A stretch of DNA of 36,269 bases from Desulfobacteraceae bacterium (lineage in GTDB: Bacteria; Desulfobacterota; Desulfobacteria; Desulfobacterales; JAABSP01). The stretch spans positions 1 through 36,269 of the forward strand of contig JAABTD010000021.1 in the NCBI GenBank assembly GCA_011390065.1. The letters run 5' to 3'. Made by a program: the position numbers and the translations under genes. A model generated the notes under the pieces. The model worked only from the letters and a program-made list of their open reading frames with translations, had not been told where the DNA came from and did no database searches. How positions within the stretch are numbered: position 1 is the stretch's first letter; each line of letters starts with the position of its first letter. Positions 1 through 36,269 of the stretch are shown piece after piece.

Positions 1-1436
1 AGGTTCTTTTGCCGGGTTTCCAGGGCATCCTTCAGGCCGGCCAACCGGCTGTCCAGGGTCTTTAGAGCTTCCCGACAGAGGGTCAGTTCGTCGCGGGCCG
101 CGGTTTCCTGCTGTTCTTTTTCGGCCGTCTCCCGGCGGGCGAGAAGCGTCTCTTCGTCGGCCCGCTTGCGTCGCCGTTCCAGGCCCTCTTTGTTCTCGAG
201 AGCATTGTCCAGGGCGGCCCGGTGTCGGGTCTCTTTCTGGAGCAGATCGTCAAGGACCGTTTTTTGGGCGCTCAATTCCCGTCCGGCCGCCGCCTGCGTC
301 TCTTTGAGACTTCGGGTTTCAGCCGCCTCCCCTTCGAATCGGGCCTGGAGGTCTGCGGCCTCTTTTTCCAGCTCGGCGGTCTTTTCGGCTGCTTGGGCCA
401 TTTCCTCCGCCATGGCCCGATTTTTTTCTGCCAGCGCCTCCCGTCCCTGTTGCAACTGGCCGATTTCTTCTGTCAGCCGGGACATCGCTTCCCGGAGGTG
501 AGCCAGGTCGTTTTCCGTCTTGTCGAGGGTTCGCTGGGTATCGAACCGGTCCGATTTCAGTTGAGAGATCTCCTGGTTTTTCTGGGACCGGGCGAGTTTG
601 ATTCCCTCGATGTCAGCCTCCAGCCGCCGGATGGCGGCTCCTTGAACCCCTTCCGCATCTTTTTGCTTCAGGATTTCTCCTTCAGCCTCCCGGATTTGGG
701 TGTAGAGGTCGTCGTACTGGCGGATGGAGAGCTGCAGGTCGAGAATCCGGATGCGGGCCTGGAGCGTTTTATACCGCTGGGCCTTTCTGGCTTGCCGCTG
801 GAGCCCGTTCATCTGCCGGGCCACCTCGACGATGATGTCGTTGACCCGGAGCAGGTTGGCGTTGGTCGCCTCCAGTTTCCGCAGGGTTTCGGTTTTTCGA
901 TTTTTGTACCTTGTGATGCCCGCGGCCTCCTCGATGAAAAACCGACGCTCTTCAGGCCCTGCGTCGGTAATGGCCCCGATGTTCCCCTGGCCGATGACCG
1001 CATAAGACTTTGCTCCCAGGCCGCTGCCCAGAAAGATGTTCTGAATATCCTTGAGGCGGCAGGGAAGCCGGTTGAGAAGATAGGCGCTTTCGCCGGAGCG
1101 GTAGAGGCGGCGGGTGATCATCACTTCGGTGAAGTGTTTGAGGACTTCGGGCGTCGCGTCGTCAGGACCTTTCCCGTCGTTGGCCAGCACCAGGGAGACC
1201 TCGGCCATGTTCAACGGCGCACGGCCGTCGGTCCCGGCAAAGATCACATCCTCCATGGACTTTCCCCGGAGTTGCTTGACGCTCTGTTCCCCCATGGCCC
1301 AGCGGAGGGCGTCGACGATGTTGCTCTTGCCGCACCCGTTAGGCCCCACAATGGCGGAAACACCGGCGGGAAAGTCGATGGCGACCTTTTCCACAAAGGA
1401 TTTGAACCCGGTGATTTCCATTTTCTTCAGTCTCAT
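1..1436 (-). CDS. smc: Chromosome segregation protein SMC, N-terminal part (runs off the left edge)
   Basis: The minus strand encodes 478 residues in an open frame that leaves the window. The first residues, MRLKKMEITGFKSF, are the typical SMC start. The Walker A motif GPNGCGKSN lies at about residues 31-39, followed by a region ending in EEAAGITRYKNRK, which is characteristic of SMC head domains. From about residue 170 the sequence is charged and coiled-coil-like, rich in Glu, Gln, Arg and Leu. SMC is the ATPase of the condensin complex, working with ScpA and ScpB to compact and segregate chromosomes. The hinge, the second coiled coil and the C-terminal ABC signature and Walker B are outside the window. 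The start at 1436 is chosen from family agreement; an AAGGAGG box lies at 1450-1456, a rather long 13 nt upstream. Identification is firm. Confidence 0.95.
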   Translation of the reverse strand, partial: MRLKKMEITGFKSFVEKVAIDFPAGVSAIVGPNGCGKSNIVDALRWAMGEQSVKQLRGKSMEDVIFAGTDGRAPLNMAEVSLVLANDGKGPDDATPEVLKHFTEVMITRRLYRSGESAYLLNRLPCRLKDIQNIFLGSGLGAKSYAVIGQGNIGAITDAGPEERRFFIEEAAGITRYKNRKTETLRKLEATNANLLRVNDIIVEVARQMNGLQRQARKAQRYKTLQARIRILDLQLSIRQYDDLYTQIREAEGEILKQKDAEGVQGAAIRRLEADIEGIKLARSQKNQEISQLKSDRFDTQRTLDKTENDLAHLREAMSRLTEEIGQLQQGREALAEKNRAMAEEMAQAAEKTAELEKEAADLQARFEGEAAETRSLKETQAAAGRELSAQKTVLDDLLQKETRHRAALDNALENKEGLERRRKRADEETLLARRETAEKEQQETAARDELTLCREALKTLDSRLAGLKDALETRQKN

Positions 1437-1468
1437 GGGCCGAAAGACGCCTCCTTATAAAAATGGGA

Positions 1469-1504
1469 CTCCCCTCTCTTTCCAGCCCGAAAAGGAGAGG
1501 GGAG
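1469..1504 (-). terminator. Inverted repeat, likely terminator of the 1549-4200 gene
   Basis: A perfect 10-bp inverted repeat (arms 1469-1478 and 1495-1504) surrounds a 16-nt loop. On the minus strand it follows the stop of the lipoprotein gene, and a run of five T lies shortly after the stem. It also separates that gene from smc, so smc may be transcribed partly by read-through. Its C/T-rich and G/A-rich arms resemble the hairpin at 24009-24031, so it could instead be a dispersed intergenic repeat. Confidence 0.55.
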
Positions 1505-1548
1505 CGGATAAATCAGGTTCGGCGCGCCGGGCTGTTGCCGTTTGCGCC

Positions 1549-4200
1549 TCAGGGGTCGGCGCTCCAGGTATAATCCACCGGGAGGATCTCCTCATAAACA
1601 AGCCCTGAATCCCGCGATTCCATGATCACCTTCACCTGAGAGACGGTATCGGGAATGTCCAGGTAAAAATACCGCGAGACAGCGCCGGCGCCGGTCAGGA
1701 CCAGAGAGGGTTCGTGGTGCTGTCCCCCATTGGCGTCCACCGGCTTGACCCATATGTAAGCCCCTTCCGGATTGCCGATGATGTAGTCGACCGTGGCAAG
1801 CACCTTGACGCCGAGGCCGAGCCGGGCGGGGCTCGCCGGGGACATCCGGATGTTGAGGGCATAGGTTTCGGGGATCGGTTCGGACAGAAACTCCTGTACG
1901 GCGGCGTTGAAGTCGACGGGGCCGTCCGTATTGGGATACGCTCCTGCGTCGGCGATGCGCGCTTCCAGAAACGGGGTGTACCCTCTTTCCCGGATGTTTT
2001 TCACCGCCGGGTCGAATTCCGGATCCTCCGCGCCGCCGATGAGGGCGGTCTTGTGGGAGATGGCTTCCATTTCACCCAATCGGGAGGTTGAATCCGGAAA
2101 TGTGCGGTCCCAGGGGCTGACCAGGATCAGTTTGGCGATTTTTTCGGGGTAAAAGACGCCCAGCTGCGCGGCGACGGCGCTGCCGAGAGAAACCCCCACG
2201 ACATGGGCGCTGTCGATGCCCAGGTGATCCATCAGGGCGGCTGCGTCTGCGGTGGTCCGGTCGGCGCCGGGGTCCCAGGAAAAGGTGTCCAGGGGATGAC
2301 CGTCGGCCAGGGTCGATCGGCCGAAGCCCCGGATATCAAACCGGATCGTTTGGTATTGTTCGGAAAACGCTGCAAATTGCGAATCCCAGGAGGAGAGGCC
2401 TTTGCCCTCGCCCCAAGCATCGGTTTCCTGGCCGTGGATCAGCATCAGGGGATCGCCTTCTCCAGCGGTTTCGTAGTAGATCCGGGCGCCGTCGGACATC
2501 AGCACTGTACCGGAAATCACGGCGGGGCAGTCATACAGCACCGTTGCTCCCCTGGCTGCCAGTTCCGGGATGTAACCGTTGCAGGCGGCGTCATCCAGGG
2601 GATTGAGCGTCAGATCGACGACATCCCCGGCCCCGATGCCGTCGTTGTCCGCCAGCGGCCGGATGTCGGAAATGCGGTTGCCGGAGAGGTTCAGCTCCGA
2701 CAGATGGATCAGGTCCGAGAGCGGACCGAGATCGCTGATGCGATTGTCGGGGAGTTCCAGGACGACCAGATCAACGAGATGCTGAAGACCGTCGAGGTTG
2801 TCGATGTCGCTCCCGGAGGCCGAGAGGGTCGCAACGCCCGCCAGATCCCCGGGGAACAGGGGGCTTTCCGATATGCCGACGGCGCTTCGGACGGCCGCTT
2901 CAAGGTCCGGATCCGCAAAGGCGACCGCCGTTCCCTGTTGAGCCTTCCGGTAAGCGATGGTCCATCTGCCGAACCGGGTGTCGCCGGCCGCCTCGCTGTA
3001 GGCGATCCGGAAGAATCCGGCTTCGCCCCAGGTTGCGTCCCAGCTGTTTTTGAGGATAAAGGCCGCCTCGGCGTCATCCCAGCCGACGATGAGCGCTCCG
3101 TGGCCGCATTCGCCGAGACTGTCTTCGCAGTTCCCCCAGACGTGGGAGTAGACGCCCTGGTCATAGTAGTAGAAATCCGGAAAGACCTGGAAGATGGTTG
3201 CCAGGGGACCGTAAACGTAAAGTTCCTGTTTGAGGCGGTCAACGGTGACCGGCTGGCCGGCTGAAACAAAATGCCATCCGTCGGCTTTGATCGCATCGCT
3301 CTGCCAGTCCGCGCAGGCGTCGGCGCATTCCCCGTTCCCGGCCTGGTAGGGGAAGCAGGTTTCAGGGGCCGTGCCGGCGGCGGTGAGAAAATCGGCCGCC
3401 GCATCGATATAGCCGCCGTCGCAGCCGCCCGCCCCGCCGCAGGAGATCAGGATCTGTTCCGACAGATCGTCGGCGTTCACAGGAGAAAGACCGGCTTTGA
3501 GGGCCTGGGATTCCAGGGCCGCGATCGAGGCGAAGGCCCAGGAGGCGGCGCACAGGCGCTGATGCCGGACCGGCGTCACATAGTTGTTGCCGTTCCGGTT
3601 CCGCCAGTCGAAGGATGTCGGCAGTTCGGCGGGGTCCGGCAGCCCTGGTGATAAATCCGTTCGGGAAAGCGGGCCGGCGCCCAGCCCTTCCGTGATGGCC
3701 CCCAGAAGCAACAGGCGATCCGGAGCCGACAGGTCTGAGATGGGATTGTCTGCGGCTGACCACCGGGCCGACCGGTCTGCGATGGCGTCCTGGATCGCTT
3801 CCAGATCCGACAGCGGGGCCTTTCCGGTGACGGTGACGGCGATCTTTTTTGAATATTCGTCGCTGTCGTGGATGGTGAAGGCGGTGGACCCGGGGGAGAT
3901 TCCCTTCACTGTGACGGAGTGGCCGCCAAGGGTCACCCGGGCGATGGCCGCGTCGGCATCCTGGTCAAGGCGATAGGGGGAACGGCCGCCGTTGACCGTT
4001 ACCGTGCCGGTCTCGCCGACGCCCAGAGTGAGGCGGGTGGGGGAAATTCTCAGGTCCGGCCGATCTGATTCATCGCAGCCTGTTCCCCACAGCAGCAGAC
4101 CTGCCAGCAGCAGGGCCCAACCCGGAAGCCGAATCCCCGGAAGGCGAATCCGACGATCGGCCCGCTGTACGTTTTTATCCGCGCCGTCTGTTTTCATCAA
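1549..4200 (-). CDS. Lipoprotein: Ig-like, papain-like (Cys to Ser), leucine-rich repeat and alpha/beta-hydrolase-like domains
   Basis: An 883-residue exported protein. A hydrophobic segment at residues 28-38 ends in GTGC (Cys42), a probable lipobox. Asp follows the Cys, which in Enterobacteria favours inner-membrane retention. Residues 48-126 look like a bacterial Ig-like (Big_2) domain. Residues 190-420 match a papain-family (C1) fold: Gln214 for the oxyanion hole, His367 in GHGALIVGW and Asn385 in KNSW. The nucleophile position reads QRLCAASWAF, so Ser220 stands where Cys is expected. Residues 430-555 carry InlA-like leucine-rich repeats (LPDNRISDLGPL, LSGNRISDIRPL). Residues 560-775 match an alpha/beta hydrolase with nucleophile motif GVSLG (Ser671), but the usual His near the end appears to be Ala754 and the cap is very short. 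A beta-rich tail of about 110 residues follows. Domain calls are by motif. Catalysis in either domain is doubtful; a binding or scaffold role is inference. Confidence 0.85.
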   Translation of the reverse strand: MMKTDGADKNVQRADRRIRLPGIRLPGWALLLAGLLLWGTGCDESDRPDLRISPTRLTLGVGETGTVTVNGGRSPYRLDQDADAAIARVTLGGHSVTVKGISPGSTAFTIHDSDEYSKKIAVTVTGKAPLSDLEAIQDAIADRSARWSAADNPISDLSAPDRLLLLGAITEGLGAGPLSRTDLSPGLPDPAELPTSFDWRNRNGNNYVTPVRHQRLCAASWAFASIAALESQALKAGLSPVNADDLSEQILISCGGAGGCDGGYIDAAADFLTAAGTAPETCFPYQAGNGECADACADWQSDAIKADGWHFVSAGQPVTVDRLKQELYVYGPLATIFQVFPDFYYYDQGVYSHVWGNCEDSLGECGHGALIVGWDDAEAAFILKNSWDATWGEAGFFRIAYSEAAGDTRFGRWTIAYRKAQQGTAVAFADPDLEAAVRSAVGISESPLFPGDLAGVATLSASGSDIDNLDGLQHLVDLVVLELPDNRISDLGPLSDLIHLSELNLSGNRISDIRPLADNDGIGAGDVVDLTLNPLDDAACNGYIPELAARGATVLYDCPAVISGTVLMSDGARIYYETAGEGDPLMLIHGQETDAWGEGKGLSSWDSQFAAFSEQYQTIRFDIRGFGRSTLADGHPLDTFSWDPGADRTTADAAALMDHLGIDSAHVVGVSLGSAVAAQLGVFYPEKIAKLILVSPWDRTFPDSTSRLGEMEAISHKTALIGGAEDPEFDPAVKNIRERGYTPFLEARIADAGAYPNTDGPVDFNAAVQEFLSEPIPETYALNIRMSPASPARLGLGVKVLATVDYIIGNPEGAYIWVKPVDANGGQHHEPSLVLTGAGAVSRYFYLDIPDTVSQVKVIMESRDSGLVYEEILPVDYTWSADP

Positions 4201-4352
4201 ACCTTTCCTCTCGTTGTTCAGTGTGGTTTGTTCCGCGGTTTTTTTCGATTGTCAGGCTACAAGGAAAGCGGACTAACGCTACCAAAACCTCGCTCAAATT
4301 TCAAATGGAAATTGGCCTCGATCCTGTCCGGGGTCTGTGGAAGAAAGGAGAT

Positions 4353-4383
4353 GATGGGGCCCCAAGGTAGGAAGGGCCCCATC
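4353..4383 (-). terminator. Hairpin downstream of the 4434-6755 gene
   Basis: A perfect 10-bp stem (4353-4362 with 4374-4383, GATGGGGCCC and its complement) encloses an 11-nt loop. It lies about 50 nt past the stop of the upstream minus-strand gene. The following tract is only pyrimidine-rich rather than a clean T run, so termination strength is uncertain. The rest of the 4201-4433 gap shows nothing else I can name. Confidence 0.45.
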
Positions 4384-4433
4384 ACGCAGCGCGGTGTAGG
4401 TGGGGTTTGAGGGCAGGGTGGGCTGGCCGTCGA

Positions 4434-6755
4434 TCAGATGGCGGAGGCATTTGCCGTCCCGGCGGCCATGAGGTAAGAAATTCGGCCGCCATCCCCGGGG
4501 GGATGCAGCTTTTGTTCCGAGGCATCGACCCAGTGCATGAGTCGGCGGACTTTGGAGAGGGTCTTCGATCCCTCCCAGAGATGCCCGAATGCGGCGCTGT
4601 CGGCCTTGACCCGCTGGAGAGTGGGCAGATCATCGTTCCGGCCGATCCGGCCCATCCCCCGAATGACCACGGTGAGTTGCTGGAGCAGGACCTCGCTGTG
4701 GCGATGGCTTTCCGACATCCGGTAGATGGGGGCGTCGGGGCTGCCATAGGTTTTGAGGGCGCTCCGTAGAACGGTCCGGGCCGTGGCGCCGCCGATCAGG
4801 GAGAGGAAAATGTAGATCTCCCGTTCCAGTGAGAGTAAAAACCGGGACGGCAGGGTCTTTTCGTTGTCCATGGACAGAACCACCTGGCTGTGAACCGTCC
4901 GGATTTTCCGGAGAAAGCGGGACTGTTGGTCGTCGATGCGTCTGGCCATTGCAGCCGCCACCTTTCGGTCCAGCCCGTTTTGAACCGCCAGCACCTCTTC
5001 AGGGGTCAACTCGATGTCGATGTCGATCTCCTTGTTATAGGTGCGGACCAGAAGATTGGAGAGCATGAAGGCGTTGCGATCGGAAAAATCGATGGCGTCT
5101 GGATCCCGGAGCACGTCCTTGAGGAGCATCTCGATGGCGTAGGCCGGTTCCTTCATCTTGGCGATCAGGAGTTGCAGAGCGTTGAGAAACGCCACCCGGT
5201 CGTTCCGGTGGGGCGTCTCCTTCAGATAATGCCACAGAAAACCGAAAACTTTTTTTTCGTGGGTGGCAAAGGCCGGTATGAACCGTTCGAAGACGCTCCG
5301 CAGAAAATGGCCTTTGGCGTCGAAACACTGCTTCAGGAGGCAGATCAGATCCTTTGCCGCTTCCACGCTGATCTTGAAATCCTGGGAAATGGCGCGGTAA
5401 TCCCGATCGTTGAAATTCATCGGTTGTCGGATCAGGTTTTTCATTTTCCGCTGGGTGCGGATGCGGCCTTTGTGACCGGCCAGCAGCTGTTTAAGCTTTT
5501 CATTGACTGTGTTCAGCGACATTTCTTTTCCGTTGGAGGACCGCAGTTTGATCCCGTCCCGATTCACCGCCAGGTCGTCAAACACATTGTCTTTCACCTG
5601 CTCGAACCGCCCCCGGATGTTCCGGAGCACCTCCTTTTCAACCCGAGAGTCCGACCCGGCTTTTTCGGCTGCCGTCAACAGTTCGCTGGCATGATGGAGC
5701 CGCTGGACCAGTCGAGGGGCCGTCACCTGATCATAATCGTTTCCATAGACCGCCTGGAGGGATCGGGCCGCCTGTCGGGACGCCGCATCGAAGAATTTGG
5801 AGGCCAAACGGGCCACTTGCGCTTTTTCCGCAGCATCTTTCAAGGAAAGCGTTTGTCGGCGGCCTTCCATGGCCAGCCATTTGATGTTGTTGACCTCGAT
5901 GGGCGGTTTGATGAGTTTTTCCTTGACTTGCCGGATGCCGAAGATGGCGTCGCAGACCCCGTAAAATGGGTTGTCGGGCGTGCGCTTCATCCAGCGGTCC
6001 ACCCGCCGGACCAGTTCGTCCATGCTGCTTTGCCCCATATCGTTCAACCCGGCGATGAGGGTGAGATTAAGATCCGGCTTGCCGGATTCATCGCAGATGA
6101 TGGGCAGGGTCTTGGTTTCCTTTCCGGTCTGGAATTCGATGTCGGCAGATTGTTTCTGAGCCTGCCTGTAGCGGGAGAGGATTTGTAGGCAGATGTTGAG
6201 ATGATGGAAGAAAGGTCGATCCATTGTCTGGGGCGTCGGCGGCACGGCGATGCTCAGAGTGCTGATGCCGTGATCGGCCAGAACTTTAAACGCCTTGGCC
6301 ATTCGTCCGGGAAGATGGGACATCTGAACGCCCATGCGTTTGTAGAGGGCGACGCCCTCTGCCGCGTCGATCTCCATGTCGTCGAAACGGATCACGTAGT
6401 CGTTGTCCGGCGGCACATTGACGCCGGTGGGAAACCCTCTGAAGCGGATGAGAAGACGGCTGTCGCGGTGGGGCAGCCGGGCCACTTTGTTCAGGGCGCC
6501 GTTGAGTTCGGCCATGTCGTCCCTGTCGGTCTTCATACCCTGGAGAAAATGGGCGGTCACAAAAAAAGCGCTGATCTGGTGGGTCAGCTGGATCATATAT
6601 AACTTGGCTTGGTCCAGGGCCGCCTCGGCTTTATCGAGCGCCGGGTCGCCGTTTGATCCCTCACGGCCCGGGGCCGGAATCCGGTAGCTGAGACCCCCCA
6701 GCTCATTAAAAAGCTTTTGGGCGTCCTGGTCCAGTGTGATACGGTGGCTGGTCAT
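4434..6755 (-). CDS. Unrecognised large cytoplasmic protein (773 aa)
   Basis: I do not recognise this family. The frame is open further upstream to 6803, but an AGGAGG box at 6766-6771 sits 10 nt before the ATG at 6755, giving a start of MTSHRITLDQ. No signal peptide or membrane segment is visible. The protein is rich in charged residues and reads as mostly helical, with few Cys and no obvious nucleotide-binding motif. Long Arg/Lys-rich helices occupy the middle (around RTQRKMKNLIRQPMNFNDRD). It stands alone between a lipoprotein gene and a divergently transcribed transporter. The upstream region holds overlapping divergent promoter-like elements. Being a long, low-repeat coding frame with codon use like its neighbours, it is very likely a real gene. 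Its function cannot be guessed from sequence alone. Confidence 0.85.
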   Translation of the reverse strand: MTSHRITLDQDAQKLFNELGGLSYRIPAPGREGSNGDPALDKAEAALDQAKLYMIQLTHQISAFFVTAHFLQGMKTDRDDMAELNGALNKVARLPHRDSRLLIRFRGFPTGVNVPPDNDYVIRFDDMEIDAAEGVALYKRMGVQMSHLPGRMAKAFKVLADHGISTLSIAVPPTPQTMDRPFFHHLNICLQILSRYRQAQKQSADIEFQTGKETKTLPIICDESGKPDLNLTLIAGLNDMGQSSMDELVRRVDRWMKRTPDNPFYGVCDAIFGIRQVKEKLIKPPIEVNNIKWLAMEGRRQTLSLKDAAEKAQVARLASKFFDAASRQAARSLQAVYGNDYDQVTAPRLVQRLHHASELLTAAEKAGSDSRVEKEVLRNIRGRFEQVKDNVFDDLAVNRDGIKLRSSNGKEMSLNTVNEKLKQLLAGHKGRIRTQRKMKNLIRQPMNFNDRDYRAISQDFKISVEAAKDLICLLKQCFDAKGHFLRSVFERFIPAFATHEKKVFGFLWHYLKETPHRNDRVAFLNALQLLIAKMKEPAYAIEMLLKDVLRDPDAIDFSDRNAFMLSNLLVRTYNKEIDIDIELTPEEVLAVQNGLDRKVAAAMARRIDDQQSRFLRKIRTVHSQVVLSMDNEKTLPSRFLLSLEREIYIFLSLIGGATARTVLRSALKTYGSPDAPIYRMSESHRHSEVLLQQLTVVIRGMGRIGRNDDLPTLQRVKADSAAFGHLWEGSKTLSKVRRLMHWVDASEQKLHPPGDGGRISYLMAAGTANASAI

Positions 6756-6816
6756 GTGGCGGATACCTCCTGCGCCGCGCCTGTGATTTTTTTTTGCTTC
6801 CACAATCGAAACCTTA

Positions 6817-6849
6817 TTGTAATGTATTGTTGCTCAGCTAAAATCACAA
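6817..6849. promoter_or_regulatory. Overlapping divergent promoter-like elements
   Basis: On the minus strand TTGTGA (6844-6849) and TACATT (6821-6826) are separated by 17 nt and would serve the 773-residue gene. On the plus strand TTGTAA (6817-6822) and TAAAAT (6839-6844) are 16 nt apart and would serve the symporter. The stretch is AT-rich compared with its surroundings. Overlap would make the two promoters compete. Prediction by eye only. Confidence 0.35.
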
Positions 6850-6970
6850 TGGTCCGAAAACGCATTCGGAGGGTAGAAATATCCTACTTTATTCTAAGCG
6901 TTTCCGGTAGCAGCGGCAGAAGGTCCGGCCGGCGAGGACCGGCGGCCGCTGGCGGCGGGGAGGCGCAGGT

Positions 6971-7960
6971 ATGCGGGTGACGGTCTTTTTAAGGCGACAA
7001 TGGTTCCTGTCGGCGTTGCTCCTGGCGGTGGCCCTCACGATGGTCGACGCCACGGAAACCGTTCCGGGTCTTGGCTTGTGGCTGAGGGACCGGGGCGCGC
7101 CTTCCGCGGTCATCTTCGTCATTTTTCTGCTGTCCGGGGGGATGCTCGACGCCCGTCAACTCAGGGCGGGGTTGCGGGAAGTGAAAGGGACCCTGGCGGC
7201 TTTAGGGGTGATCTTTATTCTCAGTCCGGCGGTGGGGGCGTTGTTCGGACTGATGCCGCTGTCTGCGGGGATCAAGATCGGCGTTTTTCTGGTGGCGGCG
7301 ATGCCCACAACCCTGTCCAGCGGGGTGGTAATGACCGGGGCTGCAGGGGGCAACATGGCCCATGCCCTGGTGATCACAGTGGTCGCCAACAGCCTGGCCG
7401 TGGTCGTCGTTCCCATTGCGCTGCCGCTGCTGCTGCCCCTGGCCGGAACGTCGGCCGCCGTCTCCGTTGATCGGATCGCCCTGATGGTCCGGCTGGCGCT
7501 GCTGGTGCTGCTGCCCCTGGGAATCGGACTGGTTGCCAAATGGCGATTGGGGAGATCCCGATTGGGCAGATCCATGGACCGTTGGGGCCGGACGCTTCAG
7601 GGCATCTGCCAGGGGCTGATCGTGGTCATGGTGTGGATCGGCGTCGCCGGTTCCCGGCAGACCCTGGTGGGCGGGGCCGGGGACCTGGGCCTGATCCTGC
7701 TGCTGGCGGGCGGATTCCACGCCCTGTTGCTGGCCGGCGCCTGGTTTTCGGCCCGCGCCCTGTCCATGGGACCGGGCCGGCGGGAAAGCCTGATTTTCAT
7801 GGGCTCACAAAAGACCCTGACCCTGACGCTCATCCTCCAGCTCTCCCTTTTCCCCGCCTATGGCCAGGCCCTGGTGGTGGTCGTGGCGCACCACATCGTC
7901 CACCTGATGATGGACGGCTGGCTGGTGGGTCGGTTTAAGACCGGACGATCAGGCGTGTAG
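6971..7960 (+). CDS. Bile acid:sodium symporter-like (SBF-like) membrane carrier
   Basis: A 329-residue integral membrane protein with about nine to ten hydrophobic segments, the expected size and topology for the SBF-like (PF13593-type) branch of the BASS/NTCP superfamily. The motif AAMPTTLSSGVVMTGAAGGN in the middle is characteristic of this branch and corresponds to a core helix-break region of the transporter. The second half contains GSQKTLTLTL, also typical. Members move organic anions with sodium, but the substrate here is unknown. The start at 6971 is supported by GGGGAGG at 6957-6963, 7 nt upstream. The gene converges on the ABC transporter operon, and its stop codon lies inside a palindrome. 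It is divergent from the 773-residue gene. Confidence 0.85.
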   Translation: MRVTVFLRRQWFLSALLLAVALTMVDATETVPGLGLWLRDRGAPSAVIFVIFLLSGGMLDARQLRAGLREVKGTLAALGVIFILSPAVGALFGLMPLSAGIKIGVFLVAAMPTTLSSGVVMTGAAGGNMAHALVITVVANSLAVVVVPIALPLLLPLAGTSAAVSVDRIALMVRLALLVLLPLGIGLVAKWRLGRSRLGRSMDRWGRTLQGICQGLIVVMVWIGVAGSRQTLVGGAGDLGLILLLAGGFHALLLAGAWFSARALSMGPGRRESLIFMGSQKTLTLTLILQLSLFPAYGQALVVVVAHHIVHLMMDGWLVGRFKTGRSGV

Positions 7961-8025
7961 GGGCGAAAAATTTTTCGCCCCTGTTTGGGTTAGGCGTGCA
8001 GGGGCGAAAGATGTTTCGCCCCTAC
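7952..8025. repeat. Two tandem palindromes between convergent genes, probable bidirectional terminator
   Basis: Two copies of a unit of about 41 bp, each beginning GGCGTGYAGGGGCGAAA, lie between the convergent symporter and ABC genes. Copy one contains a perfect 24-nt palindrome (7959-7982), AGGGGCGAAAAA against its complement. Copy two has a 10-bp stem (8000-8009 with 8014-8023) and a 4-nt loop. The TAG stops of both flanking genes fall inside the palindromes. The A/T tracts in the arms could provide U runs in either direction. Repeats of the GTAGGGGCGAA type are common intergenic elements in many bacteria, so a mobile repeat origin is also possible. Confidence 0.7.
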
Positions 8026-8756
8026 AGAATCTGGCTCAGGAAAAGCTTGGTCCGGTCATGGGTCGGGTTGACGAAGAAATGCTCCGGGGTGCCTTCCTCC
8101 ACAATGGCCCCATGGTCCATGAAGATCACCCGGTCGGCCACCTCCCGGGCGAATCCCATTTCGTGGGTCACCACCACCATGGTCATGCCCTCCTTGGCCA
8201 GGGTCTTCATGGCTTCCAGCACCTCGCCGATCATCTCCGGGTCCAGGGCGGACGTGGGCTCGTCGAAGAGCATCACCTTGGGATCCATGGCCAGGGCCCG
8301 TGCGATAGCCACCCGCTGCTGCTGGCCCCCCGAGAGGTTGTCGGGATAGGCGTTGGCCTTGTCGTGAATCCCCACTTTATGGAGCAGCTGCATGGCCTTT
8401 TCCCGGGCCGCCTCTTTTTCCCGTTTCCGGACCACCCGCTGGGCCAGGGTCACGTTCTGGATCACGGTCTTGTGGGGAAAGAGGTTGAACTGCTGAAACA
8501 CCATCCCCACCTCGGCCCGAACCTTGTTGATGTCGGTCTTGGGGCTCAGGACGTCCACGCCGTCGATGTAGATGTGGCCGCCTTCGTCGGCGGTCTCCAG
8601 TTTGTTGAGGCATCGCAGAAAGGTGCTTTTGCCGGAGCCGGACGGGCCGATAACCACCACCACTTCGCCGGCTTCGATGGACGTCGTTACATCCACCAGG
8701 GCCTTGACCTCCTCGGCGCCTTCGAATGTTTTGGATATGTTGCGAACGTCGATCAC
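8022..8756 (-). CDS. Polar amino-acid ABC transporter ATP-binding protein (GlnQ-like)
   Basis: A 244-residue ATPase of the polar amino-acid uptake (PAAT) ABC family. It has Walker [10 protein letters not shown] at about residues 37-45, the Q-loop in [14 protein letters not shown], the signature [15 protein letters not shown], Walker [15 protein letters not shown] and the switch histidine in [10 protein letters not shown] frame of 330 residues is open from 9014, but everything upstream overlaps the permease gene. The likely start is GTG at 8756, which overlaps the permease TGA as GTGA, preceded by an AAAGGAGG box at 8768-8775. That gives the normal family length and indicates translational coupling. 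With the permease and binding protein it forms one import system; the substrate is probably a polar or charged amino acid. Confidence 0.93.
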
Positions 8757-9745
8757 GAGATCTGGGTCCTCCTTTCCAGATATTGCACGAACATCGAGAG
8801 GGAAAAGGTCAGCACCAGATAGAGAATGGCGCAGACGAACCAGAGTTCGTAGGGCTGAAGGCTCGTGGTGACCACTTCCCGGGTGGCTTTGGTCAGCTCC
8901 CGGATGGCGATGATGCCCAGAAGAGACGAATCCTTGATCAGGGAGATGAACTGGCCGGCCAGGGGCGGCAGGATCCGGCGCATGGCCTGGGGCAGAACGA
9001 CGTGGGCCATGCACTGGACGTAGTTCATCCCCAGGGACCGGGACGCCTCGGTCTGGCCCCGGTGGATCGACTGGATGCCGGCCCGGACGATCTCCGCCAC
9101 ATAAGCCCCGGCGAAGATGGCCAGGGACGCCACGCCGTACCAGAGGGACGAGATGGGCGGGATTCCCTGTTTGGCCAGCAGGTTGTTGATGATGGTGCCG
9201 AAAACGAAATACCAGAGATAGATCTGGACGAGGAGCGGGGATCCGCGGATGAATTCAATGTAGGTGATGGCCAGATAGCGAAGGCAGGGGTTGTCGGAGA
9301 TGCGGGCCAGGCCGGTGAAAAGGCCCAGGATAACGCCGAAGATGATGGCCATGAAGCTGACCTTCAGGGTGATCCACAACCCCTGGAGCAGGATGCCCGG
9401 CCGCGTGACCTCGTAGACGGCCAGCGGGTCGCCGGGAAAGATGAAATCTCCCTCGTAGACCCGCTCGCTGCCGACGGGCGCCGAATAGGTCTCCGAATCG
9501 ACTTGATCCCCTACGGTGATGAAGACTTTTTCGCCCTTCGGCTCAACCGCCGTTACCGTGCCTTCGATTTCGGCGTTGACCTCGATCTCCATCTGAGCGA
9601 CGAAGTACTGGGGCACCCGGTACCATCGCCAGACGTATTCGACTTCGTTGGAAGCCCACCAGAGAACGCCGATGCCCAGGGCGATGATCCCGAAAAAGGC
9701 GGCCTGCCAGAACGCGTAATAAGCGGAACGCTTTTGTAGTATCAT
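8753..9745 (-). CDS. Polar amino-acid ABC transporter permease with an extra N-terminal domain
   Basis: A 330-residue inner-membrane permease of the HisM/GlnP type. The normal permease part starts near residue 115 ([14 protein letters not shown]) and contains the EAA loop [12 protein letters not shown] followed by LPQA (about 233-254), which docks on the ATPase. The family is usually about 220-250 residues. Here an additional N-terminal hydrophobic helix (about 12-31) is followed by about 70 extra-membrane residues (45-115) rich in Val, Glu and Gly ([20 protein letters not shown]), suggesting a small beta-rich periplasmic domain. The start ATG at 9745 has no strong Shine-Dalgarno sequence. 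The gene follows the binding-protein gene across a terminator hairpin and overlaps the ATPase gene. Confidence 0.9.
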
Positions 9746-9777
9746 GGTCGGATGCTCGCGGGATGGGGGTTGATGCG

Positions 9778-9807
9778 AAAAAAAAGGGAGGCGGAACGCC
9801 TCCCTTT
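9778..9807 (-). terminator. Intra-operon Rho-independent terminator after the binding-protein gene
   Basis: On the minus strand an 11-bp perfect stem (9797-9807 with 9783-9793) with a 3-nt loop is followed by eight T (the A run at 9778-9785). It lies 12 nt past the stop of the binding-protein gene and before the permease gene. Partial termination here would give more binding protein than permease and ATPase, a common arrangement in ABC importers. Confidence 0.85.
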
Positions 9808-9819
9808 CGCGGCGTCACG

Positions 9820-10650
9820 CTATTCCTGGATCTCTTTCATCCAGTCCGTTCCTTTGATCCATTTGTTATAAATCCGCTCGTACCGGCCGTCGTTTTTGAC
9901 CTGGCGGAGGAAGTTGTTGAGCCAGTTCAAAAAGTCCGGGTCGCCCTTGTTGATGGCCCATGCCAGGGGCTCGTAGGTGAAGGGTTCGTCTAAAAAGACG
10001 ACCTTGCCTTCGCCCTGCTGGGCGTAGAGATAGACGCAGTTGGGCAGGTCGTAGACATAGGCGTCGGCCCTGCCGTTCAACACTTCGAGGAAGGCTTCGG
10101 TCTCGGTTTCGAAGGACTTGTACCGGGCCTTGGGGATGTGCCGTTTGACGGCCTGCTCGCCGGTGGTGCCCAGTTTGGAAGTGACGGTGTATTTGGGATC
10201 GTTGAGATCCTGATGAGATGTGACGTTGCCTTCGTGTTTTTTATGGAGCAGAATGGTCTGGCCGACAATGATGTACGGGTCGGCGAAGAGCACCTTGAGG
10301 TTCCGCTCCTGGGTGACGGTCATGCCCGACATGATGATGTCGAATTTGTTGCTCAGCAGCGCCGGGATGATGCCGTCCCAGGCGGTGTTGACGGGGACGA
10401 ACTTCACGCCCATGGCCTTGGCCATCTCCTTGGCCATGTCGATGTCGAATCCGACGAACCGTCCGTTTTTGTCGGTCATTTCAAAGGGGACGTAGCCGGC
10501 CTCGAAGCCCACGCGCAATTCGCCGCGTTTCAGGATATCCTCGATGGTCGAGTTTCTGGCCAGTTCGATGTCGGCGCCGATGGCCGCGGCCGAGAAGAGA
10601 AGGGTCAAAATGCTCGCCATTGCCGCCAATTTTGAAAACTGTTTCTTCAT
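9820..10650 (-). CDS. Periplasmic polar amino-acid binding protein of the ABC importer
   Basis: A 276-residue secreted solute-binding protein of family 3 (SBP_bac_3). The start MKKQFSKLAA at 10650 is preceded by GGAGG at 10660-10664, 9 nt upstream; the open frame extends further to 10836 but that part overlaps the zinc-ribbon gene in another frame. A signal peptide with a hydrophobic core (about residues 8-22) probably ends at AIGA, before Asp27. The mature part shows the family hallmarks LRVGFEAGYVPFEM, GFDIDMAKEMAKAMG and DIIMSGMTVTQERN. It delivers the substrate to the permease encoded downstream. The exact ligand is not evident. A terminator directly follows the gene. Confidence 0.93.
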   Translation of the reverse strand: MKKQFSKLAAMASILTLLFSAAAIGADIELARNSTIEDILKRGELRVGFEAGYVPFEMTDKNGRFVGFDIDMAKEMAKAMGVKFVPVNTAWDGIIPALLSNKFDIIMSGMTVTQERNLKVLFADPYIIVGQTILLHKKHEGNVTSHQDLNDPKYTVTSKLGTTGEQAVKRHIPKARYKSFETETEAFLEVLNGRADAYVYDLPNCVYLYAQQGEGKVVFLDEPFTYEPLAWAINKGDPDFLNWLNNFLRQVKNDGRYERIYNKWIKGTDWMKEIQE

Positions 10651-10721
10651 GCGCTCTTTCCTCCTTATGCTTGGGGTTATATGGATAGACAGATGGGATT
10701 CGCCCGAGCCGCCATGCCGGC

Positions 10722-10883
10722 TCAATAGGATTTGCCTTCTTTGAGCAGTTCCCGAAACACCATCCGGCCTTTCCGGCATTCCGGACATATGGGCAATTCC
10801 TGCTGAGGCAGGTAAATGATCTCGGTATGGCGACATTTGGGGCAGATGATTTCGGCCGGCTCTTTATTAATTCTTTTTGGCAT
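10722..10883 (-). CDS. Small zinc-ribbon protein heading the ABC operon (53 aa)
   Basis: A 53-residue frame from ATG at 10883 to TGA at 10722. It has two CxxC knuckles, ICPKCRHTE and ICPECRKGR, separated by about 16 residues: a compact zinc ribbon (rubredoxin-like knuckles). It begins with basic residues (MPKRINKEPAE) and has no signal or membrane segment. An AGGAA element lies 7 nt before the start. The stop is 71 nt upstream of the binding-protein start, on the same strand, so the two are probably cotranscribed. The function is unknown; nucleic-acid binding or a regulatory role is possible, but the protein could simply be a stand-alone cytoplasmic metal-binding protein. Confidence 0.75.
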   Translation of the reverse strand: MPKRINKEPAEIICPKCRHTEIIYLPQQELPICPECRKGRMVFRELLKEGKSY

Positions 10884-10958
10884 GATGCCGTTCCTGTGTG
10901 TGAAAGGCGGGTGAACTCCCCTTAATGGAATGAAGCGATCACCATAAAATAAAGATGC

Positions 10959-10987
10959 TTTTTATCCCAGATCGATCCGATTGTAAA
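10959..10987 (-). promoter_or_regulatory. Candidate promoter for the zinc-ribbon/ABC transporter operon
   Basis: On the minus strand TTTACA (10982-10987) is followed after 17 nt by TAAAAA (10959-10964). It lies about 75 nt upstream of the zinc-ribbon start, in an AT-rich stretch that also holds the GATCGATC palindrome in the spacer. Visual match only. Confidence 0.35.
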
Positions 10988-11034
10988 TGATTATTTTCCC
11001 AGTCTTTGGGAAGAAATCGGCGGATCAGAAACTG

Positions 11035-11064
11035 TTTACAAGACGCTTCGCAAAATGGTATCTT
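11035..11064 (+). promoter_or_regulatory. Candidate promoter for the PPi-phosphofructokinase gene
   Basis: TTTACA (11035-11040) and TATCTT (11059-11064) are 18 nt apart on the plus strand, about 100 nt before the start codon. It is divergent from the candidate promoter at 10959-10987. Visual match only. Confidence 0.35.
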
Positions 11065-11165
11065 GATGGACTGATTGTGAGATTGGCCCGCAACAGGGCC
11101 GGACTGAAGAAGACCGTTTTCCCGGAAAACCCAGTCGACCACAACCAAAACGGAGGGGGAAATCC

Positions 11166-13259
11166 ATGTCTGATCATCAAAAGATATCAGTGGCTGAAAT
11201 GCTCAACGATCCACGGGTCCAGGAGGTGACCGGCAGCGTCAATCGGGAAGTGACGGAACGGCGGAAATCGGTTCCCCCGCGTTGCAATGTGTTTAATGCC
11301 CCCTTCACCCGTCTGGACAGCGCAGATGAGTTCCGGTTCCATATCCATGGGGAAGCGGCCCGCCAGTTGCCGGACATCATCCACAACAAAGTCCAGCGGG
11401 TGACGGGAGTGGACGCGCCGGACGCCGATTTCAAAGCAGGGTACGCGAAGCAGCGGAACATCGGCATCGTCTTTTCCGGCGGTCCGGCCCCGGGCGGGCA
11501 CAACGTCATCGCCGGGCTTTTTGATGCGGCTAAAGCGGCCAATCCCGAAAACCGGATTTACGGGTTTCTCATGGGGCCGGACGGCATCATTGAAAATGAG
11601 ACCATGGAGCTGACCGCCGAGATCGTCAACCGTTACCGGAATCTGGGCGGCTTCGGCATGATCAAAACCGGCCGGACCAAGATCGATACCAAAGAAAAGA
11701 TGGCGTTGTCCCGTCAGACGTGCAGAGAGTTGAATCTGAATGCACTGGTGGTGGTGGGCGGCGACGATTCCAACACCAATGCCGCTTTCCTGGCCCAGGA
11801 GATGAAGGCCGACGGCGTCCAGGTCATCGGCGTGCCCAAGACCATCGACGGCGACATCCAGGTGAGGGACGCCGAGGGAAAGGTGCTGTGCGCCATGTCC
11901 TTCGGGTTCCACTCGGCGGCCCGGGGGTTTGCCGCCGAGATCGCCAATCTCTGCACTGACTGTTCCTCGGACGTCAAATACTGGCATATCTGCAAGGTCA
12001 TGGGCCGGGTGGCCAGCCATCTGGCTTTGGAGGTCGCCCTTCAGACCCATGCCAACATCACCCTCATCGGCGAGGATCTGGCCGATTATGTGGATGAACG
12101 GCGCATCGAACGGGCCGAAAAAGAGGGCGCGGTGGATTACACGGCCTACGGCGTGACCCTGCGCCACCTCTCCCGGGTGATCTGCGACGCCATCGTCCGC
12201 CGGGCCGCCGCGGGCAAGAATTACGGGCTCCTGGTCATCCCCGAAGGGCTTCTGGAGTTCATCAACGAGATCCAGATCTTCATCATCAAATTCAACACCA
12301 TCATCGCCGATTACAATCGGAGCCACGACGATGATTTTCATGTGGAGTTCCCGATCCTGAAGGACAAACTCGATTACCTGAACCGGCTGGCGAGGCTGTC
12401 CCGGGAGGAGGAGACCTTTACGATCTGGAACACCCGGGACGACGATCTGTTCGCCGTGATTCCATCCTTTTTCCAGGAGGGGTTGTTGACCGAACGGGAC
12501 AGCCACGGCAATTTTCAGTTTTCCCAGGTGGAGACCGACAAGGTCATCATGGGGCTGGTGAAGGACTATCTGAACACCTTGAAGGAAAAGGGAATCTATA
12601 AGGTCGGCATCCATCGCAGCTATTACGACAAGATTCTCCGAAACGGGGGACTGGACCCGGATTATTACGGGGCGGCCCTGTTCAGGAACTACGACGGCGA
12701 CGACTCCCATCTGCTGGTGAAAGAGGCGATCATCTCCCTGAAGACCCTCCGCCAGGAGCTGGAGCGGTCCGGGGTCGTGAAAGAGACCGACGATGTGCCG
12801 GTTCCTGTCGAGAAGATCTACTTGAAATCGGTGCCCAGCTTCAAGACCCAGACCCATTTCTACGGTTACGACGGCCGGGGCAGCAATCCCACCTGGTTCG
12901 ACCGGACCTACACCTACAACCTGGGACTGACGGTCTTTTCCCTGGTGGCCAACGGCGCCACCGGGCAGATGGCCGCCGTTCAGAACCTGGAGAAAGAATT
13001 CTCTCAGTGGGCGCCCATCGGCATCCCCATCGGTCCCCTCATGCACCTGGAGGAGCGCAAGGGGCGGCTGGAACTGGTGATTGAAAAGAGCGTGGTGGAT
13101 ATCGAGTCCCCGGCCTTCCTTGCCGTCGAGGCCCTGCGGGAAAAATGGCTGGCGGCTCATCCCGGCCCCGATGATTACCGGATTCCGGCCTCCTTTTATC
13201 ATGAATGTTCCACTGAAGAGGATCGACCGTTGACGTTGCTGCTCAATTCCATGTTTTAA
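11166..13259 (+). CDS. pfp: Diphosphate--fructose-6-phosphate 1-phosphotransferase (PPi-PFK)
   Basis: A 697-residue phosphofructokinase of the pyrophosphate-using, long-chain group. Phosphate-donor and sugar-binding motifs are clear: GIVFSGGPAPGGHN (about 100-113), GGDDSNT (198-204) and PKTIDGD (224-230). The second Asp in GGDDS and the Lys in PKTIDGD are features of PPi-dependent rather than ATP-dependent enzymes. KVMGRVASHLALE supplies the MGR substrate motif. The enzyme interconverts fructose-6-phosphate and fructose-1,6-bisphosphate with PPi or phosphate and can run in either direction, which suits anaerobes that recycle PPi. The length exceeds the usual 550 or so residues, with extra sequence in the C-terminal half. 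The start is supported by GGAGGGGGAAATCC just before ATG. The gene is monocistronic. Confidence 0.93.
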   Translation: MSDHQKISVAEMLNDPRVQEVTGSVNREVTERRKSVPPRCNVFNAPFTRLDSADEFRFHIHGEAARQLPDIIHNKVQRVTGVDAPDADFKAGYAKQRNIGIVFSGGPAPGGHNVIAGLFDAAKAANPENRIYGFLMGPDGIIENETMELTAEIVNRYRNLGGFGMIKTGRTKIDTKEKMALSRQTCRELNLNALVVVGGDDSNTNAAFLAQEMKADGVQVIGVPKTIDGDIQVRDAEGKVLCAMSFGFHSAARGFAAEIANLCTDCSSDVKYWHICKVMGRVASHLALEVALQTHANITLIGEDLADYVDERRIERAEKEGAVDYTAYGVTLRHLSRVICDAIVRRAAAGKNYGLLVIPEGLLEFINEIQIFIIKFNTIIADYNRSHDDDFHVEFPILKDKLDYLNRLARLSREEETFTIWNTRDDDLFAVIPSFFQEGLLTERDSHGNFQFSQVETDKVIMGLVKDYLNTLKEKGIYKVGIHRSYYDKILRNGGLDPDYYGAALFRNYDGDDSHLLVKEAIISLKTLRQELERSGVVKETDDVPVPVEKIYLKSVPSFKTQTHFYGYDGRGSNPTWFDRTYTYNLGLTVFSLVANGATGQMAAVQNLEKEFSQWAPIGIPIGPLMHLEERKGRLELVIEKSVVDIESPAFLAVEALREKWLAAHPGPDDYRIPASFYHECSTEEDRPLTLLLNSMF

Positions 13260-13301
13260 CCCGGTCCCTGCCGTTCCGCAAATCGGCGTGAATCAGAATA
13301 C

Positions 13302-13338
13302 CGCCCCCGAAGACCGTGATGAGGGTCGATCGGGGGCG
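13302..13338. terminator. Hairpin between convergent pfp and the betaine-binding-protein gene
   Basis: A perfect 9-bp inverted repeat CGCCCCCGA/TCGGGGGCG (13302-13310 and 13330-13338) with a 19-nt loop lies between two convergent stop codons. No good T run follows on either strand, so it may act as an RNA-stability element as much as a terminator. Confidence 0.45.
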
Positions 13339-13357
13339 TAGAGACGAAAAAAACCGG

Positions 13358-14254
13358 TTACGGCAGCCAGGACGCCACGAGGTCCGGATGTTCTTTCATG
13401 AACCGGAGGGCCTTTTCCCGGGCGAACAGGCCGCCTTCCTCCTGGATCCAGATCATGAGCTGGGCCATGTCGTCCGGGGTCCAGTGAAACTTGTCCAGGA
13501 AGGCATAGACCTTCGGCATGTCCGCTTCCAGTCCTTTGCGGACGATGGTGTTGATCCTTTCCTCCGCCCCGTAAACCCCCTCGGGATCTTCCAGAAACCG
13601 GAGTTTCCATTGGGCGAATTTCCAGTGGGGCTTCCAGCCGGTGACGACGATGGGTTTTTCCCGGCGGATGGCGTTGGAGAGGTCGGCGATCATGGTTTCC
13701 TCGCTGCCTTCGGTCAGTTCATAATTTTCCAGCCCGTAGGTCTTCATGGCCTGATGGGTTTTCTCCATGATGCCGGCGCCGGGGTCGATGCCCACAATCA
13801 CCCCCCCGAACAGATCGGCCTTGCCTTTCAGTTCGGGGATCGTTTTCACCGGAATATAGTCTTCGCCCGAAGCGCCGACTTTTTCGGAGGCGGCCGGGAC
13901 CACCAGACCGATCCGCGTCCCTTCCAGGTTCGGGCCCAGGTCCACGATTTTATCCGCAACCTCATCATAATAATGGCCGTGGGTGGTGGGCAGCCAGGCC
14001 GACACCATGGCGTCCACCGATCCATCCGCCACCGCCTGCCACATCTTGTCCGCCTCCATGGGCAGAATTTCGCAGGTCCGGCCCAGTTTTTCCTGTATCA
14101 CGGCCTGCACCAGGTGCGTCGAGGCGATGGCGTCGGACCATTCCACATAAGCAATTTTGACCGGCTTGTCGGCTGCCGCGGCCAGGGGCGCGAAAACCGG
14201 GAAGAAGAACAGGATCGTCAAAACGGTTGCCCATCGAATCCATCTTTTTTTCAC
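13358..14254 (-). CDS. Glycine betaine/proline-type ABC substrate-binding protein (OpuAC family), orphan
   Basis: A 298-residue secreted binding protein. The preferred start is GTG at 14254, because AGGAGG (14261-14266) lies 6 nt upstream and the following MKKRWIRWATVLTILFFFPVF is a canonical signal peptide ending near AAAA; an ATG at 14308 would add an unlikely basic extension. The mature part shows OpuAC features: IAYVEWSDAIAST, AWLPTTHGHYYDEV and VTGWKPHWKFAQWKL. The Trp and Tyr residues fit an aromatic cage for quaternary ammonium ligands. The protein would capture glycine betaine, choline or a related osmolyte in the periplasm. No permease or ATPase gene is adjacent, so it must pair with a transporter elsewhere or act in sensing. 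Confidence 0.88.
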   Translation of the reverse strand: MKKRWIRWATVLTILFFFPVFAPLAAAADKPVKIAYVEWSDAIASTHLVQAVIQEKLGRTCEILPMEADKMWQAVADGSVDAMVSAWLPTTHGHYYDEVADKIVDLGPNLEGTRIGLVVPAASEKVGASGEDYIPVKTIPELKGKADLFGGVIVGIDPGAGIMEKTHQAMKTYGLENYELTEGSEETMIADLSNAIRREKPIVVTGWKPHWKFAQWKLRFLEDPEGVYGAEERINTIVRKGLEADMPKVYAFLDKFHWTPDDMAQLMIWIQEEGGLFAREKALRFMKEHPDLVASWLP

Positions 14255-14292
14255 AGCAGACCTCCTTTGGGTTGAATAAGGTTTTGACGTGA

Positions 14293-14321
14293 ATCGTATG
14301 GTACACAAATGAAACTGTCAA
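14293..14321 (-). promoter_or_regulatory. Strong sigma-70-type promoter for the betaine-binding-protein gene
   Basis: On the minus strand a perfect TTGACA (14316-14321) is followed after 17 nt by TACGAT (14293-14298). The element sits 39 nt from the GTG start. The rest of the 14255-14625 gap holds only short frames with no recognisable product and no clear glnD promoter. Confidence 0.7.
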
Positions 14322-14625
14322 CCATTACCCTCAAATTATAAGATTTGTCTTTCAAAAAAGGTTGCCGACAGAGGGTTCGTTATGTTGATGGGGAGTAAAA
14401 CCGCCCTCAGGCCAATGGGAACCCGGGCGGCAGCTCCCAATCGCAAGAGCCCATTTGATTTGAGTTCCAAGCATTTAATGGGGGCCGGTATCGTCCAGAG
14501 CGTCGATGACGCCGGTCTTTCCGTGGCCAAGGAGCGCCGATTGTGGTATCTTTTCTCCGTCGCGGCCTGCAGCGTGCGGTCGGCGGCTGGGCGTTAACGG
14601 GAGTTTTTCTGGAAGAGGGGAATGG

Positions 14626-17223
14626 ATGAAGATCCGGGAGCGGGCCGCGGATCGGTTGAGGATGAAGCGGGAAACGCTGATTCAGGAGTTTCTGTCAGGT
14701 CGGGAAACGGATTTCCTGTCCCGTCAGACCCAAATGCTCGATGCGTATCTCGTCGATATCTGCCGCGTTTTGGACGAAAGACCGGCGATTTCGCCCCGGG
14801 ACCCTTATGCCATCGTGGCCCTGGGGGGGTACGGGAGGGGCGAGATGTGCATCCATTCGGATGTGGATCTCCTGTTCCTGTTCGACGCGGCCATCCCGGA
14901 GAATGCCGCCGAGTTCATCCGGGCAGTGGTCTATCCGTTATGGGACCTGGGTCTCTATGTAAGCCACAATGCCCGGATTCTGAGGGAGCCTGTGGCGATC
15001 CCTCCGGAGGCCATCTCCGTGTTCACCGCTCTGCTGGACGCCCGGTTCGTCGCCGGGGCTGATCCGCTCTTTGCGGCTTTCAAGAAAAAATTTCGAAAAG
15101 AGGTGGTCGTCCCCCGTTCCGAAGCGCTTATCGACTGGCTCATCGAGACCAATCGGGACCGCCACGTCCATTTCGGCGATTCTTCCTATCTGCTGGAGCC
15201 CAATCTCAAGGAGGGGCAGGGGGGACTGCGGGATTACCACACCTTGATGTGGGCGGCCAAGACATGGCGGGATTTGAAAGAAAGCCGGGACATGGAGTTT
15301 CACGGCTATCTCACTCATGAAGAATTCCGCGAGCTGACCCGGGCCCTGGACTTTATCTGGATGATTCGGAACCATCTCCACCATCTGGCCGGCAAAAAGC
15401 ACGATCGGTTCAGTTTCGAATATCAGGAGCAGGTGGCCGACGTGCTGGGATATGTGGAAAAGGACGGCCAGCAGCCGGTGGAGGGTTTTCTCGCGCGTCT
15501 TCAGGAGGAGATGAGCTGCCTCAAGGACCTTCATTCGATGTTCGTTTACGAATTGGAAAACCGACGGAAGATTCCCGAGGCTGCGGCGCCCCAGGAGACG
15601 CCGATCGATGGGTTGCAGATTCGACGGGGACGGCTCGGTTTCGATTCTCCCCAGGCGGTGTTGAACCGTCCGGTCCTGCTGTTGAAGATTTTCGAGGAGA
15701 GCGCGCGGCTGCGGCTTCCCCTGGGGATCGGGGCCAAGCGGCTGGTGAAAAACATGTGCCGGCACCTGACGGAAACGGTCCGATCCGGTCCCGAAGCGGT
15801 GCGCGCTTTTGAAGGGATACTGGAGGCGACGCCCTTCCAGTTCGCGCCCCTCAGTGAAATGCTCTGGACGGGGCTCCTGACGCGGTTCATCCCCCAGTTT
15901 GCGGCCATTCGCCACAGGATTCAGTACGATCAGTACCATCTCCACCCGGTGGACAAACATTCTCTCAAGGTGGTGCGGACCCTCAAGTTGTTCGGGGCGC
16001 CGGATGATCCGTCGCGGGGCCGGTTGTGCGGCGAGCTTTACACGGCCCTGCCGGACCGGCGGCCGCTCCTCTGGGCTGCGCTCCTTCACGACGTCGGCAA
16101 GGGGGAAGTCGGCGGCGACCATGCCAGAAAAGGCCCTCCCATCGCAGCCGGGATATTAAAGGAAAAAGGGTATGGAGAGGATTTTATCGCCACGGTCCGC
16201 CTGTTGATCCGGGAGCACCTGCTGCTGGCCAAAACCGCCACCCGGCGGGATATCCACGACGAAGAAACCGCCATTTTCTGCGCGCGTCGGATCCAGGATC
16301 CGGACCGGCTCAAGATGCTGTACCTCCTGACCGTGGCCGATTCCATCGCCACCGGCCCCAAGGCGTGCAACGACTGGTCCCTCTCCCTGATGCAGGGGCT
16401 CTATTTCTATACCCTCCGTCTGCTGGAGCAGGGGGAACTGGCGTCCAGGGAGGCGGTGGAGCGGGTGGAAGCCAAAAAGGCGGCCCTGATCCGCCTGGCG
16501 GCCCAGCCGGAGGAGCGCGCCGCGGTCCAATCCTTAATGCCATTCATGTCGCCCCGATATCTGCTCTATGCCGAGCCGCCCGATATGCTCGACCATGTCA
16601 CTCTTTTCCAACGGATGGGCGACGGACCCTTTGCCTGGACCATCGAAAAAAAACCGGATCCGGCCACCCGAACCGTCGCCATCTGCGCAAAGGACCGGCC
16701 GGGCCTTTTTTCAAAGATCGCCGGCGTGTTCACCTTAAACGGCATCGACATCCTCAACGCCCAGGTCTTCACCTGGCGCAACACCGTCGCCCTGGACATT
16801 TTCCAGGTCACGCCGCCGCCGGATCCGATTTTCGAAGCCGACCAATGGGAGACGACGGCATCCCGCCTGGGGGACGCCATCGAGGGTCGGCTCGATCTGC
16901 GCGTCGAAGTCAAAGAACGGATCCGAGAGCGCAGGCCCTCCCGCTCACCGCTCCATCACCGGCCGACCAAGGTGGTCATCGACAACCGCAGCTCCAGCTA
17001 TTTTACGGTTGTCGAAGTGTTTGCCTACGATTTTGCGGGGCTGTTGTTTCTCATTACGGAGGCGTTGTTCCGGTTGGAACTGGATGTGTGGCTGGCCAAG
17101 ATCGCCACCCAGGTGGACCAGGTGGTGGATGTCTTTTACGTGCGCGATTTCAACGGCCAGAAGGTGGATGATCCCTCGGTGGAAGCGACCATCCGGGAAA
17201 CCATTATCGAGGCCATCGGATAG
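14626..17223 (+). CDS. glnD: [Protein-PII] uridylyltransferase / uridylyl-removing enzyme
   Basis: An 865-residue bifunctional nitrogen sensor of normal family length. The nucleotidyltransferase motif GGYGRGE (residues 67-73) with the SDVD metal ligands (78-81) adds UMP to PII. The HD-domain motif LLHDVGKGEVGGDH (about 486-499) removes it. Two C-terminal ACT domains (about 682-760 and 783-863; AICAKDRPGLFSKIAGVF, VEVFAYDFAGLLF) sense glutamine. The frame is open from 14506, but the start MKIRERAADR at 14626 is chosen because it follows a GAGGGG-like box and matches where the family begins. PII, glnA and amtB genes are not in the window. The next gene, a histidine kinase, starts 92 nt downstream. 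Confidence 0.95.
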   Translation: MKIRERAADRLRMKRETLIQEFLSGRETDFLSRQTQMLDAYLVDICRVLDERPAISPRDPYAIVALGGYGRGEMCIHSDVDLLFLFDAAIPENAAEFIRAVVYPLWDLGLYVSHNARILREPVAIPPEAISVFTALLDARFVAGADPLFAAFKKKFRKEVVVPRSEALIDWLIETNRDRHVHFGDSSYLLEPNLKEGQGGLRDYHTLMWAAKTWRDLKESRDMEFHGYLTHEEFRELTRALDFIWMIRNHLHHLAGKKHDRFSFEYQEQVADVLGYVEKDGQQPVEGFLARLQEEMSCLKDLHSMFVYELENRRKIPEAAAPQETPIDGLQIRRGRLGFDSPQAVLNRPVLLLKIFEESARLRLPLGIGAKRLVKNMCRHLTETVRSGPEAVRAFEGILEATPFQFAPLSEMLWTGLLTRFIPQFAAIRHRIQYDQYHLHPVDKHSLKVVRTLKLFGAPDDPSRGRLCGELYTALPDRRPLLWAALLHDVGKGEVGGDHARKGPPIAAGILKEKGYGEDFIATVRLLIREHLLLAKTATRRDIHDEETAIFCARRIQDPDRLKMLYLLTVADSIATGPKACNDWSLSLMQGLYFYTLRLLEQGELASREAVERVEAKKAALIRLAAQPEERAAVQSLMPFMSPRYLLYAEPPDMLDHVTLFQRMGDGPFAWTIEKKPDPATRTVAICAKDRPGLFSKIAGVFTLNGIDILNAQVFTWRNTVALDIFQVTPPPDPIFEADQWETTASRLGDAIEGRLDLRVEVKERIRERRPSRSPLHHRPTKVVIDNRSSSYFTVVEVFAYDFAGLLFLITEALFRLELDVWLAKIATQVDQVVDVFYVRDFNGQKVDDPSVEATIRETIIEAIG

Positions 17224-17226
17224 CTG

Positions 17227-17256
17227 TCCGGACGGCCTTTGGCATTGACGTCCGGG
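17227..17256 (+). terminator. Weak hairpin after glnD
   Basis: CCGGACG (17228-17234) pairs with CGTCCGG (17249-17255), extendable by one G-T pair, with a 14-nt loop and a short TTTT a few bases after the stem. It could partly end glnD transcription before the kinase gene. Confidence 0.35.
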
Positions 17257-17315
17257 AGCTTTTGCCATAGGGTCGTCCCTGCATACAGGACAACAGAAGA
17301 ATTCGGAACGAAACC

Positions 17316-19256
17316 ATGAACCCAGAGGAAACAGCGCGCATCGACCAGATTACCGAAGCGGTCCATTACCTGCTCAAGGGACATCCGCCGTCGCCCATCC
17401 CTTGCGAGGACGACCCGGAGGACGAAATCCGGCAATTGTCCGGCAAGGTGAACCAGCTGATTCGTCAGTTCAAAGAGATTCAGGAGTTTATCGATCCTCT
17501 GTCCGAAGGCCGGCTGGACATTGTCCTCCCAAAGGCCAATCTTCTCGCGTCCCCTTTCAAACAACTCCACGCCGCCTTGGGTCATCTGACATGGCAGACC
17601 CGACAGATCGCCAGGGGTGATTTCGACCAGCGGGTGGATTTCATGGGCGATTTTTCCCAGTCCTTCAATGCCATGGTCGATGCCCTTCGGGAATCCCGGG
17701 AGCAGTTGCTGGCTGATGCCGAGCGCTACAAAACCATTGCGGAACTGAAAAACCATTACCTCAACGTCATGGCTCACGACATTCGCACCCCCATCGGGGC
17801 GATTCTGGGGTTTGCCGACATCCTTTTGGATGGACAGATCGAGGGCCAGGACCGGAAATATGTCGAAATCATCCGACGAAATTGCGACAACCTGCTGGAC
17901 CTGATCAACAATATTCTGGACATGGCCAGGCTGGAAAAACAACGGATCGAGATCGCCTCGGTTCCCATGGACATCCGGACGATGGGGACCGATATCGGCG
18001 AATTGATCGCCCCCCGGCTGGCCGATGGGGTTCAATTCCGTTTCGAACCGGACGAGGCGATGCCCGCGTACGTGCTGGGGGATTTTCAGCGGCTCCAACA
18101 AGTGCTGCTCAATCTGGTGGGCAACGCCGCCAAGTTTACCCGGAAGGGCGCCATCACGTTGACGGTCCGCATCGACCGGGAAACCGAGGCCGGGCCGCGT
18201 CTGTTGTTTTCGGTGGCAGACACGGGGATCGGCATCGCTTCCGATCAACTGGACCGGATCTTCGATCCCTTCATCCAGGCCGAGGGGGCGGGTTATTCGC
18301 GGTTCGGCGGCACGGGCCTGGGGCTTTCCATTGCCAGGGAGCTGACGGCGTTGATGGGCGGTGAGCTGGCTGTTGAAAGCCGCCTGGGGAAGGGGACGAC
18401 GTTCCGGTTCCATCTGCCGTTTGTTCCTGTTGAAAAACCCCCGGTCCAAAGGACTCCGAGCGAAGAAGCGTGTCGCATCAGCGATTGCCGCATTCTGGTT
18501 GTGGATGATGACCCCGACAGCCTGCACCTTATTTCCCGACAGTTGGATCAGCAGGGCGTGCCGTATGCGCTTTGTCAGAAGAGCGTCGAGGCTCTGGATC
18601 GTCTGTCTGAGGCCCATGACAAGGGAGATCCGTTTACCCTGGCCTGGCTTGACATCGATATGCCGTGGCTCAACGGGTTCGAGCTGGCGGTCCGTATTCG
18701 GGAGGATCGGCGATTCGCCCGCCTTCGCCTGGTGGCCTGCACCTCCCATATCGATAAAATGGATGCGCCTGAAAAAGCGGCCGTTTTTTCTTTTGTGGCC
18801 ACCAAGCCGGTGTCGGGCGCCGCGATGAAAAGAATCCTGTCCGAAGTCGGGCGGGATTTCGATACGGATGCAAAGCCGTGCGATCTGGCGGGCCGACGGG
18901 TTCTGGTGGTGGACGACAACCCCATCAACCGCTACCTGTTAAAAGTGATGTTGGAAAAACTATCCGTGGCGGTGGCGGAGGCCGAAGATGGAGAAGAAGG
19001 GCTGCGCAAGGTCAAAACCGACAATTTTGATGTGGTGGTCATGGATAAACTGATGCCGGTCATGGATGGCGTGGAGGCCATTCAGCAGATTCGTCAGCTC
19101 CGGGACCGGGATCGGGTGCCGATTCTGGCCTTTACAGCGGACGAAGGAGGCGACAACAGCCAGGCAATGCTGGAAGCCGGCGCCTGTGCTGTTTTGCCCA
19201 AAACCCTGGATGCGGAGACGTTGGTGGAACGGTTGTGCCGCGCTCTGCTGTCATAA
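17316..19256 (+). CDS. Soluble hybrid histidine kinase with two receiver domains
   Basis: A 646-residue signalling protein without signal peptide or membrane helix, so cytoplasmic. Residues 35-140 look like HAMP-type linker repeats (LSEGRLDIVLP, IARGDFDQRVDFMGDF). The HisKA dimerisation domain follows with phospho-acceptor His154 in MAHDIRTPIGAILGF. The HATPase_c domain has an N box around Asn266-Asn270, G1 in ADTGIGI and G2 in GGTGLGLSIA. Two receiver domains come next: REC1 (about 391-511) with Asp446 in LDIDMPWLNG, and REC2 (about 527-645) with Asp577 in MDKLMPVMDG. Both keep the N-terminal acidic pairs VDDDP and VDDNP. There is no output domain, so phosphate probably passes to a phosphotransfer protein or regulator elsewhere. 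A V4R-domain gene starts 9 nt downstream and is the likely partner. Confidence 0.92.
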   Translation: MNPEETARIDQITEAVHYLLKGHPPSPIPCEDDPEDEIRQLSGKVNQLIRQFKEIQEFIDPLSEGRLDIVLPKANLLASPFKQLHAALGHLTWQTRQIARGDFDQRVDFMGDFSQSFNAMVDALRESREQLLADAERYKTIAELKNHYLNVMAHDIRTPIGAILGFADILLDGQIEGQDRKYVEIIRRNCDNLLDLINNILDMARLEKQRIEIASVPMDIRTMGTDIGELIAPRLADGVQFRFEPDEAMPAYVLGDFQRLQQVLLNLVGNAAKFTRKGAITLTVRIDRETEAGPRLLFSVADTGIGIASDQLDRIFDPFIQAEGAGYSRFGGTGLGLSIARELTALMGGELAVESRLGKGTTFRFHLPFVPVEKPPVQRTPSEEACRISDCRILVVDDDPDSLHLISRQLDQQGVPYALCQKSVEALDRLSEAHDKGDPFTLAWLDIDMPWLNGFELAVRIREDRRFARLRLVACTSHIDKMDAPEKAAVFSFVATKPVSGAAMKRILSEVGRDFDTDAKPCDLAGRRVLVVDDNPINRYLLKVMLEKLSVAVAEAEDGEEGLRKVKTDNFDVVVMDKLMPVMDGVEAIQQIRQLRDRDRVPILAFTADEGGDNSQAMLEAGACAVLPKTLDAETLVERLCRALLS

Positions 19257-19265
19257 GGATGGATT

Positions 19266-19793
19266 ATGTTCAAGGAACCAAGAGAGGAATTGGCGTTTTT
19301 CTGGCATCAGATAGGCGATATCGCCCAGGGCCGGCCCCATCTGGGCGATGCAACAACGGTGACCGTTTACCGGCTGATGCAATACTCGCTCAGGGACGCC
19401 CTGATCCGCCGGTTGGGGCCGGAGGCGGCCGGCGAGGTTTTTTACGAGGCCGGCAAGCGGGCCGGAGAGGAGTTCTGCAAAAACGTTTTGGACCGGACCC
19501 TCGATTTCAACGCCTTTGCGGCCCAGCTCCAGGAAAGCCTCAGGGAGAATCGGGTCGGCATTTTCCGAATCGAAGAGGCCTCGCTCGATGACCGGATCTT
19601 CCAGATCACTGTGGCCGAGGATCTCGATTGTTCAGGCCTCCCCATGAGCAATGAAACGGTGTGCGATTACGATGAAGGATTCATCGCCGGCATTCTGGAA
19701 GCGTATGCCGGGGAACCCATCCGGGTCAAAGAGATCGACTGCTGGGCCAGCGGCGCGCGGGTCTGCCGGTTCAGGGCTGTACCGGCGATATAA
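19266..19793 (+). CDS. V4R (4-vinyl reductase-like) domain protein
   Basis: A 175-residue protein whose C-terminal two thirds match the V4R domain, a small-molecule-binding module found in hydrocarbon-sensing regulators such as XylR and DmpR and in bacteriochlorophyll-pathway proteins. Diagnostic is the end, KEIDCWASGARVCRFRA, with two Cys six residues apart from a Trp-Gly turn, which may bind a metal. GEVFYEAGKRAGEEF is also typical. No DNA-binding domain or signal peptide is visible. An AAGGAT box precedes the ATG. It is encoded 9 nt after the hybrid kinase, so it probably acts as a stand-alone ligand-sensing partner of that kinase. The ligand is unknown. Confidence 0.82.
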   Translation: MFKEPREELAFFWHQIGDIAQGRPHLGDATTVTVYRLMQYSLRDALIRRLGPEAAGEVFYEAGKRAGEEFCKNVLDRTLDFNAFAAQLQESLRENRVGIFRIEEASLDDRIFQITVAEDLDCSGLPMSNETVCDYDEGFIAGILEAYAGEPIRVKEIDCWASGARVCRFRAVPAI

Positions 19794-19800
19794 AAAAAGA

Positions 19801-19830
19801 TTGACAAGGCATGTTCGCCGCTGGTATTGA
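19801..19830 (+). promoter_or_regulatory. Promoter of the ilv-leu operon
   Basis: A perfect TTGACA at 19801-19806 is followed after 18 nt by TATTGA (19825-19830), preceded by TGG, close to an extended -10. A transcript would start near 19837, about 27 nt before the leader-peptide ATG. It begins 8 nt after the V4R stop codon. Confidence 0.6.
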
Positions 19831-19863
19831 TGTTAAAAATTATCTTTATTTCTGGGAATTAAA

Positions 19864-19947
19864 ATGATCGGTTTCATCGCCCTTATCAACATTCTTCTCC
19901 TTATTATTGTCGTCGGAATTATTCTCCTTCCGGCGGAAGGGGGTTGA
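19864..19947 (+). CDS. ilv operon leader peptide (27 aa, 16 branched-chain residues)
   Basis: A short frame from ATG at 19864 to TGA at 19945-19947, too short for ordinary gene calling. It begins MIGFIALINILLLIIVVG and continues IILL before ending PAEGG. Eight Ile, six Leu and two Val codons make up 16 of 27 residues, mostly in one block at 19891-19929. A weak GGGA lies 7 nt before the start. It lies between a promoter and a strong terminator just ahead of ilvD, the layout of branched-chain leader peptides such as IlvL. Ribosome pausing at scarce charged Ile, Leu or Val tRNA would control the downstream RNA fold. The peptide itself probably has no other role, although it is hydrophobic enough to be mistaken for a membrane miniprotein. 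Confidence 0.9.
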   Translation: MIGFIALINILLLIIVVGIILLPAEGG

Positions 19948-20032
19948 TAATGGCCTAAGCACACCGTTTATCCAGGCGCCGCAAAATCCGTTATCAGCCC
20001 CCGAAAAAAGGGCTGATAACGGATTTTTTTTT
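19880..20032 (+). promoter_or_regulatory. Ribosome-mediated transcription attenuator of the ilv-leu operon
   Basis: Four pairing segments can be read directly. Segment 1 (19880-19890, CCCTTATCAAC) lies in the leader coding region and pairs with segment 2 (10 of 11 positions, 19943-19953). Segment 2 (19939-19953, GGGGGTTGATAATGG) overlaps the leader stop codon and pairs over 15 positions (two G-U) with segment 3 (19988-20002). Segment 3 also forms the 5' arm of the terminator. A ribosome stalled on the Ile/Leu/Val block covers segment 1, freeing 2 to bind 3 and allowing read-through. A ribosome reaching the stop covers 2, so the terminator forms. The pairings are seen; the mechanism is inferred from known ilv/leu attenuators. 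Confidence 0.88.
19983..20032 (+). terminator. Attenuator terminator upstream of ilvD
   Basis: An 18-bp perfect stem (19983-20000 with 20010-20027) with a 9-nt loop ends in nine T (20024-20032). This is a very strong Rho-independent terminator placed 35 nt before the ilvD start, and it makes sense only if conditionally bypassed. Confidence 0.95.
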
Positions 20033-20067
20033 CCGCAGGGTAACAACCATTTCAGGAGCCAGCACAG

Positions 20068-21789
20068 ATGAAAAGCGACAACGCAAAAAAGGGGATCGAA
20101 CGGGCCCCCCACCGGGCCCTGTTCAAGGCCATGGGATACACGGACGGCGAGATCGGCCGGCCGCTCATCGGCATCGCCAATTCGGCCAACGCCATTATTC
20201 CGGGCCACGTCCACCTCGACACACTCGTCGAGTCGGTCAAAGCGGGCGTTTACATGGCGGGGGGAACGCCCATTGAATTCGGCGTCATCGGGGTCTGCGA
20301 CGGCATCGCCATGGGCCATACCGGCATGAAGTATTCTTTGGCCAGCCGGGAACTCATCGCCGATTCCATCGAGATCATGGCCACGGCCCACGCCTTCGAC
20401 GCCCTGGTGCTGGTTCCCAACTGCGACAAGATTGTGCCGGGCATGCTCATGGCCGCGGCCCGCCTCGACATTCCGGCCATCGTGGTCAGCGGCGGCCCCA
20501 TGCTGGCGGGCAATCACCCCACAAAGGGCGCATCCCAGAAGATCGACCTCATTACCGTCTTCGAATGCGTGGGTGCGGTCCGGTCCGGCAAGATGACGGA
20601 AGACGAGCTCTCGGCAGTGGAAGACGCCGCCTGCCCCACCTGCGGCTCCTGCGCGGGCATGTTCACGGCCAATTCCATGAACTGCCTCACCGAGGCCATC
20701 GGCATGGGGCTGCCCGGCAACGGGACCATTCCGGCGGTCATGGCGGCCCGGCAACGGCTGGCCAAAACAGCGGGGATAAAGATCATGGATCTGCTGGAAA
20801 GAAAATTGACGCCTCGGCAGATCATGAACCCGGCGGCCTTTGAAAACGCGCTCGCCGTGGACATGGCCTTGGGCTGTTCCACCAACACGGTTCTCCACCT
20901 GACGGCCATCGCCGATGAGGCCGGGGTCCCCATGAACCTGGACCGGATCAACGAGATCAGCCGGACCACCCCCCATCTGTGTTCCCTGAGCCCGGGCGGT
21001 CCTCACCATATCGAGGACCTGGACCGGGCCGGGGGCATCCAGGCCGTGATCCGGACCCTGGCGGACGCGGGCCGGATCCACCCGGAGTGCCGAACCGTCT
21101 CCGGCCGCACCGTGGGCGAGACCATCGAAAGCGTCGCGGTCCTGAACCGGGACGTCATCCGGCCCGTGGACAGCCCTTATCACGAGCAGGGCGGCCTGGC
21201 GGTGCTGTTCGGGGATCTGGCCCCGGAAGGGTGCGTGGTGAAGCAGTCGGCGGTGCGGGACGAGATGTTGCGCCACGAGGGGCCGGCCCGGGTGTTTGAT
21301 TCGGAGGAAGCCGCCTCGGAAGCCATCATGGCCGGGCAGATTCAGAAGGGGGATGTGGTGGTGATCCGGTACGAAGGTCCCATGGGGGGTCCCGGCATGC
21401 GGGAGATGCTGGCCCCCACATCGGCCATCGCCGGCATGGGGCTGGACGGCCACGTGGCCCTGATCACCGACGGCCGGTTTTCCGGCGGCACCCGGGGCGC
21501 GGCCATCGGTCACATCTCGCCCGAGGCGGCCCAGGGCGGCCCCATCGCCGCCGTTCGGGAGGGAGATCTCATCGCCATCGACATTCCCGGTAAGTCGATT
21601 TCTCTGAAGGTCGATGAGACCACGCTCAGGGAACGGATGATCGGGTGGACCCGACCCGAACCCGCCATCGCTAAGGGGTATATGGCCCGGTACGCCCGGA
21701 TGGTGTCGTCCGCCAGTCAGGGCGCCGTTTGCCGGCCTTGCCGGGAGGCGTCAGCCTCCGGATTGATATCCGGACAAGAGGAGACATGA
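20068..21789 (+). CDS. ilvD: Dihydroxy-acid dehydratase
   Basis: A 573-residue IlvD, which converts dihydroxyisovalerate and dihydroxymethylvalerate to the 2-keto acids of valine and isoleucine. The Fe-S ligand motifs are present: [27 protein letters not shown] and [19 protein letters not shown]. The C-terminal [20 protein letters not shown] is typical. The start is supported by AGGAG at 20054-20058. The family usually ends near YARLVSSASKGAV; here some 20 further residues ([15 protein letters not shown]) follow, perhaps only to bring the stop close to ilvB, which begins 1 nt later. First structural gene after the attenuator. Confidence 0.96.
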
Positions 21790-21790
21790 C

Positions 21791-23482
21791 ATGAAATTAT
21801 CCGGCGCGCAAATTTTGATGAAAGCCCTCAAGGACGAGGGTGTGGACACCATTTTCGGCTATCCCGGCGGCGCGGTCATCGACATCTACGACGAGCTGGT
21901 CAAGACCGACATCCGCCATGTGCTGGTCCGCCACGAACAGGGGGCCGTCCATGCCGCGGACGGTTATGCCCGGGCCGCCGGCAAAGTGGGCGTCTGCCTG
22001 GTCACCTCGGGACCCGGCGCCACCAACACGGTCACCGGCATCGCCTCGGCCTATATGGACTCCATCCCCATGGTGGTCATCACCGGCCAGGTGCCCCGGG
22101 GGCTCATCGGCAACGACGCGTTTCAGGAAGTCGATATCGTCGGCATCACCCGGCCCTGCACCAAGCACAACTACCTGGTGGAAAGCACCGAGAGCCTGGC
22201 CCGGATCATCAAAGAGGCGTTTTACATCGCCCGGTCCGGCCGGCCGGGGCCCGTTCTGGTGGACATCCCCAAAGACGTGGTCAACATGCGGATTCATTAC
22301 AAGGAGCCCGCCAAGATCAACATGCGGTCTTACAATCCCACCATCAATCCCAACAAGCGCCAACTTCAGAAAGTGGTCAGCCTTGTTGAAAAAGCCCGAC
22401 GGCCCGTGATTTTTGCCGGCGGCGGCATCATCCTCTCCAAGGCGTCTGAAGAACTGACCCGGTTCGCCCGCCATGCGCAGATTCCCGTGACCACCTCTCT
22501 CATGGGCCTGGGAGCGTTTCCCGGTTCCGACCCGCTCTGGCTGGGGATGATCGGCATGCACGGCACCTATCGGGCCAACATGTCCACCAGTGAATGCGAT
22601 CTGCTCATCGCCATCGGGGTCCGGTTCGACGACCGGGTCACCGGCAAGACCGATGCCTTTGCGGCCCAGGCCGAGATCGTTCATATTGACATCGACCCCA
22701 CCTCCATCCGGAAAAACATCCCGGTGACCGTCCCGGTGGTGGGGGACTGCCGGGCCGCCCTGACGACCCTCAACGAGATGCTGGGCGAAGCCGATTTGAA
22801 CGGCATCGCCGACAAACGGCAAAAATGGTTCGCCCGCATCGAGGAATGGAAGGCCCTTAGCCGGCTGGCCTACCAACAGGGCGAGGTCATCAAGCCTCAA
22901 TACGTGGTGGAAAAACTCTACGAGTTGACAAAAGGCGACGCCATCATCACCACCGAGGTGGGCCAGAACCAGATGTGGGCGGCCCAGTTCTATCACTTCA
23001 ACCAGCCCAACCATTTCATCACGTCAGGGGGCCTGGGGGTCATGGGATTCGGCCTGCCGGCGGCCATCGGCGCCCAGATCGCCCAGCCGGACCGGCTGGT
23101 GGTGGACATCGCCGGCGACGGCTCCATTCAGATGAACATTCAGGAGATGGCCACGGCGGTCCAGTGCTGTCTGCCCGTCAAGGTCGTCATCCTGAACAAC
23201 GGCTACCTCGGCATGGTCCGCCAGTGGCAGGAACTGTTCTATGACAAACGGTATGCCTGCACCTGTATGGATCATGCCCCCGATTTCGTCAAGCTGGCCG
23301 AGGCCTACGGGGCCGTGGGGCTCCGGGCCACGACGCCCGACGAGGTGGAAGCCGTGCTGAAGAGGGGGCTGTCCAACTACAAGGACCGGCCGGTAATCAT
23401 GGATTTTGTGGTGGACAAGGAAGAAAGCGTCTATCCCATGGTTCCCGCCGGAGCGCCCATCACCGAAATGCTGCTGGTTTAA
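21791..23482 (+). CDS. ilvB: Acetolactate synthase large (catalytic) subunit
   Basis: A 563-residue ThDP enzyme that condenses two pyruvates, or pyruvate with 2-ketobutyrate. The catalytic Glu lies in [19 protein letters not shown], the substrate and FAD region in [16 protein letters not shown], and the ThDP/Mg motif in [15 protein letters not shown]...ILNN. The length is normal for IlvB/IlvI. The start is 1 nt after the ilvD stop, with GAGGAGA inside the end of ilvD serving as ribosome site, so translation is probably coupled. Its regulatory partner IlvN is encoded directly downstream. Confidence 0.96.
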
Positions 23483-23497
23483 GGAAGGGAGGCGATC

Positions 23498-23986
23498 ATG
23501 ACGGAAGAAAAACACGTGCTTTCCATCCTGGTGGACAACAAGCCGGGGGTCCTGTCCCGGATCGCGGGACTTTTTTCCGGACGGGGCTACAACATCGAAA
23601 GCCTGTGCGTCGCGGAAACCATGGAGGAGGGCGTCTCCCGGATCACCCTGGTCACCCAGGCCAATCTGCCCCTGGTGGAGCAGATCAAAAAGCAGCTCAA
23701 CAAGCTGATCAACGTCATCAAGGTCTTCGACATGACGGAGGCCCAATACGTCCAGCGGGAACTGGCCCTGATCAAGGTGACGGCCAAGCCGGAAAACCGG
23801 GCCGAAATCCTGCGCATCGTCGACATTTTCCGGTGCAAGGTCGTGGATGTGGGAATGGACCACTACACCATCGAAGTGACCGGAGACGAGGGCAAGCTGA
23901 CGGCTATCCGGGGCCTGTTGAAACCCATGGGCATCAAGGAGATCGCCCGGACGGGGATGATCGCGCTGTTCAGGGATGCGAAATGA
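23498..23986 (+). CDS. ilvN: Acetolactate synthase small (regulatory) subunit
   Basis: A 162-residue IlvN/IlvH-type protein. The N-terminal ACT domain (HVLSILVDNKPGVLSRIAGL, residues 6-80) binds valine for feedback inhibition. The C-terminal domain (about 85-160) ends with GIKEIARTGMIALFRD, the usual ending of the long form. The start is preceded by AAGGAAGGGAGG. It lies 15 nt after ilvB. Confidence 0.95.
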   Translation: MTEEKHVLSILVDNKPGVLSRIAGLFSGRGYNIESLCVAETMEEGVSRITLVTQANLPLVEQIKKQLNKLINVIKVFDMTEAQYVQRELALIKVTAKPENRAEILRIVDIFRCKVVDVGMDHYTIEVTGDEGKLTAIRGLLKPMGIKEIARTGMIALFRDAK

Positions 23987-24008
23987 CATTTGTTCACCCC
24001 CTCCCCGA

Positions 24009-24031
24009 CCCTCCCCCGTCGAGGGGGAGGG
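24009..24031 (+). repeat. GC-rich hairpin between ilvN and ilvC
   Basis: CCCTCCCCC (24009-24017) pairs perfectly with GGGGGAGGG (24023-24031) around a 5-nt loop. No T run follows, so it is more likely a dispersed intergenic repeat, or an RNA processing or stability element, than a terminator. Its composition resembles the hairpin at 1469-1504. Confidence 0.6.
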
Positions 24032-24084
24032 AGATTGGGAATCGACTTTAGGTAACTTAGAAAAAACAGAAAGAGGAACATTCA

Positions 24085-25134
24085 ATGGCGGAAATCGATT
24101 TTGGCGGCACGACGGAAGAGGTGATTACCTCGGATGAATTTACACTGGACCAGGCCCGGGAGGCGCTGAAAGATGAAACCGTGGCGATTCTGGGCTATGG
24201 GGTCCAGGGGCCGGGGCAGGCCTTGAACCTGCGGGACAACGGCATCGGCATTATCGTGGGACAGCGGGAAGGCGGGGCGTCCTGGGACCGGGCCATGACG
24301 GACGGGTTCGTTCCCGGCAAGACCCTTTTCTCTGTGGAAGAGGCAGCGAAAAAGGCCACCATTATTCAGTACCTGCTCTCCGACGCCGGCCAGGTGGCCA
24401 TGTGGCCCAAGGTGAAGGAATGTCTCAACGAGGGCGACGCCCTCTATTTTTCCCATGGATTCGGCATCGTCTATCGGGACCAGACCGACATCGCGCCGCC
24501 GGAAAACGTGGATGTGATCCTGGTGGCCCCCAAAGGATCCGGGCGGACCGTCCGGACCAACTTCCTGGACGGCTCCGGCATCAATTCCAGCTTCGCCATT
24601 CATCAGGACTACACGGGCCGCGCCAGGGAGCGGGCCCTGGCCCTGGGCATCGCCATCGGGTCCGGGTATTTGTTCCCCACCACCTTTGAAAAAGAGGTCT
24701 TCAGCGACCTCACCGGCGAACGGGGCGTGCTCATGGGATGCCTGGCCGGGGTGATGGACGCCCAGTACAACGTTCTCCGGAAGAACGGGCACAGTCCCAG
24801 CGAGGCGTTCAACGAAACCGTGGAGGAACTGACCCAGAGCCTTATCCGGCTGGTGGCCCAAAACGGCATGGACTGGATGTTCGGGAACTGCTCCACCACG
24901 GCCCAGCGGGGCGCCCTGGACTGGTCCCCCAAGTTCCGGGACGCCGTGGCCCCGGTGTTCGAGGACCTGTACGAGAGCGTCAAAACCGGTAAAGAGACCG
25001 AACGGGTGCTGGATGTCAACAGCGCGCCTGATTATCGGGAAAAGCTTCAGAAAGAACTGGACGAAATCAAAAACTCCGAGATGTGGAAGGCCGGGACCGC
25101 CGTCAGGGCGCTCCGACCCGAAAACAGACGGTAG
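24085..25134 (+). CDS. ilvC: Ketol-acid reductoisomerase, fungal-like form
   Basis: A 349-residue KARI that rearranges and reduces acetolactate and acetohydroxybutyrate with NADPH, using Mg2+. The Rossmann motif is ILGYGVQGPGQALNLRDNG, and the metal-binding helical domain contains GERGVLMGCLAGVMDAQY and GHSPSEAFNETVEE. The N-terminal run EFTLDQAREALKDE, the phrase VAPKGSGRTVRTNF and the ending EMWKAGTAVRALRPEN match, as I remember it, mitochondrial fungal Ilv5 better than the common bacterial class I enzyme of about 330 residues or the long E. coli class II enzyme. The gene lies 98 nt after ilvN. Confidence 0.93.
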   Translation: MAEIDFGGTTEEVITSDEFTLDQAREALKDETVAILGYGVQGPGQALNLRDNGIGIIVGQREGGASWDRAMTDGFVPGKTLFSVEEAAKKATIIQYLLSDAGQVAMWPKVKECLNEGDALYFSHGFGIVYRDQTDIAPPENVDVILVAPKGSGRTVRTNFLDGSGINSSFAIHQDYTGRARERALALGIAIGSGYLFPTTFEKEVFSDLTGERGVLMGCLAGVMDAQYNVLRKNGHSPSEAFNETVEELTQSLIRLVAQNGMDWMFGNCSTTAQRGALDWSPKFRDAVAPVFEDLYESVKTGKETERVLDVNSAPDYREKLQKELDEIKNSEMWKAGTAVRALRPENRR

Positions 25135-25157
25135 AATAACGCAAAGGAGAGGAAACA

Positions 25158-26765
25158 ATGGAACCGGTTTTGCTGTATGACACCACCTTGAGAGACGGCA
25201 CCCAGGGCGAAAACATCAATTTTTCAGCCGAGGAGAAGATCAAGATCGCCCGTCGGCTGGATGATTTCGGCATCCATTACATTGAAGGCGGGTGGCCCGG
25301 TTCCAATCCCAGGGATCAACGATTTTTCGAACTGGCGGCCGACGAAGACTTCAAAACCGCGCGATTGACCGCCTTCGGGGCGACCCGCCGGCCCGGCATC
25401 GCCCCGGAGGAGGATGCGAACCTGGCGGCCCTCCTGGAAAGCAAGACCCCCGCCGTGGCGGTGTTCGGAAAAACCTGGGATCTGCACGTCCGGATCATGG
25501 AAAACACCCTGGAAGAAAACCTGGCCATGATCGGCGACACCACGGCTTTTCTGAAACGTCACGGCCGGGAGATCATTTACGATGCCGAGCATTTCTTCGA
25601 CGGTTACCGAGACAATCCGGACTACGCCCTGGACACCTTAAAGGCGGCCGTGGAAAACGGGGCCGATGTGGTCGTGCTCTGCGACACCAATGGCGGAACG
25701 CTGCCGTTCGACATTGAACGCATCGTCTGCGACGTCCGCCGCTTTCTGTCGGACGGGTTCGGTGAAGATCGCGTCCGGTTGGGCATCCACTGCCACAACG
25801 ACAGCGGCGTGGCCGTGGCCAACACCGTCATGGCGGTTCAGTCCGGCGTGGTCATGGTCCAGGGCACCATCAACGGTTACGGCGAACGGTGCGGCAACGC
25901 CGATCTGACGTCGGTAATCCCCATTCTCTGTGAAAAGATGGACCGCCCGTGCGTGCCGGAAGAGAATCTGGCCCAGCTCCAGCAGCTTTCCCGGTATGTG
26001 AGCGAGACGGCCAACATGATCCCCCTCAACAGCCGCCCCTTTGTGGGCAAGAGCGCCTTTGCCCATAAAGGGGGCATCCATGTGAGCGCGGTGATGAAGG
26101 AGCCCCGCGCCTATGAGCACATGGATCCGCAGCGGGTGGGAAATGACCGTCGGGTGCTGGTGTCGGACATGTCCGGCAAGAGCAACGTGGAATACAAAGC
26201 CCGGGAACTCGGGGTCCGGTTGGGCGGCAACGGGTTCGACAGCCGGCGGATCGTCTCGAAGATCAAGTGCATGGAACAGGATGGCTATCAGTTCGACGTG
26301 GCCGATGGCTCGTTTCAGATCCTCATGGAAAAGTTCACGGATCAGTTTATGCCGGCCTTTGAACTGGAATCCTTCCGGGTGACCGTTGAAAAGGACAAGG
26401 ACAAACCCTGCTCGGCCCACGCGACCATCAAAATCTCCGTGGGAGACCAGCACGAAATCACCGCCGCCGAAGGCCACGGCCCGGTGAGCGCCCTGGACAA
26501 CGCCATGCGAAAGGCCCTCGGTCAGTTCTTCCCGGACATCGACGCCATGCACCTGGTGGATTTCAAGGTGCGCGTCATCGACGGCCGGGAAGGGGCCGCG
26601 GCCCGGGTCCGGGTCCTCATCGAGTCCCGTGACGAACAGGAGATCTGGTCCACCATCGGGGTGTCCGAAGACATTATCGAAGCCAGTTGGCAGGCCCTGG
26701 CCGACAGTTATCAGTGCAAACTGGCTGTTTCCGCACTGGCGGAGGAGCGGCGGAAGGCGGGGTGA
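25158..26765 (+). CDS. cimA: (R)-citramalate synthase
   Basis: A 535-residue member of the LeuA/CimA/homocitrate synthase family. The N-terminal DTTLRDGTQGENINFS, with GTQGEN where LeuA has GEQSPG, and IEGGWPGSNPRD mark citramalate synthase. Metal ligands lie in GIHCHNDSG; the C-terminal third is the LeuA-type allosteric dimer domain (ATIKISVGDQHEITAAEG). It joins pyruvate and acetyl-CoA to (R)-citramalate, leading to 2-ketobutyrate for isoleucine without threonine deaminase. Its placement between ilvC and leuA fits. It follows ilvC by 23 nt and is preceded by AAAGGAGAGG. An 8-bp tandem repeat begins 4 nt after its stop. Confidence 0.93.
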   Translation: MEPVLLYDTTLRDGTQGENINFSAEEKIKIARRLDDFGIHYIEGGWPGSNPRDQRFFELAADEDFKTARLTAFGATRRPGIAPEEDANLAALLESKTPAVAVFGKTWDLHVRIMENTLEENLAMIGDTTAFLKRHGREIIYDAEHFFDGYRDNPDYALDTLKAAVENGADVVVLCDTNGGTLPFDIERIVCDVRRFLSDGFGEDRVRLGIHCHNDSGVAVANTVMAVQSGVVMVQGTINGYGERCGNADLTSVIPILCEKMDRPCVPEENLAQLQQLSRYVSETANMIPLNSRPFVGKSAFAHKGGIHVSAVMKEPRAYEHMDPQRVGNDRRVLVSDMSGKSNVEYKARELGVRLGGNGFDSRRIVSKIKCMEQDGYQFDVADGSFQILMEKFTDQFMPAFELESFRVTVEKDKDKPCSAHATIKISVGDQHEITAAEGHGPVSALDNAMRKALGQFFPDIDAMHLVDFKVRVIDGREGAAARVRVLIESRDEQEIWSTIGVSEDIIEASWQALADSYQCKLAVSALAEERRKAG

Positions 26766-26769
26766 CAAA

Positions 26770-26828
26770 GGGACAGAGGGACAGAGGGACAGAGGGACAG
26801 AGGGACAGAGGGACAGAGGGACAGAGGG
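26770..26828. repeat. Tandem array of seven 8-bp units GGGACAGA
   Basis: Seven perfect copies of GGGACAGA run from 26770 to 26825, followed by a partial GGG, starting 4 nt after the cimA stop. A degenerate unit (TGACAAA) precedes the array. It lies in the untranslated cimA-leuA gap, so a change in copy number would alter spacing but not a protein. Such arrays are prone to replication slippage. Confidence 0.9.
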
Positions 26829-26892
26829 CGGCTGGAAGGTTGTCCGCAAACGATGTTCAGGAGAGATGAGTTGAGAAGAAGAGAAGGTGACC

Positions 26893-26923
26893 ACGCCGCG
26901 GGGCGCTTTGCGCAATCCCCGCG
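26893..26923 (+). promoter_or_regulatory. Stable hairpin in the cimA-leuA gap
   Basis: GCCGCGGGG (26893-26901) pairs perfectly with CCCCGCGGC (26915-26923), and a 3-bp CGC/GCG pair can extend it inside the loop. No T run follows. It may protect or pause the transcript before leuA; no leucine-rich leader peptide was found in this gap. Confidence 0.45.
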
Positions 26924-27011
26924 GCCCATGCTCGGTGGGGTTGCGGCAGGCGGTTGAAACCAGTTGCGATTCACAAGTCACTAACCACTTTTTTACCATA
27001 AGGAGCAACCC

Positions 27012-28550
27012 ATGAGCGATCGTGTTTATGTTTTCGATACCACGTTGAGAGACGGCGAGCAGTCCCCGGGCGCCAGCATGAACACCGGAGAAAAACTGCG
27101 TCTGGCGACCCAGCTGGAAAAGCTGGGCGTGGACACCATCGAGGCCGGCTTCCCGGCGGCGTCCGAGGGCGATTTCGAGGCGGTCTCCCGGATCGCGGAA
27201 AAGATCAAGCGGGCCGAAATCGCCGGATTGGCCCGGGCTTCCAAATCGGACATCGACAAGGCGTGGGGGGCGGTGCAGCATGCGGCGAAACCCAAGATTC
27301 ATACCTTCATCGCCACGTCGGACATCCATCTGGAATACAAACTGAAGATGACCCGGGACCAGGTCCTGCAGGCCGCCATCGACGCGGTCCGGTACGCCAG
27401 GTCGTTCACGCCCGTGGTGGAGTTTTCCGCCGAGGACGGCTCCCGCAGCGATCCGGATTTTCTGTGCAAGATTTTTGAGGCGGCCATCGAATCGGGCGCC
27501 ACGGTGGTCAACCTGCCCGACACGGTGGGGTACGCCATCCCCGCCGAGTTCTCGGAACTGGTCCGGTACGTCATCGCCCACACGCCCAACATCGGCAAGG
27601 CGATCCTGAGCGTCCACTGCCACAACGATCTGGGACTGGCCACGGCCAACACCCTTGCGGCCCTCCATGCCGGGGCCCGGCAGGCGGAAGTGACCATCAA
27701 CGGCATCGGCGAGCGGGCCGGCAACACCTCCCTGGAAGAAGTCGTCATGACGCTGCACACGCGGCCTAATTACCTGCCCATGGAAACCGGCATCCACACG
27801 GAGCATATCTACCCCACCAGCCGACTGGTCTCCATGATCACCGGCATGATGGTTCAGCCCAACAAGGCCATCGTGGGCGCCAACGCTTTTGCCCATGAAG
27901 CGGGGATTCACCAGGACGGGGTTCTGAAAAACCCCATGACCTACGAAATCATGAAGCCGGAGACCGTGGGGCTGAACCGCAACATCATGGTCCTGGGCAA
28001 GCATTCGGGGCGTCACGCCCTGAAGGATCGGTTAAAAGAGATGGGATACGACCTGTCTGCTGAAGAATTGCAGCTGGTCTTCGGCAAGTTCAAGGAACTG
28101 GCCGACAAGAAAAAGCATGTAGTGGACGAAGACCTGGAAGTGATCGTCACGGAGGGCATTCTCCGGACCTCGGAAGTCTTCAAGCTGGAATACATCCACG
28201 TCACCTGCGGCAGCACGGTGATGCCCATGGCCAGCGTCAAGCTCGCCATCAACGGCCGCTCCGTCAAGGACGCCGCCTACGGCAACGGCCCCATCGACGC
28301 GGCCTTCAACGCCATTGCCAAGCTGACGGGGGCCCAGTCCGAGCTGCTCCGGTTCTCCGTTTCCGCCCTGACCGGCGGCACCGACGCCCAGGGCGAAGTG
28401 ACCGTCCGCCTGAAGGAAAACGGCCTGATGGCGTTAGGAAAGGGCGCCGACCCCGACATCATCACCGCCAGCGCCAAGGCTTATATTAACGGGCTGAATC
28501 GGTTGGAGTATTTGAAGACGCATCCGGTGGAGAAGGCCCAGCACGTGTAA
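27012..28550 (+). CDS. leuA: 2-isopropylmalate synthase
   Basis: A 512-residue LeuA of bacterial length, the first committed step of leucine synthesis: 2-ketoisovalerate plus acetyl-CoA. It has the signature DTTLRDGEQSPGASM near the N-terminus, IEAGFPAASEGDFEAV, the metal motif VHCHNDLGLATANT and NAFAHEAGIHQDGVLKN. The C-terminal part (about 390-500) is the leucine-binding regulatory domain. A TAAGGAG box precedes the ATG. The gene is separated from cimA by 246 nt that contain the tandem repeat and a hairpin. It is the last gene before a terminator; leuB, leuC and leuD are not in the window. Confidence 0.95.
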   Translation: MSDRVYVFDTTLRDGEQSPGASMNTGEKLRLATQLEKLGVDTIEAGFPAASEGDFEAVSRIAEKIKRAEIAGLARASKSDIDKAWGAVQHAAKPKIHTFIATSDIHLEYKLKMTRDQVLQAAIDAVRYARSFTPVVEFSAEDGSRSDPDFLCKIFEAAIESGATVVNLPDTVGYAIPAEFSELVRYVIAHTPNIGKAILSVHCHNDLGLATANTLAALHAGARQAEVTINGIGERAGNTSLEEVVMTLHTRPNYLPMETGIHTEHIYPTSRLVSMITGMMVQPNKAIVGANAFAHEAGIHQDGVLKNPMTYEIMKPETVGLNRNIMVLGKHSGRHALKDRLKEMGYDLSAEELQLVFGKFKELADKKKHVVDEDLEVIVTEGILRTSEVFKLEYIHVTCGSTVMPMASVKLAINGRSVKDAAYGNGPIDAAFNAIAKLTGAQSELLRFSVSALTGGTDAQGEVTVRLKENGLMALGKGADPDIITASAKAYINGLNRLEYLKTHPVEKAQHV

Positions 28551-28580
28551 GCGATGTTATACGAGGTTCATTGATCCATA

Positions 28581-28614
28581 AAGGGCCGCCCCTGTCGCGG
28601 GCGGCCCTTCTTTT
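28581..28614 (+). terminator. Terminator of the ilv-leu operon
   Basis: An 11-bp perfect stem (28581-28591 with 28599-28609) with a 7-nt loop is followed by TTCTTTT. It ends the ilvD-leuA transcription unit and may also receive the opposing minus-strand gene. Confidence 0.88.
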
Positions 28615-28647
28615 GTAGAAGAGGGAGGAAAGGCAGGCCCGGTTCGA

Positions 28648-29343
28648 TCAGGGCGCGGTTTTTCCGGCAGCGGAGCCCGCAAAGGTTTCCGACAGCTTTT
28701 CCACAAGCGTCGTCTGATTTTCGAAAAACTGTTTCAGAATCTGGCGCCTCTCGGTGTTCTGGAGATTATCGCTTTTCACTGCTTCCAGGATCGTCTGCTG
28801 ATCTTCCGCCATCCGGTTCAGGATAGCCTGAAGTCGCTCCTGTCCTTTTCCGAGAAAGGTCTGTTGGGTTTTTAACTCCCGGGCAATTGATGTGTCCAAA
28901 GAGGCCTGCCCCTCCTGGATCTGGCTGCCGATGCGGCTTTGACCCGCCATGACCTTCGTTATGGCTTCCTGCGTCGTCTGTGCGTTGGCGGTGAGTTTCG
29001 ATTGGACCGTTCCGGCCACGCCGGCCAATTGGGTTTTCAGGTCTTCAGATACCGATCCGAGGGCCTTCTGGGTTTCGGCCACTTCTTTGCGAAGCGCGTC
29101 GATGGTTTCCAGAACAGCCGAAAAGCGTTCGGGGTCGTTTAGCTGTTTGATCGCCTCTGAATTTCGGTAGTTGCCGGAAACGGTGAACAACATCAGGCCC
29201 AAAGTCATCCACACGGAGATGATGCCCATCCATATCAGGGTTTTCATTTCCTTGAGATTTTCCCGGCCGCCGTTTCCGGAAGATGTTTCGGACTCAGCCT
29301 GGTCGTCAACAGGCCGCAACGTTTTGATATTGTTTTCGGTCAT
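28648..29343 (-). CDS. Membrane-anchored coiled-coil protein, unrecognised (231 aa)
   Basis: I do not recognise a named family. The first 33 residues are polar, followed by a single hydrophobic segment (about 34-54, TLIWMGIISVWMTLGLMLFTV). The remainder is a long Gln/Glu/Lys/Thr-rich helical region with heptad-like spacing, probably a coiled coil on the far side of the membrane. It resembles the general build of small structural or chemoreceptor-like coiled-coil proteins but lacks a signalling-domain hairpin motif. The start at 29343 is preceded by AGGAGG. A good promoter lies at 29424-29452. Its role is unknown. Confidence 0.75.
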   Translation of the reverse strand: MTENNIKTLRPVDDQAESETSSGNGGRENLKEMKTLIWMGIISVWMTLGLMLFTVSGNYRNSEAIKQLNDPERFSAVLETIDALRKEVAETQKALGSVSEDLKTQLAGVAGTVQSKLTANAQTTQEAITKVMAGQSRIGSQIQEGQASLDTSIARELKTQQTFLGKGQERLQAILNRMAEDQQTILEAVKSDNLQNTERRQILKQFFENQTTLVEKLSETFAGSAAGKTAP

Positions 29344-29423
29344 CGGGGCCTCCTTGATCCGTTTGGATGGATGAAAAGATCAGATAATCGGGTGGTCGGC
29401 CTTTATTTCAAGGGCGCTGCGAA

Positions 29424-29452
29424 TTAGTATTAAAGCCGACAGGGGTTGTCAA
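29424..29452 (-). promoter_or_regulatory. Promoter for the coiled-coil membrane protein gene
   Basis: On the minus strand a perfect TTGACA (29447-29452) is followed after 17 nt by TACTAA (29424-29429), about 80 nt before the start codon. Confidence 0.55.
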
Positions 29453-29479
29453 ACAAAATAATGACAGGAGACGCCTTCA

Positions 29480-29695
29480 ATGCCTTTTGTTGAAATGCCG
29501 GGGGTGACCGGCAAAGTCTATATTTCCGAAAACCGTTCGGATGAATCGAAAAAGCATGATTGCAAGGACTGCTTCTCCTGCCAGATGTGCAGTGATGACC
29601 GATGTCATTTGTGTCGACCGGAAACCCGATCATGGAATCGTGAAAGGGACGGTTGTCGATGCGGATGTGATGGATCGCGCAGGGGTGGAAATTGA
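29480..29695 (+). CDS. Cys-rich small protein (71 aa)
   Basis: A small frame with an AGGAG box 9-10 nt upstream of the ATG. It begins MPFVEMPGVTGKVYI and has a dense cluster, CKDCFSCQMCSDDRCHLCR (about residues 28-46), with six Cys. The spacing suggests binding of one or two metal ions or an iron-sulphur cluster. I recall similar short proteins in deltaproteobacteria, without a known function. After residue 46 the sequence becomes Arg/Gly-rich and less convincing; a frameshift near the end or an extended tail is possible. It converges on the next minus-strand gene, whose stop is 21 nt away. Confidence 0.65.
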   Translation: MPFVEMPGVTGKVYISENRSDESKKHDCKDCFSCQMCSDDRCHLCRPETRSWNRERDGCRCGCDGSRRGGN

Positions 29696-29716
29696 ACGGT
29701 TGCGTCGGCCCGGGCG

Positions 29717-30451
29717 TTATTGGGATCGGTTTTTCTCAATTTCCTTCAGCAGGCGCTGAGCGGCTTTGTCGATGAGGCGGATGTAATTGACAAGCGTGCT
29801 TTTGGGAAAATCATAGGACAGGGCTAAACGGGAGAACCGCAGGATCGATTCGAAGGTATGCTTCAGCATCGGCGTCAGGACTGTTTCCGGGCCGGATATC
29901 ACTTCGATGTCTTCAGCTTCCAGCGGCTCGGCGTCTTCTTCTCCGGGCGGGCGGAAACCGATTCGGTAGAGGCAACGTTCGATGACTTCACCTGGGGTCC
30001 CGTCTTCGTCTGCCAGGCGATCGATCATCCATTTGGGAAGCGAGACGCTCATTTTGCGCTTTTTCAGGTGTTCCGGCAGCCCTTGGATGATTCTGCTGAA
30101 TTCCAGATCTTCCTCAAGCTCCCGGCGGTTTTTCTCACGGGCCTTGGCCGTTTCCTGCTCCTGGAAAGCCAGTTCGTCCTTTAGGGCGTGTTGGAGGTGA
30201 TTTGCCAGCGGGAGGAGAGTGGACAGGGCTTTTTCCTGAGTTTCATCCAGCACCAGATCTTCAAACTGGTCGAGATCCTGTTCGATGCGACGGATGCATT
30301 CCTGTAGTTCCTCCTGGTTCATGGACATGATGGAGTGGAGCCTGCCTGTTTTATCCTTCCAGAAGCCGTCGGGCGTTGGCTCAGGGTGTTCCAGGTAATA
30401 AAAACACCGTTTGATAAAGGCTCGGATCTGTTTTTGAACGGCGTCGTTCAT
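29717..30451 (-). CDS. Unrecognised helical protein with a ribbon-helix-helix-like motif (244 aa)
   Basis: No family is recognised. The protein is charged and mostly helical, with no signal or membrane segment. Residues 60-130 are Glu/Gln-rich and probably coiled coil (ETAKAREKNRRELEEDLEF). At about 133-167 the segment KMSVSLPKWMIDRLADEDG followed by TPGEVIERCLYRIG has the look of a ribbon-helix-helix DNA-binding motif: a short strand followed by two helices. It lies in the middle rather than at the N-terminus, which is unusual. The gene is divergent from the glycan cluster. A DNA-binding or partition-like role is only a suggestion. Confidence 0.7.
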   Translation of the reverse strand: MNDAVQKQIRAFIKRCFYYLEHPEPTPDGFWKDKTGRLHSIMSMNQEELQECIRRIEQDLDQFEDLVLDETQEKALSTLLPLANHLQHALKDELAFQEQETAKAREKNRRELEEDLEFSRIIQGLPEHLKKRKMSVSLPKWMIDRLADEDGTPGEVIERCLYRIGFRPPGEEDAEPLEAEDIEVISGPETVLTPMLKHTFESILRFSRLALSYDFPKSTLVNYIRLIDKAAQRLLKEIEKNRSQ

Positions 30452-30543
30452 AGGTCGATTCCCGTCTGTTTCCTTTTATTTAGGCCTATACTTGAAAAGG
30501 GTCCTTCTGTCAAACCAGAGACGCGGATTCCCATGGCATCGGC

Positions 30544-30572
30544 TTGCTTTTCGTGGAATAACCGTTTACAAA
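30544..30572 (+). promoter_or_regulatory. Candidate promoter of the surface-glycan cluster
   Basis: TTGCTT (30544-30549) and TACAAA (30567-30572) are 17 nt apart. Transcription would begin near 30579, which favours the ATG at 30617 as the glycosyltransferase start over the upstream ATGs. Confidence 0.35.
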
Positions 30573-30616
30573 ATGATGTGGTTATGGTTATTTCACAAGG
30601 TGGAAGCGCGGAGACA

Positions 30617-31804
30617 ATGGACGAACAGGCCCCGCATGGGCATGGAGGATTTGAGCCATTGCCGGAAGACAAAAACAGAATCGCCGTTTTCGTGTCGTTT
30701 TCCGGGCACGGCGGCGTGGAACGGATGATGCTCAATCTGTGCGAGGGCTTGGTGTTCCTCGGTCATCCGGTGGATCTGCTGCTGATCAAAGACCGGAGCC
30801 GGTATCTGGCGACGGCCCATCCCGATATCCGCATCATCAGACTGCGGGCCTCCCATGCGCTCAGCGCATTGCCGGAACTGGTCCGCTACCTGAAGCGCGA
30901 GCGCCCGGCCGCCCTGCTGGCCGCCAAGGATCGGGCCAATCGAATCGCCATTGTCGGAAAACGTCTGGCGGGCGTGCCGACCCGACTGGCGGTTCGCATG
31001 GGCACCCATGTGTCGGGGTCCCTGATCGGGAAACCCGACGCCTTGAAGATCCTGTGGCGGTTGATGATACGGCTTTTTTACAACCGGGCCGACGAGATCG
31101 TCGGCAACTCAAAGGGCATCATCGAAGACTTGAGCGGCATCACCGGTTTGCCAATGGATCGGATGACGGTGATCCCGAACCCGGTGGTCACGGACCGGAT
31201 GGCGGTGCTCGCGGCAGAAGCGGTCGATCATCCATGGTTTGTGGAGGATGAGCCGCCGGTGATCCTCGGCTCCGGTCGATTGACCCGGCAGAAAGATTTC
31301 GCAACGCTGGTCCGGGCCTTTGCCCAGGTTCGACAAAACCGCCCTTGTCGGTTGGTGATCCTGGGGGAAGGGCGCGACCGCGCCATGCTGGAAGGGCTGG
31401 CCGGCGAATTGGGGGTTGAAAAAGACGTGGATCTGCCCGGATTCGTTGACAACCCCTACGCCTATGTGGCAAAAGCCTCGCTTTTCGCCCTGTCTTCGAT
31501 TTGGGAAGGCGCGCCCAACGTGCTGGTGGAGGCGTTGGCGCTGGGCATCCCGTCCGTTGCTGCGGATTGCCCCAGCGGGCCGGCGGAGATACTGGCGGGC
31601 GGCCGATACGGCAGGCTGGTCCCGCCGGGGGATGCCGGGGCGTTGGCCCGGGCCATTGTCGAAACGTTGGACCATCCGCCGGAGACGGGAATGCTGAAGG
31701 ACGCCGCAGCGGACTATACCCAGGCAGTCAGCAGCCGGCGGTATCGCGACCTGCTGCTTCCCGCAGAAGCTGAACACTCAAAAAGCGCAGAGGCCCGGAG
31801 CTGA
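30617..31804 (+). CDS. Glycosyltransferase family 4 (GT-B fold)
   Basis: A 395-residue cytoplasmic glycosyltransferase. The frame is open from 30335, but the recognisable GT4 fold begins with RIAVFVSFSGHGGVERMMLN about 22 residues after the ATG at 30617, so this start is preferred; ATGs at 30533 and 30584 remain possible. The acceptor half is followed by the linker GNSKGIIEDLS and VIPNPV, and the donor half has GSGRLTRQKDFATLVRAFA and the EX7E catalytic motif in SIWEGAPNVLVEALALG. It transfers an activated sugar, probably to an LPS core or other surface glycan given the GT9 gene two positions downstream. The stop lies 3 nt before the sulfotransferase start. Confidence 0.9.
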   Translation: MDEQAPHGHGGFEPLPEDKNRIAVFVSFSGHGGVERMMLNLCEGLVFLGHPVDLLLIKDRSRYLATAHPDIRIIRLRASHALSALPELVRYLKRERPAALLAAKDRANRIAIVGKRLAGVPTRLAVRMGTHVSGSLIGKPDALKILWRLMIRLFYNRADEIVGNSKGIIEDLSGITGLPMDRMTVIPNPVVTDRMAVLAAEAVDHPWFVEDEPPVILGSGRLTRQKDFATLVRAFAQVRQNRPCRLVILGEGRDRAMLEGLAGELGVEKDVDLPGFVDNPYAYVAKASLFALSSIWEGAPNVLVEALALGIPSVAADCPSGPAEILAGGRYGRLVPPGDAGALARAIVETLDHPPETGMLKDAAADYTQAVSSRRYRDLLLPAEAEHSKSAEARS

Positions 31805-31807
31805 ATC

Positions 31808-32497
31808 ATGCTGCTTTCACCAGCCCATAAGTTTCTGTTCGTCCATATCGCCAAAACCGGCGGCACCAGTATTCGTGCCGCCCTGGGCCCTTACAAATGG
31901 CGGGATCCTTACCGGATTCCCATGGCGATCTGCAGCCGGATCAGCGGGTTCACCGGGCATCGGATCGCCTGCAAGCCGCCCCGGCACGCCAAGATCATTG
32001 CGGCCTATGAAATGCTGCCCAGGGAATTTTTCGACCGCCTGTTCAAATTCGCCTTTGTCCGCAATCCCTGGGATCTTCAGGTGAGTTCGTTTCATCACAT
32101 CCGGCGGGAACGGCCCCATCTCATAGAGGGATTGGACGATTTCGAAAGCTTTCTGCGCTGGAAGTTGAAAGCGGACCGGCCCTATCAGTTCCACATCGAC
32201 ACGTCGATCGAACTGCAGTCGGATTATTTAATCGACTTGAGAGGGAAGGTGATCGTCGATTTCATCGGACGGTATGAGAACCTGGCCGACGATTTTCGGC
32301 AGGCCTGCGCCAAAATCGGCATCGATCCGCCGCGATTGCCCCACAAGCGGCAGGCAACGGATCGGAAAGACTACCGGAGATATTACACGGACGAGACCGC
32401 GCAACTGATCGCCGACCGGTTCAAAACCGACATCGAGATGTTCGGATACGCTTTCGACGATCCTGCGCATCGGTCCGGCGCCGCTGTTTTGAGATGA
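31808..32497 (+). CDS. Sulfotransferase family protein (carbohydrate type)
   Basis: A 229-residue protein with the PAPS-binding motifs of the Sulfotransfer_2 group. The 5'-phosphosulfate loop FLFVHIAKTGGTSIR is at about residues 9-23, and the 3'-phosphate motif FAFVRNPWDLQVSSF at about 81-95. DFIGRYENLADDF, later in the protein, is also typical. No membrane anchor is visible, so it would act in the cytoplasm. Sitting between two glycosyltransferase genes, it probably sulfates a sugar of the surface glycan, using PAPS. The stop overlaps the next start as ATGA, showing tight coupling. Confidence 0.87.
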   Translation: MLLSPAHKFLFVHIAKTGGTSIRAALGPYKWRDPYRIPMAICSRISGFTGHRIACKPPRHAKIIAAYEMLPREFFDRLFKFAFVRNPWDLQVSSFHHIRRERPHLIEGLDDFESFLRWKLKADRPYQFHIDTSIELQSDYLIDLRGKVIVDFIGRYENLADDFRQACAKIGIDPPRLPHKRQATDRKDYRRYYTDETAQLIADRFKTDIEMFGYAFDDPAHRSGAAVLR

Positions 32498-33537
32498 TCC
32501 GCATCCTGATCATCCGTCCCAGCGCCGTGGGGGACATCGTCATGGCCTCCCCCATGATCCGGACCCTTCGCCAGGGCTTTCCGGATGCCCGGATCGTCTG
32601 GCTGGCGGAGCCGTTCATGGCCGACCTGCTGCACCATCCGGAACTCGACGGCGTGATCTTCTGGGACAAGGGGCGATGGCGGCGTTTGCTGAAAGAGGGA
32701 CGCGTGTTGGCGCTCCTCCGCGAAATTGGGTCGCTGAGGCGACGATTGAAGTCCGAACGCTTCGATCTCGCCCTTGACGCGCAAGGGCTGCTGCGGAGCC
32801 GGGCCCTGGCATGGCTTTCAGGGGCAACCCGTCGGGTTGGATTCGATTCCCGGGAACCGGGTCGGTTTCTCATGACGGAAATCATCTCCCGGGGTCCGGG
32901 CACGAAACGGATGAGTTCGGAATACCGCCACATGATGGCGTCCATCGGCCTCTCGCCTGATGGTTTCCTGCCGGAGCTGGCGGTAAAAGCCGAAGATGCG
33001 GACGCGATGCGAAAACGGCTCCGATCAGCCGGCATCGATGGCGCGTATGCGGTCCTCTGCCCGTTTACCACCCGGCCCCAGAAACACTGGTTTGAAGACC
33101 GGTGGGCGGCCCTGGCCGGAGAGATCCGCGAGCGGATGGAACTTCCCGTCGTCATGCTGGGCGGCCCCAATGATGTCGCGGCGGCCCGTTCAATTGCACC
33201 CTCTGCAGGGGACGGTTTTCATGATCTGGCCGGCGTGACGACATTGGGCCAGAGCATGGCGGTGTTGCAAGACGCGGCGTTGATCGTTGGGGTGGATACG
33301 GGCCTGACCCATATGGGAACCGCCTTCGGCCGTCCCACCGTGGCGCTTTTTGGGGCCACCCGCCCCTATCTGGAGACCGAGCGGGAAACGACGGCCGTGA
33401 TTTATCATCCTCGTGAATGCTCTCCATGTCGGCGTCGGCCGACTTGCAGCGGCGAGTTCGACTGCATGGCGGCCATATCGGTGGATGAGGTGCTGACAAC
33501 GGTCCTGGAAATCGGGTCGCATAATGGATATAATTAA
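32494..33537 (+). CDS. Glycosyltransferase family 9, lipopolysaccharide heptosyltransferase-like
   Basis: A 347-residue GT-B glycosyltransferase. The N-terminus MIRILIIRPSAVGDIVMASP and the later DLALDAQGLLRS are hallmarks of ADP-heptose:LPS heptosyltransferases (WaaC/WaaF). The donor-side motif GVDTGLTHMGTAFGRPTVALFGAT is also typical. The end contains ECSPCRRRPTCSGEFDCM, a Cys cluster often seen in this family. It would add heptose to the LPS inner core at the inner face of the cytoplasmic membrane. The start overlaps the sulfotransferase stop. Directly downstream lies a relic of a lipid-A acyltransferase gene, which supports the LPS context. Confidence 0.92.
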   Translation: MIRILIIRPSAVGDIVMASPMIRTLRQGFPDARIVWLAEPFMADLLHHPELDGVIFWDKGRWRRLLKEGRVLALLREIGSLRRRLKSERFDLALDAQGLLRSRALAWLSGATRRVGFDSREPGRFLMTEIISRGPGTKRMSSEYRHMMASIGLSPDGFLPELAVKAEDADAMRKRLRSAGIDGAYAVLCPFTTRPQKHWFEDRWAALAGEIRERMELPVVMLGGPNDVAAARSIAPSAGDGFHDLAGVTTLGQSMAVLQDAALIVGVDTGLTHMGTAFGRPTVALFGATRPYLETERETTAVIYHPRECSPCRRRPTCSGEFDCMAAISVDEVLTTVLEIGSHNGYN

Positions 33538-33581
33538 CTCGTGAACATCAGAACCCGATCCGAGCAGGGAAGATTTCGCGA

Positions 33582-33689
33582 ATGTTGGCGGGAAAAAGCA
33601 AAGCCCCGGCGCCGCATAACCGCCCCATCGATGAGTTTGTACGGCGGTATCCGGAGCAGTGGTTCTGAGTGCATCGGCGGTGGAAGCGG
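33582..33689 (+). pseudogene. 3' relic of a lipid-A lauroyl acyltransferase (LpxL/HtrB family) gene
   Basis: One plus-strand frame reads RPIDEFVRRYPEQWF, then TGA (33666-33668), then VHRRWKR. The combination YPEQWFWVHRRWK is the conserved C-terminal end of LpxL/HtrB-type Kdo-lipid A acyltransferases; the TGA stands where TGG for Trp is expected. Only about 35 codons before the homology end are left, because the heptosyltransferase gene stops at 33537. So a gene for lipid-A acylation was probably deleted and its tail kept. The match is from memory of the family and the segment is short. The rest of 33541-33733 shows nothing else. Confidence 0.6.
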
Positions 33690-33763
33690 GCGTCGTCGCG
33701 TGCGTGGCCGAGGGATGGAAAGGAAGCGCGGTGATGGGAGATGACGGGGATCGTCTGCGACCA

Positions 33764-34651
33764 ATGAGAGAAAATCACGATCAAAACTTGAAGAACGCAT
33801 TTCTGGATTTTCCGAAAGAGGCGTTGGAATGGCTGTTTCCCGAAGCGGTGGACGCGTTCGGTAAAATCCGCCGCGTCGAATTTCCGCGCCAGGAGCCGAA
33901 AAAACGGCGCCTGTCTGACCGGGGGCTTTCGCTGGACATGCCGATTTTGTTTGAATTCGAGCGAAAACAATTGCTGTTGTGGCTGGTGGAATTTCAGGAG
34001 GACAAGGCAAAATTTTCCATTTACAAGGTGTTGATGTACGCAACCGAAATGGCCGAGGCTCATCCCGGGGCGCTGGTGGTTCCTGCGGTGTTGTTCACGG
34101 ACCGGACGCGGTGGCGAAAGGACGTGAAGCGGGAAATCGATTTCCGCCTGGGCCGTAGGGTGTTCTTGCATTTTGAATATCTGTTCGTTAAGCTGTTTGA
34201 TTATGACGCACGGGATTATTTTCACTCGAAAAACCCGCTGGTCAAAATTTTGTTGCCGAAGATGTGGTATCCGGCTGAAATGCGCGTCGAAGTGATTATG
34301 AGGGCGTATCAGGGACTGTTTGAATTGACCTCCGCAGCGTTGTTCGAGAAATATGTCGATTTTATCGACGTCTATGCCGATGTTCGGCAAGAGGAGCGGG
34401 ACGATATTTTGAGAGCCTTGGAGGAGAGAAAGGAGACGGTTATGCTTGCTGAATATATTAAGGATAAAGGACGCATTGAAGTTGCGAGGGAAAATGTGTT
34501 GGAAGTACTCAATACTAAGTTTAGTTCTGTTCCGATTGAAGTTTCTGAAAGCGTCAATGGCACGACCGATTTGGTCGAATTGAAGAAAATGTTGAAACAG
34601 GGGGTTCTGGCGAATTCTTTGTCGGATTTTATAAAGATTGTAAAAAATTAG
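33764..34651 (+). CDS. Rpn-family PD-(D/E)XK nuclease / transposase-like protein (full copy A)
   Basis: A 295-residue protein of the Rpn/transposase_31-like group. The core reads LDMPILFEFERKQLLLWLVEFQEDK, giving the Asp and the ExQ-type residues of a PD-(D/E)XK nuclease. It is followed by YKVLMYATEMAEAHPGALVV and VLFTDRTRW, typical of the group. The last 60 residues (VLEVLNTKFSSVPIEVSESV) resemble the DUF4351-like tail found in these proteins. The start at 33764 is chosen because the same MRENHDQNLKNAF start is shared by two further copies; ATG at 33734 with AAGGAAG upstream is an alternative. Coding sequence after about 34430 is markedly richer in A and T. Such proteins promote DNA recombination or are parts of mobile elements. 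Whether this copy is active is unknown. Confidence 0.8.
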   Translation: MRENHDQNLKNAFLDFPKEALEWLFPEAVDAFGKIRRVEFPRQEPKKRRLSDRGLSLDMPILFEFERKQLLLWLVEFQEDKAKFSIYKVLMYATEMAEAHPGALVVPAVLFTDRTRWRKDVKREIDFRLGRRVFLHFEYLFVKLFDYDARDYFHSKNPLVKILLPKMWYPAEMRVEVIMRAYQGLFELTSAALFEKYVDFIDVYADVRQEERDDILRALEERKETVMLAEYIKDKGRIEVARENVLEVLNTKFSSVPIEVSESVNGTTDLVELKKMLKQGVLANSLSDFIKIVKN

Positions 34652-34737
34652 TCAATATCCCGAATGTGATGGGTGGCGTTGCATTCGTTCCCGTTTATCA
34701 ATCAATTGGATTGAAACGAGCGGCGAGGGCGTCCGCG

Positions 34738-34868
34738 CCCAATGAGAGAAAATCACGATCAAAACTTGAAGAACGCATTTCTGGATTTTCCGAAAGAGGC
34801 GTTGGAGTGGCTGTTTCCCGAAGCGAGCCGAGGCCCATCCCGAGGCGCTGGTGGTTCCCGTGGTAATG
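34738..34868 (+). pseudogene. Remnant B of the Rpn-family gene, with internal deletion
   Basis: From 34738 the sequence repeats the first 90 or so bases of copy A almost exactly (one substitution in the compared stretch). It then jumps at CCCGAAGCG directly to the GCCGAGGCCCATCCCGAG region that lies about 240 bases further on in copies A and D, and stops matching at GTGGT. The deletion and truncation leave no usable protein. Confidence 0.8.
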
Positions 34869-34900
34869 ATATGTTGTTTTCGCGTGATGATTGATTTCAT

Positions 34901-34960
34901 GAACGGCAAAGCATGCTGAACCAGCTTGGTCTAGAAATTAAAGATATCGGAAAAGAATAA
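34901..34960 (+). pseudogene. Possible C-terminal tail of hicA toxin
   Basis: The frame ending in TAA at 34958-34960 reads ERQSMLNQLGLEIKDIGKE. The RxxxLxQLGL part resembles the end of E. coli-type HicA (RKAILKQLGLS as remembered). It lies 9 nt before the hicB-like start, where hicA is expected. An in-frame TGA at 34892-34894 and unrelated sequence before it indicate that the rest is lost. Confidence 0.4.
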
Positions 34961-34969
34961 TGGGGGCTT

Positions 34970-35398
34970 ATGAAATTTGAATATCCTCTCAATATCGCTG
35001 AGCAAGATGATGGGAGTTACCTGGTCGCTTTTCCAGATATTCCCGAAGCCTTAACCGATGGAGAGACAGTAAATGAGGCGATGTCCGAAGCTTCAGACTG
35101 TCTTATTGCCGCGTTGGGAGGATGTATCAAGGAAAATCGATATATCCCCAAACCGTCGCTGGCAGAGCCAGGCCAAAAAACAATTGTGCTGCCGCCGTTG
35201 GTTTCGGCTAAGGTGGCATTGTACCAGGCAATGCGTGAAGCAGATGTAACATGTGTCGAAATAGGTAAGAGATTAGGTGTAAGTGAAAAAAATTCGTTGT
35301 TTGCTTGATATAGATCATAAATCTCATATTGGGCAAGTCGATGAAGCGTTATTCATTTGGGAAAACGCTTAGTAGTTAATGCTCAAAACGCTGCTTGA
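34970..35398 (+). pseudogene. hicB: HicB-type antitoxin gene disrupted by two compensating frameshifts
   Basis: The first 107 or so residues match HicB of the E. coli type: FEYPLNIAEQDDGSYLVAFP, DIPEALTDGETVNEAM, and the start of a C-terminal Xre-like helix-turn-helix (VEIGKRLGVSEK). Frame 1 then ends at TGA 35306-35308. Homology continues in another frame after a run of seven A (35285-35291) as IRCLLDIDHKSHIGQVDEAL, and returns to the first frame from 35357 as LGKRLVVNAQNAA, ending at TGA 35396-35398. The total of 429 nt is the normal length, so one inserted base and one lost base balance. As written, a protein of 112 residues with a broken HTH could be made. GGGGG lies 4 nt before the ATG. 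Confidence 0.75.
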
Positions 35399-35437
35399 AA
35401 TGATTGCCATCGGCCACACGCTGTACGACAAGTTAAT

Positions 35438-35662
35438 TTGGCTGAAAAACATATGATCGAAGCTCATCTCGACGCGTTGTTGGTTCCCGAGGCGTTGCTT
35501 GCAGACCGAAAACAAGTCCTCAACACTCAATTTGGTTCGGTTCCCCTTGAGATTGCGGAAAAAATCAATGGCGCGAATGATTTGGAGCAACTGAAAAACA
35601 TGTTGAAAGCGGGATGGCTGGCGGACTCTTTGTCGGGTTTTGCAAAGGTTGTGCGGAATTAA
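35438..35662 (+). pseudogene. Remnant C of the Rpn-family gene: middle fragment fused to the C-terminal tail
   Basis: The 74-residue frame begins with a fragment equivalent to MAEAHPGALVVPAVLFTDR of copy A (here MIEAHLDALLVPEALLADRK) and runs straight into the tail equivalent of VLNTKFSSVPIEVSESVNG (here VLNTQFGSVPLEIAEKING). About 120 residues between the two are missing. The tail is only moderately similar to that of copy A, so it came from a different family member. It could still be translated as a small protein, but a deletion product is more likely. Region 35399-35437 shows nothing else. Confidence 0.75.
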
Positions 35663-35749
35663 ATCATAAATGCGCTGGATAATATTGAAGTCGTTCTCGT
35701 TTTTATGTCGGAGATGGACTGAAAAGAACAACGGGGGCGTCCGCGGCCA

Positions 35750-36269
35750 ATGAGAGAAAATCACGATCAAAACTTAAAGAACGCATTTCTGGATTTTCCG
35801 AAAGAGGCGTTGGAATTGCTGTTCCCTGAAGCCCTGGACGCGTTCGGCAAAATCCGCCGCGTCGAATTTCCGCGCCAGGAGCCGAAAAAACGGCGTCTGT
35901 TGGACCGGGGGTTTTTGCTGGACATGCCGATTTTGTTTGAATTCGAGAGAAGGCAACTGCTGTTGTGGCTGGTGGAATTTCAGGAGGACAAAAGCAAATT
36001 TTCGATTTACAAGGTTTTGCATTACGCCACCGACATGGCCGAGGCCCATCCCCATGCGCTGGTGGTTCCCGTGGTGTTGTTTACGGATCGGAAGCGGTGG
36101 CGAAAGGACGTGAAGCGGGAAATCGATTTCCGCCTGGGCCGCAGGGTGTTCTTGCATTTTGAATATCTGTTCGTTAAGCTGTTTGATTATGACGCACGGG
36201 ATTATTTTCACTCGAAAAACCCGCTGGTCAAAATTTTGTTGCCGAAGATGTGGTATCCGGCTGAAATGC
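35750..36269 (+). CDS. Rpn-family PD-(D/E)XK nuclease / transposase-like protein (copy D, cut by the right edge)
   Basis: Begins MRENHDQNLKNAFLDF, exactly as copy A, and continues with the nuclease core LLDMPILFEFERRQLLLWLV followed by EFQEDK, then YATDMAEAHPHALVV and VLFTDRKRW. An in-frame stop upstream with no other start in between fixes the ATG at 35750. Up to about 36100 it differs from copy A at many positions, whereas the last 150 bases in the window are nearly identical to 34137-34285. The C-terminal part lies outside, so completeness cannot be judged. Confidence 0.8.
   Translation, partial: MRENHDQNLKNAFLDFPKEALELLFPEALDAFGKIRRVEFPRQEPKKRRLLDRGFLLDMPILFEFERRQLLLWLVEFQEDKSKFSIYKVLHYATDMAEAHPHALVVPVVLFTDRKRWRKDVKREIDFRLGRRVFLHFEYLFVKLFDYDARDYFHSKNPLVKILLPKMWYPAEM

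Follow-up and report, generated by a model that had tools for sequence, protein, structure and literature searches.

Cathepsin B/C-like C1A peptidases (procathepsin B, 4i04 and 1mir, and dipeptidyl peptidase I, 1jqp) have the same fold, including the prodomain, as part of an 883-residue lipoprotein encoded in the window, i.e. the whole stretch of 36,269 nucleotides that was analysed. The Gln, His and Asn residues and the non-nucleophile cysteines of these peptidases are also present in the window domain; unlike them, it has Ser as the nucleophile residue and is fused to leucine-rich repeats (LRR) and an alpha/beta-hydrolase domain in a bacterial lipoprotein. Replacements of this kind are documented. 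The papain-like domain of Plasmodium SERA5 has Ser at the nucleophile position, as in the window protein, and in one source (PMC4671257) its natural Ser form is described as lacking detected proteolysis and as having an indispensable, non-enzymatic role. SERA5 is the closest worked example for the window protein, although the Ser-type SERA proteins are an established group within their family, whereas the nearest relatives of the window protein have Cys.

The silicateins likewise carry a Cys-to-Ser replacement in a cathepsin-like fold, according to PMC4671257 and PMC9825947; they are, however, silica-condensing sponge enzymes, and nothing in the window protein points to that activity. Menin, APC5867, DUF2145, DUF2272 and DUF3750 have Ser for Cys beside the other active-site residues (PMC10318531), but there the Ser is conserved in the family, whereas the window protein represents one lineage of a Cys family. 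The earlier note on this DNA had named SERA proteins and silicateins as parallels; this list is incomplete, and congopain and EnCL (PMC9825947) as well as menin and the others listed above (PMC10318531) have to be added.

As to catalysis, Ser nucleophiles in N-delta triads are natural but extremely rare, as stated in PMC9825947, and C-to-S forms of bleomycin hydrolase and congopain retain residual activity that is tied to a negative pocket, as stated in PMC10318531. PMC10380794 counts active-site loss as one of the forces that act on C1A peptidases, and by its own account gives multidomain prokaryotic C1A proteins no detailed analysis. Our literature search, with subscription journals mostly outside its range, returned no paper on this protein or its architecture.

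The papain-like domain and its catalytic loop

The features of the locus are collected in Table 1. The open frame starts with TTG as listed, its second codon being ATG. Judged by eye from the sequence, the N-terminus is lipoprotein-like, with a lipobox that is atypical at position -3.

Table 1. Coordinates of the lipoprotein gene, its domains and its neighbours in the window
Feature	Position	Strand	Basis
883-aa multidomain lipoprotein gene	1549..4200	minus	open frame; orthologues in conserved synteny in two genomes
Signal peptide, Cys of LLLWGTGC probably lipidated, residues ~1-45	4066..4200	minus	sequence reading
Procathepsin-type prodomain (predicted), residues 129-190	3631..3816	minus	model; VIA-align hits among procathepsin B zymogens, model residues 1-291
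C1A (papain-like) domain with Ser in place of the nucleophile Cys, residues 191-419	2944..3630	minus	PF00112, model, fold match
Altered catalytic loop HQRLCAAS, residues 213-220 (two orthologues YQG[LI]CGSC)	3541..3564	minus	alignment
Leucine-rich-repeat segment, residues 420-555	2536..2943	minus	PF12799 (LRR_4) at 478-517
Alpha/beta-hydrolase domain, residues 556-780	1861..2535	minus	PF00561 (Abhydrolase_1) at 584-700; Ser671 and Asp726 kept, Ala754
C-terminal beta-rich domain, residues 781-883	1552..1860	minus	strands in model, lower confidence
SMC-like gene, conserved neighbour, cut by window edge	3..1436	minus	tblastn, 80% and 74% identity adjoining the orthologues
789-aa conserved neighbour gene	4434..6803	minus	tblastn, 72% and 45% identity adjoining the orthologues

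Residues 193-402 match PF00112 (Peptidase_C1) with 148 bits against a cut-off of 20.7. The domain is thus genuinely of the C1A type; a motif arisen by chance is ruled out by this match together with those to PDB sequences and folds. In the NCBIfam search, all matches fell far below the cut-off. By sequence, dipeptidyl peptidase I is the top hit in the PDB (E 5.5e-32); Ser220 is aligned there with a Cys that we take to be the catalytic one.

A structural model was computed for residues 129-419, comprising the C1A domain and the 62 residues preceding it, from 68 aligned sequences (67 of 110 rows and the window domain), with a pLDDT of 93.9 and a pTM of 0.93. The closest solved structure is Schistosoma procathepsin B1 (4i04; Z 33.1, rmsd 2.3 Å, 274 of 291 residues aligned), and rat and human procathepsin B and human procathepsin K follow within 1 Z unit, which is to be regarded as a tie. 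Since the closest structures are zymogens, the region before the catalytic domain is read as a prodomain, and all 291 residues are predicted to fold as a complete procathepsin-B-like zymogen.

Ser220 is located at the papain nucleophile position in the motif QRLCAASWAF (3561-3532, minus strand), encoded by TCC at 3543-3541. On the same strand, Gln214 (codon 3561-3559), Cys217 (3552-3550), Cys254 (3441-3439), Cys260 (3423-3421), His367 (3102-3100) and Asn385 (3048-3046) are all kept. Of the features of a C1A member, the papain fold and the oxyanion Gln, the His and the Asn are present, and the catalytic Cys nucleophile is absent. These results agree with the earlier note, in which Ser220 (TCC) had been assigned to the nucleophile position of this motif within 3523-3562 and the same six residues had been reported as kept, with correct numbering throughout. 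Another Cys as the nucleophile, which the earlier note had named as a refuting outcome, is not supported, since the alignment places none at the site: the domain has 8 cysteines and that of the same-genus orthologue 9, and the absent one is Cys220.

The TCC codon had also been described as one base away from TGC. This holds for the Ser codon, but the adjoining residues are changed as well, and the step from QGLCGSCW to QRLCAASW exceeds one base; compared with the same-genus orthologue (G001), YQGLCGSC has become HQRLCAAS, with 5 of the 8 residues differing. At the nucleotide level, the loop differs from G001 at 8 of 24 positions and is not an extreme window, so that ordinary substitutions suffice and a mutation burst was rejected as a candidate. 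Likewise, its raw dN of 0.35 against G001 is not that of the fastest 8-codon window, which is found at 356-363 (0.70). A one-codon insertion combined with removal of the Cys codon would be about as parsimonious as three substitutions, and the codons do not separate the two routes. The oddity of the loop lies in the identity of the changed residues rather than in the number of bases. Local gene conversion from another copy was also rejected, as the changed 24-mer occurs only once in the window's genome and no donor copy was found when up to 3 mismatches were allowed.

Orthologues, sequence constraint and the hydrolase domain

In a set of 58 genomes, made up of the window's own and those around it, a search with the full-length protein gave two clear orthologues, one in the same genus (G001, 70% identity) and one in another genus of the family (G003, 51%). 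All three genes are flanked by the SMC-like gene and the conserved 789-aa gene; the name SMC is a putative one, given from the sequence of the gene at 3..1436. The loops read YQGLCGSCW in G001, YQGICGSCW in G003 and HQRLCAASW in the window. An orthologue is found in 3 of the 4 family genomes examined and Ser in 1 of the 3 species, so that assignment of Ser to this species only rests on three orthologues, the window's included. Fixation of Ser in the genus or family is ruled out on these 4 genomes.

Across 122 distinct subfamily domains, a non-random set of loci collected because they resemble the window protein or domain (151 rows before identical or overlapping copies were merged), 116 have Cys as the nucleophile residue, 3 have Ser, and Asp, Gly and Leu occur once each; one of the gathering scans used a pattern allowing Cys, Ser or Asp at this position. 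The question posed in the earlier note, whether Ser is fixed in the clade, is therefore answered in the negative, with Cys in both orthologues and in 116 of the 122 domains of the wider subfamily. Its further suggestion, that Cys in all close homologues would speak for a recent mutation or an error, is borne out in so far as Ser is not fixed in the clade, but it does not extend to an error, since several adjoining codons have changed together.

We defined 60 conserved columns (at least 80% conserved) on the Cys-bearing rows other than the three orthologues. The window domain deviates at 5 of them; the deviations at 326 and 388 are common to G001, and those private to the window are consecutive, namely G218A, S219A and C220S. 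Ala at position 218 is found in three domains, all of which lack the Cys: CAAS in the window, CAAD in L008/L146 and CASG in L081.

With G003 as the outgroup, the window branch accounts for 17 changes in the C1A domain, against 8 for the G001 branch (p=0.11), or 12 against 8 when residues 213-220 are left out (p=0.50); a general acceleration of the domain following the loss is not supported. Residues 213-220 hold 5 of the 17 window-branch changes (P=0.007 under random placement). Relative to G001, conservation is highest in the C1A domain (77% identity), with an NG86 dN/dS of 0.24 (0.23 without the loop) that is the lowest of the domains together with that of the C-terminal domain (0.245); these values average the whole branch, in which constraint after the Cys loss is not separable and a recent decay would look alike.

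A catalytic residue is also missing from the alpha/beta-hydrolase domain. The nucleophile elbow (GVSLGS, Ser671) and Asp726 are kept, whereas the place at which the catalytic His would be expected is taken by Ala754 in the window (DAGAYPN) and by Ala in G001 (GAGAYPN); the His is retained in G003 (GAGHFPN) and, in another family, in L010 (DAGHFCN). Of the residues expected in an active PF00561 hydrolase, the nucleophile Ser and the acid residue are thus present and the catalytic His is absent, although another His could serve the domain. The hydrolase model has a pLDDT of 81.9, and its fold matches are to alpha/beta hydrolases, the best being 3bdi (Z 25.6, 2.4 Å, 200 residues aligned); the PDB sequence alignments cover mainly the N-terminal half of the domain, so that the His position falls outside them.

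Interpretation of Ser220

Catalytic residues have been lost, the frame is intact and the fold is conserved. We consider that the protein is probably a former protease/hydrolase lipoprotein turned pseudoenzyme, in which two catalytic centres were lost successively. The ancestor would have combined a procathepsin-like zymogen domain bearing Gln-Cys-His-Asn with an alpha/beta-hydrolase bearing Ser-Asp-His. Parsimony on the three orthologues suggests that the hydrolase His was the first to go, before the split of the two examined species of the genus, and that the protease Cys, with the preceding Gly and Ser, was lost later in the window's lineage. Ser220 would then be without useful catalysis, and in the absence of self-cleavage the prodomain might stay docked over the cleft. 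Presumably, the role of the protein at the cell envelope is binding, through its LRR and Ig-like parts and the clefts of the dead enzymes, and not cutting. Support for this interpretation comes from Cys in both orthologues, the restriction of the private deviations to 218-220 among the 60 columns, the clustering of window-branch changes in the loop with no clear excess elsewhere, the low dN/dS of the domain, its zymogen fold, the lack of Cys in all three domains with Ala at 218, the missing hydrolase His and the SERA5 precedent. Points against it are the retention of Gln, His and Asn, which is not required of an idle site, the small number of orthologues, the whole-branch averaging of dN/dS, the unexceptional raw dN and nucleotide differences of the loop, and the residual activity of C-to-S enzymes with a negative pocket, given that this domain is acidic. 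A homologous fold with a catalytic residue lost, as in papain-fold pseudoproteases, is what the domain displays; a Ser common to a clade, as in Ser-type C1 proteins such as SERA5 and silicatein, is not, both orthologues having Cys. The earlier note had offered a pseudoprotease or a Ser-variant enzyme; this pair of options was rightly chosen, and the evidence leans to the former.

The same retention of Gln, His and Asn is what a Ser-nucleophile enzyme would call for, in which Ser220, acting with His367, Asn385 and Gln214, would make the domain a functional hydrolase or transferase, slower or altered, along the lines proposed for silicateins and congopain variants. Such an enzyme is possible but less likely than a pseudoenzyme, and on the whole quite unlikely. 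The known C-to-S exceptions and the role ascribed to a negative pocket (PMC10318531 and PMC9825947) would fit the net charge of the domain, -15, but the Cys-bearing domain of G001 is equally acidic at -17 (G003, -9), so that the charge did not shift together with the residue. That a Ser state can persist is indicated by a different, secreted C1A gene, in which two species have Ser beside a retained His and Asn; in the window protein, however, Gly218 and Ser219 are changed too, the Ser is absent from the orthologues, and Ser triads in the papain N-delta arrangement are described as extremely rare (PMC9825947). It seems improbable that Ser220-His367-Asn385 is a working papain-type (N-delta) Ser triad that arose within one genus of a Cys ancestor; if it were, the two proteins would constitute a natural Cys/Ser enzyme pair, 77% identical in the domain. 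Neutral decay, in which this species no longer needs the protease function and its gene is on the way to being lost by drift, is an unlikely explanation: change at 5 of the 8 loop residues and the prior absence of the hydrolase His are compatible with it, but the 883-codon frame is intact, the 60 conserved columns contain no further private deviation, and no clear relative-rate excess is seen outside the loop. A sequencing or assembly error at the loop is very improbable. The assembly is indeed fragmented (464 contigs, 4.8% contamination), but a single wrong base call is insufficient, because five codons are changed in an intact 883-codon frame; moreover, the flanks are normal, the neighbours are conserved, and no other copy of the 24-mer is available for a mis-join.

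The lineage-restricted loss of the nucleophile in this fused bacterial C1A protein is real; neither a serine protease of the whole clade nor an evident error accounts for it. The locus is a clean natural experiment, with two syntenic orthologues that are 77% identical in the domain and differ at the catalytic loop. The second catalytic domain of the protein was apparently lost one step earlier. Pairs of this kind allow a direct test of the passage from enzyme to pseudoenzyme. The finding is modest, given that Ser-for-Cys proteins of the papain fold are already on record; its most interesting part is the pairing with the second catalytic centre, whereas the kind of thing is known.

Recurrence of nucleophile loss in C1A domains

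Loss of the C1A nucleophile recurs in bacteria, with six cases among the 122 domains of the non-random set and one elsewhere in the phylum. In a tree of these domains from which the loop columns had been omitted, six separate changes are needed to account for the rows lacking Cys, again within a non-random set; two of the rows are L137, with Leu at the nucleophile, which resembles a frameshifted or otherwise frame-disrupted copy, and L042, a partial domain on a long branch. L008/L146 (G026:C36:12450-13244) lies in a frame of 831 aa and has Asp as the nucleophile residue (QGDCAADWAF), with Leu replacing the His; from its sequence it is a clear pseudoprotease. Two further C1A domains lack the Cys: L129 (Bacteroidales Bact_23, LUZO01000004.1), with GSSW and Leu for His, and L081 (PHBD01000003.1), with CASGW and the His kept.

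A scan of 395 phylum genomes with the Ser pattern CAR..TGY..TCN-TGG-GCN-TTY, which covers TCN serine codons and these flanking residues, hit 15 places, of which only 3 are C1A domains: that of the window and those of two species of one other genus. The latter two, L177/L184 (G551:C61:1018-1992) and L178/L185 (G570:C26:33537-34511), are 325-aa secreted-type C1A proteins with QGTCGSSWAF and with His and Asn kept; they share 95% identity, and the gene is found in 3 of the 9 genomes of the genus. A third species of this genus has a Cys-bearing protein, 45% identical and with the same kinds of neighbours (L186, G671:C88:3495-4346). The 325-aa protein is the better candidate for a stable Ser variant than the window protein.

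The window's genome also encodes a second C1A protein of 854 aa with the canonical QGGCGSCWAF (G000:C232:12193-12882). In the window itself, the minus-strand readings at 33548-34390 and 35774-36211 are near-identical over ~140 residues, indicating two similar genes near the window end.

Follow-up and report, generated by a model that had tools for sequence, protein, structure and literature searches.

The branched-chain operon and its surroundings

The 36,269-nucleotide stretch of DNA analyzed here (the window) comes from a 5.0 Mb genome whose named relatives are Desulfobacterales, in the phylum Thermodesulfobacteriota. On its forward strand lie genes for dihydroxy-acid dehydratase (ilvD, 20068–21789; TIGR00110), the large and small subunits of acetolactate synthase (ilvB, 21791–23482, TIGR00118; ilvN/ilvH, 23498–23986, TIGR00119), ketol-acid reductoisomerase (ilvC, 24085–25134; TIGR00465), citramalate synthase (cimA, 25158–26765; TIGR00977) and 2-isopropylmalate synthase (leuA, 27012–28550; TIGR00973). 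An earlier note on this DNA treated these as a combined ilvD-B-N-C-cimA-leuA unit. Every gene is confirmed by protein family, but for leuA, 246 bp beyond cimA, a place on the transcript of ilvD-ilvB-ilvN-ilvC-cimA is only presumed. Eight tandem copies of the 8-bp GACAGAGG occupy 26764–26828 in the gap that separates the two genes; the repeat could affect spacing, or could be a variable repeat.

Two further features of the window lie apart from the operon. On the minus strand at 1549–4200, a single frame encodes an unusual domain chain that combines leucine-rich repeats with a papain-family cysteine protease domain and an alpha/beta hydrolase domain. The stretches 33548–34651 and 35369–36211 appear to be near-copies, with reverse-strand frames that share long similar runs (KIIPCVIIKQLNEQIFKMQEH...); they are likely a duplicated gene, with the second copy extending toward the contig end.

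Probable promoter and predicted leader peptide

Upstream of ilvD, the sequence TTGACA (19801–19806) begins 7 bp past the end of a V4R-domain gene on the same strand (19266–19793) and is followed by TG-G-TATTGA (19822–19830), which is extended -10-like; together these form a probable forward-strand promoter at 19801–19830. Of the TTGACA promoter that had been claimed, the hexamer is real, but a consensus promoter scan of the window found no consensus -10, and the case for a promoter comes from relatives, 39 of 41 of which carry an exact TTGACA, at positions that cluster some 61 nt upstream of the leader ATG and usually with TGnTA after it. Across about 40 leaders, TTGACA and TGnTA occur with little TATAAT likeness, a sequence pattern that points to a shared promoter of the extended -10 type for this operon.

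The predicted leader peptide, MIGFIALINILLLIIVVGIILLPAEGG, is encoded on the forward strand at 19864–19947, from an ATG at 19864 to a TGA at 19945–19947, with control codons at about 19882–19929. Its 27 residues include 8 Ile, 6 Leu and 2 Val, exactly as first read, and its ribosome-binding site, judged by eye, is weak. Because an open frame with at least 16 Ile, Leu or Val residues also arises in 4 of 400 shuffles of the region (1%), this richness is not convincing without relatives. The earlier note proposed to look for the frame in relatives, and it is kept in 41 of them: across these leaders, Ile, Leu and Val make up 58% of the leader frame (frame 0) and 25% and 6% of the other two frames, frame 0 is the richest in all 41, and each non-leader frame is interrupted by stops in 28 of the 41 rows. 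Codon choice in the window leader is skewed, with CTT used for 4 of 6 Leu and ATT for 5 of 8 Ile; in the window's genes, CTT accounts for 8% of Leu and ATT for 21% of Ile codons. According to the theory of selective tRNA charging, codon choice bears on starvation sensitivity (PMC1183508), and on that theory the CTT/ATT preference may raise the sensitivity of the leader. Alternatively, it may merely keep the leader region unstructured.

Alternative hairpins before ilvD

The leader holds four segments with competing partners, all on the forward strand. Segment 1 (19879–19892), identified by folding, helix scan and covariation, forms the base of a protector hairpin whose other side is segment 2 (19939–19953). 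An inner hairpin, CGTCGGAA / TTCCGGCG, lies within this 1:2 structure at 19911–19937. Segment 2, supported by helix scan, covariation and frame analysis, may pair instead with segment 3 (19988–20002), which overlaps the 5′ arm (19983–20000) of a terminator whose 3′ arm is segment 4 (20010–20027).

The pairings claimed in the earlier note bear up under calculation. Ten of 11 positions pair between 19880–19890 (CCCTTATCAAC) and 19943–19953 (GTTGATAATGG), with one C-U mismatch. The antiterminator joins 19939–19953 to 19988–20002 at 15 of 15 positions, including G-U pairs, at −29.0 kcal/mol. The terminator pairs 19983–20000 with 20010–20027 over 18 bp (−28.1 kcal/mol), and its nine-T tract at 20024–20032, matched by a T run in all 41 aligned leaders, makes it an intrinsic terminator upstream of the first gene. 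Relative to dinucleotide shuffles, the whole-leader fold has a z of −4.65, with 0 of 200 shuffles as good; z is −9.1 for the terminator and −4.1 for the 2:3 helix, and even a weak terminator together with a weak 2:3 helix arises in 0 of 400 shuffles of the region.

A further claim, that the leader stop codon sits inside segment 2, holds for the window and most relatives, but in about a quarter the stop lies at the 3′ edge of segment 2 or just past it. An exact stop position is therefore not demanded, only that the ribosome cover segment 2.

Conservation and covariation

For comparison, 50 ilvD upstream regions were taken from 58 genomes of the same order. The full device, comprising leader, segments 1–4 and T tract, is present in 41 of the 50. 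Among the other nine genomes, one shows just a terminator-like remnant at ilvD and has its device at ilvB instead, three lack the device at ilvD, and for five the gene retrieved was a distant ilvD paralogue. A covariance model built from the 41 leaders locates the device elsewhere in eight of these nine: before ilvB in five (G041, G019, G030, G053 and G032), before cimA in G043, before both cimA and ilvB in G021, and at a contig end in G008, where the downstream gene is not readable. Only in G010, a genome 79% complete, did the model find no device.

The covariation on which the earlier note had staked its reading is present in all three helices of the 41-sequence alignment. When every pair of columns is scored with no structure given in advance, 3:4 comes out on top, followed by 1:2 and then 2:3. 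Measured against shuffle controls that leave kinship between the sequences in place, the 3:4 helix is 95.9% paired with 24 double-change cells (0 of 500 shuffles), 2:3 is 93.8% paired with double changes at five pairs (1 of 500), and 1:2 is 81.4% paired with double changes at ten pairs (1 of 500); the covariation score of each helix also exceeds every slid control. The inner hairpin covaries as well, with 28 double-change cells in relatives and 0 of 500 shuffles. As 2:3 and 3:4 are mutually exclusive and both covary, the alignment supports the switch directly. In two leaders, L041 and L031, 2:3 extends as far as the loop of the terminator through pairs peculiar to each lineage (CGAGC/GCTCG and TGCA/TGCA, respectively), which is more than a plain terminator requires. 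Segment 2, moreover, is read in three frames by different leaders (30, 10 and 1) with its bases unchanged, and is thus conserved as RNA rather than as peptide.

Ribosome position and the proposed switch

Ribosome-mediated attenuation is a textbook mechanism, and in sequence the device has every feature of it. The effect of a ribosome was modeled by treating the RNA as covered up to 12 nt from the start of the A site and folding the remainder to the end of segment 3. In the predicted folds of the 41 leaders, a stall at Ile, Leu or Val codons gives a mean P(2:3) of 0.88–0.89, and with the A site at the stop codon the mean is 0.01 and no leader reaches 0.3. The stalled ribosome therefore frees 2:3 and the ribosome at the stop covers segment 2 in silico in 41 of 41 cases, which supports the interpretation of the earlier note: a ribosome on the control codons leads to 2:3, and cover of segment 2 from the stop abolishes it. 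When no ribosome is present, the equilibrium fold ending before segment 4 favors 2:3 in many members, the window among them (P about 1.0). Termination without translation accordingly depends on kinetics, with 1:2 forming first during transcription; the calculation describes equilibrium.

The sequence of events may be envisaged as follows. RNA polymerase would start near 19837 and produce the leader, with a ribosome following and translating the 27-codon peptide. Were charged Ile, Leu or Val tRNA scarce, the ribosome would stall in the control codons and cover segment 1; segment 2 would then pair with 3, and polymerase would continue into ilvD. A ribosome reaching the leader stop codon would instead cover segment 2, with loss of 2:3, while in the absence of a ribosome 1:2 would form first and termination would be expected. 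Taking sequence, conservation and modeled folding together, we regard the device with high confidence as a ribosome-mediated transcription attenuator of the classical kind, set before the branched-chain operon.

Other accounts of the same DNA deserve consideration. The hairpin might be a mere intrinsic terminator of the V4R-domain gene, and the Ile/Leu/Val-rich frame an accident of T-rich DNA; the closeness of that gene on the same strand, and the 1% of shuffles that yield a comparable frame, speak for this. However, a conserved TTGACA intervenes between the gene and the leader, the leader frame, 2:3 and 1:2 are conserved in 41 genomes, and the device precedes branched-chain genes even after relocation. 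A plain terminator would call for neither 2:3 nor 1:2; that both helices covary already refutes the idea, and we accord it almost no credence.

A biosynthetic operon preceded by a structured leader that has both a terminator and an antiterminator, and an additional conserved inner hairpin, would also befit a ligand-binding riboswitch or T-box that a short frame overlaps by accident. That the Ile/Leu/Val-rich frame is frame 0 in all 41 leaders, that control codons change with the regulated gene, and that Rfam offers no family at threshold and only unrelated weak matches, render such an RNA exceedingly improbable. Perhaps, alternatively, the product of the frame is a small hydrophobic peptide that has a function of its own in the membrane, to which regulation is secondary. 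The peptide sequence is plausible as a membrane segment, but the C-terminus varies with reading frame while the RNA bases stay fixed, the amino-acid bias tracks the downstream gene, and the conserved INLISL residues fall on the segment 1 pairing; we give this a very small chance.

Spread and occurrence before other genes

The device occurs across almost all of the order. In the window's own genome, the covariance model finds a single site (E 8.6e-21), besides the reverse-strand image of its terminator. Two weak matches at C215 (E 0.1 and 0.29) were rejected, as they look like an ordinary GC-rich hairpin with no leader. By the same model, the device occurs in 257 of 291 genomes of a class sample, and in 188 of 200 of good quality; class-sample genomes among the matches listed all belong to the window's own order. 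A phylum sample yielded 48 of 395 genomes, 33 of them outside the order, a patchier occurrence that extends to other classes. Carriers include the cultured relatives Desulfoluna butyratoxydans and D. spongiiphila. Of 20 such extra-order matches that were fetched, 18 precede cimA (13), leuA (2), ilvB (2) or ilvD (1). When about 85,000 species genomes were searched for the core DNA pattern, 97 stretches matched, all of them titled as Desulfobacterales, Desulfobacteraceae or its genera, Desulfococcaceae, Desulfoluna, Deltaproteobacteria, Syntrophobacterales, Syntrophaceae, Thermodesulfobacteriota or Proteobacteria bins, and a plasmid search for horizontal copies found none.

Where the device is not at ilvD, it stands before ilvB, cimA or leuA. 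Leaders before leuA are relatively richer in Leu (22 of 20,000 permutations, from only four leuA cases and with kinship included), and those before cimA in Ile (28 of 20,000, again with kinship included), a bias in keeping with leaders that sense what the regulated branch makes. A few matches have other neighbors. One (L092, G009:C1165:430-604) lies before an M55-like peptidase-like frame and another (L117, G598:C70:4825-5004) before an acyl-CoA dehydrogenase-like frame, both named by eye; these genes, though not obviously of branched-chain synthesis, are possible new regulon members. In another class, L115 (G434:C86, minus strand, about 30715–30858) has an aromatic leader, MFTYQSVQDYYFFYYTWRGTGLPMD, then a terminator, with aroC about 0.5 kb beyond, and is probably an aromatic amino acid attenuator of the same phylum.

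It has been proposed that amino-acid attenuators are possibly of Gammaproteobacteria origin with few transfers (PMC3766115), a simple picture that the spread across Desulfobacterota does not match. We lean, with some reserve, toward the opposing view of one ancient family native to Desulfobacterota that serves as standard branched-chain control, follows the lead gene (ilvD, ilvB, cimA or leuA) and retunes its codons to match, toward Ile at cimA and Leu at leuA.

Relation to known systems

The family, found in Desulfobacterales and beyond, is absent from Rfam and apparently undescribed. An Rfam scan at gathering and permissive thresholds gave no relevant family; the window leader does not reach the gathering threshold of the Leu leader (RF00512), and by the Rfam model it lacks the specifier loop and T-box sequence of a T-box. 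Our literature search found no such attenuator described for Desulfobacterota, although older key surveys might mention one; a 2004 paper on delta-proteobacteria regulation does not. The device supplies a testable rule for branched-chain control in a large group of anaerobes of environmental importance, and offers a natural series in which one RNA device has been redirected from gene to gene by changes in its codons. Its spread speaks for an old age of ribosome-mediated attenuation and for its being common beyond Gammaproteobacteria, and a covariance model of such leaders is a possible Rfam family.

Several known leaders invite comparison. The Veillonella ilvD motif WRC-18-2 (PMC8632094) is likewise a structured RNA before ilvD, but is reported as a weak riboswitch candidate, from Veillonella only and with little covariation. 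Actinobacterial ilvB leaders, namely the Corynebacterium ilvBNC uORF / ilvB-II motif (PMC10272879, PMC11109978, PMC11857589) and those in PMC1262725, likewise place an Ile/Leu/Val-rich upstream frame, an antiterminator and a terminator ahead of a branched-chain operon, but differ in phylum, sequence and hairpin plan. The ilvGMEDA, ilvBN and leu attenuators of E. coli and Salmonella (cited in PMC1183508) have in common with the window device a leader rich in the regulated amino acids, exclusive 1:2, 2:3 and 3:4 pairings with an intrinsic terminator, and a stop codon positioned for ribosome cover of segment 2. Unlike these, the window device belongs to another phylum, does not match the Rfam Leu leader or any other Rfam family, has its own conserved core (TTGATAATGG / CCGTTATCAG / CTGRTAACGG) and an extra inner hairpin, and would control ilvD-B-N-C-cimA-leuA.
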